NCBI RefSeq assembly: GCF_000013565.1
Contig: NC_007802.1
Coordinates: forward strand, 186,001 to 250,000
Length of the DNA: 64,000 nucleotides
Origin: Jannaschia sp. CCS1
GTDB lineage: Bacteria; Pseudomonadota; Alphaproteobacteria; Rhodobacterales; Rhodobacteraceae
Direction: 5' to 3'
The position numbers and the translations under genes are program-made. A model generated the notes under the pieces. That model did not search any database. It was not told the DNA's origin and worked only from the letters and a program-made list of their open reading frames with translations. Below are positions 1 to 64,000 of this stretch, one piece after another. The first letter of the stretch is position 1, and each line of letters opens with the position of its first letter.

Positions 1-429
1 CCCAAACCGGCGACACAAAGCATCAAGCGATGCGGGAGAACCCGGGAACTTTTGACGAGCAATTTTCAGCGTGTCGAGCGCTTGATCGTTGGGAAGTGCG
101 TGCTTGCCGGCCCATTCCAACTCGGCATTTAGGAAGCGCATGTCGAATTCAGCGTTGTGGATGACCATCTGGTCTCCACCCACGAAATCAAGAAAATCCT
201 GGGCGATATCTGCAAAAATGGGCTTATCAGCCAGAAAATCTTCACCGATGCCATGAACATCAAACGCCTCTTTCGGCATGTCACGCTCAGGCTGGATATA
301 TTGGTGATAGGTCTTGCCCGTGGGCACCTGATTGAAAATCTCTACGGCACCGATCTCCACGATACGGTGGCGCGGCATGTCGTAGGGGTTAAGACCGGTC
401 GTTTCAGTATCGAGGACGATTTCACGCAT
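1..429 (-). CDS. dnaQ: DNA polymerase III epsilon subunit (3'-5' proofreading exonuclease), 3' end outside window
   Basis: This is the proofreading exonuclease of the replicative polymerase, which removes misincorporated 3' nucleotides. The first 143 codons are visible. The N-terminus reads MREIVLDTETTGL, with the ExoI acidic pair D7 and E9. The ExoII block HNAEFDMRFL follows, and the sequence leaves the window after LDALCRRFG, just before the expected ExoIII HxxxxD motif. An upstream in-frame-looking ATG pair at 431-436 runs straight into a stop, so the ATG at 429 is the start. It lies 3 bases after the coaE stop as the last visible gene of a maf-aroE-coaE-dnaQ operon. The C-terminal part is missing only because the window ends. 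Confidence 0.93.
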   Translation of the reverse strand, partial: MREIVLDTETTGLNPYDMPRHRIVEIGAVEIFNQVPTGKTYHQYIQPERDMPKEAFDVHGIGEDFLADKPIFADIAQDFLDFVGGDQMVIHNAEFDMRFLNAELEWAGKHALPNDQALDTLKIARQKFPGSPASLDALCRRFG

Positions 430-432
430 TCA

Positions 433-1017
433 TCATGTGCCTTCAGTCAACTTTGATACCAGATGTGCCACGTCTTGCCGGGTGCCGTCCAGCGTATCCG
501 TCTCAATAACATATGTTGCGCGGGCACGCTTCTCGGCATCCGGCATCTGCCGCGAGAGCAGGTCATGCAGTGTGTCTTCGGACGTACCGCGAGCGAGGAC
601 ACGACGGCGTTGTTCCTCAGGCGATGTCGTTACAACCAGCGTGGCGTCACAGGCCGCATCTCCACCGGTTTCAAAAAGTAACGGAATATCCAAAATGATG
701 AGCGGGGCGGTGGAATGAATGTCGCGAAACATCGCGCGATCCTTGGCCACAAGGGGGTGAACGATGGCCTCAATCTGTTTGAGGAGGGAGGCATCGTCTG
801 CGATGGCCGCGCGCAAAACCGCCCGGTCAATGGCCCCGTCTTTCATCGCACCGGGAACGAGAGCGTCGATTGGCGCGACGGCGGCACCGCCCCTAGCATA
901 GAGCTTGTGAACGGTGGCATCAGCGTCCCATACCGGCACATCAAGGTCACGAAACATCGCGGCTGTCGTGCTTTTACCCATCCCGATGGAGCCCGTGAGA
1001 CCGAGAGCAAAACTCAT
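433..1017 (-). CDS. coaE: Dephospho-CoA kinase
   Basis: CoaE phosphorylates the 3'-hydroxyl of dephospho-CoA, the last step of coenzyme A synthesis, in the cytoplasm. The 194-residue product is of normal family length. It begins with a P-loop (GSIGMGKST, residues 9-17), followed by the family hallmark DADATVHKLY and a later DIPLLFE segment of the lid/CoA region. Its ATG overlaps the aroE stop codon as ATGA (1014-1017), which indicates translational coupling. dnaQ begins 3 bases downstream. The start is well supported because the P-loop follows immediately and the overlap is typical of this operon. Confidence 0.95.
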   Translation of the reverse strand: MSFALGLTGSIGMGKSTTAAMFRDLDVPVWDADATVHKLYARGGAAVAPIDALVPGAMKDGAIDRAVLRAAIADDASLLKQIEAIVHPLVAKDRAMFRDIHSTAPLIILDIPLLFETGGDAACDATLVVTTSPEEQRRRVLARGTSEDTLHDLLSRQMPDAEKRARATYVIETDTLDGTRQDVAHLVSKLTEGT

Positions 1018-1850
1018 CCGGCCAGCACAGCTTCGCGAAGGTCCTCATCAACGGTCGGCGTGTAATTGAACCATCGCTCAAACCCGGGAACCGCTTGATG
1101 AAGCAGCATACCGAGGCCATCGACTGTCTCACATCCGCGTATGCTCGCGTCTCTCAGAAGGTTCGTTTGTAGCGGGGCGTAAACGATGTCTGTCACCACA
1201 GTGGGCGGCGAAAGTCGTGACAAGTCTAAAGACAGAGGACTTTGGCCCGCCATTCCCAGGGACGTGGTATTCACGATCAGGGCCGCATCGCCGATGAGGT
1301 CTGGAATATGGGTCCAATCGGATGGAGACACCCGGGCCCCAAACTGTTCTTTCAGTCCATCGGCCCGGGCCCGCGTCCTGTTGGCCACATGAACGACCGG
1401 AGCCCCGTCGGACACAAGCGCAGACACGATGGCTTTCGCCGCACCGCCGGACCCCAAGACAAGCGCTGGCCCCGCGGAGGCGGACCAACCAGGCAAGGCT
1501 TGGCGAATATTGGACAGGAACCCCATACCATCAGTGTTGTCTGCCTGTATCTGTTCGTTTGCGGTGAAGGTCAGAGTATTGGCCGCGCCGATCAACGCGG
1601 CCCGGTCCGTGACAGAATCAGCGATGGACAGGACATGTTCCTTGTGCGGCAGGGTCACGTTCACCCCGACGAACCCCATTAGCGGTAACGTTCTTAGGAC
1701 CGTCTCCAGATTGGCATGATTAACGTGCAAAGGAACATAATGGCCCTGCAGCCCGTACCGCCGCAACCAATGACCGTGCAAACGCGGCGACAGGGAGTGA
1801 GAAATCGGATCACCGATCACACCGGCGAGGGGAATGGTGTCTCTGGTCAT
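1014..1850 (-). CDS. aroE: Shikimate dehydrogenase (NADP+)
   Basis: AroE reduces 3-dehydroshikimate to shikimate with NADPH in chorismate and aromatic amino acid synthesis. From the chosen start (MTRDTIPLAGV) the protein has 278 residues. Shikimate-binding SHSLSP is at residues 17-22, the catalytic lysine K70 lies in VNVTLPHK, and D107 lies in NTDGMGF. The NADP-binding loop GSGGAAKA is near residues 133-140. The frame stays open for 24 more codons upstream, but the ATG at 1850 overlaps the maf stop as ATGA and starts at the conserved first strand, so the longer form is rejected. It is the second gene of the maf-aroE-coaE-dnaQ operon. Confidence 0.95.
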   Translation of the reverse strand: MTRDTIPLAGVIGDPISHSLSPRLHGHWLRRYGLQGHYVPLHVNHANLETVLRTLPLMGFVGVNVTLPHKEHVLSIADSVTDRAALIGAANTLTFTANEQIQADNTDGMGFLSNIRQALPGWSASAGPALVLGSGGAAKAIVSALVSDGAPVVHVANRTRARADGLKEQFGARVSPSDWTHIPDLIGDAALIVNTTSLGMAGQSPLSLDLSRLSPPTVVTDIVYAPLQTNLLRDASIRGCETVDGLGMLLHQAVPGFERWFNYTPTVDEDLREAVLAG

Positions 1851-2443
1851 GGCGCTACCATCCCGCGCATTCGGAGATAGGACAAGACCTGGAGCAGCGG
1901 CAAGCCGAGAACGGAGAACCAATCACCCTCGATCCGGGAGAAGAGCTGCGCCCCCAATCCTTCGGCATGATACGCGCCCACAGAGCTTGAAACATCCGGC
2001 CAGGCTTGATCGAGATACGCATTGATCTGGGCCTCGCTATGGGTGTGCATGCTGAGCCGTGCCGTTCCGACACCCCGCCAGACCGGTTTTGCGTCTTCAT
2101 AAATTACGGCGGCGGAATATAGATGATGGGTATGCCCGGACAACCGGTGGAGGTCGCGCGCAGCATCTTCGCGATCCCTGGGCTTGGCAAAGATCTCCCC
2201 CCTCAATGCCAGGATCTGATCAGACGCCAGGATGAGATGACCAGGTGCCCTTTCTGTCGCTTTACGCGCTTTGAATTCTGCCAAGGCGTCTGCAATATCG
2301 CGGGGCGTGGCCCCCTCCGTGATAAGAGATTGGCGGATCGCGTCCTCGTCGATTCGCACCGGCAATGATTCGAACGCGAGACCTGCATTTTGGAGCAGCG
2401 AGCGCCGGGCGGCGGAGGCGGAAGCGAGAATGAGGCGTGACAT
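1847..2443 (-). CDS. maf: Maf family nucleoside triphosphate pyrophosphatase
   Basis: Maf/YhdE/YceF proteins hydrolyse non-canonical or modified nucleoside triphosphates to monophosphate and pyrophosphate. The 198-residue protein opens with the Maf signature LILASASAARRSLL and carries the catalytic aspartate D75 in ILASDQILAL. Which subfamily (dTTP/UTP- or m7GTP-preferring) cannot be decided here. It is the promoter-proximal gene of the leftward operon that begins at the edge of the putative replication origin. In other alphaproteobacteria a Maf gene also lies on the origin-proximal side of this conserved block. Confidence 0.92.
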   Translation of the reverse strand: MSRLILASASAARRSLLQNAGLAFESLPVRIDEDAIRQSLITEGATPRDIADALAEFKARKATERAPGHLILASDQILALRGEIFAKPRDREDAARDLHRLSGHTHHLYSAAVIYEDAKPVWRGVGTARLSMHTHSEAQINAYLDQAWPDVSSSVGAYHAEGLGAQLFSRIEGDWFSVLGLPLLQVLSYLRMRGMVAP

Positions 2444-2983
2444 GTTTGGGATAAGTTTGTGGGATTGTTCTGGATCGCACTGAGGAGGAGTGTTGCCAAC
2501 TCAGCGAATTTTGCGGGTAAGGCTCAGATTGCCCGAGTTCTATTGGAAAGGCCAAAGGGTTTTGCCCGGGGAGGTTTTAGAGCCTGCACAAGTTAGCCGA
2601 TCACACTTATCCCACCTCATCCACAGGCTGATCAACAGAAGTCTTAGTCCACCTTATCCATAAGCTACTGAAATGATGTATCTTTATCGATTTTTTGATT
2701 ACTCACATCCTATCGCTCTGTCATTGGATCCGACAGCAACACCTGTTCATAAAGATTTGGGAACTGAGTTATCGGAGAAATCCAAGATCCTACTATAGAC
2801 AACAAGAAAACTTCATTTTCTTTATTTATACTAGTTAGACAGGGGATCAGGGGTGAGTTGACAGAGCAGGATGCAGGCCATAGATCGAAGCTCGTGCTCC
2901 GTTCGGAATCACTGCCTCACAAATAAATGACACCGAGAACCTGCGCTGAGACGCATGATGATCGTGTCCACTTTGGATATCCC
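2444..2983. other. Putative chromosomal replication origin (oriC) region
   Basis: This 540-base gap between divergent maf and rho has no credible gene. It holds DnaA-box-like 9-mers, each with one mismatch to TTATNCACA: TCATCCACA (2617-2625), TTATCCATA (2654-2662) and, reversed, TGTTCATAA (2744-2752). The first two are the ends of a 14-base direct repeat (CCACCTYATCCAYA, 2612-2625 and 2649-2662). Two AT-rich stretches, 2669-2704 and 2805-2837, could be unwinding elements. Genes diverge on both sides, and parS sites plus parAB lie within 7 kb. The location matches the origin-proximal block of alphaproteobacteria. No perfect DnaA box was found, so the call rests on combined context. Confidence 0.6.
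2858..2886 (+). promoter_or_regulatory. Candidate sigma-70-type promoter for rho
   Basis: A perfect TTGACA hexamer at 2858-2863 is followed after 17 bases by TAGATC (2881-2886), a 3-of-6 match to TATAAT. It lies about 100 bases before the rho start, giving an untranslated leader of roughly 90 bases. The -35 and spacing are good and the -10 is poor, so this is a plausible but unproven promoter. Confidence 0.35.
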
Positions 2984-4255
2984 ATGACACAACAAACGCT
3001 TCGTCTTGCTGATTTGAAAGCGAAAGCTGCCAAGGATCTTCTGCCCATGGCGGAAGAGCTTGAGATCGAGAACGCTTCCACCATGCGGAAGGGGGATATG
3101 ATGTTCGAGATCCTCCGAGAGCGGGCTGACGAGGGTTGGGAGATCTCCGGTGACGGTGTGTTGGAAGTGTTGCAGGATGGGTTCGGATTCTTACGCAGTC
3201 CTGAGGCCAACTACTTGGCCGGGCCCGACGATATCTACGTCTCACCGGATATGATCCGACAACACTCGCTGCGTACGGGTGACACCGTTGAAGGCGTCAT
3301 GTCCGCACCTAAGGAAAACGAGCGGTATTTCTGCCTGGTGAACGTCACGCAGATCAACTTTGAAGAACCTGAGAAGGCAAAGCACAAGGTAGCGTTTGAT
3401 AACCTGACACCGCTGTATCCCGATCAGCGGATGAACATGGAGATTGAGGATCCCACGATCAAGGACCGGTCTGCCCGAATTATTGATCTGGTGTCGCCGA
3501 TCGGTAAGGGGCAGCGAAGCCTGATTGTGGCACCGCCGCGGACGGGCAAGACGGTTCTGCTTCAGAATATTGCTCATTCGATCGAGACCAATCACCCGGA
3601 GTGCTATCTGATCGTACTTCTGATCGACGAGCGGCCGGAAGAGGTCACCGATATGCAGCGCTCGGTCAAGGGAGAGGTGATTTCCTCCACCTTTGATGAG
3701 CCCGCGACCCGCCACGTGGCTGTCTCGGAGATGGTGATCGAGAAGGCAAAACGTCTGGTGGAGCACAAGCGGGACGTTGTGATCTTGCTGGACTCAATCA
3801 CGCGCTTGGGTCGAGCTTTCAACACGGTTGTTCCCTCTTCTGGCAAGGTTCTGACCGGTGGTGTTGATGCGAACGCCCTGCAGCGCCCGAAGCGGTTCTT
3901 CGGTGCAGCGCGGAATATTGAGGAAGGTGGATCGTTGACGATCATCGCGACGGCATTGATCGATACAGGAAGCCGGATGGACGAAGTGATCTTTGAGGAG
4001 TTCAAAGGAACGGGCAACAGCGAGATCGTTCTGGATCGCAAGATTGCCGACAAGCGCGTGTATCCTGCCATGGACATTCTGAAGTCCGGCACGCGGAAGG
4101 AAGATCTTCTCGTGGACAAGGGCGACTTGCAGAAAACGTTTGTGTTGCGGCGCATTCTGAACCCGATGGGCACGACGGACGCGATCGAATTCCTGATTTC
4201 CAAGTTGAAACAGACAAAAACGAACTCAGAATTCTTCGATTCCATGAATACCTGA
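2984..4255 (+). CDS. rho: Transcription termination factor Rho
   Basis: Rho is the hexameric RNA-dependent ATPase/translocase that ends transcription at untranslated C-rich RNA. The 423-residue protein starts [15 protein letters not shown]. The RNP1-like GFGFLR of the primary RNA-binding domain is near residues 66-71, and the P-loop APPRTGKT is near 183-190. Downstream are Walker B ([12 protein letters not shown]) and the Q-loop region [18 protein letters not shown]. An in-frame extension to 2927 is rejected because the family begins at the chosen methionine. It is the first gene on the right of the origin region and is followed 10 bases later by mnmE. Confidence 0.97.
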
Positions 4256-4265
4256 GGAGTGTGTC

Positions 4266-5546
4266 GTGCAGACGATTTTCGCTCAGGCAACGGCCCGGGG
4301 GAAAGCGGGCGTTGCGATTATTCGAATTTCGGGACCAGATGCGTTTGAAGTTGGGCGGTGTCTGCTGGGCTCGCTTCCTGACGCGGGCCGGTTTGCTCTT
4401 CGCGACGTGAGGACGCCGCTGGGTGAATTACTGGATCGTGGTCTCGTGTTGGTATTTAAGGCTCCAGCCAGCTTTACCGGTGAAGACACGGTTGAACTGC
4501 AGCTCCACGGCAGTGTTGCGGTGGTGCGGGCTGTTGAGGGCGCAATTCGAAGCACAGGTCTGGCACGGCTCGCTGATGCTGGAGAGTTTACACAGCGGGC
4601 GTTGTTGAACGATATGTTGGACCTGACCCAGGTTGAAGGACTTGGCCGCTTAATCGATTCAGAGACAGAAGCTCAACGGAAAGTCGCTCAGGCGAGCTTC
4701 GAAGGTGGATTGTCAGACAAGGCTGAGCGTTGGCGGCACCTGATGATCCGGGCTGCGGCGCTGTTGGAGGCCTCCATAGACTTCGTTGATGAAGATGTGC
4801 CGGTTGATGTTGTCCCGGAGGTCCAAAGCATCCTGATGGGCTTGGATACCGATTTAGCCAAGGAAGTCACGGGGGCCGTTGTGGCCGAACGTCTACACGA
4901 CGGTTTTGAAGTTGCGATTCTTGGGGCGCCCAACGCTGGAAAATCCACACTTCTCAACGTATTAGCGGATCGTGAGATAGCTATCACGTCAGATGTGCCT
5001 GGGACTACGCGGGATGTTATCGAAGCGCGCTTGGACGTTTCTGGATTGCCGGTCACCTTTTTGGACACGGCGGGCATACGGGATACCGTTGATGTAATAG
5101 AGAAGATAGGCGTTCAACGGGCGATTGATCGGGCGTTGGCGGCTGATGTGAGAATTCTTCTGGAAATAGATGACTGGATATTGCCGGACGTGCTATCCGA
5201 TACAATCGACTTTCGGTACCGGGCGAAGGCCGACTTGAGCGATGGTGAGGGTATCTCAGGGCGTACTGGCGTCGGTATCGATAGGTTGTTGACGGATATT
5301 GAAGGCGTGCTGTCGGAGAAAATGAGTGCTGTCCGATCCGCTGTTACTGATCGTCAACGGGGTGGTATTGAGGCGGCAAGGGTCTCTTTGGATGCCGGGG
5401 TAACGGTCTTGTCTGGGACCGCAGAGTTAGAGTTGGCTGCAGAACACATTCGTCACGCACAGCGATCGCTTGACTCCGTTATTGGTCGTGTGGATGTAGA
5501 GAATCTCTTGGGTGAAATTTTTTCCCGATTTTGTATTGGGAAGTAG
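4266..5546 (+). CDS. mnmE: tRNA modification GTPase MnmE (TrmE)
   Basis: MnmE works with MnmG to install the carboxymethylaminomethyl group on U34 of tRNAs reading split codon boxes. The 426-residue protein starts with GTG ([20 protein letters not shown]), preceded by GAGG from the end of rho. The N-terminal formyl-THF-binding domain is followed by a helical region and an inserted G domain. In the G domain, G1 is GAPNAGKST near residue 220 and G3 is DTAG in [12 protein letters not shown]. The C-terminus ends CIGK, the conserved C-x-G-K tail. mnmG follows immediately, so the two partner subunits are adjacent. Confidence 0.96.
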
Positions 5547-5548
5547 GA

Positions 5549-7423
5549 GTGTTTCACGTGAAACATCGGCACTTTGATGTGATTGTGGTGGGCGGTGGAC
5601 ACGCTGGAGTGGAAGCGGCTGACGCAGCGTGTCGTGCAGGCGCACGCACGGCGTTGGTAACGTTGCGAAAAGACGACCTGGGTGTGATGTCCTGCAACCC
5701 CGCAATTGGTGGCCTGGGTAAGGGTCACTTGGTACGTGAGATTGATGCCATGGGTGGTGTCATGGGGTGCGCTGCTGATGCTTCGGGTATTCAATATCGC
5801 TTGTTGAATCGGAAAAAAGGGGCCGCTGTTCAAGGACCGCGAACCCAATCTGACAGGGCGTTATACAAGTCAGCCATCCAGGATCACATGCGGAACGTCA
5901 CTGAATTGACTGTGATTGAGGGCGAGGTTGCAGACGTAATCGTTGAGAGTGAAACAGTTTGCGGCGTTTCGTTTACAGATGGCCAGAGCATAAGCGCGAG
6001 ATCTGTCGTTTTGACGACGGGCACCTTTTTACGTGGCGTGATCCATATTGGGCATGAGACGCGGTCTGGTGGCCGGTTTGGAGCAAATCGGGCCATCAAG
6101 CTAGCGGAGCGATTGTCCGCGATGAATTTGCCGGTCGGTCGGTTGAAAACCGGGACGCCACCCCGTCTTGCGGCGAAGTCAATCAATTGGGAGGCTTTGG
6201 ACCACCAGCCATCAGACGACGATCCCACCTTTTTTTCGTTTCTAACAAAACGTGTGAGAGCCCGACAAATTGCATGCGGCATTACGCATACAAACCCCCA
6301 TACCCATGACATTATAGAACAAAACCTTGGTCGTTCGGCAATGTACGGGGGTAATATCGACAGCGTTGGGCCAAGATACTGCCCGTCGATTGAGGACAAG
6401 GTTGTTCGCTTCGCCGATAAGGTCTCGCACCAGATATTCCTTGAACCGGAAGGTCTGACATCTGAAACCGTCTACCCGAACGGTATCTCAACCTCGCTGC
6501 CAATAGACGTTCAACTTGATTATGTTCATTCCATCAAGGGTTTGGAGCACGCAGATATATTGCAGCCAGGATATGCAATCGAATATGACTACATAGATCC
6601 AACCTGTTTGAACAACCGACTTGAACTTCAGGATCATCCCGGACTTTTTCTGGCCGGGCAGATCAACGGAACGACAGGGTACGAGGAAGCCGCCGCGCAG
6701 GGTTTGGTTGCGGGATTGAACGCCGCGTTCCATGCGCAGGATCGTGATCCGCTGACATTTAGCAGACGCGAGTCGTATATCGGCGTTCTCGTTGATGACC
6801 TTGTAACGCGGGGTGTTTCGGAGCCCTACAGGATGTTCACATCGCGTGCGGAGTACAGACTTTCGTTGAGGGCAGACAACGCAGACCAACGATTGACGCC
6901 CATCGCAGCGGATCTTGATTTGTTGACGGAAGAGAGAACTTCTGAATTTACCGCCAAAATGGAGCGGCTATCGCGCGGCTACGATATCCTGAATGATCTA
7001 GTGGTAACGTCCAAGCAAGCTGCCGCGGCGGGTATGAGCGTAAACGCGGACGGAAAAAAGCGGACTGGGGCTGAGCTACTAGCATTCCCATCGGTAGAAC
7101 TTAGTGATATCGCGCAGCTCGAGCCCGCCGTTGGTCAGATCGATCCCGCAACGGCCAAACAGCTCAAGATAGAAGCAATCTACGCCGTCTATATCGAACG
7201 TCAAAACCAGGATGCATTCGCGTTGAAGCGAGATGAAGCAAAATCGATACCGGCGGACTTTCCGTATTCGTCTGTGGTTGGTCTATCGAACGAATTGCGG
7301 ATGAAACTGATAAAGACGCGTCCATCCACGTTGGCGCAAGCCAGCCGTATCGACGGCATGACGCCGGCAGCTCTTGCACTTATCCTAACGAAAATTCGAC
7401 AGACCCAGCGCCTATCAGCATGA
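5549..7423 (+). CDS. mnmG: tRNA uridine-5-carboxymethylaminomethyl(34) synthase, FAD subunit MnmG (GidA)
   Basis: MnmG is the FAD- and NADH-binding partner of MnmE in U34 modification. The FAD-binding GGGHAG is at residues 15-20 of the version used here. [13 protein letters not shown] and the C-terminal [15 protein letters not shown] region are also typical. The start is ambiguous. GTG 5549 gives 624 residues starting [13 protein letters not shown] 5558 has AGGAG (5545-5549) at a better distance and gives 621. TTG 5531 would overlap mnmE. A perfect parS (5550-5565) lies across these codons, so the FHVKH residues are dictated by a DNA site. The 3' end overlaps rsmG as ATGA. Confidence 0.95.
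5550..5565. promoter_or_regulatory. parS: parS centromere site 1 (ParB binding)
   Basis: The 16-base perfect palindrome TGTTTCACGTGAAACA matches the bacterial parS consensus, the nucleation site for ParB. It lies at the very start of mnmG and encodes part of its N-terminus. parA and parB are 2.5-3.3 kb downstream. Confidence 0.93.
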
Positions 7424-8055
7424 ACGAAAGCGACGCAAAACACTGGCTCTCTGATCGTGTTTCACGTGAAACAATGGACCGGTTGGAACTCTATCACACG
7501 CTCCTTACCCGGTGGCAAAAGACCATCAATCTTATCGCTCCGTCCACGATCGACAGTGTCTGGGTCCGTCACATCATGGATTCAGCGCAGCTATTTGATC
7601 TTGCTTCAAAGCCTGCTCATCGATGGCTGGATCTGGGGTCTGGTGGCGGCTTCCCAGGGCTTGTCGTCGCCGCCATGGCCAAAGACGTATGTCCAAATTT
7701 GACGGTGACGTTGGTCGAGAGTGATATCCGAAAATGCGGATTCTTACGGGAAGCGGCTCGGCAGATGGATCTTTCTGTGAAGATTCTGAGCCGCCGCATC
7801 GGTGATGTCCCCGCCCAGACAGCAGACGTTATTTCAGCGCGGGCATTGAGTAGTCTTTCAAACCTTATCGGACACGCAAGGCCACATATGACCCCAAAGA
7901 CATGTCTCCTGTTCCCAAAGGGGATGTCCTATGTCGCGGAGCTTGAAACACTGCCTGATGACTGGCAAGTCAACGCTGAAGTTATCGAGAGCGTAACAGA
8001 TTCTGATGCTGTCATACTCCGCTTTCGTGGTGCTCATTTGGAAGGTGAAGGCTAA
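7420..8055 (+). CDS. rsmG: 16S rRNA (guanine-527-N7)-methyltransferase RsmG (GidB)
   Basis: RsmG methylates N7 of G527 in 16S rRNA using S-adenosylmethionine. The 211-residue protein has the SAM-binding glycine-rich motif [11 protein letters not shown] near residues 70-80 and the downstream [17 protein letters not shown] that is characteristic of the family. Its ATG overlaps the mnmG stop (ATGA, 7420-7423). A second perfect parS site (7458-7473) lies inside the gene and accounts for the residues V-S-R-E-T near position 14. parA begins one base after the rsmG stop. Confidence 0.96.
7458..7473. promoter_or_regulatory. parS: parS centromere site 2 (ParB binding)
   Basis: This is a second perfect copy of TGTTTCACGTGAAACA, inside the rsmG coding sequence, 1908 bases after the first copy and about 600 bases before parA. 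Two sites in neighbouring genes next to parAB form a small centromere cluster. Confidence 0.93.
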
Positions 8056-8056
8056 G

Positions 8057-8836
8057 ATGCGGGTATTATCTATCACCAACCAAAAGGGTGGCGTCGGGAA
8101 GACAACAACGGCAATCAATCTTGGCGCTGCGTTGGCCGCTACTGGTAAGTTTGTCCTGATTGTCGATCTGGACCCGCAGGGCAACGCATCGACTGGTTTG
8201 GGCATCGAGGCGCGTTCTCGTAGCAAGACCACATATGATCTTTTGATCGATGGCGCCGCTCTGGAGGACGTGTCGATCCCGACCGAGATTGCAAATCTGT
8301 CCATAGCACCCGCCACCACAGACCTCAGCTCCACTGATGTAGAGCTTGGCCAACGCGACAATCGTATTTTCCTTTTGAAAGAGGCGCTTAGCGAATCCAT
8401 CGACACGTATGACTATGTGCTCATTGATTGCCCGCCGTCTCTCAGCCTTTTGACCCTAAATGCCCTGGTTGCATCCGATGCTCTCCTTGTCCCGTTGCAG
8501 GCGGAATTCTTCGCTTTGGAAGGTCTGTCCCAACTGATGTTAACGGTGCGCGAGGTTCGCGAGACCGCCAACCCGTCACTGCGTATTGAAGGCGTTGTCC
8601 TCACGATGCATGACGCGCGAAACAGGCTCAGCCGACAGGTTGAAGATGACGCTCGCTCTAACCTTGGCGAACTTGTGTTCAACACGATGATACCCAGAAA
8701 TGTACGGTTGAGTGAGGCACCATCTTTTGCCTTGCCAGCGATCGTCTATGATCCGATGTCGAAAGGTAGCCAGGCCTATCTCGACCTTGCGGAAGAACTC
8801 ATTGATAGAGAAACCCCCAGACAGGAGGCGTCTTGA
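8057..8836 (+). CDS. parA: Chromosome partitioning ATPase ParA
   Basis: ParA is a deviant-Walker ATPase that binds DNA non-specifically and drives ParB-parS complexes apart. From the ATG at 8057 the protein has 259 residues and begins MRVLSITNQKGGVGKTTT, with the deviant P-loop KGGVGKTT at 10-17. DLDPQGNAS, the DCPPSLSLLTLNAL switch and the C-terminal domain follow. The frame is open upstream to 8006 within rsmG, but those residues have no family match and the chosen ATG sits one base after the rsmG stop. Chromosomal origin: it lies with parB, parS and the candidate oriC. Confidence 0.96.
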   Translation: MRVLSITNQKGGVGKTTTAINLGAALAATGKFVLIVDLDPQGNASTGLGIEARSRSKTTYDLLIDGAALEDVSIPTEIANLSIAPATTDLSSTDVELGQRDNRIFLLKEALSESIDTYDYVLIDCPPSLSLLTLNALVASDALLVPLQAEFFALEGLSQLMLTVREVRETANPSLRIEGVVLTMHDARNRLSRQVEDDARSNLGELVFNTMIPRNVRLSEAPSFALPAIVYDPMSKGSQAYLDLAEELIDRETPRQEAS

Positions 8837-9741
8837 TGGCTCGTGGCACAGAGAAACGTGGACTTGGACGAGGGCTGTCGGCCCTTATGGCGGATATCGA
8901 ACCAACAGCCTCAACACATCCTGACGATGCGCAAACATCTGCCACAACGTCTCGTGGCAACCGGTTTATCCCGGTTGAACAGATTGTCCCAAACCCGGAT
9001 CAACCCCGGCGACAGTTTTCACAAGATAGCCTGAATGAGTTGGCGGCGTCCATCCGGGAAAAGGGCGTCATTCAACCTCTTATTCTACGTCCTGATCCTA
9101 AGGATCAGCAGCGGTTCCAGATCGTTGCCGGGGAACGGCGGTGGCGCGCCGCACAGATCGCCCAATTGCATGAACTGCCAGCTATTGTTCGGGAGTTCAA
9201 CGACACCGAAGTTCTCGAAGTTGCGATCATCGAGAATATCCAACGCGCTGATCTTAACCCTGTGGAGGAGGCACAAGGCTACCGTCAGCTGATGGAGAAA
9301 TTCGGACACACCCAAGATCAACTCGCAACTGCAATGGGCAAAAGCCGCAGCCATCTGGCCAACACGATGCGGCTTCTGCAGCTTCCTGACGAAATTCTGA
9401 CGTTCGTGCAAGACGGGAAGCTCTCCGCGGGTCATGCGCGCGCGCTGATCACTGCCGAAGACCCCCTTGGGCTTGCGCTGCGGGCTGTTAAAGAGGGTCT
9501 GTCGGTACGGGAGGTCGAAAGGGCCGCGAAATCCACCAAGAACACTCGCAAGAACAAGGCACAATCCAAATCGTCAAACAAAGACGCAGACACGCGAATT
9601 ATTGAAAGTGATCTGTCTCGCATCCTAGGCATGAGCGTGGTTATTGATCATGACACTGATGCTGGTGGAGGTAAATTATCTATTAAATACAAAGATTTGG
9701 CGCAACTCGACGACCTGCTTCGACTACTGAACACAAACTGA
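8836..9741 (+). CDS. parB: Chromosome partitioning protein ParB (CTPase clamp)
   Basis: ParB loads at parS, binds CTP and spreads as a sliding clamp. The 301-residue protein starts MARGTEKRGLGRGLSALMAD, the usual ParA-interacting N-terminus. It carries the CTP-binding GERRWRAAQIA motif and the preceding NPDQPRR. A helix-turn-helix segment (LATAMGKSRSHLANTMRLL) and a C-terminal dimerisation domain follow. A TTG 3 bases earlier is possible, but the ATG at 8836 overlaps the parA stop and is preferred. The gene ends 3 bases from the convergent hemW stop, inside a short inverted repeat. Confidence 0.96.
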   Translation: MARGTEKRGLGRGLSALMADIEPTASTHPDDAQTSATTSRGNRFIPVEQIVPNPDQPRRQFSQDSLNELAASIREKGVIQPLILRPDPKDQQRFQIVAGERRWRAAQIAQLHELPAIVREFNDTEVLEVAIIENIQRADLNPVEEAQGYRQLMEKFGHTQDQLATAMGKSRSHLANTMRLLQLPDEILTFVQDGKLSAGHARALITAEDPLGLALRAVKEGLSVREVERAAKSTKNTRKNKAQSKSSNKDADTRIIESDLSRILGMSVVIDHDTDAGGGKLSIKYKDLAQLDDLLRLLNTN

Positions 9742-9761
9742 GATCTAAGCTAAAAGATCTC
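9740..9761. terminator. Inverted repeat between convergent parB and hemW, possible bidirectional terminator
   Basis: The arms GAGATCT (9740-9746) and AGATCTC (9755-9761) surround an 8-base loop and overlap the stop codons of both convergent genes. There is no clear T-run, so termination efficiency is uncertain. Confidence 0.35.
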
Positions 9762-10902
9762 TCAGAATTCCGTTCAGCACCGGTCGCCCACATGCGGTTG
9801 CTTTGATCCTTTCAGGCGTGCTCTCGATCAAGCCAAGATCAACCAGGTCGCGTATCTTGACCGGGTCAAGCGGTTGGCCGTTCAGGGCTTCATACCGCGC
9901 GGGATCAGACCCTTCCGTCAAGCGCAGCGACATCATCAGATACTCTTCCGCTTGTTCGCGGGCTGACAGGGCCGTGCGATCACTCTCTCCGGACCCACTT
10001 TTTCCCACAGCATCCAACCACGCCTGCGGTTGCAGGTAGGTTTCTGTCCCATAGCGACGTCCAGCCAAGGTCACGCGACCATGGGCTCCGGGCCCAATCC
10101 CAGCGTAATCTCCTGCGTGCCAGTACACCAGATTATGTCGAGACTGCGCAAAATCCGCTGCGTGATTTGAAACCTCGTAAGCCGGAAGTCCCGCGGCTCC
10201 GCATAGGTCCTGGGTCAGGTCATACATATCGGCACTCAAGTCTTCTTCGGGCAGGCCTCGTAAACCGCCCTTCGCGTGACGCGTACCGAATGCCGTGCCC
10301 GGCTCTATCGTCAGCTGGTAAAGGGACAGGTGGTCGGCCGCCAAATTCAATGCCTGTGTCAATTCTGTGCGCCAGGCCGCAAGACTTTGATCCTGGCGCG
10401 CATAAATCAGGTCAAAACTCATCCGCTCGAAATGAGCCCGCGCGACATCAATCGCTGCATAGGCCTCTTTGACCGAATGAAGCCGCCCAAGCCGTTTCAG
10501 ATCGACATCATCCAGGGCTTGCACCCCAACGGAAACGCGGTTCACGCCTGCGTCCTTGTACCCTGCAAAGCGACCGGCTTCGACGGACGATGGATTTGCT
10601 TCAAGTGTCACTTCAAGATCATTGGACACGGGCCAAAGCCGCCGCACAGCCTCGATAATTGATGCCACGCTATCCGGTGCCATCAGGGACGGTGTCCCAC
10701 CTCCAAAAAAGACACTGCCAAGGGTTCGGTTCGGCAGTTCAGCCGCCACCCTGTCCAGCTCACTCAAATAGGCCTTCAACCATGCACCCTGATCTATCCG
10801 CGCAGAGACATGGCTGTTGAAGTCACAATATGGGCACTTCGCCTCGCAAAACGGCCAATGGACGTAGAGGCCGAAGCCGCCCGCTTGCCAGTCAGCCGTC
10901 AC
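9745..10902 (-). CDS. hemW: HemW-like radical SAM protein (heme chaperone; formerly HemN-like)
   Basis: The 385-residue protein is a radical SAM enzyme. The iron-sulfur cluster motif C-x3-C-x2-C is at C19, C23 and C26 (CEAKCPYC), followed by FGGGTPSL and the HemN-like C-terminal region. HemW proteins lack true coproporphyrinogen oxidase activity and are regarded as heme chaperones. This copy sits next to rdgB, the usual neighbour of hemW, and lacks the N-terminal extension of true HemN, so HemW is preferred. Its start overlaps the rdgB end by 11 bases in an rph-rdgB-hemW operon. Confidence 0.9.
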   Translation of the reverse strand: MTADWQAGGFGLYVHWPFCEAKCPYCDFNSHVSARIDQGAWLKAYLSELDRVAAELPNRTLGSVFFGGGTPSLMAPDSVASIIEAVRRLWPVSNDLEVTLEANPSSVEAGRFAGYKDAGVNRVSVGVQALDDVDLKRLGRLHSVKEAYAAIDVARAHFERMSFDLIYARQDQSLAAWRTELTQALNLAADHLSLYQLTIEPGTAFGTRHAKGGLRGLPEEDLSADMYDLTQDLCGAAGLPAYEVSNHAADFAQSRHNLVYWHAGDYAGIGPGAHGRVTLAGRRYGTETYLQPQAWLDAVGKSGSGESDRTALSAREQAEEYLMMSLRLTEGSDPARYEALNGQPLDPVKIRDLVDLGLIESTPERIKATACGRPVLNGILRDLLA

Positions 10903-11503
10903 TGAATATCTCTACCAACTGCTCGACCGCGCGGGCCCGATGGCTGATCTTGTTCTTCTCCCACCGATCCATTTCACCAAACGTCAGGTCATAGCCGTTG
11001 GGTTGGAAAACTGGATCATACCCATGACCCTGTTCGCCTCGCATGGGCCAGACCACCTGGCCTTCCATGACACCAGGAAACACTTCATCGTGGCCATCGG
11101 GCCATGCCAGCACAAGCGTACAGCAAAACCGAGCCGTTCGCGGGTGGGACGCTCCAACAGCTTCCAACTCACGATGGGCCCGCTCCATCGCCATAACAAA
11201 ATCCCGTCCATCAGGTGTTTCGGCCCAATCCGCTGTGTAGACCCCCGGCGCGCCGCCCAAAGCATCGATCTCGATCCCGCTATCATCACTCAGCGCGGGC
11301 AATCCTGTTGCCTTCGCCGCCGCATGTGCTTTGATCCGGGCATTACCGACGAATGTGGTTTCGGTTTCATCGGGCTCAGGCAAGTCATGGTCGGCGGCAC
11401 CGGAGACGCGGATCCCAAACGGCTGCAAAAGATGCCGCATCTCGTCCAGCTTGCCCTGATTGTGGGTCGCGATCAGAAGTTGGTCCCCGGTAAAGCGTCG
11501 CAT
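10892..11503 (-). CDS. rdgB: XTP/dITP diphosphatase (RdgB/HAM1 family)
   Basis: RdgB hydrolyses dITP, XTP and dXTP to monophosphates, keeping deaminated purines out of DNA and RNA. The 203-residue protein has the N-terminal ATHNQGKLDEM substrate-binding segment (residues 12-22) and the metal-binding SDDSG at 72-76. The C-terminal HRARA (SHRARAVEQL) is also present. Its ATG overlaps the last base of the rph stop. It is the middle gene of the rph-rdgB-hemW operon, joining RNA processing and nucleotide-pool cleaning. Confidence 0.95.
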   Translation of the reverse strand: MRRFTGDQLLIATHNQGKLDEMRHLLQPFGIRVSGAADHDLPEPDETETTFVGNARIKAHAAAKATGLPALSDDSGIEIDALGGAPGVYTADWAETPDGRDFVMAMERAHRELEAVGASHPRTARFCCTLVLAWPDGHDEVFPGVMEGQVVWPMRGEQGHGYDPVFQPNGYDLTFGEMDRWEKNKISHRARAVEQLVEIFSDG

Positions 11504-12216
11504 CAGGCGGTTGCCGCGGCCTGCGCCTGAACCAGTTCTGCCACACCCTTTTCGGCCAGGCTGTAAAGTTCGTTGAACTCATCCCGGGAGAACGTCGCCC
11601 CCTCCGCGCTGGCTTGCAACTCGACGACCTGACCGGCACCCGTCATGATGAAGTTTCCGTCTGTCCCCGCCTCGGAATCCTCAGGGTAATCCAGGTCCAG
11701 GACAGGTTGGCCAGCATAAATCCCGCAAGACACAGCGGCGATATGGTCGACGATCGGGTCGGTCACGATTTCACCGGATTTCAGCAATTTATTCACAGCC
11801 AAACGCAGCGCGACCCAACCGCCGGTGATCGACGCGCACCGGGTCCCGCCATCGGCCTGGATTACATCGCAATCCACGGTGATTTGACGCTCCCCAAGGG
11901 CAGATCGATCAATTCCAGCGCGCAGACTCCGGCCAATCAGCCGTTGGATCTCCTGCGTTCGACCTGATTGCTTGCCCGCTGCCGCCTCGCGACGCATGCG
12001 TGTGTGTGTGGCGCGGGGCAGCATTCCATATTCTGCCGTCACCCAACCGAGGCCCGAATTCTTCAGAAACGGCGGCACACGCGCCTCCAAAGTCGCGGTG
12101 CACAGAACGTGCGTATCACCGCAACGGATCATGCAAGATCCCTCTGCATGGCGCGTCACATCTGTTTCAATGGAAATAGCGCGCATTTCGTCTAGGTTTC
12201 GGCCGGAAGGACGCAT
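11503..12216 (-). CDS. rph: Ribonuclease PH
   Basis: RNase PH is a phosphorolytic 3'-5' exoribonuclease that trims tRNA precursors. The 237-residue protein starts [12 protein letters not shown] and contains the [10 protein letters not shown] strand and [21 protein letters not shown] and the [13 protein letters not shown] phosphate-binding segment follow. A longer in-frame version to 12351 adds 45 unrelated residues. It is rejected because the ATG at 12216 has a CTCCT-complement Shine-Dalgarno (AGGAG at 12222-12226 on the minus strand) and matches the family start. It is divergent from hrcA. Confidence 0.95.
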
Positions 12217-12316
12217 AAATATCTCCTGATACATGCTGAGTTTGGTGCAGTCGGGATAGTCCGGCGCGCCCGCATTCTGCAACCCCGAACGCTGCGAAAC
12301 CTGACTGTAGATTGAC

Positions 12317-13381
12317 ATGACGGACCAAGGCAAAATCCTGGACGATCTCAATGACCGCTCGCGAGAGGTCTTTCGCCGTGTGGTTGAAGGGTATCTGGAG
12401 ACCGGTGCGCCCGTCGGATCGAGAACGTTGACGCGGACATTGTCCGAGAATGTCTCTGCCGCGACGGTTCGGAATACGATGCAGGACCTGGAGCATATGG
12501 GCCTTCTGGATAGCCCTCATTCTTCCGCGGGTCGCATGCCAACGCAACAGGGTCTGCGCATGTTCGTCGATGGGTTTCTTGAGGTTGGTGATCTGTCCCG
12601 CGACGATAAGCGAGCGCTCGACGACACAATGGGCGACAATGCGACAGACGTCTCTGGCCTGCTGGACAGGGTCGGTTCTGCTCTCTCTTCCGCGACCCAT
12701 GGGGCAAGTCTTGTCCTGACCCCAAAGCATGAAGCGCCGATCCAACATATCGAGTTTGTGACGCTGTCGGCGACGCAATGCCTTGTGGTTCTCGTCTTCT
12801 CCGACGGCCATGTGGAGAATCGTTTGTTCACCCCACCCGCTGGCATGACGCAAAGCGCGATGCGGGAGGCCGCGAATTTCCTGAATGCGCGGATCGAAGG
12901 GCAGACTGTCAGCACAATCCGGGCGCAGCTGGAGGTCGATATCGAAACCCGCAGGCGCGAGATTGATGACCTGGCCTCGGGTCTGATCGATTCGGGCCTC
13001 GCCGTTTGGGATGGAACCGGCGATAACACGGCGCGGTTGATTGTGCGGGGGCGGTCGAATCTCCTCTCTGACAGTCAGGAATCCGAGGATCTCGATCGTA
13101 TTCGACAGCTTTTCGACGATCTCGAACGCAAGCGTGACATCACCGAATTCCTTGAACTGACGGAAGATGGCGACGGTGTGCGCATTTTCATTGGCTCAGA
13201 GAACAAGTTGTTCTCACTTTCGGGTTCCTCTCTGGTGGTGTCTCCCTATATGAACTCTGATCGAAAGATCGTCGGAGCGGTCGGGGTCATTGGTCCCACC
13301 CGTCTGAACTACGGACGCATCGTTCCGATTGTGGATTACACGGCGCAGCTAGTTGGACGGCTGATTTCCGACCGGTCCTGA
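12317..13381 (+). CDS. hrcA: Heat-inducible transcription repressor HrcA
   Basis: HrcA represses chaperone operons by binding the CIRCE inverted repeat. The 354-residue protein starts [19 protein letters not shown] and has an N-terminal winged-helix ([28 protein letters not shown]). A GAF-like core and the C-terminal [21 protein letters not shown] dimer segment follow. grpE follows 18 bases downstream, the common hrcA-grpE arrangement. No CIRCE copy is recognisable in this window, including in front of dnaK, so its targets (typically groESL) are presumably elsewhere. Confidence 0.95.
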
Positions 13382-13399
13382 GAGGCCAAAGAGGGTATA

Positions 13400-13966
13400 A
13401 TGGGCGAGAGAGACGACGAATTTTATGAAGATCAGACGGCGGATGCTCAGGACAAGGCGGATGTTTCGCTTGCGCCAGAGGATATGTCTGGCACGGACGC
13501 TGTGATCGAGGCGCTTGAGGCGGAGCGGGATGAGCTGCGCGACCGGATGCTGCGCGCGATGGCCGAGGCTGAGAATATGCGCAAACGCGCTGACCGGGAC
13601 CGCCGCGAGGCAGAGCAATACGGCGGCTCCAAGCTGTCCCGCGATTTGCTGCCCGTCTACGACAACATGCGCCGCGCGTTAGATGCTGCGGATGACGCGA
13701 CCCGTGAAGCGGCCAGCGGTCTGGTCGAAGGCGTGGAACTGACGATGCGCGAGCTGATCAGCATTTTCGGCAAGCACGGCATCGTGCCCGTTGTCCCCGA
13801 AGTGGGCGAACGCTTTAATGCCCAAGAACATGAGGCGATGTTTGAAGCGCCCGTTCCCGGCACCAAAGCGGGCGATATCATTCAGGTGATGTCCGAAGGA
13901 TTCCTGCTGCACGATCGCCTTTTGCGTCCCGCGCAGGTCGGTGTTTCGTCGACGCCAGCTAGCTAA
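13400..13966 (+). CDS. grpE: Nucleotide exchange factor GrpE
   Basis: GrpE releases ADP from DnaK in the Hsp70 cycle. The 188-residue protein has an acidic N-terminus and a long charged coiled coil ([38 protein letters not shown]). The C-terminal beta domain includes the family motif [10 protein letters not shown]. It follows hrcA by 18 bases in the same direction. Its stop codon region overlaps the 3' end of convergent mutS by 8 bases, so the two messages share a short complementary tail. Confidence 0.95.
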
Positions 13967-16592
13967 GCTCAGCCTTCAATTCATAGAGCAAATTCAGTGC
14001 CTCGCGCGCCGTCATCTCATCGGGATGTACGGCGCGGAGTTTCTCTTCGACCAAAGACGGCGCCGATGGGGCGGGCGCTGGCGCGGGCATCATGGCGAAC
14101 AGAGGCAAGTCGTCGATAACAGCCTTGCGTTCGCCGCCCTCCCGTTCGCCTTTCTCCAACGCATCCAACACGACCTGCGCCCGTGCGATGACAGCGTCTG
14201 GCAGCCCCGCGAGTTTTGCGACCTGCACGCCATAAGACCTGTCCGCGGCCCCCTCGCGGACTTCGTGGAGGAAGATCACCTCCCCCTCCCATTCTTTCAC
14301 GGCCACAGTCGCGTTGGTCAGCCCGTCCAGCTTGGACGCAAGAGACGTCATTTCATGGTAGTGCGTCGCAAAAAGCGCGCGGCACTGGTTGGTCTCATGC
14401 AGGTGTTCCAACGTCGCCCAGGCAATTGACAGGCCATCATAAGTCGCCGTCCCCCGCCCGATCTCATCAAGGATCACCAAAGCACGGTCGTCGGCTTGGT
14501 TCAGGATCGTCGCCGTTTCCACCATCTCGACCATGAAGGTTGATCGGCCCCGCGCCAAATCGTCTGAGGCTCCGACGCGGCTGAACACCTGGCTTACAAG
14601 CCCGATCTTCGCGCATTTCGCAGGCACGAAACTACCGGTTTGAGCCATAATCACCAGAAGAGCGTTCTGACGAAGATACGTCGATTTACCCGCCATGTTT
14701 GGCCCGGTGAGCAAGGTGATAGCGGCGCCACCCTCGGCGCTCAGGTCACAATCGTTGGCGACAAATGACGTGCCGTCCTTGGCCAATGCGGCCTCCACCA
14801 CCGGATGACGTGCCCCTTCAATCATGAACGCACGATCCTCGGTCATCTCGGGTTGCGTCCAGTCCCCTTCCCGTGCACGCCGGGCCAGCGCAGCCGATAG
14901 ATCCAACTCTGCCAACCCGCGAGCGGCCTGGCCGATCTGATCCTGACAATTCAAAATCGCGTCGCGCAGGGATTGGAACAGCACCCGCTCGATTTCCAAC
15001 GCCCGATTTCCGGCGTTCAGGATTTTGGTCTCTAACTCGGAAAGCTCCACCGTTGTAAACCGCACTTGGTTGGCGGTGGTCTGGCGGTGAATGAACCGTT
15101 CCGACAGCGGTGGGTTCAACATCTTTTCGGCGTGGGTGGCAGTGGTTTCAATGAAATACCCCAACACATTGTTGTGCTTGATCTTCAGGGCGTTCACTCC
15201 AGTCGCCTCAACATAGTCCGCCTGCATCGTGGCGATCACGCTGCGCCCTTCATCCCGTAGGGTACGCGCCTCGTCCAATTCGGCGTGGTAACCGGGCGCG
15301 ATCAAACCTCCGTCACGGAGTTGAACTGGGGGTTCTGCCACCAGCGCCTCGTCGAGAAGGGCGGAAAGCTCATCGTGCCCCTGAAGATCCTGCACGGCAC
15401 CTTCAAGAAGGGGCGGCAAGTCCACGATCTTTAATTTGTCAGACAGTCGGGCAGCACCAGACAATCCGTCACGGATGGCCGACAAATCCCGTGGCCCGCC
15501 GCGATCCAAGGCCAGACGCGATAGAGCGCGATCCAGGTCAGGGATACGGCGAAGTTCAGCCTCCAGATCGTCCCTAATCAGCGTGTCAGAGAAAAAAAAT
15601 GAAACGCTTTCATGGCGCGCCCGAATGACGTCAAGGTCCGTGGATGGACCCGTCAGGCGCCTTTGCAGCAAGCGCGCACCACCCGCAGTTTGTGTCCGAT
15701 CCAGCACCGACAGTAGTGAATTGGCCCGCCCGCCAGATAGCGCTTGGGTCAGCTCCAGATTGCGTCGGGTGGCGGTATCAAGCTGTAGCAGACGATCCGC
15801 CGATTGCTGTCGCGGTGCACGAAGCAGCGGCAGTGCGCCTTTCTGGGTCAATTCCAGATAGTCGATCAGCGCACCCATGGCGGACACCTCGGCGCGGGCG
15901 AAGTTCCCGAACCCCTCCAAGGTGCTGACGCTGAACAAACCCGCCAGCCGCTGTTCCGCAGAGGCGCTGTCGAAAGAGCCGGGTGATAATGGCGTCACGG
16001 CCGCGCCCAACTCGATGATCGCGTCCTGGCGTGCGATATCCAATCCGTCGGACACAAGCACTTCCTTTGGCGACAACCGCGCCAATTCCGGCCCCAAACG
16101 CACCGCCGGACAGCGCATCACGCGGAAGTCTCCGGTGGAGATATCGCACCACGCCAACGCGCCTTCGCCGCGAACGTCGGCGTAAGATGCGAGGTAATTG
16201 TGCCGCCGCGCCTCAAGCAATGTGTCTTCGGTCAGCGTGCCGGGTGTCACCAGCCGCACGACCTCCCGCCGCACCACGGCCTTGGACCCACCGCGTTTCT
16301 TTGCGGTCGCGGGGTCCTCCATCTGTTCGCAAATACCGACACGAAAGCCCTTGCGGATCAGCGTCAGTAGATAGCTCTCCGCTGAATGGGCAGGCACGCC
16401 ACACATGGCGATATCTTCGCCGTTGTGCTTGCCGCGCTTGGTTAACGCGATGTCCAACGCCTCGGCCGCCGCGACGGCATCATCAAAGAACATCTCGTAG
16501 AAGTCGCCCATCCGGTAGAACAGCAGTGCATCGGGATGTGCTGCCTTGATCTCCAGATATTGCGCCATCATCGGCGTCACTTGCGCGTTCAT
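13959..16592 (-). CDS. mutS: DNA mismatch repair ATPase MutS
   Basis: MutS recognises mispairs and recruits MutL. From [16 protein letters not shown] the protein has 877 residues. The mismatch-reading F-x-E is F31-Y-E33 in GDFYEMF. The C-terminal ATPase has [13 protein letters not shown], the Walker [16 protein letters not shown] and ATHYHEM. An in-frame extension of 53 residues to 16751 is rejected, since it would overlap divergent maeB and has no family match. It converges on grpE with an 8-base overlap. Confidence 0.97.
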
Positions 16593-16703
16593 TGCCAAAT
16601 CCCCCACGGGCGAATCTATACGAAGCGAAGCCCAAGTTTGAAGCGCAATCGGTTGCTCCTTCTCCTCCGGCACGGTTAAGTCGTTCCGTTCAGGGAGGAC
16701 CCA

Positions 16704-18968
16704 ATGGCCGACAAACAAAAGATCACCCGCGAAGAGGCATTGGCCTACCATCTGGACCCGCGCCCGGGGAAGATCGATATCAACGCTTCCACCGCGATGG
16801 CGACACAGCGCGATCTGTCACTGGCCTATTCGCCGGGCGTAGCCGTGCCGTGTGAGGTGATCGCCGATAATCCCGAAACGGCCTACGATTACACGACGAA
16901 GGGCAACATGGTTGCCGTAATTTCCAATGGTACAGCGGTTCTGGGCCTTGGAAACCTTGGCGCGTTGGCGTCTAAGCCAGTGATGGAGGGGAAGGCGGTG
17001 TTGTTCAAACGCTTCGCCGATGTGAACTCCATCGATATCGAGTTGGACACGGAAGACGTCGACGAATTCGTTAACGCCGTGAAGCTGATGGGGCCGTCCT
17101 TCGGCGGCATTAACCTTGAAGACATCAAAGCGCCCGAGTGCTTCATGATTGAACAGCAGCTCAAGGAGCTGATGGATATCCCGGTTTTCCACGACGATCA
17201 GCACGGCACAGCCGTGATCTGCGCTGCCGGTTTGATCAATGCGCTGCATATCAGCGGCAAGAAGATTGAGGATTGCCGGATTGTGCTGAACGGGGCGGGC
17301 GCGGCTGGGATTGCTTGTATCGAATTGCTGAAATCCATGGGCGCACGCCATGAAAATTGCATTGTTTGCGATACAAAGGGCGTGATTTACCAAGGTCGAA
17401 CCGAAGGCATGAACCAGTGGAAATCGGCCCATGCGGTCTCTACCAAGTTGCGGAGCCTGGAAGAGGCGATGGACGGCGCGGACGTTTTCCTGGGCGTTTC
17501 CGTCAAAGGGGCTGTCACGCCCGAGATGGTGAAATCCATGAACGATAACCCGGTGATTTTCGCCATGGCTAACCCCGATCCCGAGATCACGCCGGAGGAG
17601 GCCCACGCCGTGCGTGCCGATGCGATCGTGGCGACAGGCCGGTCGGATTATCCCAATCAAGTCAATAACGTACTCGGCTTTCCGTATCTGTTCCGTGGTG
17701 CCCTCGATGTCCATGCGCGCGCGATCAATGATGAGATGAAAATCGCCTGCGCGAAGGCTTTGGCGGAACTGGCGCGTGAAGATGTGCCCGATGAAGTCGC
17801 GATGGCGTACGGGCGGAAACTCAGTTTTGGGCGCGACTACATTATCCCCACGCCGTTCGACCCGCGGCTCATATACATGATCCCGCCGGCTGTTGCGCAA
17901 GCGGGCATGGATACGGGCGCGGCTCGGCGTCCGATTATTGATCTTGATGGATACGCGAAGGATTTGCAGGCGCGGATGGATCCGACGTCGTCGATCTTGC
18001 AGGGCGTCTATGCGCGGGCGCGCAACGCCCAGGCGCGGATGATCTTTGCGGAAGGGGATGACCCTCGCGTGCTGCGTGCCGCCGTCGCGTATCAACGCCA
18101 GGGCCTTGGGCGCGCGTTGGTGATCGGGCGCGATGCGGATGTCCGGGAAAAGCTCGACGCCGTTGGCCTTGGTGATGCGGCGCGAGAGCTGGATATCGTG
18201 AACGCCGCCAACACGCGGCATTTGGAAACGTACAAGGAATTTCTCTATACCCGCCTGCAACGCAAAGGCTTTGACCGGACTGATATTCACCGGCTTGCAG
18301 CGCGTGACAGGCATGTCTTCGCGTCGCTCATGTTGGCCCATGGGCACGGCGACGGGATGCTGACGGGGGCGACACGGAAGTCAGCGCAAGTGCTTGAGAT
18401 GGTGGGGAAAGTCTTTGATGCGCGGGCAGAAGACGGCGCCGTTGGTGTCACCGCGCTGCTGCATAAGGGACGGATCGTTTTGATCGGGGATACGCTGGTG
18501 CACGAATGGCCGTCGGACACGGATATGGCGCTGATTGCCGAGCGTGGGGCGCAGGTGGCGCGGGGGCTGGGGATTGAGCCTCGGGTTGCCTTTGTCAGCT
18601 TCTCAACCTTCGGCTATCCGGTGTCTGAGCGGGCCGAAAAGATGCACCGTGCCCCTGCCGTTCTTGACGCGAAGGGTGTGGATTTTGAGTACGATGGGGA
18701 AATGACCGTCGACGTCGCGTTGAACCCTGCGGTGATGGCGAACTACCCCTTCACCCGTCTGTCCGGACCCGCGAATGTGCTGGTTGTGCCCGCGCGCCAC
18801 TCCGCGTCGATCAGCGTGAAACTGATGCAGGAGATGGCGGGCGCGACGGTGATTGGGCCGATCTTGACGGGTCTTGATCGCCCGGTTCAAATCGCCTCCA
18901 CGGTCAGCACATCGAACGACATTCTGAACATGGCAGTGATGGCGGCTTGTGAGATTGGACGGACGTGA
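16704..18968 (+). CDS. maeB: NADP-dependent malic enzyme with C-terminal phosphotransacetylase-like domain
   Basis: The 754-residue protein decarboxylates malate to pyruvate with NAD(P)+. Residues 1-430 are the malic enzyme part, with [18 protein letters not shown] and the nucleotide-binding [16 protein letters not shown]. The C-terminal third resembles phosphate acetyltransferase ([40 protein letters not shown]), as in the large MaeB type, where it is thought to be regulatory rather than catalytic. The start at 16704 has a GGGAGGA Shine-Dalgarno just upstream. An imperfect 40-base repeat (18989-19028) lies 20 bases after the stop. Confidence 0.95.
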
Positions 18969-18988
18969 GCAGGCCAAAACCTGGTGTA

Positions 18989-19028
18989 AAGAACCTGTCG
19001 TTATCCTGTCGTTTTTCCGTAACTACAC
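18989..19028. repeat. 40-base dispersed repeat, copy A (period-11 internal units)
   Basis: This copy matches 60167-60206 at 36 of 40 positions. Internally it reads as three successive 11-base units, CCTGTCGTTAT, CCTGTCGTTTT and TCCGTAACTAC. It lies between maeB and the dnaJ terminator. The function is unknown. The helical phasing suggests a protein-binding array or a spread intergenic element. Confidence 0.7.
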
Positions 19029-19058
19029 TTTGCCTTATGGGCCGAATTCTGTTCGCCA

Positions 19059-19097
19059 CAAAAAAACCGGCCCCCCGGGGTGATCCGAGGGCCGGTT
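19059..19097 (-). terminator. Rho-independent terminator of dnaKJ
   Basis: The arms AACCGGCCC (19065-19073) and GGGCCGGTT (19089-19097) form a GC-rich 9-base stem. On the minus strand the stem is followed by a run of T (A-run on the plus strand at 19059-19066). It lies 40 bases past the dnaJ stop, the correct place and direction for ending dnaKJ transcription. Confidence 0.8.
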
Positions 19098-19137
19098 ATA
19101 TGGCGGTTCAGTGGTGGGACATTTCCCGCCCTACGGA

Positions 19138-20295
19138 TCAGTCGCGGACCTTGTCCCAGAAGCTTTTGACTTTGTCGAAGAAGCCGGATGCGTTGGGGTT
19201 GTTGGTCTTTTTGCAACTCTCTTCAAACTGACGCAGCAGCTCGGCCTGGTCCCCAGTGAGGTTCACGGGCGTTTCCACCATCAACTCGATATACATCTCC
19301 CCCAAACCGGGGCCGCGAAGGGCGGGCATGCCTTTGCCACGCAGACGCATCTGGCGACCGGATTGCGACCCTTCGGGGACACGCACGCGGGACCGTCCGC
19401 CATCGATGCTGGGCACTTCGATCTCGCCCCCCAACGCGGCGGAGACCATGGAGACGGGGACGCGGCAGAAGAGATCCATGCCATCGCGCTGAAACAGGGC
19501 GTGGTCCTGGACCTCCACAAATATGTAGAGATCACCGGCCGGTCCGCCACGCAGACCCGCTTCGCCTTCGCCCGACAGCCGGATGCGCGTGCCGGTCTCA
19601 ACCCCCGCCGGGATATTGACGCTGAGCGCGCGATCCTTTTCCTGACGCCCGGCCCCGCCACACGTGCGGCACGGATTTTTGACGATCTGACCCATGCCGT
19701 TGCAGGTGGGACAGGTCCGTTCAACCGTGAAGAACCCCTGTTGAGCGCGCACCTTGCCCATGCCGGAACAGGTGGGGCAGCTGGTCGGCTCTGCGCCTGC
19801 TTCCGATCCGGTGCCGTCGCAGGAACTGCACGCGACCGAGGAAGGCACGGTGATCTGTTTGGACAGCCCGTTGTAGGCGTCTTCGAGAGTGATCGACAGG
19901 TTGTAGCGCAGGTCCGAGCCGCGCGTGGCCTGGGTTCGTGCGCCACCTGGACGGCCCCGTTGACCGCCCATGAAATCGCCAAAGAGGTCTTCGAACACGT
20001 CCGAGAACGCGGATGCGAAATCGCCCTGGCCCTGACCTCCGCCACCGCGTGGTCCACCTGCCATGCCACCATCAAAGGCCGCATGCCCAAAGCGGTCGTA
20101 GGCGGCTTTCTTGTCGGCGTCTTTCAGGACGTCGTAGGCCTCATTCGCTTCTTTGAACTGGGATTCGGCTTCTGGGTTATCGGCGTTGCGGTCGGGGTGA
20201 AGTTCTTTCGCCTTGGTGCGGAAGCCCTTCTTGATTTCATCGGCGCTCGCGCCTTTAGAGACGCCAAGCACCTCATAATAATCGCGTTTTGCCAT
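19138..20295 (-). CDS. dnaJ: Chaperone protein DnaJ (Hsp40)
   Basis: DnaJ delivers substrates to DnaK and stimulates its ATPase. The 385-residue protein starts [12 protein letters not shown] and has an N-terminal J domain with HPD at 33-35, then a Gly/Phe-rich linker. Four zinc-finger CxxCxGxG repeats follow ([32 protein letters not shown]), then the C-terminal substrate domains. An upstream in-frame codon (20316) adds only 7 residues and is not used. It is the second gene of dnaK-dnaJ, with a hairpin in the 70-base spacer. Confidence 0.97.
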
Positions 20296-20319
20296 CTTTG
20301 TCCCTTTCGGAAACACATC

Positions 20320-20348
20320 GGCCAGCCCGCTTATTCAACGGGCTGGCC
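20320..20348 (-). terminator. Intercistronic hairpin between dnaK and dnaJ
   Basis: The perfect 10-base arms GGCCAGCCCG (20320-20329) and CGGGCTGGCC (20339-20348) enclose a 9-base loop in the dnaK-dnaJ spacer. No T-run follows in the direction of transcription. It is therefore more likely an RNA-stabilising or partly attenuating hairpin that sets the DnaK:DnaJ ratio than a full terminator. Confidence 0.55.
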
Positions 20349-20365
20349 TAGTGGATCAGTCGCGA

Positions 20366-22285
20366 TTAACCGCGCTTGCGGTCGTCGTCGAGGTCTTCGA
20401 AATCGGCATCCACGATGTCTTCATCAACACCGCGCTCTTCCTCTTCCGGAGCGCCATCCTGCGCGGCTTCGGCCTTATCAGCCTCGGCTTTGTAGATCGC
20501 TTCACCCAAACGCATCGCGGCTTCGGTGACGTTCTGGATGCCACCTTTAATCTTGGCGGTATCGTCGGTTTCCAGCGTTTCCTTCAGCGCGCCAAGGGCC
20601 AGTTCGATGGCCTCAACGGTGCTTGGGTCGACCTTTTCACCATGTTCTTCCAGGGACTTTTCGGTGCCGTGGACAAGGCTTTCGGCCTGATTGCGGGTTT
20701 CCACGAGGTCCTTCCGGTCCTTATCGGCCTCCGCATTTTCTTCAGCTTCACGCACCATCGCTTCGATGTCGTCGTCGGACAGACCGCCGGACGCCTGAAT
20801 CGTGATCTGCTGTTCTTTCCCGGTGCCTTTGTCCTTCGCGCCGACCGATACGATGCCGTTGGCGTCGATATCAAACGTCACTTCGATCTGCGGCACACCG
20901 CGCGGGGCGGGTGGGATGCCTTCAAGGTTGAACTGACCGAGGATCTTGTTGTCGGCGGCCATCTCACGTTCACCCTGGAACACACGCAGGGTCACAGCGC
21001 TTTGGTTGTCGTCCGCGGTGGAGAAGATCTGCGACTTCTTCGTCGGGATCGTGGTGTTGCGGTCGATCAGGCGGGTGAACACGCCGCCGAGGGTTTCGAT
21101 GCCCATCGACAGGGGCGTCACGTCCAGAAGAACCACGTCCTTCACGTCGCCTTGCAGAACACCGGCCTGAATGGCGGCACCCATCGCGACGACTTCATCG
21201 GGGTTCACGCCTTTATGGGGCTCTTTCCCGAAGAACTTGGTCACTTCGTCGATCACCTTGGGCATGCGGGTCATACCGCCGACCAGAACGACTTCGTCGA
21301 TGTCACCCTTGCTGAGGCCGGCGTCTTTCAACGCCGCCGCGCAGGGCTTGATGGAGGCTTTGATCAGGTCGCCCACAAGCGATTCCAGCTTGGCACGGGT
21401 CAGTTTCATGACCATGTGCAGCGGCTGGCCGTTGGACCCCATCGAGATAAACGGCTGGTTGATTTCGGTCTGGGAGGCGCTGGAGAGTTCGATCTTCGCC
21501 TTCTCTGCCGCTTCCTTCAGACGCTGAAGCGCCATCTTGTCTTGCGTCAGATCGACGGAGTTCTCTTTCTTGAACTCTTCCGCCAGGTAGTTGACGATCC
21601 GCATGTCGAAGTCTTCACCACCCAGGAACGTGTCGCCGTTGGTGGATTTCACTTCAAACAGGCCGTCGTCGATTTCCAGAATGGTTACGTCGAACGTGCC
21701 GCCGCCAAGGTCATAGACGGCAATGGTGCGCGTCTCTTTCTTGTCGAGGCCATAGGCCAGCGCGGCTGCGGTCGGCTCATTGATGATGCGCAACACTTCG
21801 AGGCCCGCGATTTTACCCGCGTCCTTCGTGGCTTGGCGCTGAGCGTCGTTGAAATACGCAGGCACGGTGATGACCGCTTGCGTCACGTCTTCGCCGAGAT
21901 AGCTTTCCGCCGTCTCTTTCATCTTTTGAAGAATGAACGCAGAGATCTGGGAGGGGGAATACGTCTCACCCTTCGCCTTGACCCAGGCGTCGCCGTTGCC
22001 GCCATCGACAATCTCGAACGGCAGGTTCTTCTTGTCCTTTTCCAGATGCTCGTCATTGATCCGGCGACCGATCAGGCGCTTGACGCCGAAGATCGTGTTT
22101 TCCGGGTTGGTGACGGCCTGACGCTTGGCCGATTGACCGGCCAGACGCTCATCATCCGTGAAGGCAACAATAGACGGCGTCGTGCGCGCGCCTTCTGCGT
22201 TTTCGATTACGCGGGGTTGCGAGCCATCCATGATAGCCACGCAGGAGTTGGTTGTACCGAGGTCGATACCAATGACTTTAGCCAT
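20366..22285 (-). CDS. dnaK: Chaperone protein DnaK (Hsp70)
   Basis: DnaK is the ATP-driven Hsp70 chaperone. The 639-residue protein begins [18 protein letters not shown] (phosphate-binding loop 1). It has the Hsp70 signatures [14 protein letters not shown]-like [15 protein letters not shown] and [13 protein letters not shown], the interdomain linker [13 protein letters not shown], and a helical lid ending in an acidic tail ([15 protein letters not shown]). It is preceded by a strong RpoH-type promoter at 22400-22431 with a leader of about 108 bases, and is followed by dnaJ. Confidence 0.98.
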
Positions 22286-22399
22286 GTCGTAGTCCCTTTA
22301 CTTACAAGCGAACTGGCGGGAGCGGGTCCGAAGTTACGGCCCCCGTGCCGCCGTTATAGTGACTGTAACGGACATTGATGTGCCCGCATGAGTTCGGAG

Positions 22400-22431
22400 G
22401 GTATATAAGAAGCGTGATTTGGGGCTGCAAG
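22400..22431 (-). promoter_or_regulatory. RpoH (sigma-32)-type heat-shock promoter of dnaK
   Basis: On the minus strand CTTG (22431-22428) is followed after 18 bases by CTTATATACC (22409-22400). This fits the alphaproteobacterial RpoH consensus CTTG-N17/18-CYTATNTNNG. It lies about 115 bases in front of dnaK and just before alkB on the opposite strand. Confidence 0.75.
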
Positions 22432-22443
22432 CGGCAGCACGCG

Positions 22444-23064
22444 ATGGAATCCGAGGAATTTGCATTGAGTGTCGATGTCGGTGGGATTGTGGTGCATCCC
22501 GAACACCTGGACGGGCCGGATCAAGCGGAACTGGTGGAGCAGGTGCGGCGTGTCGTGCGGTCCGCGCCACTATACCGGCCCGAGACGCGGACGGGACGCA
22601 AGATGTCCGTGCGCATGACGTCTGCGGGGACGTATGGATGGATCTCGGACCGGAGGGGCTATCGCTATGACCGGTGTCATCCGGACGGGCAGGATTGGCC
22701 GCCGATCCCGCCCATGGCGCTGGAGATTTGGCGGGCGGTGTCGGGTGTGGCACAGGATCCGCAAAGTTGTCTGATCAACTATTATGATGCGGGTGCAAAG
22801 ATGGGGATGCATCAGGACCGGGATGAAGGGGATTTCGACATGCCGGTTGTCTCTGTGTCGCTGGGGGATGAGGCGCTGTTTCGTGTGGGCGGTCCGAAGC
22901 GTGGCGGCAAAACGCAATCGGTCTGGCTGAAATCTGGCGATGTGGCTGTAATGGGCGGAGAGGCCCGTCTGAACTTCCACGGCATAGACCGCATTCGCGC
23001 AGGCTCCTCTACGCTTTTGCCCAATGGCGGGCGGATCAATCTGACGATGCGGGTCGTGACATAG
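22444..23064 (+). CDS. alkB: AlkB-type Fe(II)/2-oxoglutarate-dependent nucleic acid demethylase
   Basis: AlkB reverses N1-methyladenine and N3-methylcytosine by oxidative demethylation. From MESEEFALSV the protein has 206 residues. The iron ligands are H123 and D125 (MHQDRD) and H179 (NFHGIDRI). 2-oxoglutarate would be held by R197 and R203 (GRINLTMR). NYYDAGAKMGMHQD is a typical AlkB signature. The frame is open to 22375, but that extension would run through the dnaK promoter, so the ATG at 22444 is preferred. It is divergent from dnaK. Confidence 0.88.
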   Translation: MESEEFALSVDVGGIVVHPEHLDGPDQAELVEQVRRVVRSAPLYRPETRTGRKMSVRMTSAGTYGWISDRRGYRYDRCHPDGQDWPPIPPMALEIWRAVSGVAQDPQSCLINYYDAGAKMGMHQDRDEGDFDMPVVSVSLGDEALFRVGGPKRGGKTQSVWLKSGDVAVMGGEARLNFHGIDRIRAGSSTLLPNGGRINLTMRVVT

Positions 23065-23067
23065 GCC

Positions 23068-23889
23068 CTAGCGCTTTGCGTCCCAACTGGAGGAGGCATG
23101 TTTGCGGGTATATGCCTCAAACATCATGCCGAACAAAATGGCGCCGAGCGTGAAGTAGAACGGATAGGCGACGTTTGTGTTGTGCGGGAAGTAATTCACA
23201 AACACATATCCCCGCGTCTGGTCGATGATGTGAAACAGCGGGTTCCACTGAAACGCTGGCAGCATCATCGCGGGCATGGAATTGGCGAGAAACATTTTAC
23301 CTGAGAAGATCATGTTCGCCCGAATGTAGACCATCGACAGGATCTGCACGACGTCCGGCATCCACGGCTTCCAAGCCATCAGAATGATACCCAGCGCCAC
23401 ACCGCTGCCCCAGGCCAGCAGGAACATCCGCATCGCACCGGGCCAATCTTCGATATGGACGGGCAGGATGACGGTGTGGATCAGGAGCAGAATGCACAGC
23501 AGCGCAATGGTTTGGGTGTAGAGGACGGCCAGCGCCTCAGACAGGATGGACACAAGCGTGTTCATCGGCCCGTGCTGCATCATCGCGCTGGTCGGACCAT
23601 CGGCCCCCATCACGGCGCGCACGGTCTGAATATGCGTGAGATACAGGAAAATCCCGCTCATCAGATAGACCATGAAGTTGCCGCGCAGGGCGGCGGAGCG
23701 ACCCCCCAGGAAGGTGAACATGAAGTAGAACGCGGCGATGAACATGACGCTTTGCAGGATCGACAGGACAATCGACAGAACCGCGTTGCCGTGGTTTTTC
23801 CGGACCTTGCGCGCGGCGGCGTGGTAGGTGACCTCCAGGAAATTGAAGATCAGCGCCAGCATGGACGTGGATGTCCGGGTCTCAAACAT
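23068..23889 (-). CDS. ABC-2 type permease, polysaccharide exporter (KpsM/Wzm-like)
   Basis: This is a 273-residue inner-membrane protein with about six hydrophobic segments, in the ABC-2 permease pattern used for capsule and O-antigen export. The first hydrophobic segment follows a short cytoplasmic N-terminus. QWNPLFHIIDQTRGYVFVNYFP near the C-terminus resembles the conserved NPL/P-x-x-E-region of this class. No ATPase partner is next to it, so an ATP-binding subunit must come from elsewhere. It lies beside, and divergent from, a block of glycan-synthesis genes (cysQ to sulfotransferase). The substrate is inferred only from that context. Confidence 0.75.
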   Translation of the reverse strand: MFETRTSTSMLALIFNFLEVTYHAAARKVRKNHGNAVLSIVLSILQSVMFIAAFYFMFTFLGGRSAALRGNFMVYLMSGIFLYLTHIQTVRAVMGADGPTSAMMQHGPMNTLVSILSEALAVLYTQTIALLCILLLIHTVILPVHIEDWPGAMRMFLLAWGSGVALGIILMAWKPWMPDVVQILSMVYIRANMIFSGKMFLANSMPAMMLPAFQWNPLFHIIDQTRGYVFVNYFPHNTNVAYPFYFTLGAILFGMMFEAYTRKHASSSWDAKR

Positions 23890-24039
23890 GTCGAATATCC
23901 TTGCCTGCCGCCGTCATGATCTGCTGCCCGTGTGGCCGGGCTTGTTTTGCGCGCCGCCCGCAGGCCTTGCTTGCAGTTCTCACGTGGACCGAGGATAACG
24001 CGGTAAGTGTTAATTTTCAATTCAACCGTGGGTGAGCCT

Positions 24040-24837
24040 ATGGATCACGAGAAAATTGTTGCCGTCATGCGTACCGCTGCCCTGGAGGCCGGCGACGCGA
24101 TCATGGAGGTTTATGGCGCGGAGGATTTCGACGTGAAGGTGAAATCCGACGATAGCCCTGTGACAGAGGCGGATGAGGCGGCGGATGCCATCATTTCCCG
24201 GCACCTGCGCGCGGCGTTTCCGGACGTGACGTTGATCACCGAAGAACAGGCCGACAGCCATGGGCTGAGCGCGGATCAGTTCCTGATCGTGGACCCGTTG
24301 GACGGCACCAAAGAGTTCATCAAGCGGCGCGGCGATTTCACGGTGAACATCGCCTTGGTGGAACATGGCGTACCTGTGCGTGGCATCGTTTATGCGCCCG
24401 CGAAGGGGCGTCTGTTTTACACAAATGCCGACGGAGTGAGCATTGAGGAGGCAGGCCCGTTCGAGCCGAATGCGCCTGGCAGGCTCGATCCAATCACAGT
24501 GTCACGCCCGGATAACAGCGCGTTGCGCGTCGTGGCGTCGAAGTCGCACCGGGATCAGGCAACAGACCACTACATCAACAAATACGACCACGCGGATATG
24601 AAAAGCGCAGGGTCATCGCTGAAGTTCTGCCTTGTCGCGACGGGGGAGGCGGATTTGTACCCCCGCCTTGGCCGCACGATGGAATGGGATACCGCGGCAG
24701 GCGATGCCGTGTTGCGCGGGGCCGGTGGCAAGATGGTCCGGTTTGAGGATCATGCGCCGTTTGAATACGGCAAGGACGGGTTCGCCAACGGCTTCTTCAT
24801 TGCCTACGCCCCGGGTCTGGAATTGCAGCTGCCGTGA
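24040..24837 (+). CDS. cysQ: 3'(2'),5'-bisphosphate nucleotidase CysQ
   Basis: CysQ dephosphorylates PAP, the by-product of PAPS-dependent sulfation or sulfate assimilation, to AMP. The 265-residue protein starts MDHEKIVAVMRTAALEAG. It has the inositol-monophosphatase-fold metal motifs E69 (ITEEQ) and DPLDGTKEF (D85, D88), and a later EWDTAAGDAVLRGAGG motif. Eleven in-frame residues upstream are ignored. kdsB overlaps its stop codon. A sulfotransferase lies in the same run of genes (31808), which makes PAP removal during polysaccharide sulfation a plausible local role. Confidence 0.9.
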   Translation: MDHEKIVAVMRTAALEAGDAIMEVYGAEDFDVKVKSDDSPVTEADEAADAIISRHLRAAFPDVTLITEEQADSHGLSADQFLIVDPLDGTKEFIKRRGDFTVNIALVEHGVPVRGIVYAPAKGRLFYTNADGVSIEEAGPFEPNAPGRLDPITVSRPDNSALRVVASKSHRDQATDHYINKYDHADMKSAGSSLKFCLVATGEADLYPRLGRTMEWDTAAGDAVLRGAGGKMVRFEDHAPFEYGKDGFANGFFIAYAPGLELQLP

Positions 24838-25631
24838 GCGTTGCTTGCGTCATCCCGGCCCGCTATGCGTCTGCCCGCTTTCCCGGCAAACCGCTTGCTA
24901 TGCTGACGGGCGCAACCGGTGAGAAAGTGTCCCTGATCGAGCGGTCCTGGCGGGCGGCGCAGAATGTCTCGGGCCTCGACGCGGTCTATGTCGCAACCGA
25001 TGATGAGCGTATCGCCGATGCCGCGCGCGAGTTTGGCGCGGAGGTTCTGATGACCTCCTCGGAGGCCCGCAATGGGACGGAGCGGTGCGCCGAGGCACTA
25101 GAAATCCTTGGCGATGTGGAGATGGTCGTGAACCTGCAAGGCGACGCGCCGCTGACGCCGCCCTGGTTCCTGGAACAGCTTGTCGACGGCCTCCGCAATG
25201 ATGCCCAAGCCGCGATCGCAACGCCCATTTTGCGGTGTGATGGGGAGACATTGGCCGCGTTGAAAGCTGACCGCGCCGCTGGCCGTGTGGGGGGGACAAC
25301 GGCGGTGGCCGACAGCAAGATGCGCGGGCTGTATTTTTCCAAGGAAGTGGTGCCGTTCACGTCTGAAACCTACGCCCCCGATGCGCCAACGCCGGTGTTC
25401 CATCACGTCGGCGTCTACGCCTACCGCCCCTGGGCTTTGCGCGCGTACCCCCATTGGTCCATCGGCCCGCTGGAGATGCTGGAAGGTCTGGAGCAATTGC
25501 GGTTTCTGGAGGCCGGACACCCCGTCTTATGCGTTGAGGTGGAGGCCCATGGCGCAAAGTTCTGGGAATTGAACAACCCCGAAGATATCCCCCGGATCGA
25601 GGCCATGCTGCGAGACATGGGCGCGCCTTGA
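24834..25631 (+). CDS. kdsB: 3-deoxy-manno-octulosonate cytidylyltransferase (CMP-Kdo synthetase)
   Basis: KdsB activates Kdo as CMP-Kdo for lipid A/LPS core or for Kdo-containing capsules. The 265-residue protein starts with GTG overlapping the cysQ stop (GTGA). It has the nucleotide-binding N-terminus IPARYASARFPGKPLAML, then VYVATDDERIADAA and VVNLQGDAPL. HVGVYAYRPWALR follows in the second half. It is somewhat longer than the roughly 250-residue enterobacterial enzyme. The gene is between cysQ and a glycosyltransferase, with stop-start overlaps on both sides, so it is part of one translational unit. Confidence 0.9.
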   Translation: MSVACVIPARYASARFPGKPLAMLTGATGEKVSLIERSWRAAQNVSGLDAVYVATDDERIADAAREFGAEVLMTSSEARNGTERCAEALEILGDVEMVVNLQGDAPLTPPWFLEQLVDGLRNDAQAAIATPILRCDGETLAALKADRAAGRVGGTTAVADSKMRGLYFSKEVVPFTSETYAPDAPTPVFHHVGVYAYRPWALRAYPHWSIGPLEMLEGLEQLRFLEAGHPVLCVEVEAHGAKFWELNNPEDIPRIEAMLRDMGAP

Positions 25632-26857
25632 GCGCGCTCCGCCTCAGTGTTGTCGTCGTCAGCGTTGGGCGGCCAGAGGCCCTGCGTCGGTGTCTGATCA
25701 GCCTGTCGCAGCAGGCCAAGGCCGGATGTGAGGTGATTGTTGTTGCCGATACGGTTGGGCAAGCCGCTGTCCGCACCCTGCCTGTCGCTGGCGCGTTGAG
25801 GTTGTTGCCGCAGCGCCAGCCCAACATCTCCGCCGCGCGCAACGCCGGAATTGCCGCAGCTGGCGGGGATGTCATCGCGTTCATCGACGATGATGCCGTG
25901 GCTGAGCCGATTTGGTCCCATGCAATCCTGACTGCGTTTGACGACCCGGACATCGCCGCGGTGACGGGGCCAGTGCTGGGGCGGAACGGCATTTCCCTTC
26001 AATGGGGTCCGATGGCGGCAAACGGGCTCGCGCAGGACGCAGAAGTAGACCCTGACACCCCGGTCAGAGACGGTTTCGTGCGGAAACTACAAGGGACGAA
26101 CATGGCCGTTCGCCGCCCGGTTCTGGAGGACATCGGCGGATTTGACGAGGCGCTGCATTTCTATCTGGATGACACGGATATGGCTTTGCGGCTGGGACGG
26201 GCCGGGTTGCGGTCCGCCTGGGTCCCCCGCGCGGTCGTGCATCACGGGTTTGACGCGAGTGTCCGCAGGTCCCCGACCCGCGTCCCGCTGAGCTTGTTCG
26301 ACATCGGTGCCTCCAGCGCTGTCTTCCTGCGCAAACACGCGCCGGATGATCGTTATGCGGAGGCCCTGCACGCGCTGGAGGCGGCCCAAAGTACCCGGCT
26401 GATGCGGCTGGTCCAGAGGCGGAAGATCGACCCCGACCAGATGCGCACGCTGTTGGAGAGCCTTCGGGAGGGGATCAAGGACGGACAGAGCCGTGATAGC
26501 CATCAGCCGGAAATCGGCTCTGTTGCGCAGTATTTCGAGCCCTTTCAAACCATCGACCCGCCCGCGCATCAGGTCCTGTCCGGGCGGTCCTTCCAGCTTG
26601 CCCGTCTAAGGGCCCAGGTCGAACAGCTTGTCGCGCAGGGGCAGCCCGTCAGCCTGTTTGCCTTGGAACCGACGCCGCGAAAACACAAGGTGCGGTTCAC
26701 TGACGGCGGATGGTGGGAGCAGACCGGAGGGCTTTTCGGCCCGTCTGACCGCAGCGGTCCACGCCTTCAAATCACCTCGTTTCGTGCCCGTATCGCGGCG
26801 GAGGTCAGTCGTATTTCTGCCACGCGCTGTATAGAGCCTGACAGGAAGAAATATTGA
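25628..26857 (+). CDS. Family 2 glycosyltransferase (GT-A)
   Basis: The 409-residue protein has a GT-A nucleotide-sugar-binding N-terminus (LSVVVVSVGRPEALRRCLISL) and a QPNISAARNAGIAAAGGDVIAFIDDD block with the metal-binding DDD at 87-89. Acceptor-side motifs follow (GFDEALHFYLDDTDMALRLGRAG, with the E/D-D of GT2). Residues after about 230 form an additional region with no recognised family. The start is TTG at 25628, overlapping the kdsB stop codon. The donor and acceptor sugars cannot be read from the sequence. The context is surface glycan synthesis. Confidence 0.85.
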   Translation: MSALRLSVVVVSVGRPEALRRCLISLSQQAKAGCEVIVVADTVGQAAVRTLPVAGALRLLPQRQPNISAARNAGIAAAGGDVIAFIDDDAVAEPIWSHAILTAFDDPDIAAVTGPVLGRNGISLQWGPMAANGLAQDAEVDPDTPVRDGFVRKLQGTNMAVRRPVLEDIGGFDEALHFYLDDTDMALRLGRAGLRSAWVPRAVVHHGFDASVRRSPTRVPLSLFDIGASSAVFLRKHAPDDRYAEALHALEAAQSTRLMRLVQRRKIDPDQMRTLLESLREGIKDGQSRDSHQPEIGSVAQYFEPFQTIDPPAHQVLSGRSFQLARLRAQVEQLVAQGQPVSLFALEPTPRKHKVRFTDGGWWEQTGGLFGPSDRSGPRLQITSFRARIAAEVSRISATRCIEPDRKKY

Positions 26858-26949
26858 TTATTTCCCTGCGAACCATATTTTGTTAGGGACCTTGCAACAA
26901 TAAGAGGCAGCGTATCCACAAAAGCGGTACGGCGCATAAGAGGCATGGC

Positions 26950-27843
26950 ATGAAGAAAAAAGTTACCAAGGCGATCTTTCCGGTCGCGGGTCTTGGCACC
27001 CGTTTCCTACCAGCGACCAAATCGATCCCGAAAGAGATCATGACCTTGGTCGACCGCCCCCTGATCCAATACGCGATTGACGAAGCCCGCGCTGCTGGCA
27101 TCAAGGAGTTCATCTTTGTGACCAGTCGCGGCAAGTCCGCGCTGGAAGACTACTTCGATCATACGCCAGAGCTTGAGAACACCCTGCGCAAGAAGGGCAA
27201 GACCGACATGTTGGAGATGCTGAAAAGCACCAACATGGATTCGGGCGCGATTGCGTATATGCGTCAACACAAGGCTCTGGGTCTGGGTCACGCGGTCTGG
27301 TGTGCCCGGCGATTGCTGGGAAATGAGCCATTTGCCGTGATCCTGCCTGATGACGTGATCGCAGCCGACACGCCCTGCCTGCAACAGATGGTTGAGGCGC
27401 ACGCTGAACTTGGCGGCAATATGGTCGCGGCCATGGAAGTGCCGGACGACAAGACATCCTCCTACGGGATTTTGGATGTGAAAGAGGATATGGGGTCCGT
27501 TGTGTCCGTGAAGGGCATGGTTGAGAAACCGCCTCAGGACAAAGCGCCCTCCAACCTGGCCGTGATCGGGCGCTATATTCTTTCGCCGGACGTTATGGGG
27601 CACCTCAACAAAATCAAATCCGGCGCAGGGGGTGAGATTCAATTGACCGACGCCATCGCGCAGGAAATCGTCAGTGCGGACAACGTCTATGGCTATCGGT
27701 TCAAGGGTCAGAGGTTCGATTGCGGGTCCAAGGCGGGCTTTTTGCAGGCAACGGTGGCGTTTGGTCTGGCGCGTGATGATCTTCGGGATGAGTTTCAGGA
27801 TTACCTCGCCGACATGATGTCTGCCCGAAGCGCGGCCCAGTAA
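26950..27843 (+). CDS. galU: UTP-glucose-1-phosphate uridylyltransferase
   Basis: GalU makes UDP-glucose, the donor for exopolysaccharide, lipid and LPS glucosylation. The 297-residue protein starts MKKKVTKAIFPVAGLGTRFLPATKSIPKEI, the family nucleotide-binding signature. It also has IQYAIDEARAAGI, PFAVILPDD and VEKPPQDKAPSNLAVIGRYIL. A 92-base gap separates it from the preceding glycosyltransferase, so it may have its own promoter. It is followed by further glycosyltransferases for which UDP-glucose could be a substrate. Confidence 0.94.
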   Translation: MKKKVTKAIFPVAGLGTRFLPATKSIPKEIMTLVDRPLIQYAIDEARAAGIKEFIFVTSRGKSALEDYFDHTPELENTLRKKGKTDMLEMLKSTNMDSGAIAYMRQHKALGLGHAVWCARRLLGNEPFAVILPDDVIAADTPCLQQMVEAHAELGGNMVAAMEVPDDKTSSYGILDVKEDMGSVVSVKGMVEKPPQDKAPSNLAVIGRYILSPDVMGHLNKIKSGAGGEIQLTDAIAQEIVSADNVYGYRFKGQRFDCGSKAGFLQATVAFGLARDDLRDEFQDYLADMMSARSAAQ

Positions 27844-27852
27844 GCGGCCACG

Positions 27853-29100
27853 ATGTCAGGGCTGCGTGATATTCCGGGCCTCTGGCTGGATATCACCCGG
27901 CTTCTGACGCGCGTTGGACGCGGTGCGCTGACAGGGATTGACCGGGTCGAGGCGGCGTATCTGGCCGAGGCGCTGGCGGGTGACGCAAAGTTCCTGTGTC
28001 GCACGACCCGCGGCTATCTTCTTCTGGACCAGACCGGTGGGCGCGCCCTTTTTGATCTATGCAATGGTGCTGTGATGGGCCGTGCGGATTGGATATCGCG
28101 GCTGACTTTGCGGGGCCACAAACCTCGTCACCGGGCGGAGGCTGTTCTGCGGCGTCACGCGGTCGCCCGGTGCAGACCCGCTGCCTTGCCCAAATTTCTG
28201 CAAAATCACGCCGCGCCCGGGTCCACCTATGTCAATGTCGGCCATTCCAACCTGTCGGAGGCGACACTTTCCGCAGTGTCCGGCCAGTTCAGCAATTGCG
28301 CCGTTCTGATCCACGATCTTATCCCGCTGACCCACCCCGCCTACGTCGCCGATGATATGCCCGCGCGATTTGCCGGGCGGATGGACCGCGTTCGGCGATA
28401 TGCGGATCTGGTGATCTGCAATTCCTCTGCCACCCAGTTCGACCTTATCGCCCATTGGGGGGACGGCCAAACGGTGAAGCCGAAATACATCGTCGCCCAT
28501 CCGGGCGTGACGCCCCGCCCGCGTTCCGATGACCTGGACCGGGATGCTGGCCATTTCGTCATGTTGGGGACGATTGAGGCGCGTAAAAATCATGATCTGA
28601 TGCTCGATGTCTGGGAGCTTCTGGCGCAGGACATGCCGCGCGATCAGATGCCGACCCTGCACATCATAGGTGCGGTTGGCTGGAAGGTAGACGCGCTGAT
28701 GGAGCGTCTGAGATCGCATCCCTTGTATGGCGACAAAATTCTGCTGAACGGGCCGTATGGGGTGCTGGATGACCATGCGGTGCAGGACCATCTGGCGCGG
28801 GCCACGGCGCTTCTGTTCCCGTCGCTTGCGGAGGGTTACGGCTTTCCGCCGCTGGAGGCTGCGATGGCCGGGGCTGTTCCGATCTGCTCAAACCTGGCGG
28901 TTTTCAGGGAAACCCTAGGCGATTGTGCCGTTTACGTGGACAATAACGACGCCTATTCTTGGGTAGAAACGATTAAACAACACTTTTACGGTACTGCTGT
29001 TAAGCCGGAGTTGACCATGTTGAAGGGTCCAACTTGGGCTGAGCACTTTGATAAGGTGGCGCAAGCCATCCAACCGCCCGGCAGGAAAGGCCGCCAATGA
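27853..29100 (+). CDS. Family 4 glycosyltransferase (GT-B)
   Basis: The 415-residue protein shows the GT-B/GT4 C-terminal donor domain: FVMLGTIEARKNHDLMLDVWELL followed by ATALLFPSLAEGYGFPPLEAAMAGAVPICSN. This contains the E-x7-E pair (E in SLAEG and E in PPLEA) that binds the nucleotide sugar. The N-terminal part has SGLRDIPGLWLDITRLL and GIDRVE, seen in a family of Rhodobacterales-type enzymes. It follows galU by 9 bases and overlaps the next glycosyltransferase (ATGA at 29097-29100). The specific sugar is unknown. Confidence 0.85.
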   Translation: MSGLRDIPGLWLDITRLLTRVGRGALTGIDRVEAAYLAEALAGDAKFLCRTTRGYLLLDQTGGRALFDLCNGAVMGRADWISRLTLRGHKPRHRAEAVLRRHAVARCRPAALPKFLQNHAAPGSTYVNVGHSNLSEATLSAVSGQFSNCAVLIHDLIPLTHPAYVADDMPARFAGRMDRVRRYADLVICNSSATQFDLIAHWGDGQTVKPKYIVAHPGVTPRPRSDDLDRDAGHFVMLGTIEARKNHDLMLDVWELLAQDMPRDQMPTLHIIGAVGWKVDALMERLRSHPLYGDKILLNGPYGVLDDHAVQDHLARATALLFPSLAEGYGFPPLEAAMAGAVPICSNLAVFRETLGDCAVYVDNNDAYSWVETIKQHFYGTAVKPELTMLKGPTWAEHFDKVAQAIQPPGRKGRQ

Positions 29101-30107
29101 AAGCGATCAAGCGTTACGGTTTGCGCCTTGAACGCAAGCGTTTCCTTGTACGCGCGTGGCGAAAATCTCGCGGCGTGGAGCCTATTGCTGACCGCACGGA
29201 TGCGATCAAAGAAGGCGATATCCTGTGCTTCTGCACGCTCCGGAATGAGAGGGTGCGCCTGACGTATTTCTTGAACTACTACCGCGAACGTGGCGTGAAT
29301 CATTTCCTGTTCGTGGATAATGATAGCGGCGACGGCACCCGTGAGTATCTGGCAGACCAGCCCGATTGCTCTGTCTGGTGGACGGACGATAGCTACAAAC
29401 GGTCGCGCTTCGGGATGGATTGGATCAACCGCCTGCTGCGCCTTCACGGGCACAAACACTGGTGTCTGACAGTCGATCCGGATGAATTCCTTGTCTACCC
29501 GTTCTCGGATACGCGGCCCATACCGGCGCTGACGGACTGGCTTGATGCGTCATCCATCAAATCCTTCGGCGCGATGTTGCTGGATATGTACCCCAAAGGG
29601 CCCATCGACGCGCAGCCCTACCGGGAGGGGCAGAACCCCTTTGATATTGCCTGCTGGTTTGACGCCGGAAACTACTCGGTCACGCGGAACTGGGACTACG
29701 GCAACCTGTGGATCCAGGGCGGCCCGCGCGCGCGCAGTTTCTTTGCCGACAATCCCAAACGTGCACCTGCATTGAACAAGACGCCTTTGGTGAACTGGCA
29801 GAAGCACTACACCTATGCGTCGTCGACCCACATGCTGCTGCCGCGAGGGCTTAACAGAGTTTACGATGAATGGGGGGGTGAGAAGGCGTCGGGCGTATTG
29901 CTGCACGCCAAATTCCTCGACACATTCAGCGTCAAAGCCAAGGAAGAACTGGACCGGAGAGAGCATTACGCGGCCTCTGCCGAATACAAGGCCTACGCCA
30001 ACGGAATGAAGGAAAACCCGGAGTTCTGGACGAAATGGTCTGAGAAATACATCAACTGGCGGCAGCTGGAGATCCTTGGCCTCATGTCCAAGGGCAATTG
30101 GGCATGA
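29097..30107 (+). CDS. Glycosyltransferase family 2 (Glyco_tranf_2_4-like)
   Basis: The 336-residue protein belongs to the group with the block LCFCTLRNERVRLTYFLNYYRERGVNHFLFVDNDSGDGT. It ends the catalytic core with HKHWCLTVDPDEFLVYP, whose DxDE residues are the expected metal site. No signal peptide or membrane segment is visible, so it should act in the cytoplasm on a lipid-linked or nucleotide-linked intermediate. It is translationally coupled at both ends (ATGA overlaps) to the GT4 gene before and the branching enzyme after. The donor is not predictable. Confidence 0.82.
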   Translation: MKAIKRYGLRLERKRFLVRAWRKSRGVEPIADRTDAIKEGDILCFCTLRNERVRLTYFLNYYRERGVNHFLFVDNDSGDGTREYLADQPDCSVWWTDDSYKRSRFGMDWINRLLRLHGHKHWCLTVDPDEFLVYPFSDTRPIPALTDWLDASSIKSFGAMLLDMYPKGPIDAQPYREGQNPFDIACWFDAGNYSVTRNWDYGNLWIQGGPRARSFFADNPKRAPALNKTPLVNWQKHYTYASSTHMLLPRGLNRVYDEWGGEKASGVLLHAKFLDTFSVKAKEELDRREHYAASAEYKAYANGMKENPEFWTKWSEKYINWRQLEILGLMSKGNWA

Positions 30108-31804
30108 GCACGCTTGGGTTCGTGATGATGTGCCATACCGCGCTGGACCGTGCGGCAGAAGTGGCGCGCCATTGGGCGGAACGCGATTGTCCCGTGGTGA
30201 TCCACCTCGATAAACGCGTCGCGAAAGAGCGGGACGTTTGGCTGAAGCGAGAGCTCTCGGACCTGGACAACGTCAAATTCTGCAAGCGCCACAAGTGCGA
30301 ATGGGGCACGTGGAGCCTTGTGCAGGCGAGCCAGACCGGCGCCGAGATGATGTTGGAAGAATTTCCCGGCGTGCGGCATGTCTATCTGGCGTCCGGGTCC
30401 TGCCTGCCCCTGCGCCAGGTGGATGAGTTGCGCGCTTATCTGGCCGCGCGACCGATGACGGATTTCATCGAAAGCGTTACCATCCGCGATGTGGATTGGA
30501 CTGTGGACGGCCTCAACACCGAACGCTTTCAGTTCCGGTTTCCGTTCTCCTGGAAGCGGCACAGGTTCCTGTTTGATCGCTACGTGGAGCTTCAGCGCAG
30601 CACAGGCTTCAAACGCAAACTGCCTGATGGGTTGCAACCGCATCTGGGCAGCCAATGGTGGTGCCTGTCACGACAGACCTTGTCGGCCATTTTGCAAGAT
30701 CCGGCCCGGCGGGAGTTTGACCGTTACTTCAAGCTGGTCTGGATCCCGGACGAATCCTATTATCAGACCCTCGTGCGCAATTACTCCCGCAACATCGAAA
30801 GCCGGTCGCTGACCCTGTCGAAGTTTGATTTCCAGGGCAAACCGCACGTGTTCTATGACGATCATCTGCATTTGCTGCGCCGGTCCGATTGCTTTGTGGC
30901 GCGCAAGATCTGGCCCCGCGCCGACCGGCTTTACCGCACGTTCCTGAACGATGACGCGGCGGATGCACGCAAGGCGGAGCCGACACCTGGCAAGATCGAC
31001 CGCGTTTTCGCCAAGGCGCTGGAGCGTCGGACACGCGGGCGGCCCGGCCTGTATATGCAGTCGCGGTTTCCCAACAATGACTGGGAGAATGGGAAGACCG
31101 CCGCGCCATATTCCGTGCTCCACGGCTTCAATGAGTTGTTTCTGGACTTTGAGCCATGGCTGTCGCGACGGCTTGGCACCTCTGTGCATGGCAACATCTT
31201 CAGTCCCAAGCGGGTGCGCTTTGCGGGGGATGCGGATACGTTTGCCGGGTGCCTCTCCGCCGCGCCGGAATTGCGGGACTATAACCCGGAGCGGTTCCTC
31301 ACCAGTCTGATCTGGAACACCCGCGGCGAACGTCAGGTGTTCATGTTCGGGCCGGAAGACAACCAACGGCCCGGGGCATTCATGGCGGCTGACAGCAATG
31401 CCCAGATCAGTGTCATTACCGGCGCGTGGGCGGTGCGTCTGTTCACCGCCAACCGCAATTTCGGCGATATCCGCACGGAGGCCGCGCGCCTACAGCGGCG
31501 TGAGGTCGAGTTCGTGAACACGCTGCGCCACGTCCGCTCCCGCGCTGAAATCCGGATCTGGTCCCTGGCGGAGTTTCTTGAAGAGCCGATGGAAAACCTA
31601 CAACGGATTCTGGATGCGATGGAGGGCGCGCAGGCCAGCCGCCTGACCGAAGCGCCGAAGATGGCCAATCTGGCGGGTTTGCCGAAATTCCTTCAAAACC
31701 TGAAAAACCAGGGAATGAACCCCTTTGCCGTGGGTGATTTCCCGCAAGAAGGCGTCGCGCCGCTTCCTGCCGGTGCCGACAACCGCCCATATCTGGTGAG
31801 ATAG
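30104..31804 (+). CDS. Core-2/I-branching (beta-1,6-N-acetylglucosaminyltransferase-like) protein with C-terminal extension
   Basis: The 566-residue protein has an N-terminal domain resembling the core-2/I-branching GT14 family. It includes LGFVMMCHTALDRAAEVARHW, VIHLDKRV, FCKRHKCEWGTWSLVQASQTG, YLASGSCLPLR, GSQWWCLSRQTL and VWIPDESYYQTLV. About 260 further residues form a separate C-terminal region, including LNTLRHVRSRAEIRIWS-like segments, that I cannot assign with certainty. It overlaps the preceding gene as ATGA and is followed by the sulfotransferase after 3 bases. The family transfers a sugar in a branching linkage, but in bacteria the products are poorly known. Confidence 0.82.
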   Translation: MSTLGFVMMCHTALDRAAEVARHWAERDCPVVIHLDKRVAKERDVWLKRELSDLDNVKFCKRHKCEWGTWSLVQASQTGAEMMLEEFPGVRHVYLASGSCLPLRQVDELRAYLAARPMTDFIESVTIRDVDWTVDGLNTERFQFRFPFSWKRHRFLFDRYVELQRSTGFKRKLPDGLQPHLGSQWWCLSRQTLSAILQDPARREFDRYFKLVWIPDESYYQTLVRNYSRNIESRSLTLSKFDFQGKPHVFYDDHLHLLRRSDCFVARKIWPRADRLYRTFLNDDAADARKAEPTPGKIDRVFAKALERRTRGRPGLYMQSRFPNNDWENGKTAAPYSVLHGFNELFLDFEPWLSRRLGTSVHGNIFSPKRVRFAGDADTFAGCLSAAPELRDYNPERFLTSLIWNTRGERQVFMFGPEDNQRPGAFMAADSNAQISVITGAWAVRLFTANRNFGDIRTEAARLQRREVEFVNTLRHVRSRAEIRIWSLAEFLEEPMENLQRILDAMEGAQASRLTEAPKMANLAGLPKFLQNLKNQGMNPFAVGDFPQEGVAPLPAGADNRPYLVR

Positions 31805-31807
31805 CCC

Positions 31808-33241
31808 ATGGCCGGTCGTTTCGATGCTTTCGTGTTGTTCGCCGAGATGCGGACGGGCTCCAACTACCTGGAAGACAGCCTCAACACCTTCGCGGATATC
31901 AACTGTCTGGGGGAGGTCTTTAATCCCACCTTCATTGGTCATGACAACAATTTTGAGATGCTCGGCTATGACATGGATCGGCGGGAACACGATCCCTTGG
32001 GTCTGTTGGACGCCATTATTGACACGGTCGACGGGCTGCCGGGGTTTCGCCTGTTCCACGACCATGACACCCGCGTGGTGGATCGCGTTCTGCCGGACCC
32101 GCGCATCGCCAAAGTGATCCTGACGCGCAACCCGTTGGACAGCTACGTCAGCCGCAAGATCGCCACGGCCACCGGGCAGTGGAAGCTGACCGATATGAAA
32201 CACGCCAAGACGGCGCAGATCAGGTTTGATGCGGATGAGTTCGGGGCGCTGTTGGATGCCGTGCTGCCCTTTCAGGAATATGTGCGGCAGGGTCTGCTAA
32301 AATCCGGGCAAGTGGCGTTTCAGGTGCGGTATGAGGATATCAACGATCCTGAGATGTTGAATGGTTTGGCGGCTTTCCTTGGCTCGGATGAACGGGTGGA
32401 GAGGGCGTCGAAGACGCTGAAAAGACAAAACCCCGCGCCCCTGCGGGACAAGGTTGAAAACTATGAGGAGATGGTCGCAGCGCTGAGCGATCTGGATCGC
32501 TTCGGCTTGGATAAGCTGCCTGAGTTAGAGCCTGATCGCGGCGCGCAGGTGCCCAACTTCGTGGCGCATCCGACGCTGGGCCTTCTGTTCTGCCCGATCA
32601 AGGGCGCGCCGGAGAAGTCTGTGCTGAACTGGATGGGCGCGCTTGGGGATGTGGGCAAAGATGCCCTGATCCGCAAGATGACCCAGAAGCAGCTCCGTCA
32701 GTGGATGAAGGACAATCCCGGTTTTCGCAGCTTCACCGTTCTGCGCCATCCCGTCGTTCGTGCCTATACCGTGTTCAACCGCTTCATCCTGCCCGATGAC
32801 CGCCCCGCCTATGCTGATCCGCGTAAGACTTTGCGGCAACGCTACAAGGTGCCGATCCCGGAAAACGCTCCGGGAGACGGATGGACGGAGGCTGAGCAAA
32901 AGGCCGCGTTCCAAGGGTTCATCTTTTTTTTGAAGGGCAATCTTGCGGGACAGACATCGGTGCGGGTGGATCAGGCCTGGGCGACGCAAACGGCGATTTT
33001 ACAGGGCACTTCCTCGGTTATGGTGCCGCAGGCGGTCATCCACGAAGATCATATGACAGAGGCGCTGCCAGCCCTTGCGCACCAAGTGGGGGCTGAAGAT
33101 GTGCCGCAGGTCGTGGAGGAGGCGATGCCTGGTCTGCATAAGCTGAAATCCATCTATGATGGAAAGATTGAGCAGGCTCTGATCGACACCTATCGGCGCG
33201 ATTATGTCGGGTTTGGTTTTCCGCGTTGGAACAAACGTTAG
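31808..33241 (+). CDS. Two-domain PAPS-dependent sulfotransferase-like protein
   Basis: The 477-residue protein appears to hold two sulfotransferase-like halves. The first (about 1-235) has a 5'-phosphosulfate loop AEMRTGSNYLEDSL (R15-N19) and a 3'-phosphate motif ILTRNPLDSYVSRKIA. The second (about 245-477) restarts with GLLFCPIKGAPEKSVLNWMG and has FTVLRHPVVRAYTVFNRF, like the Sulfotransfer_2 family. It lies after the branching glycosyltransferase and in the same direction as cysQ, so sulfation of the polysaccharide is likely. Its stop overlaps the convergent ptsN stop. Whether both halves are active is unknown. Confidence 0.8.
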   Translation: MAGRFDAFVLFAEMRTGSNYLEDSLNTFADINCLGEVFNPTFIGHDNNFEMLGYDMDRREHDPLGLLDAIIDTVDGLPGFRLFHDHDTRVVDRVLPDPRIAKVILTRNPLDSYVSRKIATATGQWKLTDMKHAKTAQIRFDADEFGALLDAVLPFQEYVRQGLLKSGQVAFQVRYEDINDPEMLNGLAAFLGSDERVERASKTLKRQNPAPLRDKVENYEEMVAALSDLDRFGLDKLPELEPDRGAQVPNFVAHPTLGLLFCPIKGAPEKSVLNWMGALGDVGKDALIRKMTQKQLRQWMKDNPGFRSFTVLRHPVVRAYTVFNRFILPDDRPAYADPRKTLRQRYKVPIPENAPGDGWTEAEQKAAFQGFIFFLKGNLAGQTSVRVDQAWATQTAILQGTSSVMVPQAVIHEDHMTEALPALAHQVGAEDVPQVVEEAMPGLHKLKSIYDGKIEQALIDTYRRDYVGFGFPRWNKR

Positions 33242-33702
33242 GCGGCTTTCGTCGCCTCGCCCTCAGTCAGCAGAGTGTAAAGCGTGGAAGCATCGCTGTT
33301 GGCGCGTAATTTCGTGCAAAGCGCCGGATCGCGCAACGTCCGGGACACAAGTGCAAGGGCTTTCAGATGGTCCACGCCGGAATCGAGCGGCGCCAGCAGG
33401 ATGAACACAAGATCCACCGGCTGACGGTCCGCCGCACCGAAATCAATCGCGCGCTCCAGGCGGATGAACGCGCCCGTGACACGGTTGATTTCCGACAGAC
33501 GCGCATGGGGCAGGGCGATGCCATGGCCAACACTGGTTGGCCCCAGGCTTTCGCGTTCCTGCAACGCCTCAAAGATCCGCGCGGCGGGGATGTTGACCAG
33601 CGTTTCGGCGATCTCGGAAATCGACTGGATCAGTCGTTTCTTGCTGCTGACGTCGCTCACGACCTTCACCGATTGCGGCGTCAGAAGAGTTGATAGGTCC
33701 AT
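33238..33702 (-). CDS. ptsN: PTS IIA-like nitrogen-regulatory protein PtsN (EIIA-Ntr)
   Basis: EIIA-Ntr is the terminal phosphoacceptor of the regulatory PTS-Ntr branch. The 154-residue protein has the phosphorylation-site block TSVGHGIALPHARL with the acceptor histidine H66, flanked by AALQERE-like FEALQERESLG. VFILLAPLDSGVDHLKALALVSR is typical of the fold. It follows hpf on the minus strand, as in many proteobacteria. Its 3' end overlaps the sulfotransferase stop by 3 bases. Confidence 0.94.
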   Translation of the reverse strand: MDLSTLLTPQSVKVVSDVSSKKRLIQSISEIAETLVNIPAARIFEALQERESLGPTSVGHGIALPHARLSEINRVTGAFIRLERAIDFGAADRQPVDLVFILLAPLDSGVDHLKALALVSRTLRDPALCTKLRANSDASTLYTLLTEGEATKAA

Positions 33703-33779
33703 TCCGGTGTCCCCCGCCCATGGCCGAAGCCAATCGTTGGTCGGCCCGGGGGCTGCATGCCTGACCCGGGCCCTGTTCT

Positions 33780-34355
33780 TCAGGTAGTTTTTGGATCAAT
33801 CCAGCCCACATTACCGTCATCCCGGCGGTAGACCACGTTCACCCTGTCGTTCCCTTGCTCGCGGAACACCAACAGGGGTGCGCCCGCAATCTCCATTTGC
33901 ATCACGGCCTCTCCGACCGAAAGCGATGGGATACTGGTTTCCATCTCGGCCACGATGATTGGCTGCAACGTCTCCGGCTCCGCATCGTCCACTGCGGCCT
34001 CCGATGAGGCGAGGATATAAGAGGCCCCGCCATAGACATCAATGGGGGTCGCGCGGTCTTTGTGGTGATCTTTTAGGCGTCTTTTGTATCGCCTTAGCTG
34101 TTTTTCCAGCTTATCGGCCGTGGCCTCGAACGCGGCATAGATTTCATGGGCATGGGCCTTCGCGGAGGCAGTCAGACCAGTCGACAGATGAACCGTGGTT
34201 TCACACGCAAACTCTGGCCCGGATTTGGAAAAGACGACGGTCGCATCGGTGGGACGCTCCGCGTATTTCTGGGCAATACCGCCCAGATTGTCCTGAACGT
34301 GAGTTTGCAGCGCCTGGCCGATTTCGATCTGTTTTCCGCTGATCTGATACCGCAT
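33780..34355 (-). CDS. hpf: Ribosome hibernation promoting factor, long form
   Basis: HPF dimerises and silences ribosomes in stationary phase. From MRYQISGKQIEIGQALQ the protein has 191 residues. The N-terminal S30AE/YfiA domain is followed by a linker and a C-terminal dimerisation domain (VVAEMETSIPSLSVGEAVMQMEIAGAPLLVFREQGNDRVNVVYRRDDGNVGWIDP), which marks the long form. The in-frame extension to 34493 is rejected because GGAGG stands just before the chosen ATG. It lies between lptB and ptsN, where many proteobacteria also carry rpoN, which is absent here. Confidence 0.94.
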   Translation of the reverse strand: MRYQISGKQIEIGQALQTHVQDNLGGIAQKYAERPTDATVVFSKSGPEFACETTVHLSTGLTASAKAHAHEIYAAFEATADKLEKQLRRYKRRLKDHHKDRATPIDVYGGASYILASSEAAVDDAEPETLQPIIVAEMETSIPSLSVGEAVMQMEIAGAPLLVFREQGNDRVNVVYRRDDGNVGWIDPKTT

Positions 34356-34553
34356 GTAACCTCCGGTTTTAAGGGTGCACGACGCAGGCGCCGTGTCTGT
34401 TAACTTGATGATTTTGGATGTCAGAGAGAGTGCGCTGGGGCAGTCGAAAGGTCGGCATACCGTGCGAGGCACTGGGAGATGAAGCATTCGCAACCATCCC
34501 CAACATCAGACGAGGATTGCGGCGGTGAGTCAATCTAAACCGCGCGCGCACGG

Positions 34554-35303
34554 TCAGGTAATCTTGAAAGATTGGCCAAGATAGACGCGGCGCACGTTTT
34601 CATCTTCGACCACCTCATCGGCCGTGCCGGACATGATGATCACACCGTCGTGGAGGATGTAGGCGCGGTCCACAATTGCCAAGGTTTCCTGCACGTTATG
34701 GTCGGTGATCAGTACGCCGATGCCGCGCGTTTTCAGCTCCGCTACAAGGGCGCGGATGTCGCCGACAGCAATAGGATCCACTCCGGCAAACGGCTCATCC
34801 AGCAGAACGTACCGCGGATCAGATGCGAGGCAGCGTGCAATTTCCGCGCGACGACGTTCCCCACCCGAGAGCGACAGGGCGGGCGCGCGCCGCAAGTGTT
34901 CGATGGAGAATTCGGACAGAAGTTCTTCCAGCCGGTCGCGGCGTTTCTTGCGTTTGGGTTCCACGATCTCAAGGATGGCCTTGATGTTATCCTCAACGGT
35001 CAGGCCGCGAAAGATCGACATCTCCTGCGGCAGATATCCGACGCCAGCGCGCGCGCGTCGGTACATCGGGAACAACGTCACATCCTGCCCGTCAATCGTT
35101 ACGCGGCCCCCGTCGGGCGTGATCAGGCCTGCGATGCAGTAGAAGCTCGTGGTTTTACCGGACCCGTTCGGGCCCAGGAGGGCCACGACTTCGCCTCGGT
35201 TCAATTCCAGCGTCACGTCGCGGATCACCGGGCGCTTGCGATAGCTTTTGCGCAGCTTGTGCACCCGCAGCCCGGCAGAGCCTTCTGTGACCGAAAGCGC
35301 CAT
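34554..35303 (-). CDS. lptB: LPS export ABC transporter ATP-binding protein LptB
   Basis: LptB powers LPS extraction from the inner membrane with LptFG. The 249-residue ATPase has Walker A GPNGSGKTT, the Q-loop PQEMSIFRGLTVEDNI, the ABC signature LSGGERRR, Walker B YVLLDEPFAGVDP and the H-loop TDHNVQET. The ATG at 35303 overlaps the lptA stop by one base. A GTG one codon earlier is possible but less likely. It is part of rnd-lptC-lptA-lptB. Confidence 0.96.
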   Translation of the reverse strand: MALSVTEGSAGLRVHKLRKSYRKRPVIRDVTLELNRGEVVALLGPNGSGKTTSFYCIAGLITPDGGRVTIDGQDVTLFPMYRRARAGVGYLPQEMSIFRGLTVEDNIKAILEIVEPKRKKRRDRLEELLSEFSIEHLRRAPALSLSGGERRRAEIARCLASDPRYVLLDEPFAGVDPIAVGDIRALVAELKTRGIGVLITDHNVQETLAIVDRAYILHDGVIIMSGTADEVVEDENVRRVYLGQSFKIT

Positions 35304-35785
35304 CACTCGGACCCGCCAAGCACGGTGCGCACACGGCCATCGACCGTGCCGCTTCCGGTGGTCATGTCCACCACCATGTTGTCACCGGCGATGGCGGTTT
35401 GACCTTGGGTGACAAGGACATTGCCCCTTAACGTCAACAGCGACGACGCGACGTTGAAGACTGCGGAATTGCCTTCTGCGGCTTCTGTGCCGCGCGTGAT
35501 AAGAACGCCACCTGTGGCGATGACCTCGCTGATATCCTGATTGCCGTCGGTGGTATAAAGAACCCGCACGGCGCTGGCGGCCATCCGCAGGTCCCCTTGA
35601 ACGACGATGACATTGCCGGTGAAGACGGCCTCCCCGGTCGTTTGATCGACGGTCAGGGCATCAGACGTGACCTCCACCGGCTGACTGGAATCGTAAGCGA
35701 CCCCACCAAAGCCAATGTTGACCTGCGCCGAGAGCGGTGTGGTGAGACAGAGGATAACGCCCAAAAGGGCAAGGATACGGTGCAT
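35303..35785 (-). CDS. lptA: LPS transport periplasmic bridge protein LptA (OstA-like)
   Basis: LptA forms the periplasmic bridge that carries LPS to the outer membrane. From MHRILALLGVILCLTTPLSAQ (a signal peptide with likely cleavage after SAQ) the protein has 160 residues. The OstA-type beta-jellyroll follows, with SSQPVEVTSDALTVDQTTGEAVFTGNVIVVQGDLRM. The in-frame extension to 35857 lies before the signal peptide and is ignored. lptC ends 10 bases upstream of the signal-peptide ATG and lptB overlaps the stop. Confidence 0.92.
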   Translation of the reverse strand: MHRILALLGVILCLTTPLSAQVNIGFGGVAYDSSQPVEVTSDALTVDQTTGEAVFTGNVIVVQGDLRMAASAVRVLYTTDGNQDISEVIATGGVLITRGTEAAEGNSAVFNVASSLLTLRGNVLVTQGQTAIAGDNMVVDMTTGSGTVDGRVRTVLGGSE

Positions 35786-35795
35786 GGGCGCCCCT

Positions 35796-36392
35796 TCAGC
35801 TTTGCGGGTCGTATAGCACCCTGACGGAGCCGTTGAAATGCAGGATTGTCTCTCCATCCGGGCCGGTCAATTCCATGGTGTCGGCTGTCACATCAATGCC
35901 CGGGCCTGTGACATGGACCGGCACCGGAGAGCGCATGTTCACCACGTCAAGCGCCATGATCACGACCTCACTCACCATGCGGTAGCCGTCCGTGGTGTGC
36001 AGAACCACATCATCGGTCAGCGTCGCCAATTGCGCGGCCATGTCGATGTCACCTAAGTCCGCGCGGATCATCAACTCCTCCGTCAGGCCCATATCCATGC
36101 GCCCGTCAACCATGCGGGCCAGAAACTGGTCGGTCTGATCGACATCCGCAGTCACTGTGTCTGCGATCAACACGATTTCCTGCCCGTCGCCCAGAATGCC
36201 CGCAAAGCGCGGTTCAGTGACGGTCTGCCGCCGGGTGATCTGTTCAATATCGACGTCAGCGTAGGGCAACGCGTCATCCGGGTCAGGCGCATTTGCCAGA
36301 AGAAAGATCGATGACAAAAGTCCAAGCGCCACAAGGGGAAGGATGATTTTCACCCACATCACAGCTTTGGAATAAAGGTTATCACGGGCCAC
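35796..36392 (-). CDS. lptC: LPS export inner-membrane protein LptC
   Basis: LptC is the membrane-anchored link between LptBFG and LptA. The 198-residue protein has a single N-terminal membrane anchor (VMWVKIILPLVALGLLSSIFLL, about residues 11-32) and a periplasmic beta-jellyroll with TVTEPRFAG and DVTADTMELTGPDGETILHFNGSVRV. Sequence conservation in LptC is weak, so the assignment also rests on position between the exonuclease gene and lptA. Spacing to both neighbours is about 10 bases, consistent with one operon. Confidence 0.88.
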   Translation of the reverse strand: MARDNLYSKAVMWVKIILPLVALGLLSSIFLLANAPDPDDALPYADVDIEQITRRQTVTEPRFAGILGDGQEIVLIADTVTADVDQTDQFLARMVDGRMDMGLTEELMIRADLGDIDMAAQLATLTDDVVLHTTDGYRMVSEVVIMALDVVNMRSPVPVHVTGPGIDVTADTMELTGPDGETILHFNGSVRVLYDPQS

Positions 36393-36404
36393 GGAACGGG
36401 TCCC

Positions 36405-37016
36405 TTAATGACTGAAAATGTCCATTTCCGGCCAACCGGCCAGATCCAGCTTCGCACGCATGGGCAGAAAGTCAAAACACGCCTGCGCCAGTTCGGTGCG
36501 ACCTTCGCGGGCCAGCATCACGTCCAACTTGTCCTTGACGCCATGCAGATACAGCACGTCGGACGCCGCATAGTCGACCTGCGCCTCGGTCAGGCTGTCG
36601 GCCCCCCAATCAGAGGATTGCTGCTGCTTGGAGATGTCGATGCCCAGAAGTTCCTGAAGCAGGTTCTTGAGCCCGTGCCGATCCGTATAGGTCCGTACCA
36701 GTTTGGACGCGATCTTGGTGCAATAGACCGGCGCAGTCAGCGCGCCAAACGCATGGTACATCGCGGCGATGTCAAACCGCCCGAAGTGAAACAATTTGAG
36801 GGTGTTAGGGTCTTCCAGCAACGCGCAGAGATTCGGCGCAGCCGTCTGCCCTTTGGCGACCTGCACCAGATGTGCATTCCCATCGCCGTCTGACAGCTGG
36901 ATCACACAAAGCCTGTCGCGATGCGGATGGAGGCCCATCGTCTCACAATCAATCGCAACGATAGGGCCGAGTTCAAGGTCATCGGGAAGGTCGGTTTGGT
37001 ACAGAGTGTTGGTCAT
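36405..37016 (-). CDS. rnd: RNase D-like 3'-5' exonuclease (DEDDy)
   Basis: The 203-residue protein is a single-domain DEDD exonuclease. Exo I is AIDCETMGLHP (D23, E25), Exo II lies in KLFHFGRFDIAAMYHAFG, and Exo III in the C-terminal YAASDVLYLHGVKD, where the tyrosine marks the DEDDy subtype. It lacks the HRDC domains of long RNase D, so it is the short form common in alphaproteobacteria next to lptC. It is the first gene of the rnd-lptC-lptA-lptB unit and the last core gene before the integrated element. Confidence 0.88.
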   Translation of the reverse strand: MTNTLYQTDLPDDLELGPIVAIDCETMGLHPHRDRLCVIQLSDGDGNAHLVQVAKGQTAAPNLCALLEDPNTLKLFHFGRFDIAAMYHAFGALTAPVYCTKIASKLVRTYTDRHGLKNLLQELLGIDISKQQQSSDWGADSLTEAQVDYAASDVLYLHGVKDKLDVMLAREGRTELAQACFDFLPMRAKLDLAGWPEMDIFSH

Positions 37017-37099
37017 CGGGCGTCCCGTTCAAAATATATGTCTCGAAGGGGAAGGCCTTCGCGCTCAAGTAGCCCAAGGGGCGGTGGCGCAGGAAAGAC

Positions 37100-37116
37100 T
37101 TGGTGCCCAGGAGAGG
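37100..37116. repeat. attL: duplicated 3' end of tRNA-Leu
   Basis: TTGGTGCCCAGGAGAGG is identical to 50993-51009, where it forms the 3' end of tRNA-Leu(CAG) including the CCA complement. No tRNA body accompanies this copy, so it is the duplicated attachment core on the far side of the element. The match stops on both sides (C versus G before, C versus A after). Confidence 0.88.
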
Positions 37117-37267
37117 CGACGTGAACCCATTCGCCCTTGTCCATCTGAGCCCTTCCCTAAGTCCCCCGAAGTGTTTCGCCTTAGTAATATTGTTCTTTCT
37201 TGTCTTTCAACGTCTTTTGATGTCCGTCCGCAACCCCTATCTTAGAGGTGGATAGTCAGGGGGATAA

Positions 37268-38473
37268 ATGGCCCACGTTCTAAATCGACTAAAAGCGACT
37301 CAGATCAGTGCCCTGCCAAAAGGCAAGTATGCCGATGGCGCTGGACTGTGGCTCTATAAGTCAACCGATGAAAGTGGGCAGTGGGTTTTCCGCTATACGC
37401 TCTACACCAGACGTCACGAAATGGGTTTGGGATCTGCTAGCACTGTAGCACTTAAGGCTGCCCGCGCCCGCGCTGCTGGGCTGCGCGAACAAGTCCAACA
37501 AGGTGTTGATCCGATCAAGGCGCGACGCGACGCTGAGCAAGCTGCGCTGCGCAACATGAACACCCTTCATGACGTCACTCTAGACGCGTTCGAAAGCCGC
37601 AAGGCTGATCTTCGTGATGATGGAAAGGCAGGCCGATGGCTCAGCCCGCTTGAATTGCATGTTCTGCCTAAGCTGGGCCGAATGCCTATTTCTGAGATAG
37701 ACCAGCGCGATATCCGCGACACACTCGCACCTATTTGGCACGCCAAGGCCGACACCGCCCGAAAGGCCATGGGGCGTCTCGGTATTGTGTTTAAGCACGC
37801 GGCGGCGCTGGGCTTGGACGTGGATCTACAAGCAACCGAAAAGGCTAAGGCACTGTTGGGTAGGTCAAGACATGTCTCGGAACATATACCGTCAATGGAT
37901 TGGCGGGAGGTGCCCGCGTTTTTCGCCAAGTTGTCCGATGGCTCGACCACGCACCTCGCCCTGCGCTTACTGATTCTCACGGGCCTACGCAGCAAGCCCA
38001 TTCGCTTCGCTCATGTCGATGAAATCGACGGGAACGTATGGACGGTTCCGGGTGAGAAGATGAAGGCCCGAAAGCATCAGTCAGAAGACTTTCGGGTTCC
38101 ACTATCCTCTCTCGCCCTTGAAGTGATCGAGGCAGCGAAGCCAATGGCCCGGGATGGATACCTATTCCCCGGCGTCCGTAAGGGGGTCATTTCAGACGCA
38201 ACCATGTCCAGTCTAATGACGCGCATGGAGTTGACGGCACGGCCCCATGGGTTCCGGTCCAGTTTCAGGGAGTGGGCTGCAAAGGCCGGGGGCGTTGAGT
38301 TCGATACAGCCGAAATGTCGATATCCCACAAGGTCCGAAACAGTACCCAAAAGGCTTACCTTCGCGATGATCAGTTGGAGCAACGGTCAGTCCTGATGGA
38401 GCGTTGGGCCGATCACGTAAGTGGCGGCACGGGGCAGGTTGTTAGCCTAGCTATTGAGGGGCGGCGGTCATGA
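37268..38473 (+). CDS. int: Tyrosine-type site-specific integrase (P4/DUF4102 type)
   Basis: The 401-residue recombinase inserts and excises the element at tRNA-Leu. The N-terminal arm-binding DUF4102-like region (ALPKGKYADGAGLWLYKSTDESGQWVFRYTLYTRRHEMGLGSAS) is typical of P4-type island integrases. In the catalytic domain, R241 (TGLRSKP), H327 with R330 (PHGFRSSFREWA) and the nucleophile Y364 (KAYLRDD) form the R-H-R-Y set. AGGGGG precedes the ATG. It lies 150 bases inside attL, and its stop overlaps the start of the next gene. Confidence 0.93.
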   Translation: MAHVLNRLKATQISALPKGKYADGAGLWLYKSTDESGQWVFRYTLYTRRHEMGLGSASTVALKAARARAAGLREQVQQGVDPIKARRDAEQAALRNMNTLHDVTLDAFESRKADLRDDGKAGRWLSPLELHVLPKLGRMPISEIDQRDIRDTLAPIWHAKADTARKAMGRLGIVFKHAAALGLDVDLQATEKAKALLGRSRHVSEHIPSMDWREVPAFFAKLSDGSTTHLALRLLILTGLRSKPIRFAHVDEIDGNVWTVPGEKMKARKHQSEDFRVPLSSLALEVIEAAKPMARDGYLFPGVRKGVISDATMSSLMTRMELTARPHGFRSSFREWAAKAGGVEFDTAEMSISHKVRNSTQKAYLRDDQLEQRSVLMERWADHVSGGTGQVVSLAIEGRRS

Positions 38474-39291
38474 ACGTTTTCGGCGACCCATTCTTTAGAG
38501 ATGAGTTTCGCCTTGAGGGGGAGGTTGGGTATTCGACTATCTTCGGGGCTATCAAAGTCACAAGCCGGACGCAAAAAACTTGGGGACTGACGGCCCATCC
38601 ACTCAAGCGTGAGTACGTTCTGGAAGTGGCGCGGGAGAGTGCTCGAAACTTGGAGCATCACCCCGCGCCTACTGGATACATTCCATATGGCGCATTCTTT
38701 CGGGCCAGCGCTTTGGCTGTGGCTGGCGATATTGGGTTCAGAAAGGCCAGGCATCTAACTGCAAGTGATGTAGACCATTTGCGCCGGGCGACAGCCATGA
38801 GCGTTCTGCGAAACCTGATGGAGGGAGAGTTAAGTCTATGCGTCGGGTACTCTACTAAAACAGGCCTCGAAGACCTTGATCGTAAGGTGTGGCAAGTAGA
38901 TGGAGCGGCCCAGCTTGTCGAGTACGGCGGCATGCGATTAGAAGGTAAACTGTGTCGGTTTGTTTTGGCCGATCCGACTGCGACCGCGAACAAGCGCGGA
39001 GGCGTTAGGAAGGTTGAGCCAAGCGCAAGAACTGCTGCTTACCATTATTTCGCCTTGTACCCATCCGGTTGCCAGAGAGAGGACCCGCCGATCACCTGGG
39101 GAGAGGCCACGGCATCCGTCGCCGACATAACAGGCCAACGCGACCTTAAGACGGGCGCGCTCCGCACTGCATCGGGCTGGTCAGAGAAGAATCCGCAACA
39201 AGCAATCGACTTATGGCTTGAAGCGAAACTCATAAACAGCGCTGATGAGGCACCGCCCTATATCCTTCGCCTCTCCAGTGAGAGCGGCTAG
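38470..39291 (+). CDS. Hypothetical protein of the integrated element
   Basis: This is a 273-residue protein with no recognised family. It has no signal peptide or membrane segment. It contains a hydrophilic core with YGAFFRASALAVAGDIGFRKARHLTASDVDHLRRATAMSVLRNL, which could be helical, and WGEATASVADITGQRDLKTGAL. The ATG overlaps the integrase stop, which suggests co-expression and perhaps a role connected to integration or its control. It is followed by a hairpin-rich non-coding gap. No function is proposed. Confidence 0.7.
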   Translation: MNVFGDPFFRDEFRLEGEVGYSTIFGAIKVTSRTQKTWGLTAHPLKREYVLEVARESARNLEHHPAPTGYIPYGAFFRASALAVAGDIGFRKARHLTASDVDHLRRATAMSVLRNLMEGELSLCVGYSTKTGLEDLDRKVWQVDGAAQLVEYGGMRLEGKLCRFVLADPTATANKRGGVRKVEPSARTAAYHYFALYPSGCQREDPPITWGEATASVADITGQRDLKTGALRTASGWSEKNPQQAIDLWLEAKLINSADEAPPYILRLSSESG

Positions 39292-39337
39292 GAGAAGGCA
39301 AAGGAAGCGACTTTTCAGCCTGATCCGCCGCGAAGGA

Positions 39338-39366
39338 GAGCAGATGGCCAAATTGGCCATCTGCTC
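39338..39366. terminator. Perfect 29-base palindrome, likely terminator or protein-binding hairpin
   Basis: The arms GAGCAGATGGCCAA (39338-39351) and TTGGCCATCTGCTC (39353-39366) match perfectly around a single central base. It lies 47 bases after the 38470-39291 gene. No T-run follows. Confidence 0.6.
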
Positions 39367-39389
39367 GTGTGGTGATCCACTTTGGGGAG

Positions 39390-39414
39390 GTTTCGGGAAC
39401 AGTGTTCCCGAAAC
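39390..39414. terminator. Second perfect palindrome in the same gap
   Basis: The arms GTTTCGGGAAC (39390-39400) and GTTCCCGAAAC (39404-39414) have a 3-base loop and lie 24 bases after the previous palindrome. The sequence differs from it. The gap 39292-39578 holds these two hairpins and no gene. They may be terminators insulating the regulator gene or binding sites for an excision factor. Confidence 0.6.
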
Positions 39415-39578
39415 TGCGCTGCAACTGATGCGCAACTAGAGTGAAACTACCCGGTGACTTAGGCGTAACACGCATTCTTTCATAGTTGCGCACTTACACG
39501 TTTACCATACAAATCAATAGCTTGCACTGTACGTCCATGAACTTCCCGCACCCTGCGGTAAGGCATGGAGGCAATCCG

Positions 39579-39752
39579 ATGAAGTACATCACCCTCAAGG
39601 AATTACAGACCAAGCTGGGCAACCGCTCACGCAATGGCATCTATGGCGATATCGAAAACGGGCGCATCCCCAAGCCCAAGAAGCTGGGCAACCGACTCTA
39701 CTGGTCTGAGGACGAGATTGATGCGGTCATGTCCGACCGTGAAGCGGCCTGA
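39579..39752 (+). CDS. AlpA-like helix-turn-helix regulator / excisionase
   Basis: The 57-residue protein MKYITLKELQTKLGNRSRNGIY... has the size and layout of MerR-type winged-helix AlpA/excisionase proteins. LKELQTKLGNRSRNGIYGDIENGRIPKPKKLGNRLYWSEDEIDAVM reads as HTH, the recognition turn 'P-K-P-K-K-L-G-N-R', then the wing. GGAGG precedes the ATG at 39579. In-frame codons back to 39486 are not conserved-looking. Such proteins control integrase expression or excision direction in P4-like elements. Confidence 0.82.
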   Translation: MKYITLKELQTKLGNRSRNGIYGDIENGRIPKPKKLGNRLYWSEDEIDAVMSDREAA

Positions 39753-39858
39753 AAATACCCCACCCGAATTGCCGGGCGGGGCGCATTGTCTTAGCGGCGT
39801 CAACAACCGCGACATTAGCGCATTCGGCCCGGTCCTTCAAGAATAAGGACCAACACCA

Positions 39859-40209
39859 ATGAAAACCTCCGATGGCATCCCGCCGAAAGACACCCGCCGC
39901 ATCTATGGCTGGCACAACCTTCCGAACACCTACAAGGCGGCGCGCTACCGCATCACCGATCCGGGCCAAGAGCCGCGCGTGATCACCGTGTCACGAAAGA
40001 AACGCCAAGTGCTTGAAGGCCTGATGCGCTCGCCGCTTCATTCGGCTAGCTATTGCCGCCTGTCAGATACTGTGATGCCCCTACGCCGTGATCATGGTGT
40101 TGATATCGAGTGCACGCTCTACAAGAGCGACACAGACACCGGGCGCGACAAGTTCGGCGTTTATACCCTCAGTTCCAAGGTTGAGCGCATCGACGGGGAG
40201 GGCGAATAA
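39859..40209 (+). CDS. Winged-helix-like small protein of the integrated element
   Basis: The 116-residue protein is basic in its first half. Its second half (TVSRKKRQVLEGLMRSPLHSASYCRLSDTVMPLRRDHGVDIECTLY, then FGVYTLSSKVERI) has a helix-helix-strand pattern like the wHTH proteins often found in alphaproteobacterial prophages. No exact family is claimed. It overlaps the next small gene by one base and belongs to a run of five coupled genes leading to the primase and DUF3987 genes. Confidence 0.65.
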   Translation: MKTSDGIPPKDTRRIYGWHNLPNTYKAARYRITDPGQEPRVITVSRKKRQVLEGLMRSPLHSASYCRLSDTVMPLRRDHGVDIECTLYKSDTDTGRDKFGVYTLSSKVERIDGEGE

Positions 40210-40403
40210 TGACCGCCACAACATCCCCCATCCACATCGTCACACCCATTGCGGGCACTGTTCGGTGGTCACGTTCCGGCCGGAATCTGGGCGTCTGGGG
40301 CAGGGACTTTCCGGTCCGTCCGCTGGTGCTTCTCAGCAATGGCGACGTGCGAGACCTCAGCCCCGCAGAAGCAAAATTCTACAAGCATGTGGGAGCAGTT
40401 TGA
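40209..40403 (+). CDS. Small hypothetical protein before the primase
   Basis: This is a 64-residue protein (MTATTSPIHIVTPIAGTVRW...) with no recognised domain. Its ATG overlaps the last base of the previous stop and its stop overlaps the primase ATG, so it is translated as part of the replication-gene run. The tail LLSNGDVRDLSPAEAKFYKHVGA suggests a small folded domain. Function unknown. Confidence 0.6.
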   Translation: MTATTSPIHIVTPIAGTVRWSRSGRNLGVWGRDFPVRPLVLLSNGDVRDLSPAEAKFYKHVGAV

Positions 40404-41281
40404 TGACCAATGTCCCAATCGACCCCCGTCAACTCACTCAGGACCTTGGTGGCAAATGGGCACAAGCCTACGGAACCGCGCCATGTCCCATCTGCCAAGA
40501 CCGCCGCAAGGGTCAAAATGCTCTGACGATCCGTGTGAAAGGCGACCGCCTGTTGATGCACTGCAAGAAATCCAATTGCAGCTTCATCGACCTTTTGAGG
40601 GCGGCAGGCATTGCCCCAGGAACCGTCGAAATTGATCCGACGGCGCAACGCGAAGCCGACGCGGCGCGGGCTGAATATGAAGCCTACCAGCTTCACCGCG
40701 CACGAAAGGCTTGGGACTACGGCAAGCTGATCACAGGCACCAAAGGCGAGGCATATCTGAGGGGGCGGTGTATCACCTGCCCCCTTCCCGAAACCCTGCG
40801 CTGGATTGCAGACACCTACCACAGCCCGTCTGGGCAATATGGCGCGGCGATTGTTGCGGATGTGCAGCCCACGGGTGGCGTCCATCGGACTTTCTTTGAC
40901 AAGCGCGGCAACCGTTTGGCGAAGAATGCCAAGATGATGCTGGGGCCATGCTCGGGCGGCGCTGTGCGCATGTCTGAGGCGGTAGGGCCGCTCGTGGTGT
41001 GTGAAGGTATCGAGACGGGCCTAAGCCTTCTTTCGGGTCTCTTGGATGGCCCTGCCAACGTCTGGGCGGCGCTGTCCACGTCCGGTCTTCGTGCCTTGGA
41101 CCTTCCCCCTCGCCCGCCCAGTGGATCGCTGATTATTGCCACCGATGGCGACGCTCCAGGGCGTGAAGCCGGGGCAGCACTGGCAGACCGCGCTCACACG
41201 CTGGGCTGGCCCGTCTCGATCATGGCTGCGCCGGACGGGCAAGACTTCAACGATGTATTGATGGAAAGGCGTGCGGCATGA
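40403..41281 (+). CDS. Zinc-finger/Toprim DNA primase-like protein
   Basis: The 292-residue protein has an N-terminal CHC2-like zinc ribbon with C28, C31, C54 and C59. A middle region (YLRGRCITCPLPETLRWIADTYH, GAAIVADVQPTGGVHRTFFD) precedes a Toprim domain with VCEGIETGLSL and IIATDGDAPGREAG as the acidic metal motifs. This is the layout of primases from small phages and satellites. It overlaps DUF3987 (ATGA). The pair would supply primase and helicase-like functions for replication of the element. Confidence 0.85.
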   Translation: MTNVPIDPRQLTQDLGGKWAQAYGTAPCPICQDRRKGQNALTIRVKGDRLLMHCKKSNCSFIDLLRAAGIAPGTVEIDPTAQREADAARAEYEAYQLHRARKAWDYGKLITGTKGEAYLRGRCITCPLPETLRWIADTYHSPSGQYGAAIVADVQPTGGVHRTFFDKRGNRLAKNAKMMLGPCSGGAVRMSEAVGPLVVCEGIETGLSLLSGLLDGPANVWAALSTSGLRALDLPPRPPSGSLIIATDGDAPGREAGAALADRAHTLGWPVSIMAAPDGQDFNDVLMERRAA

Positions 41282-42801
41282 CGGCTATCAAACCCGAAAC
41301 CTACACACCGGAAGGCCCCCAGCCGTTGCTTAGGGAGGTGTCGCCGGGGGCTGAGTATCCTGTTGCATCCCTTGGCCCCCTGAGGGAGGCGGCACAAGCA
41401 GCGCAGGCGACGACGCAGGCCCCTATGGCCCTCGCGGCTCAGTCTGCCTTGTCCGTGGCGTCTCTTGCGGTGCAGGCGCATGGTGACGTTGAAACTCTGG
41501 GCGGCTTCGCCCCGATCAGCCTCTATTGCCTCACTATTGCCCGATCCGGCGAGCGCAAGAGCGCCACGGATAAGCTGTTGATGGCTGGGCTGCGTGAGTT
41601 TGAGCGCGAGGCGGCGGCAGAATATCAGCAAGCGGTTGGCGTTTGGGAAAACACGGCTGAGATACACAAAAACGACCGGGCGCAGATCATGCACGGGTTT
41701 AAGAAGGCCACGGGTTCCGAACGGGTGGCATCGAAGGCTGACTTAGAAGCCTTGGGTGCAGAGCCGCCAGCGCCGTTATTGCCAAACCTGACCGCGACCG
41801 AGCCAACCCTTGAGGGGCTGCACAAGCTGTTTTTGGCGGGCCAGCCTTCGTTGGGTATGTTCTCAGATGAAGGAGGCGGCTTTCTGGGCGGACACGGCAT
41901 GTCGCAGGATCACCGCTTGAAGACAGTGGCGGGACTGTCTGCCTTATGGGGTGGTGATCCATTGACACGAGTGCGCGCTGGCGACGGCACGTCATCGCTC
42001 TTTGGTCGCAGATTGGCAGTGCATTTGATGGTGCAGCCCGTTGCCGCTCGCCCGCTCTTGGCCGATCCTGTTGCCAGCGGGCAGGGCTTCCTCGCGCGGT
42101 TCCTTATAGCAGAACCTCAAACCGCCATAGGCTTACGTCTGGCGTCTGAGCCGCCCGCCGGGGCATCCGCCCAGCTTGCAGCATTCAACGTCCGGCTTCG
42201 CGCCATTCTGGACGCTCCTAAGCCCTTTGCAGGCGATACCCAGCAACAACTTGAACCGCCTCACCTGACCCTGACCCCAGATGCACGGAAGGTGCTTTGG
42301 GACTACTACGTTGAAACCGAAACAGCCCAGCAAGCCGGTGGCAGCCTGGAAGGGCTGACCGCCTACGCGTCTAAGACGGCGGAGCAAGCTGCCCGCATCG
42401 CAGGTGTGTTGACGCTTTGGGAAAATCTCCAAGCCCGTGAAATCCAGATTGGGATGATGAAGAGCGGGGTGCGACTGGCCCGTTTCTATTTGGGTGAAGC
42501 GAAGCGTTTGGCCGAGTCAGCGGAGATCAGTATCGAGACGGAAAAGGCAGAGCGCCTGCGGCTATGGCTACGGGATAGCTGGCCCACGATTGCCAGCGCC
42601 AACGGACGCAATCCGCAGTACGTCCTGCCGCGTGATGTGGTCCAGCACGGGCCGGGAAGCCTGCGCGAAACCAAGACCGCAAAGCAAACGCTTACCATCC
42701 TCTCGGGGCACGGTTGGATCATGCCATTGGAGCGCGGTGCAGTGGTCGATGGGGCGTCGCGCAGGGACGCGTTTCACATTGTCAAAGACGGGCCGCCATG
42801 A
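41278..42801 (+). CDS. DUF3987 (YfjI-like) helicase-type replication protein
   Basis: The 507-residue protein resembles the DUF3987/YfjI family found beside Toprim primases in prophages and satellites. FAPISLYCLTIARSGERKSATDKLLM contains a P-loop-like SGERKS. SLGMFSDEGGGFLGGHGMSQDHRLK and HLMVQPVAARPLLADPVASGQGFLARFLIAEP are typical of the family. The ATG overlaps the primase stop. The iteron array at 42812-42883 begins ten bases after its stop. A replication helicase or initiator role is inferred from context. Confidence 0.82.
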   Translation: MTAIKPETYTPEGPQPLLREVSPGAEYPVASLGPLREAAQAAQATTQAPMALAAQSALSVASLAVQAHGDVETLGGFAPISLYCLTIARSGERKSATDKLLMAGLREFEREAAAEYQQAVGVWENTAEIHKNDRAQIMHGFKKATGSERVASKADLEALGAEPPAPLLPNLTATEPTLEGLHKLFLAGQPSLGMFSDEGGGFLGGHGMSQDHRLKTVAGLSALWGGDPLTRVRAGDGTSSLFGRRLAVHLMVQPVAARPLLADPVASGQGFLARFLIAEPQTAIGLRLASEPPAGASAQLAAFNVRLRAILDAPKPFAGDTQQQLEPPHLTLTPDARKVLWDYYVETETAQQAGGSLEGLTAYASKTAEQAARIAGVLTLWENLQAREIQIGMMKSGVRLARFYLGEAKRLAESAEISIETEKAERLRLWLRDSWPTIASANGRNPQYVLPRDVVQHGPGSLRETKTAKQTLTILSGHGWIMPLERGAVVDGASRRDAFHIVKDGPP

Positions 42802-42811
42802 CCGAGGGGAC

Positions 42812-42883
42812 TGCTACAATTGCTACAACTGCTACAAAGCGCCTTCCAAACCGCACCGTGTAGCAAAAGTAGCAGATGTAGCA
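42812..42883. other. Putative replication origin of the element: inverted 9-base iterons
   Basis: Three TGCTACA heptamers start at 42812, 42821 and 42830. Three in opposite orientation (TGTAGCA, AGTAGCA, TGTAGCA) start at 42859, 42868 and 42877. Both sets have an exact period of 9 and a 22-base spacer between them. The array sits directly after the DUF3987 gene. The right half recurs at 47602. The arrangement resembles the iteron origin and separate cis element of satellite P4. Alternatively, the arms could form one long hairpin terminating the primase operon. Confidence 0.6.
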
Positions 42884-42932
42884 GGGGGCAGTGTTCAAAT
42901 TTCAAAAGCAGAACAGGGAAACGGATCAGACA

Positions 42933-43499
42933 ATGACAGAGCTAACGACGACACCCGGGATCAAATCGCCTGAGACGACGAACGGCATTGCCGCCCAGCT
43001 AGGCATTGGGTTTGAGGCTTCGGACGACGGCGAAATCAATGTTAAGTTGTCAGAACCTGATGCAATCCCGAAGGTTTTCGGCACAGAAAACAAACTCTAC
43101 GCTGATACCTTGCTACTCCACGCGCTGACGATGCTTTCAGTCGATGAGGCCAAGGATGCCGCCGTTGCAGGAGGAAACTGCTCATTCATGGTTGGAGCAA
43201 TTGCAGACATGGCACCTCAAGATGGTTTTGAGCGTTTGCTGATCACTCAAATGGCCGCAACGCATATGGCAGTAGTCCGAGCTGGACGACGCATGGCCAA
43301 TGCACAGCAAGTGAAGCAATTCGAGGCCTACTCCAACAACTTCAACAAGCTGACACGCACTTATGCCGCTCAGATGGAAGCGCTGCGCAAGCATCGCAAC
43401 GGTGGCAAGCAGATAGTCCAGGTCCAGCACGTCAACGTTGAAGATGGTGGGCAGGCAATTGTTGGCACGGTTCAGACCGGGGCGGGGGTGCAATCATGA
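42933..43499 (+). CDS. Hypothetical phage-type protein
   Basis: This is a 188-residue protein (from MTELTTTPGIKSPETTNG) with no family I can name. It is mostly helical, with NGIAAQLGIGFEASDDGEINVKLSEPDAIPKVFGTEN followed by long helices (TLLLHALTMLSVDEAKDAAVAGG, QQVKQFEAYSNNFNKLTRTYAAQMEALRKHRNG). The C-terminal VQVQHVNVEDGGQAIVGTV resembles tails of small phage proteins seen before terminase genes. A GTG at 42891 with a GGGGG upstream is an alternative start. It overlaps the next gene (ATGA). Confidence 0.62.
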   Translation: MTELTTTPGIKSPETTNGIAAQLGIGFEASDDGEINVKLSEPDAIPKVFGTENKLYADTLLLHALTMLSVDEAKDAAVAGGNCSFMVGAIADMAPQDGFERLLITQMAATHMAVVRAGRRMANAQQVKQFEAYSNNFNKLTRTYAAQMEALRKHRNGGKQIVQVQHVNVEDGGQAIVGTVQTGAGVQS

Positions 43500-43762
43500 A
43501 AAACGACGACAACCCCATGGCGAAGGCACACGCGGCCCCACGGTGCACGGCAACGTCCCGGCGGTCTGGTGAGCGCTGCAAGGGACCTGCGGTAAAGGGC
43601 TGGACTGTCTGCCGGTATCACGGCGCGGGCGGTGGTCATAAGGCTGGTCCGACGCACCCGACTTGGAAGCATGGGCTTAGGTCAAAGGCTTATATTGAGG
43701 CGCGGCGTGAGGCAAAGCAGATGGCCAGCGAGTTGGCGGAGTTGTTGGCCGATCAAGGCTAG
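43496..43762 (+). CDS. HGGxxG-type zinc-binding phage protein
   Basis: The 88-residue protein has the pattern of small phage proteins with RCTATSRRSGERCKGPAVKGWTVCRYHGAGGG. It contains a C-x8-C and C-x2-YHGAGG motif that can hold zinc. In many prophages proteins with this HGG motif stand just before the small terminase gene, but no terminase follows here. The ATG overlaps the stop of the previous gene. This suggests that the packaging genes were lost or were never part of this element. Confidence 0.7.
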   Translation: MKNDDNPMAKAHAAPRCTATSRRSGERCKGPAVKGWTVCRYHGAGGGHKAGPTHPTWKHGLRSKAYIEARREAKQMASELAELLADQG

Positions 43763-43905
43763 CGACCATTACGCGCGCTAACCCCTAAATAATCGCCGAA
43801 AGAACAGCTACGAACTAGGCAAAAATGGGGTAAAATGATACCGTAATACTCATCACCCTGCGCAGGCTGGGCTTTGAAATCTAGCTCCCTTGGAGGGCCA
43901 TAGTC

Positions 43906-44286
43906 ATGAAATCTAAAGTGGAAAAACTGTCGGATAATGGCAAAGGCGAACTGGCCAACGCGGGCACCGCACAATGCTATGACTTTAACAGCGAAGCGGC
44001 GAAAACGATGGGCCTATTTGACGCCTTCTGGCTGCGAACACACCCCAAGGAAGAGCGCTTCTTTCGTGAAGCGATGGAAGGCGAAAGCCCGCTACTCGAT
44101 CACCTCGCTCAAGTCGGGAAGGCGGATTGCCTTTGGATAATCGTATCTCGCGGCCCAGACGGGGGAACCACTGTTAACCCGATGTTTGAGATGGCCGGGG
44201 TGAAGATAACGCTATCAGTTGCGACCGAGGTGATTAACGAAACACCATTTGCAAACCAATCCGACGCCCTGTGTGTCCGGCAGTAG
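43906..44286 (+). CDS. Hypothetical protein
   Basis: This is a 126-residue protein without recognised domain, signal peptide or membrane segment. LFDAFWLRTHPKEERFFREAMEGESPLLDHLAQVGKADCLWIIVSRG looks helical. VKITLSVATEVINETPFANQ may form strands. A 143-base gap precedes it, with TTGGAGG 11 bases before the ATG. It lies between the HGG protein and the large ejection-like protein in the same orientation, so it may belong to a virion-related remnant. Confidence 0.55.
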   Translation: MKSKVEKLSDNGKGELANAGTAQCYDFNSEAAKTMGLFDAFWLRTHPKEERFFREAMEGESPLLDHLAQVGKADCLWIIVSRGPDGGTTVNPMFEMAGVKITLSVATEVINETPFANQSDALCVRQ

Positions 44287-44304
44287 CCCTAGGAAGGTAT
44301 TGAA

Positions 44305-45984
44305 ATGACGACCGAAGCCCAGCGCCGTGCAATAGAGCAAGCAGAACAGCGCCTAGCCCAATCGGGCACCACTCCCACTCAAGGTTCCGGCTTGCCTCAA
44401 TGGCCGATTACAGTCGATATCGGTGGGCACACCGTCGAGTTTCCTGACCCGGCTTCCCTACAGCAGTACCTTGCGCAGCAGTCGCCCAACCCGACCGGAC
44501 AAATGTCGCCAAACGCGTCAGAGGCATTGACCGGCGCAGGGTCTGGCCCTGTAGATATGGATAGGCAAGCGCTCATTGATGAGGCGCGACGTAGGAGGCT
44601 TGATCTGTCAACAGGTAGTGCGAGTGCGTTGGGCGGCATATCGGGTGCAGCAACAGATGGCGCGTTGATGGGTTTTGGCGATGAATACCTGGCAGGGCTA
44701 TCTACCGTCTTGGGTGTGCAGCCTGACGGCGAGGGCGGTGCAAACTGGTTTGACTACAGTCAGCCCATGGGTGACCGCTATGACACTGCACTGGATCAGA
44801 TCCGGCGCGAACAAGCTCAGTTCTCCGAGGATCGTCCTGGTCTGTCACTGGCCGGCGAAGTGGGTGGTTCTCTTCTTGTGCCGGGAATGGGTGCCCGGGG
44901 AGCCATGGCCGCAAGTTCTGGAGCTGGGCGTGTAGCTCAAGGGGGCCTTCTCGGCGGCGGCGCATCCTTTACTTATGGTTTTGGCGAAGGTGAGGGCGGG
45001 ATTATGAACCGTCTGCAATCCGGCGCAGTTGCCGCCCCAGTTGGCCTGCTGGCGGGTGGCTCGTTAGCGTTGGCGGGTGAAGGGTTCAGCGCTGCAATCA
45101 ATCGCTTACGTGGACAGTCAGACGGAGCGGCTGCAACGCCCAGCGTTGAGGATCTGAGGGGGACGGCAAATCGCCTCTATTCCGAAGCGCGCGAAATCGG
45201 CGGTGTAATCCCAGCGCAACATATGGCGCAGATGTCCACACGGATGCGGGAAGTAATGCGAGAGGAGGGTTTTGATGCTGATTTGCACCCGAGAGTGGCT
45301 GTTGCCCTTGAGCGTGTAACGCGCCAAGCGGGCGATACACCGTTCTCCGAAATGGAAATTCTGCGCCGCGTCATCAACGGTGCTGGAAATAGCCTCGAAC
45401 CCGACGAGCGCCGCCTCGCTGGGGAGTTGGTTGACCTTCTAGACGGTGAGATTGATAACCTTCCGGTCTCTGGTGCAATCCGCGAAGCGCGCGATGCGTG
45501 GGGCCGGGTGCGCAGGATGGAGGCCGTCGAGGGCGCTATCGAGCGAGCAAGTCTTACGGACAATTTCACGCAGGGTTTGCGGTCGCAGTTCCGTCAGATA
45601 CTTCGCAACCCTCGCCGCTTACGCGGCTTCTCAGAACAAGAGATTGCGGCACTGCGCAGGGTGGCGAACGGCACGGCGACAGAAAATGGATTGCGACACC
45701 TCTCTCGGTTAATGTCACCCACCGGCATTGCAGGGCCAGTTCTAACCGGCGGTGCGTTCGCGGGTGGAGCGGGACTTGGCTCGCTCGCAATTCCAGCGAC
45801 AGGCTTGATGGCGGGGCGCGGTGCAAGCAGCATGACCCGTCGCAACGTCGAGGCGGCAAGGGCTGCCGTAGGGCGGACGCCAGAGCAACAGAGTGTCATT
45901 GAAGCGCTACTGCGTAGACCGACGCCCGCATTGCAGCCCAGCGTTGGGATGGCACCTGTGATCGAGGCGCTGATAGGACGCTGA
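44305..45984 (+). CDS. Large phage-type protein, possible DNA-ejection (internal virion) protein
   Basis: The 559-residue protein starts with a Gln-rich hydrophilic region. A Gly/Ala-rich zone then contains ALGGISGAATDGALMGFGDEYLAGL, a pattern I associate with internal virion or ejection proteins of short-tailed phages. Two more glycine-rich hydrophobic stretches follow (about 205-265 and 455-495), with a helical middle (LRGTANRLYSEAREIGGVIP...). Such segments could insert in membranes. The assignment is by pattern only. It is unusual here because no capsid or portal gene accompanies it. Confidence 0.5.
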   Translation: MTTEAQRRAIEQAEQRLAQSGTTPTQGSGLPQWPITVDIGGHTVEFPDPASLQQYLAQQSPNPTGQMSPNASEALTGAGSGPVDMDRQALIDEARRRRLDLSTGSASALGGISGAATDGALMGFGDEYLAGLSTVLGVQPDGEGGANWFDYSQPMGDRYDTALDQIRREQAQFSEDRPGLSLAGEVGGSLLVPGMGARGAMAASSGAGRVAQGGLLGGGASFTYGFGEGEGGIMNRLQSGAVAAPVGLLAGGSLALAGEGFSAAINRLRGQSDGAAATPSVEDLRGTANRLYSEAREIGGVIPAQHMAQMSTRMREVMREEGFDADLHPRVAVALERVTRQAGDTPFSEMEILRRVINGAGNSLEPDERRLAGELVDLLDGEIDNLPVSGAIREARDAWGRVRRMEAVEGAIERASLTDNFTQGLRSQFRQILRNPRRLRGFSEQEIAALRRVANGTATENGLRHLSRLMSPTGIAGPVLTGGAFAGGAGLGSLAIPATGLMAGRGASSMTRRNVEAARAAVGRTPEQQSVIEALLRRPTPALQPSVGMAPVIEALIGR

Positions 45985-46000
45985 TAGCGCTATTTACTCG

Positions 46001-46294
46001 CTATCCCATTAGGTGGTTGCATCTGTCTCGGGATATCTCGCGGATCGCAGCGTTACACTCGGCATGGTAGACATAAAGCGCCGCGCCCAATCCGGCCAGA
46101 ACGGCGAAGGCAGCAAGGGGTGAAAGGCTGAAGATGCCTACGGCCAAGCCCATAGCTATCATACAGACCCAGCCAGCGCGGCTCTTGTTTCGGCGGATGT
46201 GTGCAATCGCGTCTAGTTGGGCTGCCCGTTCCGGATGCTGGTCTCTCGCTCGCGCAATGATGCTTTCAATTGCCATGTCGTGTTGCTCTCTCAT
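46001..46294 (-). CDS. Small membrane protein
   Basis: The 97-residue protein has a hydrophilic N-terminus (MREQHDMAIESIIARARDQHPERAAQLDAIAHIRRNKSR). Two adjacent hydrophobic segments follow (AGWVCMIAMGLAVGIF and LAAFAVLAGLGAALYVY), then a short polar tail with cysteines. This looks like a two-pass inner-membrane protein with cytoplasmic ends. The strand reverses here relative to the phage-type genes. A start at the second methionine (46276) is equally possible. No function is assigned. Small two-pass proteins occur in phage lysis or superinfection-exclusion roles, but this is speculation. Confidence 0.55.
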   Translation of the reverse strand: MREQHDMAIESIIARARDQHPERAAQLDAIAHIRRNKSRAGWVCMIAMGLAVGIFSLSPLAAFAVLAGLGAALYVYHAECNAAIREISRDRCNHLMG

Positions 46295-46483
46295 GCAAAG
46301 AAAGATGGGGGTGCTTGGATGCAGTTCAAGCGTCGGATCGCCTATCGGTTGAAAGGCGATAGGGTCCGCCTGCGACGCGGTTGAATTTTGTCATGCCCCA
46401 AAGCACGCAATGCAATCCGCTACAGCAATTACTAGACCGAAGTATTGAGCGCATCTGCTCACCGCACCACGCCATGCATCACC

Positions 46484-47443
46484 TCAAGGCTCAATAACTT
46501 GAAGCGCATCGTCGGGTAAGGGCTGCTGCAACTGAAGGGCCTTGTTCTGATCTGCGTTGAGCCATGTGTCCACCTCTGCTTCCGTCCGCAGAACGACCGG
46601 CATCGCCTTGGAATGGATCGGCCCCACTACGCCATTCGCGTCCGTGGTCAGGAACCCGAAGAGATTATCCGTGGTCTCGCCATCCTTCAGCTTCCGCACC
46701 GACGTCCATTGCGTCCAGATGCCAGGAAAGAACGCCAACGGCTGATCTTCATTGAGCGCAAACCACACGTTCTCAGATGGCTGGCCGGGCTGGTTGTGCG
46801 GCTCGGCGAAAGCTGTAAACGGCACCACGCAACGATGCTGCACTCCAAGCCAGCGCCGCCAGTGTGGAGAGTTGGTGTTGCGGACATTGGTCACGCCCCG
46901 GTCAGTTTTCTTGCCCTTTAGCGCGAAGGCAGGTGACGGTAATCCCCACCGCATCATTGACAGCACACGACCGCCTGCACCGTTTGATATGACCGGGGCT
47001 TGATAGTCTGGGTAGATTCCGGGCAGCGGCGGCAGGTTCCCAGTCTGGTCATCCCAGACCTTCACCAGATCACGGATCGCATCTTGGCCGCTGGTCATTG
47101 AGTAAAGATTGCACACGCCAAAAATATCCAATGCTTCAAAGTTCAACGGACGAGCTGGTGAGTAATATGCCGGTGACGTTGTGCCGTCTGCAAGCGTTAG
47201 GTCTGGGAAGGCTTGCACGAGCCGGATCGCGTGACTGGGGTCGCACAAATAGACGGCCATGCCGTCTGTCGCGAGTCCCGGTGAGGAGTAGATAGCGAAG
47301 TAGCCTCCGCCAACTTCCTCCCCCAGCCAGCGATGCAATTCAGCCAGGCGGTTCCCGAAACCGCACGAAGGCGTCGAAAACCGCAACCGGACTGGAAACG
47401 CAATCTCGTCAATCTTCTTCTGGGGTGTGGTGCGGCGAGACAT
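46484..47443 (-). CDS. SRAP (YedK/HMCES) protein with an in-frame N-terminal domain of unknown function
   Basis: SRAP proteins crosslink to abasic sites in single-stranded DNA through a cysteine that must be residue 2. Residues 110-319 are the SRAP domain: VCNLYSM at the start, then TNVRNTNSPHWRRW, RCVVPFTAFAEPH and GPIHSKAMPVVL with the family N, R, E and H. The codon before the cysteine is GTG (47114-47116), which could start a normal 210-residue enzyme. The frame nevertheless stays open for another 109 codons that encode a separate-looking domain (MSRRTTPQKKIDEIAFPVRLRF...). No strong Shine-Dalgarno precedes either start. It is either a true fusion or two overlapping products. Confidence 0.82.
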   Translation of the reverse strand: MSRRTTPQKKIDEIAFPVRLRFSTPSCGFGNRLAELHRWLGEEVGGGYFAIYSSPGLATDGMAVYLCDPSHAIRLVQAFPDLTLADGTTSPAYYSPARPLNFEALDIFGVCNLYSMTSGQDAIRDLVKVWDDQTGNLPPLPGIYPDYQAPVISNGAGGRVLSMMRWGLPSPAFALKGKKTDRGVTNVRNTNSPHWRRWLGVQHRCVVPFTAFAEPHNQPGQPSENVWFALNEDQPLAFFPGIWTQWTSVRKLKDGETTDNLFGFLTTDANGVVGPIHSKAMPVVLRTEAEVDTWLNADQNKALQLQQPLPDDALQVIEP

Positions 47444-47799
47444 CGAGAGAACATTTCATGAACGCAAAGGTAGAGCAAGAGATTCGAAAGTGCAGGCTAC
47501 AGGGCGTGCCGAGCGCGTATGCTGGCCCCAGTCACGAGTGCAGGATGCGTTAGGGTCGCCTACTCCGGCGGTCGTTGTGGCTGACTCACCTACCTAAGGA
47601 ATGTAGCAAAAGTAGCAGATGTAGCAGGGGGCGGAGACAGGTTTCCGGACGGAATGGGTGCGACCCCAGAGTGATTCGCACTTTGAAACTGCAATGGAAC
47701 ATGGACTGAATGTCCAAGTCATTGATGCTGAGTCCTTTTTCTGTCGTTGCCCGCAGGCGAGAGAAATGATTCACTTGCGGTAGCCAGAGGGGGATCAAA
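47444..47799. other. Gene-free 356-base gap with iteron copy
   Basis: This divergent gap lies between the SRAP gene (minus) and the Ntn-hydrolase gene (plus). I see no credible gene. It contains the second iteron group (47602-47626) and, at 47787-47793, the GAGGGGG ribosome-binding site of the following gene. Promoters for both flanking genes are presumably here but no clear hexamers stand out. Confidence 0.6.
47602..47626. repeat. Second iteron group (crr-like copy)
   Basis: TGTAGCA, AGTAGCA and TGTAGCA start at 47602, 47611 and 47620, again with period 9. The 31 bases from 47602 to 47632 are identical to 42859-42889. The inverted left half of the first site is absent here. The distance between the two sites is 4.7 kb. 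Confidence 0.75.
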
Positions 47800-48648
47800 A
47801 TGACGGTGTGCGTTGCGGTTAAGGTGCAGGATTGCATCGTGTTTGCTGCTGATAGCACCACCTCCCTACAAGCTGTTGGAGCCAACGGCGAACATGTGAC
47901 CATGAACACATACGATCATGCAAACAAACTCTTTAATCTGAGAAAGGGATGCCCTGTCGCTGCCATGACGGCAGGGATTGGTAACTTTGGAGGATCTTCC
48001 ATCTCTACGGTGTCCAAAGATTTTCGATCCCTTATTGATCGGCGTGCAGAGGGATATGCTTTGAACTGGGAGAACTACACAATTGAAGAAATTGTTGGCC
48101 TGGCGCGTAAGTACTTCTTTGAAGAGCGCTTCTCTTCACTTTCAGAGAAGCCTCAAGGAAGTTTTCAATACTGGGTTGGCGGCTATTCTTCTGGAGAACA
48201 AATGGGCGAAGTTTGGCAATTTCAGATTCATAATGGAGAATGCTTAGAGCCACAGTGTTCAATTTCACGTAATGTCGCATCTGGTCTTGCATGGGGTGGT
48301 GCACCAGAGGCCATAAATCGCTTGATCCTAGGATATGGACAGCGGATCGGCGATGCTTTGGTTGAGGGAGGGCTTGATGCCTCCCTTGTTCCACAGGCCA
48401 TTGATGGAATTGCGCGATATACCCAATGCTCACTTGTACATGCAGCGATGCCGACTGGGGATGCGATTGATCTTGCAAAATTTCTAGCCGAAACGACCAA
48501 GCAATTTGTCAGATTCATGCCTGGTAGTAATTCAGTGGGTGGCGACCTCGATATTGCCACAATCACTAAGCATGAAAATTTTAAGTGGATCGCAAGAAAG
48601 CACTTCTACAATACTCGCATCAATCCATTGGAGACCAACCATGCCTAA
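47800..48648 (+). CDS. Proteasome-beta-like Ntn hydrolase
   Basis: The 282-residue protein begins M-TVCVAVKVQDCIVFAADSTTS. After removal of the initiator Met, Thr1 is exposed and an Asp falls at position 17, as in the 20S proteasome beta subunit and Anbu. K42 (ANKLFNL) could be the catalytic lysine, shifted by an insertion. AAMTAGIGNFGG resembles the conserved Gly-rich segment near proteasome residue 47. The remaining parts (YWVGGYSSGEQMGEVWQFQ, GLAWGG) fit the sandwich fold. It is visibly AT-richer than its neighbours (25 G+C in 48061-48120). Substrate unknown. The 3' end overlaps the next small gene. Confidence 0.68.
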   Translation: MTVCVAVKVQDCIVFAADSTTSLQAVGANGEHVTMNTYDHANKLFNLRKGCPVAAMTAGIGNFGGSSISTVSKDFRSLIDRRAEGYALNWENYTIEEIVGLARKYFFEERFSSLSEKPQGSFQYWVGGYSSGEQMGEVWQFQIHNGECLEPQCSISRNVASGLAWGGAPEAINRLILGYGQRIGDALVEGGLDASLVPQAIDGIARYTQCSLVHAAMPTGDAIDLAKFLAETTKQFVRFMPGSNSVGGDLDIATITKHENFKWIARKHFYNTRINPLETNHA

Positions 48649-48823
48649 TCTAAACGATGGAACAACAAGAGCGCTTACGGTAGATCCGCAGCCTCGGCGA
48701 GACTTGACCATGCCTCCTATGGTTTCATCTCGTACTGATAGTGCATCAGTGACGATCAAAGATGAAAAGGTGAAAGAAACCACCCCTACCAACTATTTTT
48801 CAGGACTGCATTTCGAAGCATAG
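48641..48823 (+). CDS. 60-residue protein coupled to the Ntn hydrolase
   Basis: The product is a short, polar, proline- and threonine-rich protein (MPNLNDGTTRALTVDPQPRRDL...) with no hydrophobic segment. Its ATG lies inside the last codons of the Ntn-hydrolase gene (8-base overlap), so translation is coupled. The low-complexity, probably unstructured sequence could make it a substrate, inhibitor or targeting partner of the hydrolase, but nothing in the sequence proves this. Confidence 0.55.
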   Translation: MPNLNDGTTRALTVDPQPRRDLTMPPMVSSRTDSASVTIKDEKVKETTPTNYFSGLHFEA

Positions 48824-48841
48824 ATTCAGTGTATCCAAAGG

Positions 48842-49279
48842 TCATGAGCACCAAAATTCGTCTCCACCTGGATAGGCACGCGCCAATCCTTCGCGGATCA
48901 GGATGTCGCCGACATCCACGCCATCAACAATTAGGTTCGCCAGCACTCTGCCGTGAGCATCTGAACGTCCAACAGGCTTCATCTCCCAATCCTCTTGGTT
49001 GAGTAGCTCAACAAGTCGCGCAGTGGCCGCGCGCGCAAGATCAATCTCCGCAAACCCGCCACAGACATTGTTGTATTCTTCTGGCGTGTCATAGCCCTCA
49101 AGCCGGTAGTTGATGCCCTCCAGCCAGATTGTATCACCGTCCACGACGCAGGACACACGCTCACCACTGCCGCAGGGTGGGAGGCTGGTGCCGGGTATCG
49201 CAGAGGCAGGGCTTGAGACCCATCCATATGCGGCCAAGGCTAGGAGTAGCAAGCCGAGGGCTGCGACTACTTTAGTCAT
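48842..49279 (-). CDS. Secreted or membrane-anchored thermonuclease-like (SNase) protein
   Basis: From MTKVVAALGLLLLALAAYGW the protein has 145 residues. It has an N-terminal hydrophobic signal/anchor (about 4-20) with a possible cleavage near ASA (25-27). The SNase core CVVDGDTIWLEGINYRLEGYDTPE carries D47, D49, R59, D64 and E67. KPVGRSDAHGRVLANLIVDGVDVGDILIREGLARAY is the second family block. The longer frame to 49324 starts inside the preceding regulator. The ATG overlaps the XRE gene by 8 bases. It probably degrades nucleic acid in the periplasm. Confidence 0.83.
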   Translation of the reverse strand: MTKVVAALGLLLLALAAYGWVSSPASAIPGTSLPPCGSGERVSCVVDGDTIWLEGINYRLEGYDTPEEYNNVCGGFAEIDLARAATARLVELLNQEDWEMKPVGRSDAHGRVLANLIVDGVDVGDILIREGLARAYPGGDEFWCS

Positions 49280-49520
49280 CTGCTTGCTTGCGGATGGAAA
49301 CGCCGATGCCACCAGACACATCATCCAATTTCAAAAACTGGATGCCAGCTCCCTCAAGCGTAGTGCGAAGCGCTTCAATAGTTGTGTGCCGACCTCCTAC
49401 GTCCCCTTGAGTGGCGTCAAGACGCTGCACGGTCGGATAGCTTATTCCCGAGCGCTTACTCAACTCGCTCGCGGTCCAGCCCAGCAATGCGCGGGCGGCT
49501 CTGATCTGTTCTCCGGTCAC
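49272..49520 (-). CDS. XRE-family helix-turn-helix regulator
   Basis: The 82-residue protein from GTG (49520) starts MTGEQIRAARALLGWTASELSKRSGISYPTVQRLD, a classical XRE helix-turn-helix. IEALRTTLEGAGIQFLKLDDVSGGIGV is the tail found in many short phage and plasmid repressors. AGGA lies just before the GTG. A longer frame with ATG at 49550 would enter the operator region and is less likely. It overlaps the downstream thermonuclease gene. The symmetric operator at 49532-49605 lies directly before it, so autoregulation is likely. Confidence 0.85.
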   Translation of the reverse strand: MTGEQIRAARALLGWTASELSKRSGISYPTVQRLDATQGDVGGRHTTIEALRTTLEGAGIQFLKLDDVSGGIGVSIRKQADD

Positions 49521-49531
49521 GCTACATCCTT

Positions 49532-49605
49532 TGATAGAAAAAATATACATAATGATAGATTTCCTATTGATAATGTGTCTATCATAACCTATATGTAATC
49601 TATCA
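49532..49605. promoter_or_regulatory. Symmetric four-heptamer operator between divergent genes
   Basis: TGATAGA occurs at 49532-49538 and 49553-49559. Its complement TCTATCA occurs at 49578-49584 and 49599-49605. The spacing within each pair is 21 bases, two helical turns, and all four share one dyad centre at 49568.5. The stretch is AT-rich and separates the XRE-thermonuclease pair from the rightward gene at 49625. It is the natural target of the XRE protein. Confidence 0.75.
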
Positions 49606-49624
49606 AACAGGAAAGGACAACGAC

Positions 49625-49927
49625 ATGACCAAAGCAATTGCCCCATCCGCAATTGACCGCCGCGCCCTGATGCTGGCCGCTTGGGCTAACACGCGCCGGA
49701 TCATGGTTGCTCTCGGATATGCAGCACACCAGATGCGCACCGTGTTCGCTGCTGAACTGCGCAAGGCATGGGCTGCCGCTAAAGCCGCCGCAAAGGCTGC
49801 AACCACTCCCGTAAAGGATCATAGCGTGAAGCTCGCTATCGTTGCCTTGAACAACAAGGACCGCTGGACCCAAGCGGACTATGCTCGCATGGACGCCCTG
49901 CGCCTAGAGCTGCGGGAGGCAGCATAA
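49625..49927 (+). CDS. Small basic hypothetical protein
   Basis: The 100-residue protein is alanine-rich and basic. An amphipathic N-terminal half is followed by an (A/K)-rich segment (RKAWAAAKAAAKAATTPVKDHSVK) and WTQADYARMDALRLELREAA. It has no membrane segment. AGGAAAGG precedes the ATG. It is the first gene rightward from the four-site operator, so it is probably controlled by the divergent XRE protein. Its TAA overlaps the ATG of the next gene. No family recognised. Confidence 0.6.
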   Translation: MTKAIAPSAIDRRALMLAAWANTRRIMVALGYAAHQMRTVFAAELRKAWAAAKAAAKAATTPVKDHSVKLAIVALNNKDRWTQADYARMDALRLELREAA

Positions 49928-50292
49928 TGGACCGCCGCAAGTTCATCGCCACGTCTGCCGCGCTTCCCTCAGCAGCGCTTGTATCCACAGTCGCCGCCGC
50001 ATCAGTTGAGGAGCCGCACCAGGGTTGGCTGGACGAATGGCGTGAGATTACTGACTACATCAACAGCTATCCCGACGACGATGCGTACACAGAGCTATCG
50101 CCACGCCTGAGTGAACTTGAGCGTCTTCTGGTCGAAACACCAGCCAACACCCCTCAAGGCATTCTGGCCAAAATTGACTACACGATTGAGGACTATGGCG
50201 AATATTTCTTTGGGTGCATCGCAAACGACATGGACCGCAAGATGCTCGCATCGATCCGAGACGCGGTGTCGCTAATGGTGGCGGCTGTATAG
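49927..50292 (+). CDS. Hypothetical protein with Tat-type signal peptide
   Basis: The 121-residue protein starts MDRRKFIATSAALPSAALVSTVAAAS. This is a twin-arginine (RRKF) signal with a moderately hydrophobic region and likely cleavage after AAA. The mature part is acidic (DEWREITDYINSYPDDDAYTELSPRLSELERLL). This indicates a folded exported protein. The start overlaps the stop of the previous gene, so the two are co-translated. No family recognised. Tat export is unusual for satellite cargo. Confidence 0.62.
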   Translation: MDRRKFIATSAALPSAALVSTVAAASVEEPHQGWLDEWREITDYINSYPDDDAYTELSPRLSELERLLVETPANTPQGILAKIDYTIEDYGEYFFGCIANDMDRKMLASIRDAVSLMVAAV

Positions 50293-50401
50293 CGAAAATC
50301 AGTCGTGCCGATAGGCCGTCTCGGTGGCCACATTGGTCAAGGCGACAATCAAACCGTGATCCAGCAGAGGGGAGCAGGAACACTTTCTATTGGGATCACC
50401 A

Positions 50402-50908
50402 ATGAATACTTACCATCGAAACCGAAATTGGTCCGACCAGTTCCTGCCAGACATCAAGCGCATCGTGGGCTCGCATCTTCTAGAGACAGCGCCCGATGCG
50501 CTTGATTGGCATGAGGCAACCGACCTGGTCATGATGGATGCACGGGATATTCGGGTTGCCGCCCGGGTGCGTCGTCCGGGGTTCGCCCAGCGTTACCCAA
50601 ATCAGTTCACGGTGCGAGCGTCCACGCGGAATGGCGGCCCGAGCGAACTCCAGAAGATTGTGAACGGTCACGGCGACTGGATGTTTTACGGTCACGCTGC
50701 CCCGACCGGCGGCATCGCCCTGTGGCAGCTAATTGACCTGCGCGCATTCCGGGCGGCGCTCATACGGCACGGGAATGGAGGCCCGCAGGTTCTCTGGGGA
50801 GACAAGACGAATCCCGACGGCACATCGTTCCGATGGTTCGATGCAAGGAGCTTCCCGGCCTACCCGCCGCTCGTGGTGGCCAGAAGCACTAGAATGGCGG
50901 CCCAGTGA
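50402..50908 (+). CDS. Hypothetical protein
   Basis: The 168-residue protein from MNTYHRNRNWSDQFLPDIKRIV has no assigned family. DWHEATDLVMMDARDIRVAARVRRPGF...QFTVRASTRNGGPSELQKIVNGHGDWMFYGHAAPTGGIALWQLIDL shows alternating strands with an acidic residue in a D-x-V/ER-like spacing. This could fit a nuclease-like fold, but I cannot demonstrate it. It is the last gene of the element before attR, separated by 109 bases from the Tat-signal gene. Confidence 0.55.
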   Translation: MNTYHRNRNWSDQFLPDIKRIVGSHLLETAPDALDWHEATDLVMMDARDIRVAARVRRPGFAQRYPNQFTVRASTRNGGPSELQKIVNGHGDWMFYGHAAPTGGIALWQLIDLRAFRAALIRHGNGGPQVLWGDKTNPDGTSFRWFDARSFPAYPPLVVARSTRMAAQ

Positions 50909-50992
50909 AGGTCATTCGGGTGGACAATGAGGGGGATAGAGAGAATGACCAATTTACACAATTAATATAAATCAATCACTTATCGGGGATTG

Positions 50993-51009
50993 TTGGTGCC
51001 CAGGAGAGG
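50993..51009. repeat. attR: tRNA-Leu 3' end core
   Basis: TTGGTGCCCAGGAGAGG covers the encoded CCA, the discriminator base and the 3' acceptor strand of tRNA-Leu, and is identical to 37100-37116. The tRNA is left intact, so the insertion is silent for the host. Confidence 0.88.
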
Positions 51010-51080
51010 ACTCGAACCTCCACATCGTTGCCAATACTAGCACCTGAAGCTAGCGCGTCTACCAATTCCGCCACCTGGGC
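50994..51080 (-). tRNA. tRNA-Leu (anticodon CAG)
   Basis: On the minus strand the 87 bases start GCCCAGGTGGCGGAATTGGTAG and end with an encoded CCA. The acceptor stem GCCCAGG/CCTGGGC, a long class II variable arm and the T-loop GGTTCGAGTCC are visible. The anticodon loop TTCAGGT gives CAG (plus-strand 51044-51046). It reads CUG leucine codons. It is the integration site of the element to its left. Confidence 0.95.
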
Positions 51081-51121
51081 AGGTGTCGTGAGGGGGCTGA
51101 TATAACCGCCATCTGGCGGCG

Positions 51122-54100
51122 TCAATAGTCCTGCTCGAAGAAGATGCCAATGCTGCTGCCTCCGTCTGATCCGACTGACCCGCGCGCGGTGATGTTGGGG
51201 GTCAGGTCGATATTCAGGGACAGATCCGCATCGCCCTCGGCGTTGATGGTCACGTCGGTATAGATGTTTTCGGACAGGTAGCGTCCGGCAGTCACGGCGG
51301 CATTGCCCTCCGCATCTGTGGACAGGTCCAGATCGTCGAGGCCAAGGCCGTCACGGAGGCCCGCAATGAAGCCGGAATTCGTTGATCCCCCCGCCAGCGA
51401 TGTCGCCGCATCAGCCAACTGCAAAAGCTGCAAGGGAGACAGGCCTGAGACAGAGCGGCCGAACAGCAGCTGCGCCAGGACTTCGTCCTCAGGCAGGGGC
51501 GGGCTGGAGGAGAAGCGGACTTCCGGGTCCGACGCCGCCCCTTCGACGGCAATCGTAATCACATATCCGCTGGCGCGAGAGGTCGCCTCAAGGCGCAGGA
51601 ACGGGTCGAAACTGCCTTGCAGGGTCGCGGAGCCTTCGGTGAAATCCAGTCGTGTGCCCAGAATGGATAATCGCCCACGCACCAGATTGAACTGGCCCGT
51701 GGGGATCATGTTGGCGGTCGTGCCAAACAGCCTTACGGAGCCGCCGAATTCCGCATCTATCCCACGCCCACGCAGGTAGATCCGGCCGGGTGCGTTGATC
51801 GTGATGTCGAGGCCTGTGGTGGCGCTGCCGCCGCCCCCGCCGGTGTTGCGCCCCAGAAGGCCCGCGAACTGGCGGGTCAGGCGCTCTTCGCGGGTCTCGT
51901 TGACGTAGCGAATATTGGGAATGGCGGCGCTGCCGGACAGGCTCGCCTCAGGCACGCGGATCTCGGATTCGCCCAGATTGATCGTGCCGCTGATCTGCGG
52001 GCCACGGGCCAGCGCGCCGGATATCGTCAGATCTGCGGTCGTGATCTGCGCCTCATATAGTGTCGGATCGACCAGCCGCGCGTTACGCAAACCGATGGCG
52101 ATCTGCCCATCCATACCCGGGCTGGCCAGGTTGATGGAGCCATTGGCGCTCAGATCACCGCCACTGGACAGATTGCCGTTGGCATTGATCGACAGCCGCC
52201 CACCGGACAATTGGCCCGAGATGCCGAGGTTCTCGATCGCTGTCGCAATTGTCGGCGCAGAGACCCGCGCATCCGTTGTGTTGAGGGTCCCCGAAAGCGC
52301 CCCAAGCCCCGGCTGCCCCCGCAGCGCAAGGTTAAACCCGAGCGTGCCCCGGATGGATCGGGGGGCGATGTAGCGGTTCGCCAGTGCCAGTGGCGCACGC
52401 CCCGTTGCCGTCACATCAAGGCTGCCATCGGGCAGGCCGACGCGCCCATTCACAGCGGCGGTCATGCCGCCCGGCCCACCAAGACCAGCGCTGATCTGCC
52501 AGGGATCATCGCCGTCGCGGGTGGCGTTTGCGTCGATGCTGACCGGCCCGGACAGCGCATCGGTGAACAGGCCCACATTGGCCAGCCGGGCAGATATGTC
52601 GGCGCTGCTTGTCTCGGGCCCGACGCTGGCGTTGCCGGTCAGATTCAGCTCCCGGTTCGATACGGACAGATCCGTCAGGGTCAAAACCTCCCCCTCGCGC
52701 GCGGCGGTGGCCGAGATGGTCGTGCGACCCGCCAGAAGCGGCCGTGGGACAGCATCCCCGAGGTTGAGATCCTCGGCGGAGGCATCGAGGTCAAGGTCGA
52801 ACCCCGCCGTCTCAGCATCGAAAACGCCGTTGATATCCGCACGAATGGCGTTGGGCCCGGTGAGGTTGGCGGTAATGTCGAACGGTGCGGTTCCGGTGCG
52901 CGCGACATCGGCGGAGATTGTGACAGGTCCGGAGAGAATATCGGTGAACAGCCCCACATTCTGAAGCTGAAACCGCGTTGTGGCCGACGTATCGCCAGAG
53001 CTGAGGGCGGCATCTGCCGTAAAGTTCAGTTCCGCGTTCTCAAGGCGCAGGTCCTGGAGGCGCAATCCTTCAGTATCCCGGGTCACTTGCGCCGACAGCT
53101 CCGTCTGCCCGGCGAAGATCTGATCGGGGACGGCGTCGGCCACCCGAAGATTCCGGCCCAATCCGTCGATAGACAGATCAAATGCGCCCGACAACGCCTC
53201 AGCCGTGCCGGAGATGGCAAGGTCGACGGACCCGTCCAAAGGCTGACCGGCAAGGGTCGCGAAGCGCGTCAGGTCACCGGCACGGGCGGCCAGATCCAGC
53301 ACAACGTTCAACGCCCCCTCCCCACTTTGAGCGGAGGCGCCACCCGTCAGCGTCACATCGCCAGCCTCAACACTCAGGTCTGACAGGATCACCGGCGCAC
53401 CGTTGACCCATGACATCATCGCGCCGAGATTGAGCCGTTGCCCCAACGCCTGCGCCAAGGCGGGATCGGTATGCTCCAGACCCGACATCTGACCGGATAT
53501 CTCCGCTGTGGCGGCGTCCACACCGGCAGATGTGATCGCGACAGCACCCTGCAAGTCCAGCGTCGTCTCGGCCACCGTCAGATCATCGATTGCCAGCTGC
53601 TCCAAATCCAGCGACAGGCGGTAGGCATCGCCCTCCGCCCGGTCAAAGGTCACGTTCAGACCGGCGCGCGCCAGCCGTGCCTCAACACCGCCCGCAGGCA
53701 ACTGCACCGAGGCGTCTGCGCCCGGCGGCGTGATCGCGCCCTCAAGGGACACCTGCATGGGCAGGCCCCGGGCATCCAGCGTCACGTTGCCATTCAGGGT
53801 CAGCGCGGCAGAGGCCAAACGAAGCGCCTCAAGCGACGTTTCGCCTGCGGGCGTCTGGCGTACCTGCGCTTGAAGTTGCACATCGTCGCCAAAAAACGCG
53901 CGATAGTCCGGCAGAAGCAGGGGCGTGATATCGCCGCCGATATCCACAGTCACCAGTTGGTCGCCCGCGTCACTGACGGAGGTGATAACTTGGCCTGCCA
54001 GTCGATCCTGCCCGCCTGTGGCAAGCGTGATCTCAGTTGTGAATTCAGAGACGGGGCCACTGCCGGCCACCGCCAGGCGAACATCCGGTCGGCCCGGCAG

Positions 54101-54742
54101 ACCGAGAAGTTCGGCTGCCAACCCGCCGTCGGCCTCTTCCAGCAAGAGCGATAGATCGAGGTTCCGGGTCGCATTGTCGTAGGTTGCGTCGAGCACGAAT
54201 TGCCCGGCTGGGCCGTCCAGACGATCAAGCGTGATCAAAGCCTCACCCGCGCCACCGGCCAGCCGGACGCTGCCTTCTACGGATAGCGACGCAGGCAGGC
54301 CGATGATCGGCTCACCAAGCACGACCTCTTCGACCGCGATCCGCCCGATTTCGACCCGAACCGGCAGGTCAGGCAAGGAAAACGGCTGTGCTTCCGTATC
54401 GGCCAGGTCAACGCCTTCAACCGGCAGTGGAGGGCGAATGACCTCCAGCCGCGCGGCGGTCAGCTCATCGACCCGAAGCTCACCGCGCAACAGGGCAGAT
54501 CGGGTCCAGTCCAGAACCGCGTCTTCAAGCACCAGCCAAACGCCATCGGCGTCCGAGATCGTCATCCGCTCCAGCGTTGCCTCAGACGACAGCGCGCCGC
54601 GAAATCCGGTGATGGAAACCTGTCGGTCATCCCCGTCAGACAGTTGATCTTCCAGAAGGCGCGACAGCGTGGTGCCGTCGTCCTGCGCTGCTGCCGCGAT
54701 GGGACACAGGGACAGCGCAAGGATCAGCAGGAAGCGGATCAA
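51122..54742 (-). CDS. tamB: Translocation and assembly module subunit TamB
   Basis: TamB is a very long periplasmic protein anchored in the inner membrane that works with TamA in outer-membrane protein or phospholipid transfer. The 1206-residue product has an N-terminal signal anchor (MIRFLLILALSLCPIAAAAQ). It then has a long beta-helical run of repeated 'ADxxxxG..LTLTGxA' segments and a C-terminal DUF490 domain (VRFSSSPPLPEDEVLAQLLFGRSVSGLSPLQLLQLADA). It ends with the aromatic pair FEQDY. Its ATG overlaps the tamA stop (ATGA), so the two are coupled. Confidence 0.93.
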   Translation of the reverse strand: MIRFLLILALSLCPIAAAAQDDGTTLSRLLEDQLSDGDDRQVSITGFRGALSSEATLERMTISDADGVWLVLEDAVLDWTRSALLRGELRVDELTAARLEVIRPPLPVEGVDLADTEAQPFSLPDLPVRVEIGRIAVEEVVLGEPIIGLPASLSVEGSVRLAGGAGEALITLDRLDGPAGQFVLDATYDNATRNLDLSLLLEEADGGLAAELLGLPGRPDVRLAVAGSGPVSEFTTEITLATGGQDRLAGQVITSVSDAGDQLVTVDIGGDITPLLLPDYRAFFGDDVQLQAQVRQTPAGETSLEALRLASAALTLNGNVTLDARGLPMQVSLEGAITPPGADASVQLPAGGVEARLARAGLNVTFDRAEGDAYRLSLDLEQLAIDDLTVAETTLDLQGAVAITSAGVDAATAEISGQMSGLEHTDPALAQALGQRLNLGAMMSWVNGAPVILSDLSVEAGDVTLTGGASAQSGEGALNVVLDLAARAGDLTRFATLAGQPLDGSVDLAISGTAEALSGAFDLSIDGLGRNLRVADAVPDQIFAGQTELSAQVTRDTEGLRLQDLRLENAELNFTADAALSSGDTSATTRFQLQNVGLFTDILSGPVTISADVARTGTAPFDITANLTGPNAIRADINGVFDAETAGFDLDLDASAEDLNLGDAVPRPLLAGRTTISATAAREGEVLTLTDLSVSNRELNLTGNASVGPETSSADISARLANVGLFTDALSGPVSIDANATRDGDDPWQISAGLGGPGGMTAAVNGRVGLPDGSLDVTATGRAPLALANRYIAPRSIRGTLGFNLALRGQPGLGALSGTLNTTDARVSAPTIATAIENLGISGQLSGGRLSINANGNLSSGGDLSANGSINLASPGMDGQIAIGLRNARLVDPTLYEAQITTADLTISGALARGPQISGTINLGESEIRVPEASLSGSAAIPNIRYVNETREERLTRQFAGLLGRNTGGGGGSATTGLDITINAPGRIYLRGRGIDAEFGGSVRLFGTTANMIPTGQFNLVRGRLSILGTRLDFTEGSATLQGSFDPFLRLEATSRASGYVITIAVEGAASDPEVRFSSSPPLPEDEVLAQLLFGRSVSGLSPLQLLQLADAATSLAGGSTNSGFIAGLRDGLGLDDLDLSTDAEGNAAVTAGRYLSENIYTDVTINAEGDADLSLNIDLTPNITARGSVGSDGGSSIGIFFEQDY

Positions 54743-56535
54743 AACGCGTGCCCGATGCCGATATAGATATAGACGTCCTCGCCGACCCCCTCACCGCGCA
54801 CGGGCGTAGCGAGATCGACGCGGATGGGGCCAAAGGGCGTGTCGTATCGCACGCCAAGACCCGCGCCCGCATGCCAATCACCTTCGCCGCCCGTCGCATC
54901 GGTGCCAATGAACCCGGCATCGGCAAAGGCCACGAGGCCGAAGTTGGTCTCTCCGATGTCCTGGCGAAACTCGGTCGATAGACCGGCAAAGCTGCGGCCG
55001 CCGTCGTCGATGCCGTTCTGGATCGCGCCGAGCGATTGATACTCCTGCCCCCGCACGGTTCCAACGCCGCCCGAGAAAAACAGGAAATCCGGTGGAATAT
55101 CAGATAGCTCGCCCCCGAAGACGCTGCCCAATTGCCCCCGCACGGCGATGCGGCTGGCACGGGTTTCGCCAAAACCAAGATAGACGCGGCCGTCCACATA
55201 TACGCGCGAACCAGCGCCGCCCTGATCGGTGATGAACGGTGTTGCGGTGCCGTTCAGATAGAACAGCTCCCGGGCATCGAGCGGATCGTCCCTGCGATCC
55301 CATGTCATCCCAAGTGGCGTAGACAGAACGATAATCTGATCATTCCCGAAAGGCGTCTGGATGTCATAATAGTCGACTGCAAGGCCGAGTGTTCCGGTCA
55401 GGCGGCGGTCAAAACGATGCTCGACACCCACTTCCGCGCCAACATTGGTGAACGTGAATGCCGGATCGTCAAAATAGTTCAGGCCAAGTTCCAGATAAGC
55501 GGTGGTGTCGGGCGTGAACGTGGCGGGGCGCGAGTAGCGCAGCCCGACGGAGGCGTCGATCCCTTCCACATCTTCCACATTCAGCCCTTCTGAGCCGATG
55601 CCGCTGATCTCCCCCTCGATCCGAAGCCGCTCTGCCCCACCGAACAGGTTGCGGTGCAGCCAATAGGCGCTGAGAGAGGCGCCGTCATCCGTTGATACCT
55701 CCGCCCCGAAGCCAAAACGGCGCGGCTCACTTTCCACCAGCGTGGCCTCGATATTCATCACGCCGTCGGGGCCGACGTCGCCCTCTTGCAAGGCAATGGC
55801 AGAAAAGACGCCGGTGTCTTGCAAGCGTCCTTCGACCCGGTCCAGCGTGTCCGGCGAGAACGTCTCACCCTGCGGAAGACCCGCGATTGCCAGAATGCGT
55901 TCGACGCGCATCCGCTCCTGCCCACGGGGCACGAGGGTGCCGAACTGGACAATCTGCCCCGGCTCAACGCGCACGCGCACATCAAGGACGGCATCCCCAT
56001 TGCGCGCGGTAATCTGCTGATCGCTGACCTCTGCGGTGGCATAGCCGTTGTCCCGCCAGGCGCCGATGGCCGCACTGGCGGTGTCGCGCAAAAGGCCTGT
56101 GGTGACGGCACCGCCGGGGCGGAATTCACCCGGTAATTCGGTGTCAGGAGCCAGCGGCGCAATCTCTGCTGTGCCAAGCTGGAATACGGGGCCGGGTTCG
56201 ACGCGAATGGTGATCTGGTTCACGGATCGCGGGCCACCAAATGGCGGTATCCGCGCCGCTTCGCGCCCATCAACGTCAATGCGAACAACGGGGGAGAAAT
56301 GGCCCGCGTCATAGAGGGCCGCGACGAGGCGTCCGTAGTCTGCACGTGCGGCTGCGATGAGATCCTGTGCAGTGCGGACCTCTTCCGTCTCTTGCAGCAA
56401 CAGCGATGAGGCCCGCAGGCGATCTGTCAGATCTTCATCGACCCCCGGGGCCGAAAGCTGAATATCCTGCGCCTGCCCTGCGCCTGCGAGGGCACAGGCT
56501 ACAAGTGCCGATGCGATTATCTGACGTCCACCCAT
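54739..56535 (-). CDS. tamA: Outer-membrane assembly protein TamA (Omp85/BamA family)
   Basis: The 598-residue protein has a signal peptide (MGGRQIIASALVACALAGAGQAQ). Several POTRA domains follow, up to about residue 260. A C-terminal beta-barrel contains VRGQEYQSLGAIQNGIDDGGRS, whose VRGxE motif corresponds to the VRGY/F loop-6 motif of Omp85 proteins. The barrel ends in GIGHAF, the usual terminal phenylalanine of outer-membrane proteins. It is upstream of tamB and divergent from the NDUFA9-like gene. Confidence 0.92.
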   Translation of the reverse strand: MGGRQIIASALVACALAGAGQAQDIQLSAPGVDEDLTDRLRASSLLLQETEEVRTAQDLIAAARADYGRLVAALYDAGHFSPVVRIDVDGREAARIPPFGGPRSVNQITIRVEPGPVFQLGTAEIAPLAPDTELPGEFRPGGAVTTGLLRDTASAAIGAWRDNGYATAEVSDQQITARNGDAVLDVRVRVEPGQIVQFGTLVPRGQERMRVERILAIAGLPQGETFSPDTLDRVEGRLQDTGVFSAIALQEGDVGPDGVMNIEATLVESEPRRFGFGAEVSTDDGASLSAYWLHRNLFGGAERLRIEGEISGIGSEGLNVEDVEGIDASVGLRYSRPATFTPDTTAYLELGLNYFDDPAFTFTNVGAEVGVEHRFDRRLTGTLGLAVDYYDIQTPFGNDQIIVLSTPLGMTWDRRDDPLDARELFYLNGTATPFITDQGGAGSRVYVDGRVYLGFGETRASRIAVRGQLGSVFGGELSDIPPDFLFFSGGVGTVRGQEYQSLGAIQNGIDDGGRSFAGLSTEFRQDIGETNFGLVAFADAGFIGTDATGGEGDWHAGAGLGVRYDTPFGPIRVDLATPVRGEGVGEDVYIYIGIGHAF

Positions 56536-56685
56536 AAGAATCTCGTAAACCCGTTCGAATCATAACGCCAGCGATATACCTTTGGTTCCCCGCCCGGCGG
56601 CGGAAAGTTGAGACCTTTTGCGCCTTGCCGCACATCGGGCGGCCACGTATCACCACAACCGACACGCGAATTAAGGAGCCTTACC

Positions 56686-57669
56686 ATGGCCAAGCTCGTC
56701 ACCATCTTCGGCGGATCCGGTTTTGTCGGTCGTTATATCGCCCGTCGCATGGCCAAGGATGGCTGGCGGGTCCGGGTCGCTGTGCGTCGCCCGAACGAGG
56801 CGTTGTTCGTGAAGCCCTATGGTGTCGTCGGCCAAGTCGAGCCCATTCTTGCCAACATCCGCGACGATGACAGCGTGCGCGCCGCGATCCGTGCCTCGGA
56901 CGCGGTGGTCAATTGCGTGGGCACGTTTGACGTGGCGGGCAAGAACAATTTCCAGGCGGTGCAGAATGAGGGGGCGGCCCGTATTGCGCGTATTGCGGCG
57001 GAAGAGGGAGTTGGCCGGTTCGTCCACATGTCCGCCATCGGCGCGGATGTGGAGGGGCGCAGCCTGTACGCAAAGTCCAAAGGCCAGGGTGAAGCCGCTG
57101 TTTTGGACGCCTTCCCGACCGCGATGATCCTGCGCCCATCGGTTATTTTCGGGCCGGAGGACAACTTCTTCAACCGGTTCGCCGGTATGACGCGCCTGTC
57201 CCCGGTTCTTCCCGTCGCCGGTGCGGACACCCGCTTTCAGCCCGTCTATGTGGATGATGTGGCCCAGGCTGCGCAGCTTGGCGTGAAGGGGGAAGCTCAC
57301 GGGATATACGAGCTTGGCGGTCCGGATGCCGAGACGTTCCGACAGCTGATGCAGCGGATGTTGGGTGTGATCCGTCGTCGCCGTTTGATCGTGAACATCC
57401 CGTTTGTCGTGGCCAACATCATGGGGTTCAGCTTTGATCTGCTGTCGAAGCTGACCGGAGGGTTGTTTCACAACGGCATCCTGACGCGGGACCAGGTGCG
57501 CAGCTTGCGGTCTGATAACGTGGTGTCGGACGACGCCCAGACCCTCGCAGATCTGGGTATCCAGGCGACCGCGATGGAGGCCGTGTTGGAGGATTACCTC
57601 TGGCCCTACCGTCCCTCGGGCCAGTTTTCCAACATCAAGGAAAGCGCGAAAAACCTGCGCGAAAGCTGA
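56686..57669 (+). CDS. NDUFA9-like atypical short-chain dehydrogenase/reductase
   Basis: The 327-residue protein starts [22 protein letters not shown] with a Rossmann glycine motif (GGSGFVG). The family region [21 protein letters not shown] and [12 protein letters not shown] follow. This matches the NAD(P)H-binding family related to the complex I accessory subunit NDUFA9, widespread in alphaproteobacteria. Whether it associates with complex I in bacteria is not clear. The in-frame extension to 56608 is rejected because AAGGAG precedes the chosen ATG. It lies 3 bases from the convergent uppP stop. Confidence 0.85.
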
Positions 57670-57672
57670 GGG

Positions 57673-58476
57673 TTACGCGTAGGCGATGACCAGCAGGATC
57701 ACACCCAGGATCACGCGGTAGATCACGTAGGGTGTGAAGCTGACGCTCTTGAGCAGCCTGAACATCAGCGTCAGCGCGGCAAGGGCTGCAAGGAAGGACA
57801 AGGCGGCTGCGATGGCGCCGTCCCGCGCCGTTTGCGCGTCTGCCGTGGCGATCACTTCCGCGCCCGCAAAGACACCCGTGGCAATGATTGTCGGGATCGA
57901 CATCAGCATGGCCACACGCGCCGCACTTTCGCGGTCATAGCCCAGGAACCGGGCCGCTGTGATGGTGATGCCGGAGCGGGATGTCCCCGGGATCAAGGCG
58001 ACAGCCTGCCACAGGCCCATTGTGACCGCGTCCCGTAAGCTCCAGTCGTCGCTCTGTTTTTCGGTGCCCCCGCGTTGATCTGCCCAATACAGGACCAGGC
58101 CGAAGATCAGCATCGTCCAACCGATCACGGCGATGGATCGCAGGCTGTCGTAGATGCCGGTGACCTCAAGAAACAGGCCAAAGATGATGACCGGGATCGT
58201 CGCGATGATCAGCAGGAAGGCGAGCTTTGCACCCGGCGTGTCGATGCGCCCGGTCAGAAGGCGCGGTGTGCCCGCGATGGCCGCTTTCACGTCCCGCCAG
58301 AAATAGAGGATGACGGCCCCCAAAGTGCCCACATGGACAGCGACATCAATGGCCTGCCCCTGATCCTCTATCCCCAAGAGATTCGGCAGCAGAATGAGGT
58401 GGCCAGAGGAGGAAATCGGCAAAAATTCGGTGATGCCTTGGACGAGGGCAAGCAGGAACAGAGTAAAAAGGCTCAT
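57673..58476 (-). CDS. uppP: Undecaprenyl-diphosphate phosphatase (UppP/BacA)
   Basis: UppP regenerates the undecaprenyl phosphate carrier for peptidoglycan and surface glycans, and gives bacitracin resistance. The 267-residue integral membrane protein has about eight hydrophobic segments. The family motifs are QGITEFLPISSSGHL (E17, then the SSSGHL serines) and LIPGTSRSGITI with the catalytic arginine. It converges with the NDUFA9-like gene and diverges from gltD across a 204-base gap that holds a short hairpin at 58610-58624. Confidence 0.95.
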   Translation of the reverse strand: MSLFTLFLLALVQGITEFLPISSSGHLILLPNLLGIEDQGQAIDVAVHVGTLGAVILYFWRDVKAAIAGTPRLLTGRIDTPGAKLAFLLIIATIPVIIFGLFLEVTGIYDSLRSIAVIGWTMLIFGLVLYWADQRGGTEKQSDDWSLRDAVTMGLWQAVALIPGTSRSGITITAARFLGYDRESAARVAMLMSIPTIIATGVFAGAEVIATADAQTARDGAIAAALSFLAALAALTLMFRLLKSVSFTPYVIYRVILGVILLVIAYA

Positions 58477-58680
58477 GACGCGCGTCTCGGTAGGTCGTTT
58501 AAGATATTGCAGTAAAACAACTTAATTTCCTATAGGTAACTTATACTGCCATATTTATGATCTCTGGATCGTGCTTAGAAATCGCAGATCGCTTAATACC
58601 TCAAAATAGGACAGTAATTCTGTCTTTTTATCCCCGGAAACCCCCGGTATATGGGCAGCTCACTCGGCGGAGGAAGCGTG

Positions 58681-60117
58681 ATGGCGAAGCAACCCATGTT
58701 GAAGTTTGTAACCGTTGGCAAGGAAATGCCTCAAAAGCGGGAAGCGGACCAGCGGAAAGAGGATTTCGCCGAGATCTACGGCGAGTATGTGACCGCCAAG
58801 GCAGAGGAGCAGGCCGGGCGTTGCAGCCAGTGTGGAGTGCCCTATTGTCAATCTCACTGCCCGCTGCATAACAATATACCCGATTGGTTAAAATTAACTG
58901 CAGAAGGGCGGCTGCGCGAGGCCTATGACCTCAGCCAAGCCACCAACACCTTCCCTGAGATCTGTGGCCGCATCTGCCCGCAGGACCGTTTGTGCGAGGG
59001 AAATTGCGTGATCGAGCAGTCGGGCCATGGCACTGTTACCATCGGCTCGGTCGAGAAATATATCACCGATACCGCCTGGGATAACGGGTGGGTCATGCCC
59101 ATTGCGCCGCATACAGAACGCCCTGAATCCGTTGGGATAATCGGTGCCGGCCCCGGTGGCTTGGCCGCCGCAGATATGCTGCGGCGCGCGGGTCTCCAGG
59201 TCACTGTTTACGATCGCTATGATCGCGCGGGTGGGCTGATGGTCTATGGCATTCCTGGCTTCAAGCTGGAGAAAGACGTTGTGATGCGGCGCAACAAACA
59301 GCTGGAAGATGGTGGCGTGGAGTTCGTGTTGAACTGCAATGTCGGCGAGGACATTTCGTTAACCGACATCCGCGAAAAGCACGATTTCGTCGTGATTGCC
59401 ACGGGTGTCTACAAGTCGCGTGAGCTGGACGGCCCCGGATCGGGCAGCGACGGGATTATCCGCGCGATTGATTATCTAACCGCCTCTAATCGCAAGTCTT
59501 TTGGCGATGACGTGCCGGAATTTGACAGCGGCGAGTTGGACGCCAAGGGAAAGCGGATTGTGGTTATTGGTGGCGGCGACACGGCGATGGACTGTGTCCG
59601 CACGGCGACGCGGCAGGGGGCGACCTCGGTCAAATGCCTCTACCGTCGCGACGAGGTCAATATGCCCGGCTCCATGCGTGAAGTGCAGAACGCCAAGGAA
59701 GAAGGTGTTGAATTCGTTTGGCTTTCCGCACCCAAGGGGTTCAGCGACGCCAAGGGTGCCGTTGATGGTGTCATGGTCCAGAAAATGCGCCTCGGCGCGC
59801 CCGACGCAACGGGGCGTCAAAGCCCGGAAGTCATTGAAAACGCAGATTATGTTGAGGGCGCGGACATGGTGATCAAGGCGCTGGGCTTCTCCCCCGAGGA
59901 TTTGCCGATGCTGTGGGACACGCCCGAGTTGGAGATCACGCGCTGGGGCACTGTGAAGGCCAACCGCACCCATGAAACCGCCCTGCCCAATGTTTTCGCG
60001 GTGGGTGATATCGTGCGGGGTGCCAGCCTGGTCGTCTGGGCGATCCGTGATGGCCGTGAGGCAGCCGAGGCGATCCTTGAGCGGGTTTACGCAACCGGTA
60101 CGGTGGCCGCGGAGTGA
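58681..60117 (+). CDS. gltD: Glutamate synthase (NADPH) small subunit
   Basis: GltD feeds electrons from NADPH through FAD to GltB. The 478-residue protein has two N-terminal cysteine clusters for [4Fe-4S] (CSQCGVPYCQSHCPLHNNIP and CGRICPQDRLCEGNC). It has an FAD-binding GAGPGGLAAADML and a NADPH-binding GGGDTAMDCVRTA. The C-terminal NVFAVGDIVRGASLVVWAIRDGREAA closes the FAD site. A 10-residue in-frame extension to 58651 is ignored. The partner gltB lies 1.3 kb downstream with two genes in between. A 40-base repeat follows its stop. Confidence 0.95.
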   Translation: MAKQPMLKFVTVGKEMPQKREADQRKEDFAEIYGEYVTAKAEEQAGRCSQCGVPYCQSHCPLHNNIPDWLKLTAEGRLREAYDLSQATNTFPEICGRICPQDRLCEGNCVIEQSGHGTVTIGSVEKYITDTAWDNGWVMPIAPHTERPESVGIIGAGPGGLAAADMLRRAGLQVTVYDRYDRAGGLMVYGIPGFKLEKDVVMRRNKQLEDGGVEFVLNCNVGEDISLTDIREKHDFVVIATGVYKSRELDGPGSGSDGIIRAIDYLTASNRKSFGDDVPEFDSGELDAKGKRIVVIGGGDTAMDCVRTATRQGATSVKCLYRRDEVNMPGSMREVQNAKEEGVEFVWLSAPKGFSDAKGAVDGVMVQKMRLGAPDATGRQSPEVIENADYVEGADMVIKALGFSPEDLPMLWDTPELEITRWGTVKANRTHETALPNVFAVGDIVRGASLVVWAIRDGREAAEAILERVYATGTVAAE

Positions 60118-60166
60118 GTGTCGGTTAACGCGAGATCTGAACCCGCTTGGCCCGACCGGCCTTTGC

Positions 60167-60206
60167 AAGAACCTGTAATTATCCTGTAGTTTTTCTGTAA
60201 CTACAC
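60167..60206. repeat. 40-base dispersed repeat, copy B
   Basis: It is 36/40 identical to 18989-19028. It contains the 11-base units CCTGTAATTAT, CCTGTAGTTTT and TCTGTAACTAC. It lies 50 bases after gltD and 65 bases before the next gene, so it could act as a control region for the latter. Confidence 0.7.
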
Positions 60207-60270
60207 CCGTCTCTCAGGGCCCGATCTTCATGAGAGGCCCAAAACGTTAAATGGCAGGAAAGCTGACCTG

Positions 60271-61005
60271 ATGTGTGTCATTCGTAAACAACTCGTAACG
60301 GCCGTTCTGGGGAGTGCTATTTTGTGCAACACCCCGGTTTCCGTGCTTGCGCAGAATGTTAACGTTTTCCCAGTGCCGGATGGGTGTACCGCGTTTTTGA
60401 CGGTTCAGTCCCGGTCCTGCACGGTGTCCCACCTCTGGCGATGCGATGCGGACCCGGCTGGCACCCATTGGCGCGTTGCGCTGGATCAGGAGGGCGCGTT
60501 CTACCTCAGCTACACCGATAGCGAGTACCGGTGGCTGCGGTCGTTCAACCTGCGCAACGGCGCAACCAATACCTTGATGGAGCCTGAAGACGACCCCGCA
60601 TCCCTGTCTGAACTGCTGGAGACCGGGCGCGACACGATGGTCTTCTCCATCCGAGATGTTCGGCCCGAGGGCGCGTTTCGCCGCGACTATACCGGGTATG
60701 ATAGCTTGACCGGAGCCTCCGTCACGGTGGATGGCGAGGAGCTGCTGGTCACCGACTTCGCCTATCAATGGCAAACGGAAGCGGGCCCCCGCGTCACCGA
60801 AGGCAGCCAGTTCGTAAGCCGCCGCCTGGGCGTCTTTTTCAGCGGGTTAGAGACGGTCACGACCCCATCGGGCGAAACGCTGGAATTCAACGGCAGCCCG
60901 ATGGAATTCGCGGAGCCCGGAGAACCCGGCTTCCTGACGACACAGCCACAATACGATTGCGGCGACATGATGAGCGGATTGCCAATCATGGAGGACGCGG
61001 GATGA
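60271..61005 (+). CDS. Secreted hypothetical protein
   Basis: The 244-residue protein has an N-terminal signal peptide (MCVIRKQLVTAVLGSAILCNTPVSVLAQ, likely cleavage after LAQ). The mature part has four cysteines that could form disulfides (DGCTAF, RSCTV, WRCDAD, YDCGD). It is rich in short strands. No family recognised. It lies between gltD and a GFA-type gene, with its stop overlapping the latter's ATG. It is preceded by a 40-base repeat and a 154-base spacer, so a separate promoter is likely. A periplasmic location is expected. Confidence 0.68.
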   Translation: MCVIRKQLVTAVLGSAILCNTPVSVLAQNVNVFPVPDGCTAFLTVQSRSCTVSHLWRCDADPAGTHWRVALDQEGAFYLSYTDSEYRWLRSFNLRNGATNTLMEPEDDPASLSELLETGRDTMVFSIRDVRPEGAFRRDYTGYDSLTGASVTVDGEELLVTDFAYQWQTEAGPRVTEGSQFVSRRLGVFFSGLETVTTPSGETLEFNGSPMEFAEPGEPGFLTTQPQYDCGDMMSGLPIMEDAG

Positions 61006-61460
61006 GCATCGCGGACCCGTATCGGACCAGCGGCGTGCTGCATGGGCAATGTCTGTGCAAAGCTGTGCAGATCACCGTGGATGGGGACTATATTGCCGCC
61101 ATCGGCATCTGCCATTGCCTGATGTGTCAGCGCAGCAATGGCGTTGTGTTCGGCGCGTTTGAAGCCGCGCCAGGTACTGTGACGGCGACCGGCCCGGTGC
61201 AGACCTATGCATCGTCCAGCTTTGCGGAGCGGACGTTTTGCGGCACCTGCGGCAGTGCGCTTTGGCTGCGCGACACGGGGCCGGAGCCTGCGGGATATGA
61301 GTTGATGCCGGGGCTGTTCCCGGACGCCCATGACTTCCCGCTGATATCCGAAATTTACCACGACAAAGCGCCCGCCTATCTGCCGTTCAGCGGCGATCAC
61401 AGGCGCGGGACGCAAGCGCAATACGAATCCAAGAACGCCCATATCGAGGGAGATATCTGA
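61002..61460 (+). CDS. GFA/CENP-V family zinc-binding protein
   Basis: The 152-residue protein has the GFA fold pattern: an N-terminal GQCLCKAVQ, the zinc cysteines ICHCLMCQRSNG and FCGTCGSALWL. Members were linked to glutathione-dependent formaldehyde activation, but that role is doubtful for most of them, so no reaction is claimed. The ATG overlaps the previous stop (ATGA) and its own stop TGA overlaps the gltB ATG. It is therefore translated with the secreted protein and gltB. Confidence 0.83.
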   Translation: MSIADPYRTSGVLHGQCLCKAVQITVDGDYIAAIGICHCLMCQRSNGVVFGAFEAAPGTVTATGPVQTYASSSFAERTFCGTCGSALWLRDTGPEPAGYELMPGLFPDAHDFPLISEIYHDKAPAYLPFSGDHRRGTQAQYESKNAHIEGDI

Positions 61461-64000
61461 TGACCCAATTCGACACCGCATGGGCCAAGGCCGAACAGGC
61501 GAAGCGTGAGTGGATGGAGCAAAACGGCATGTTCCGCGAGGAGGATGAGCATTCGTCCTGCGGCGTGGGGCTTGTGGTGGCTGTGGACGGAAAACCGCAA
61601 AGGTCGGTCGTGGAGGCGGGGATTGCCGCGTTGAAGGCGATCTGGCACCGCGGCGCTGTGGATGCCGATGGCAAGACCGGCGACGGCGCGGGTATCCATG
61701 TGCAGATCCCATATAAGTTTTTTGGCGAGCAGGTGAAGCGCACCGGCCATGAAATGCGGGACGAACTGCTGGCCGTCGGTCAAGTTTTTTTGCCAAGGTC
61801 TGATTTTGGCGCACAGGAAGTTTGCCGGACTATCGTGGAGAGCGAGGTCCTGCGGATGGGCCATTACATCTACGGCTGGCGCCATGTGCCGGTGGAGGTC
61901 GCGTGTTTGGGCGAAAAGGCCAACGCGACCCGGCCCGAGATTGAGCAGATCATCATCTCCAACGCCAAGGGCGTCGACGAGGAGACGTTCGAGCGCGAGT
62001 TATACGTGATCCGGCGGCGGATCGAGAAGGCGGCGCTGAGTGCTGGTGTGCGGGAATTGTACCTGTGTTCGCTGTCGTGCCGGAGCATCGTCTACAAAGG
62101 CATGATGCTGGCCGAGCAGGTGGCGGAGTTCTATCCGGATTTGCAGGATGAGCGCTTCGAGAGCGCGTTTGCCATTTACCACCAGCGCTATTCCACCAAC
62201 ACGTTCCCGCAATGGTGGCTGGCGCAACCGTTCCGCATGTTGGCCCATAACGGCGAGATCAACACGCTGAAGGGCAATTTGAACTGGATGAAGTCGCACG
62301 AGATTCGCATGGCGAGCGGGTTTTTCGGAGAGATGGCGGAGGATATCAAACCGATCGTGGCGGGCGGGTCTTCTGACAGTGCCGCCCTGGATGCGGTGTT
62401 TGAAGTGATGGTGCGCGCGGGCCGCTCTGCGCCGATGGCCAAGACGATGCTGGTGCCCGAGGCGTGGAGCCAAACGGCGACGGAGCTGCCGAAGCCGTGG
62501 CTGGACATGTATTCCTACTGCAATTCCGTGATGGAACCCTGGGACGGCCCCGCTGCGCTTGCGATGACCGACGGGCGGTGGGTCTGTGCCGGGTTGGACC
62601 GGTCCGGCCTGCGCCCGATGCGCTATGTGGTGACCGGGGATGGATTGCTGATCGCGGGGTCCGAGACGGGCATGGTCCCGGTGGATGAGGCAAGCGTGGT
62701 GGAAAAAGGCGCGCTGGGCCCCGGCCAGATGATCGCCGTTGATATGCAGGAACAGGCCCTGTTCCACGACGCGGAAATCAAGGATGCGCTGGCCGCGAGC
62801 CGTGATTTTGGCGATTGGGTGGGCAAGATCACCGATCTGGAAGCCGAGACACGCGGAGAGACCGAAAAGGCTCTGTTCAGCGCCGGTGAGCTGCGCAAGC
62901 GGCAGGTCGCGGCGGGCTATTCGATTGAGGAGCTGGAGCAGATCCTGGCCCCCATGGCCGAGGACGCGAAAGAAGCACTGGCCAGCATGGGGGACGACAC
63001 GCCAAGTGCGGTTCTGTCGTCGCAATATCGCCCTCTGTCCCACTACTTCCGGCAGAACTTCAGCCAGGTGACGAACCCGCCCATCGACTCGCTTCGCGAG
63101 TACCGGGTGATGTCCCTGAAGACCCGCTTCGGGAACCTCAAGAATGTGCTGGATGAAGACAGCAGCCAGACCGAAATCCTGGTGCTCAACAGCCCCTTCG
63201 TGGCCAATGCGCAGTTCGACAAGATGGTCAGCTACTTCCACGATTCAGTTGTGGAGATTGACTGTACCTTTGAGGCGGGCGGCGAAAAAGCGTCTCTGCG
63301 CGGCGGGTTAGAGCGTATTCGCGATGAAGCGGAGGATGCTGTTCGGTCCGGCGCGGGGCATATCGTGCTGACCGATCAGGGGCAGGGAGAGGGTCGCGTT
63401 GCGATGCCGATGATCCTGGCCACAAGCGCTGTGCATTCGGGGCTGACGGCGAAAGGCCTGCGGACCTTCTGCTCGCTCAACGTGCGGTCGGCGGAATGCA
63501 TTGACCCCCATTACTTCGCGGTTCTGGTGGGCTGTGGTGCGACGACGGTGAATGCCTATCTGGCCCAGGACAGCATCGCCGACCGGATCGACCGGGGGCT
63601 GATCGAGGGCACCCTGACGGAGGCGATGACCCGCTATCGCAATGCGATTGATGCGGGCCTGTTGAAGATCATGGCGAAGATGGGGATCAGCGTCATTTCC
63701 TCGTATCGCGGGGGTCTGAATTTTGAAGCCGTGGGCCTGTCCCGCGCGATGGTGGCGGAGTATTTCCCCGGTATGCTGTCGCGGATCAGCGGCATCGGTG
63801 TCAGCGGGTTGCAACAGCAGGTGGAAGAGGTCCACGCCAAGGGCTGGCTGCGGGGCGAGAGCGTTCTGCCCATCGGTGGCTTCTACAAAGCGCGCCGGTC
63901 CGGAGAGACGCACGCCTGGCAAGCGACCACGATGCATATGATGCAGGAAGCCTGTAACAGAGCCTCTTTCGGGCTGTGGAAGCAATATTCGGCGGCGATG
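61460..64000 (+). CDS. gltB: Glutamate synthase (NADPH) large subunit, 3' end outside window
   Basis: GltB transfers the glutamine amide to 2-oxoglutarate. The first 847 codons are visible, starting MTQFDTAWAKAEQAKR. C34 in HSSCGVGLV is the expected N-terminal glutaminase cysteine after propeptide removal. HRGAVDADGKTGDGAGIH, HQRYSTNTFPQWWLAQPFRMLAHNGEINT and later RPLSHYFRQNFSQVTNPPIDSLRE are family signatures. The frame is open throughout and continues past the window end. The large FMN-binding and C-terminal beta-helix domains are not in view. It is separated from gltD by two genes. Confidence 0.95.
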   Translation, partial: MTQFDTAWAKAEQAKREWMEQNGMFREEDEHSSCGVGLVVAVDGKPQRSVVEAGIAALKAIWHRGAVDADGKTGDGAGIHVQIPYKFFGEQVKRTGHEMRDELLAVGQVFLPRSDFGAQEVCRTIVESEVLRMGHYIYGWRHVPVEVACLGEKANATRPEIEQIIISNAKGVDEETFERELYVIRRRIEKAALSAGVRELYLCSLSCRSIVYKGMMLAEQVAEFYPDLQDERFESAFAIYHQRYSTNTFPQWWLAQPFRMLAHNGEINTLKGNLNWMKSHEIRMASGFFGEMAEDIKPIVAGGSSDSAALDAVFEVMVRAGRSAPMAKTMLVPEAWSQTATELPKPWLDMYSYCNSVMEPWDGPAALAMTDGRWVCAGLDRSGLRPMRYVVTGDGLLIAGSETGMVPVDEASVVEKGALGPGQMIAVDMQEQALFHDAEIKDALAASRDFGDWVGKITDLEAETRGETEKALFSAGELRKRQVAAGYSIEELEQILAPMAEDAKEALASMGDDTPSAVLSSQYRPLSHYFRQNFSQVTNPPIDSLREYRVMSLKTRFGNLKNVLDEDSSQTEILVLNSPFVANAQFDKMVSYFHDSVVEIDCTFEAGGEKASLRGGLERIRDEAEDAVRSGAGHIVLTDQGQGEGRVAMPMILATSAVHSGLTAKGLRTFCSLNVRSAECIDPHYFAVLVGCGATTVNAYLAQDSIADRIDRGLIEGTLTEAMTRYRNAIDAGLLKIMAKMGISVISSYRGGLNFEAVGLSRAMVAEYFPGMLSRISGIGVSGLQQQVEEVHAKGWLRGESVLPIGGFYKARRSGETHAWQATTMHMMQEACNRASFGLWKQYSAAM

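Follow-up and report, generated by a model that had tools for sequence, protein, structure and literature searches.

INTRODUCTION

In their 2021 survey, Fuchs, Alva, and Lupas (PMC8665760) described 22 new, uncharacterised proteasome homologs and reported finding no genomic context or co-occurrence pattern for them that pointed to a function. Types PMI-1 to PMI-6 have a proteasome-like fold and catalytic residues, lack a propeptide, and occur in bacteria and archaea, as does the hydrolase family described here; PMI-2 to PMI-6 also carry an insertion between H3 and H4, which our structural model, judged by eye, seems to have too. The same survey text states that insertions between H3 and H4 could prevent double rings, that in bacteria and eukaryotes propeptides help proteasomes to assemble, and that connectase is a proteasome homolog with ligase activity. 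Relative to the PMI types, which we compared by description and not by sequence clustering, the pair described here adds a conserved small partner and, in some relatives, a link to toxin genes, neither of which is described in the accessible survey text. The original prediction for this locus, made from its nucleotide sequence, knew of no described system of this form; this needs narrowing, as proteasome homologs of a similar general type were catalogued in 2021.

Anbu, BPH, HslV, and the 20S proteasome beta subunit share the Thr1-Asp17-Lys pattern and the fold, but our protein has no Pfam or NCBIfam match and is accompanied by a small partner and by no recognised ATPase. Type II toxin-antitoxin systems (VapBC, MazEF, and RelBE/ParDE) resemble the 15 of 74 testable relative loci in which a small gene directly precedes a PIN, PemK/MazF, or ParE gene; they differ in that here a proteasome-like hydrolase gene comes before the small gene, and in that no toxin gene was found in the other 59 loci or in our own. 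Most toxin-antitoxin pairs have a gene order unlike this hydrolase-first arrangement. In the caspase homolog MaOC1 of Microcystis, as presented in the available part of its description (PMC7935541), the protease gene likewise adjoins a toxin-antitoxin pair, a ParE/ParD-like module whose antitoxin MaOC1 cleaves. That system, however, has a cysteine caspase fold and a folded helical antitoxin and was tested experimentally, whereas ours has a Thr Ntn fold and is described from its genes. A term search of the accessible text of a 2026 review citing the survey (PMC13022661) returned neither 'toxin' nor 'phage', and our literature search, with most subscription journals and bioRxiv outside its scope, found no system linking a proteasome homolog, a partner, and a toxin.

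Prokaryotes and phages contain scattered proteasome homologs that are uncharacterised, and the 2021 survey states that no informative gene context was found for them (PMC8665760). A conserved partner and, in some lineages, adjacent toxin genes give these proteins a directly testable function, and the pair may connect the evolution of proteasomes with the biology of toxin-antitoxin systems. Cleavage of the partner by the hydrolase would mean toxin-antitoxin modules that bring along a trigger protease of their own; a hydrolase that is itself the toxin would make a proteasome-type enzyme a new toxin class.

RESULTS

A hydrolase with a predicted proteasome beta-type fold

The window analysed is a 64,000-nucleotide stretch of the Jannaschia sp. 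CCS1 genome (NC_007802.1, positions 186,001 to 250,000), and all coordinates refer to it. A forward-strand gene at 47800..48648 codes for a 282-aa protein, which alignment, AlphaFold2 modelling, and Foldseek place among proteasome beta-type Ntn hydrolases. The protein begins M-T-V-C (the longer start, from the translation of 47800-48648, is MTVCVAVKVQDCIVFAADSTTS), and with the Met removed it has Thr at position 1, Asp at 17, and Lys at 42, the proteasome beta/Anbu-type spacing from which the original prediction started. We aligned 68 sequences, namely 66 of the 69 full-length relatives (without L022, L023, and L082) together with L048 and the window protein, leaving out truncated or frameshifted loci. 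In Met numbering, the nucleophile at position 2 is Thr in 56 and Ser in 12, D18, S19, and K43 are each present in all 68, and position 1 is a start codon throughout (ATG in 56, GTG in nine, TTG in three). L082 and L023, outside the alignment, also carry the Thr, directly behind a GTG or TTG start codon.

Neither the window hydrolase nor its 60-aa partner matches Pfam, NCBIfam, or PADLOC above threshold, and curated models recognise few family members: one of the 68 matches Pfam Proteasome (E = 8.9e-5) and five match arc_protsome_B (best E = 2.7e-4). A family profile searched against PDB sequences finds proteasome beta subunits first, at E = 0.012, so the kinship in sequence is remote. The AlphaFold2 model built from the 68-sequence alignment has pLDDT 92.4 and pTM 0.88, and the best 50 Foldseek matches listed against the PDB are all proteasome structures (top E = 3e-9, probability 1.0; TM 0.47 to query and 0.66 to target for the top match). 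These values make a proteasome beta-type Ntn hydrolase fold a high-confidence prediction for the window protein. The original prediction had tied its reading to an Ntn fold and to a Thr at position 2; the model and the Foldseek matches give the proteasome beta fold, and Thr occupies that position in 56 of 68 relatives, though Ser does in 12.

The model also has extra helices at 183-189 and 194-208, between the helices at 170-177 and 219-238, and by eye these seem to be an insertion between H3 and H4. The protein had been proposed to be self-compartmentalised; this is unsupported, and the extra helices of the model seem to sit where, according to the available survey text, insertions could prevent double rings (PMC8665760). 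Among phage protein families, the window hydrolase matches PHROG 5990, for which no function is given, at E = 7e-11; that profile is longer, with 427 positions, and the longer relatives described below have a large middle insertion.

The overlapping small gene is a conserved partner

Directly downstream, a forward-strand gene at 48641..48823 codes for a 60-aa protein, which we describe as a small, disordered, antitoxin-like partner on the basis of its positional conservation, pN/pS, motifs, and predicted disorder. It overlaps the 3' end of the hydrolase gene by eight bases (48641..48648), which likely provides translational coupling, and a GGAG ribosome-site-like motif (48630..48633) lies within the last hydrolase codons, as it does in many relatives. 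By a strict rule (a ribosome-site-like motif and an ORF of 45-130 aa with an ATG or GTG start no more than 20 nt from the hydrolase stop), a small ORF follows 47 of 72 family ORFs but only 45 of 1357 control ORFs (Fisher p = 8e-44); the controls are other ORFs of at least 200 aa at the same loci and include non-coding ones, rows are not independent, and the duplicate contigs L016, L017, and L022 were left out of the count. A looser count, by which all 79 loci carry a small ORF of one kind or another, was rejected because its criterion is too permissive. In a set of 29 alphaproteobacterial-type loci, the chosen partner start overlaps the hydrolase gene in every one, by 8 nt in 18 and by 11 nt in eight. 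All 20 close pairs compared, two of which involve the window, have pN below pS in the partner, and in all 20 the partner evolves faster than the hydrolase.

The 60-aa partner gene is real, and the short, dedicated, disordered-looking partner of the original prediction is borne out: the gene is conserved at this place, is under purifying selection, and codes for a protein predicted to have no secondary structure (pTM 0.21). It is very improbable that the small ORF merely overlaps by chance and that the hydrolase acts without a partner. Partners of other phyla do fail to match the alphaproteobacterial profile (no significant match, best E = 0.16), and L078 has no convincing partner, but the strict-rule excess, the pN/pS values, and the 29 of 29 overlaps all argue otherwise, and positional conservation and purifying selection largely refute this reading for the alphaproteobacterial form.

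The partners have diverged considerably. Across 25 aligned sequences only Met1 and one Pro (Pro25) are invariant; visual inspection also suggests a common PPY/PPM-like segment near the middle and, in many of them, a hydrophobic tail at the C-terminus. At E < 1e-5, the partner profile finds two of 390 genomes of the order (G000 and G406) and four of 195 relatives (G000, G023, G041, and G114), with the window's genome counted in both sets and every match beside a hydrolase gene; all but G041 were also training rows of the profile, and the informative part is thus that there is no strong match elsewhere. Weak matches in other genomes (E = 0.004-0.01) were taken as noise. The profile also misses the partner in G367, where a hydrolase of 44 percent identity has an adjacent small ORF. 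PDB searches with two antitoxin-like partners returned no match. An aromatic-x-aromatic motif occurs in 19 of 50 non-alphaproteobacterial partners, compared with 10.8 expected (p = 0.002), and a QR-extended version in six compared with 1.3 expected (p = 0.0005); its presence in both groups of partners lends weak support to their kinship, because the patterns were picked after inspection. At one locus (L003 and L035 are the same), a second, tandem partner-like copy is seen at L003 2751-2897 (G114:C642:6798-6962), with one stop codon in the match.

The recurring middle and C-terminal motifs would suit a peptide precursor, and the survey describes connectase, a proteasome homolog that acts as a ligase (PMC8665760). 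A connectase-like protein ligase or a peptide-maturation enzyme, with the partner as the precursor to be cut or ligated, nonetheless seems improbable: no strict cleavage site is seen in the 25 aligned partners, in which just one Pro is invariant besides Met1, and the toxin genes that follow some partners would be left unexplained.

Relatives across bacteria and archaea, and longer forms in phages and plasmids

The pair belongs to a broad family of such gene pairs. A three-sequence alignment, with which the search was biased to two short peptide patterns, identified at least 78 loci among 84,980 species genomes, in alphaproteobacteria, other Proteobacteria, Actinomycetota, Acidobacteriota, Chloroflexota, Bacillota, Bacteroidota, Planctomycetota, other phyla, and archaea; several of these loci are MAG contigs. 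The search for the same gene pair elsewhere, suggested with the original prediction, thus yields relatives in both bacteria and archaea. Nearer to the window, any hydrolase match is found in seven of 195 relatives and eight of 390 genomes of the order, counts that both contain the window's own genome and include partial matches of the long type.

Longer relatives of ~413-442 aa have the same ends and a large middle insertion, and come from Rhizobium plasmids, a Porphyromonas phage, and 26 viral contigs; our guess is that they correspond to PMI-4. Scanning IMG/VR with the narrow, compact family gave no relatives, so carriage by phages is shown there for the longer relatives (26 loci) but not for the compact form. 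Small ORFs lie behind several longer relatives, and a similar strict rule, with the start window extended to +30, detects one at seven of the 26 viral loci; partners of the long class are therefore either less regular or shorter. At L027 the longer hydrolase and its partner form a single 510-codon frame. They are separate at L024 (442 and 70 aa), where the partner begins 12 nt past the stop in the same frame, such that a single stop loss or a sequencing error would give the fusion.

Several settings of the relatives were recorded in passing. In Pseudomonas phages (16 matches, of which LESphi2 and LPPA33 were viewed), a proteasome-like gene adjoins the tail-fibre genes on the opposite strand, in an accessory-gene position (L011 287-1309; L012 7163-8023); the two relatives inspected have no convincing partner and no ribosome site. 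On two of two Rhizobium plasmids viewed, of five plasmid matches, a longer relative lies near, a few genes away from, a cluster annotated with multiubiquitin, ThiF E1, DUF6527, and ClpP (L014 4945-11428; L015 3945-10101). IS1595-type transposase genes are near the pair at L039, L040, L042, L082, and L107, with a 65-aa fragment at L053; they have 54-61 percent identity over 314-317 aa by BLAST, and the one scanned with Pfam, from L040, has the zinc ribbon. The pair may be a transposon passenger at these loci, where a search for surrounding inverted repeats gave no clear element ends.

Toxin genes follow the partner in some lineages

To describe what lies behind the partner, we defined a third gene as an ORF of 60-200 aa positioned -45 to +60 nt from the partner, and called toxins at a Pfam E-value of 1e-3 or lower. 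Two of 76 loci are too short, leaving 74 testable; 28 have an ORF at the third place, and 15 of those 28 match a toxin family (10 PIN, two PemK/MazF, two ParE_toxin, and one ParE_like). PIN, MazF, and ParE proteins are RNase or gyrase-type toxins. Below the Pfam threshold, and outside the 15, are an eleventh PIN-like ORF and the ParE-like ORFs of L087 and L090, which our own ParE HMM groups with L106, both being in its training set. Counting these three homologs, 13 of 18 toxin frames overlap the end of the partner gene. HMMs built from the third-gene toxins match 16 of 1089 neighbouring ORFs, 15 of them at the third place, with the training rows included.

The excess depends on how it is counted. 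Among 50 random ORFs of 80-170 aa from the same loci, away from the pair, three to five toxin matches were found (one ParE, one HepT, and one each of PIN, PIN_2, and PIN_3, these last three probably being one protein; 22 families matched), and in a wider control of 120 of 266 random ORFs at least two (ParE and HepT) among the 25 of 54 matching families listed. Per ORF, 15 of 28 versus three to five of 50 is a clear excess (p = 4e-6 to 7e-5); per locus, 15 of 74 is a weak one (p = 0.04 to 0.14). With the PIN rows removed, the per-ORF comparison falls to five of 17 (p = 0.02 to 0.11) and the per-locus excess is nil (p = 1.0). On the hydrolase tree, counting only the toxin-bearing rows and with labels that include the three below-threshold homologs, PIN forms one clade, in Acidobacteriota, ParE requires three changes, and MazF two; the three toxin types together require three changes, the minimum being two, and the well-supported branches compel no separate origins. 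Because 10 of the 15 cases fall in one clade and the loci are toxin-rich elsewhere too, we regard the toxin link as suggestive rather than settled; from these gene arrangements it appears real in some lineages, and its generality is uncertain. An archaeal contig, L069, has a partner with a P-x-Y-x-Y segment like those of alphaproteobacterial partners and, by our own reading, what may be a RelB-like end, followed by a ParE toxin gene. In two sphingomonads, a YoeB-like gene was seen by eye within ~130 nt of the pair (L043 10127-10644; L044 753-1019), L043 also having a YefM-like gene nearby.

Another account makes the hydrolase a dedicated antitoxin-degrading protease. The hydrolase would turn the partner over steadily, and a stop in protein synthesis, such as during phage infection, would drain the pool of partner and release an effector, which in two-gene forms would be encoded elsewhere or be a host protein. 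PIN, MazF, and ParE toxins as third genes agree with this, as does the predicted disorder of the partner, protease substrates often being disordered. MaOC1 offers a precedent in the accessible description of that system (PMC7935541). We nevertheless consider this account unlikely, while taking it seriously, as no toxin gene was found in 59 of 74 loci, which leaves the hydrolase plus the partner as the common denominator, and as the fused version at L027 fits a stoichiometric partner better than a consumed substrate. The same 59 loci and the window indicate that toxin control is not a universal use.

We tentatively favor, at a little short of an even chance, a toxin-antitoxin-like module with its own proteasome-family hydrolase, in which the disordered partner restrains the hydrolase and is probably cleaved by it. 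In such a module the hydrolase and the small protein would be made together through coupled translation, and Met removal would expose the Thr1 nucleophile. The disordered partner could then dock along the hydrolase, using its central PPY/PPM segment and the hydrophobic tail at its C-terminus, and act as a dedicated ligand, most likely inhibitor and substrate in one. In some relatives the partner may also be the antitoxin of the PIN, MazF, or ParE toxin encoded behind it, and its cleavage or loss in these three-gene forms would free the toxin. The window has the form with two genes, and here partner loss would most likely free the hydrolase itself as the effector. We infer the binding, the cleavage, which protein inhibits which, and the biological use.

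In favor of such a module are the predicted fold, the active-site residues, the conserved pair with its coding partner, the mobile setting, and the third-gene toxins of some lineages, with three toxin folds at the same place behind the partner. The single frame at L027, which joins a longer relative to its partner, also fits, and MaOC1, as far as its accessible description goes, would be an analogous precedent for a protease controlling an adjacent toxin-antitoxin pair (PMC7935541). Counting against it are the partners of other phyla, which do not match the alphaproteobacterial profile, the confinement of the PIN cases to one clade, and the hydrolase-first gene order. Loci with a broken hydrolase and an intact partner (L018, L068, L085, L102, and L105) could be taken for toxin-like decay; we set them aside because the hydrolase gene is ~5x longer and MAG frameshifts are possible.

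A broader formulation is conceivable, and we rate it somewhat less likely than not: a widespread bacterial and archaeal conflict module whose core is a proteasome-family Thr/Ser hydrolase with its own disordered antitoxin, to which interchangeable third-gene toxins are added by way of the antitoxin, the hydrolase being a self-contained trigger or effector that replaces host Lon/Clp. If true, it would provide a function for one branch of the 2021 catalogue of proteasome homologs, as far as the catalogue is represented in the available text (PMC8665760).

The pair lies on an element integrated at a tRNA-Leu gene

The original prediction placed the pair on a mobile element, and the surrounding DNA agrees. 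A repeat search identified a 17-bp left attachment repeat, TTGGTGCCCAGGAGAGG, at 37100..37116 and its 17-bp right counterpart at 50993..51009, at the 3' end of a tRNA-Leu(CAG) gene, delimiting a 13.9 kb element. Just inside the left repeat is a forward-strand tyrosine integrase gene (37268..38473; Arm-DNA-bind_3, Phage_int_M, and Phage_integrase), followed on the same strand by a Toprim/DUF7146 gene, scanned from 40403 with its start codon unsettled, and a DUF3987 gene (together 40403..42801, from Pfam); neither of these DUF families has a named function. Pfam also identifies SRAP, SNase-like, and HTH genes on the element. The distance from the left-hand gene to the tRNA is ~90-125 nt in six of 12 sister species (G001, G004, G005, G009, G010, and G011), whose sites are thus nearly empty, and 13,977 nt in the window. 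Other gaps at the same site are 0.4 kb (G002), 2.4 kb (G007), 10.4 kb (G006), and 21.5 kb (G012), with the site rearranged in G003 and split over contigs in G008; it is probably an integration hot spot.

The gene that follows the window pair is on the opposite strand, and Pfam matches of 10 island proteins scanned include no toxin family and, as anticipated in the original prediction, no ATPase, ubiquitin-like, or alpha-type partner. On the element, the favored toxin-antitoxin-like module would act as an addiction or host-protection device. The original prediction had suggested phage defence, exclusion, or helper control as candidate roles; neither window protein matches a PADLOC defence model.

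A more benign role for the partner is as a cofactor that helps to assemble, activate, or target a cytosolic peptidase, in effect a propeptide in trans, with no conflict role and with toxins as opportunistic neighbors. We judge this rather unlikely. The close pairing, the overlapping genes, the partner disorder, and the L027 fusion would all be expected of a cofactor, toxins are common elsewhere at the same loci, and the accessible survey text credits propeptides with assisting proteasome assembly (PMC8665760). Such a peptidase should not, however, be as patchy as this one, which is absent from all 12 other genomes of the genus, nor would it account for the mobile settings (the tRNA element and the IS1595-type transposase loci) or for toxin genes making up 15 of the 28 third-place ORFs.

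Two further observations concern the element. In Roseovarius (L032 7676-8866), look-alikes of the accessory genes at window positions 49927-50908 were seen by eye beside a relative of the pair. The element also contains two identical 31-nt copies of a direct repeat, each with TGTAGCA units inside, at 42859-42889 and 47602-47632, 4.7 kb apart; the second copy lies ~170 nt upstream of the hydrolase gene, and the repeat is perhaps a cassette border or a binding site.
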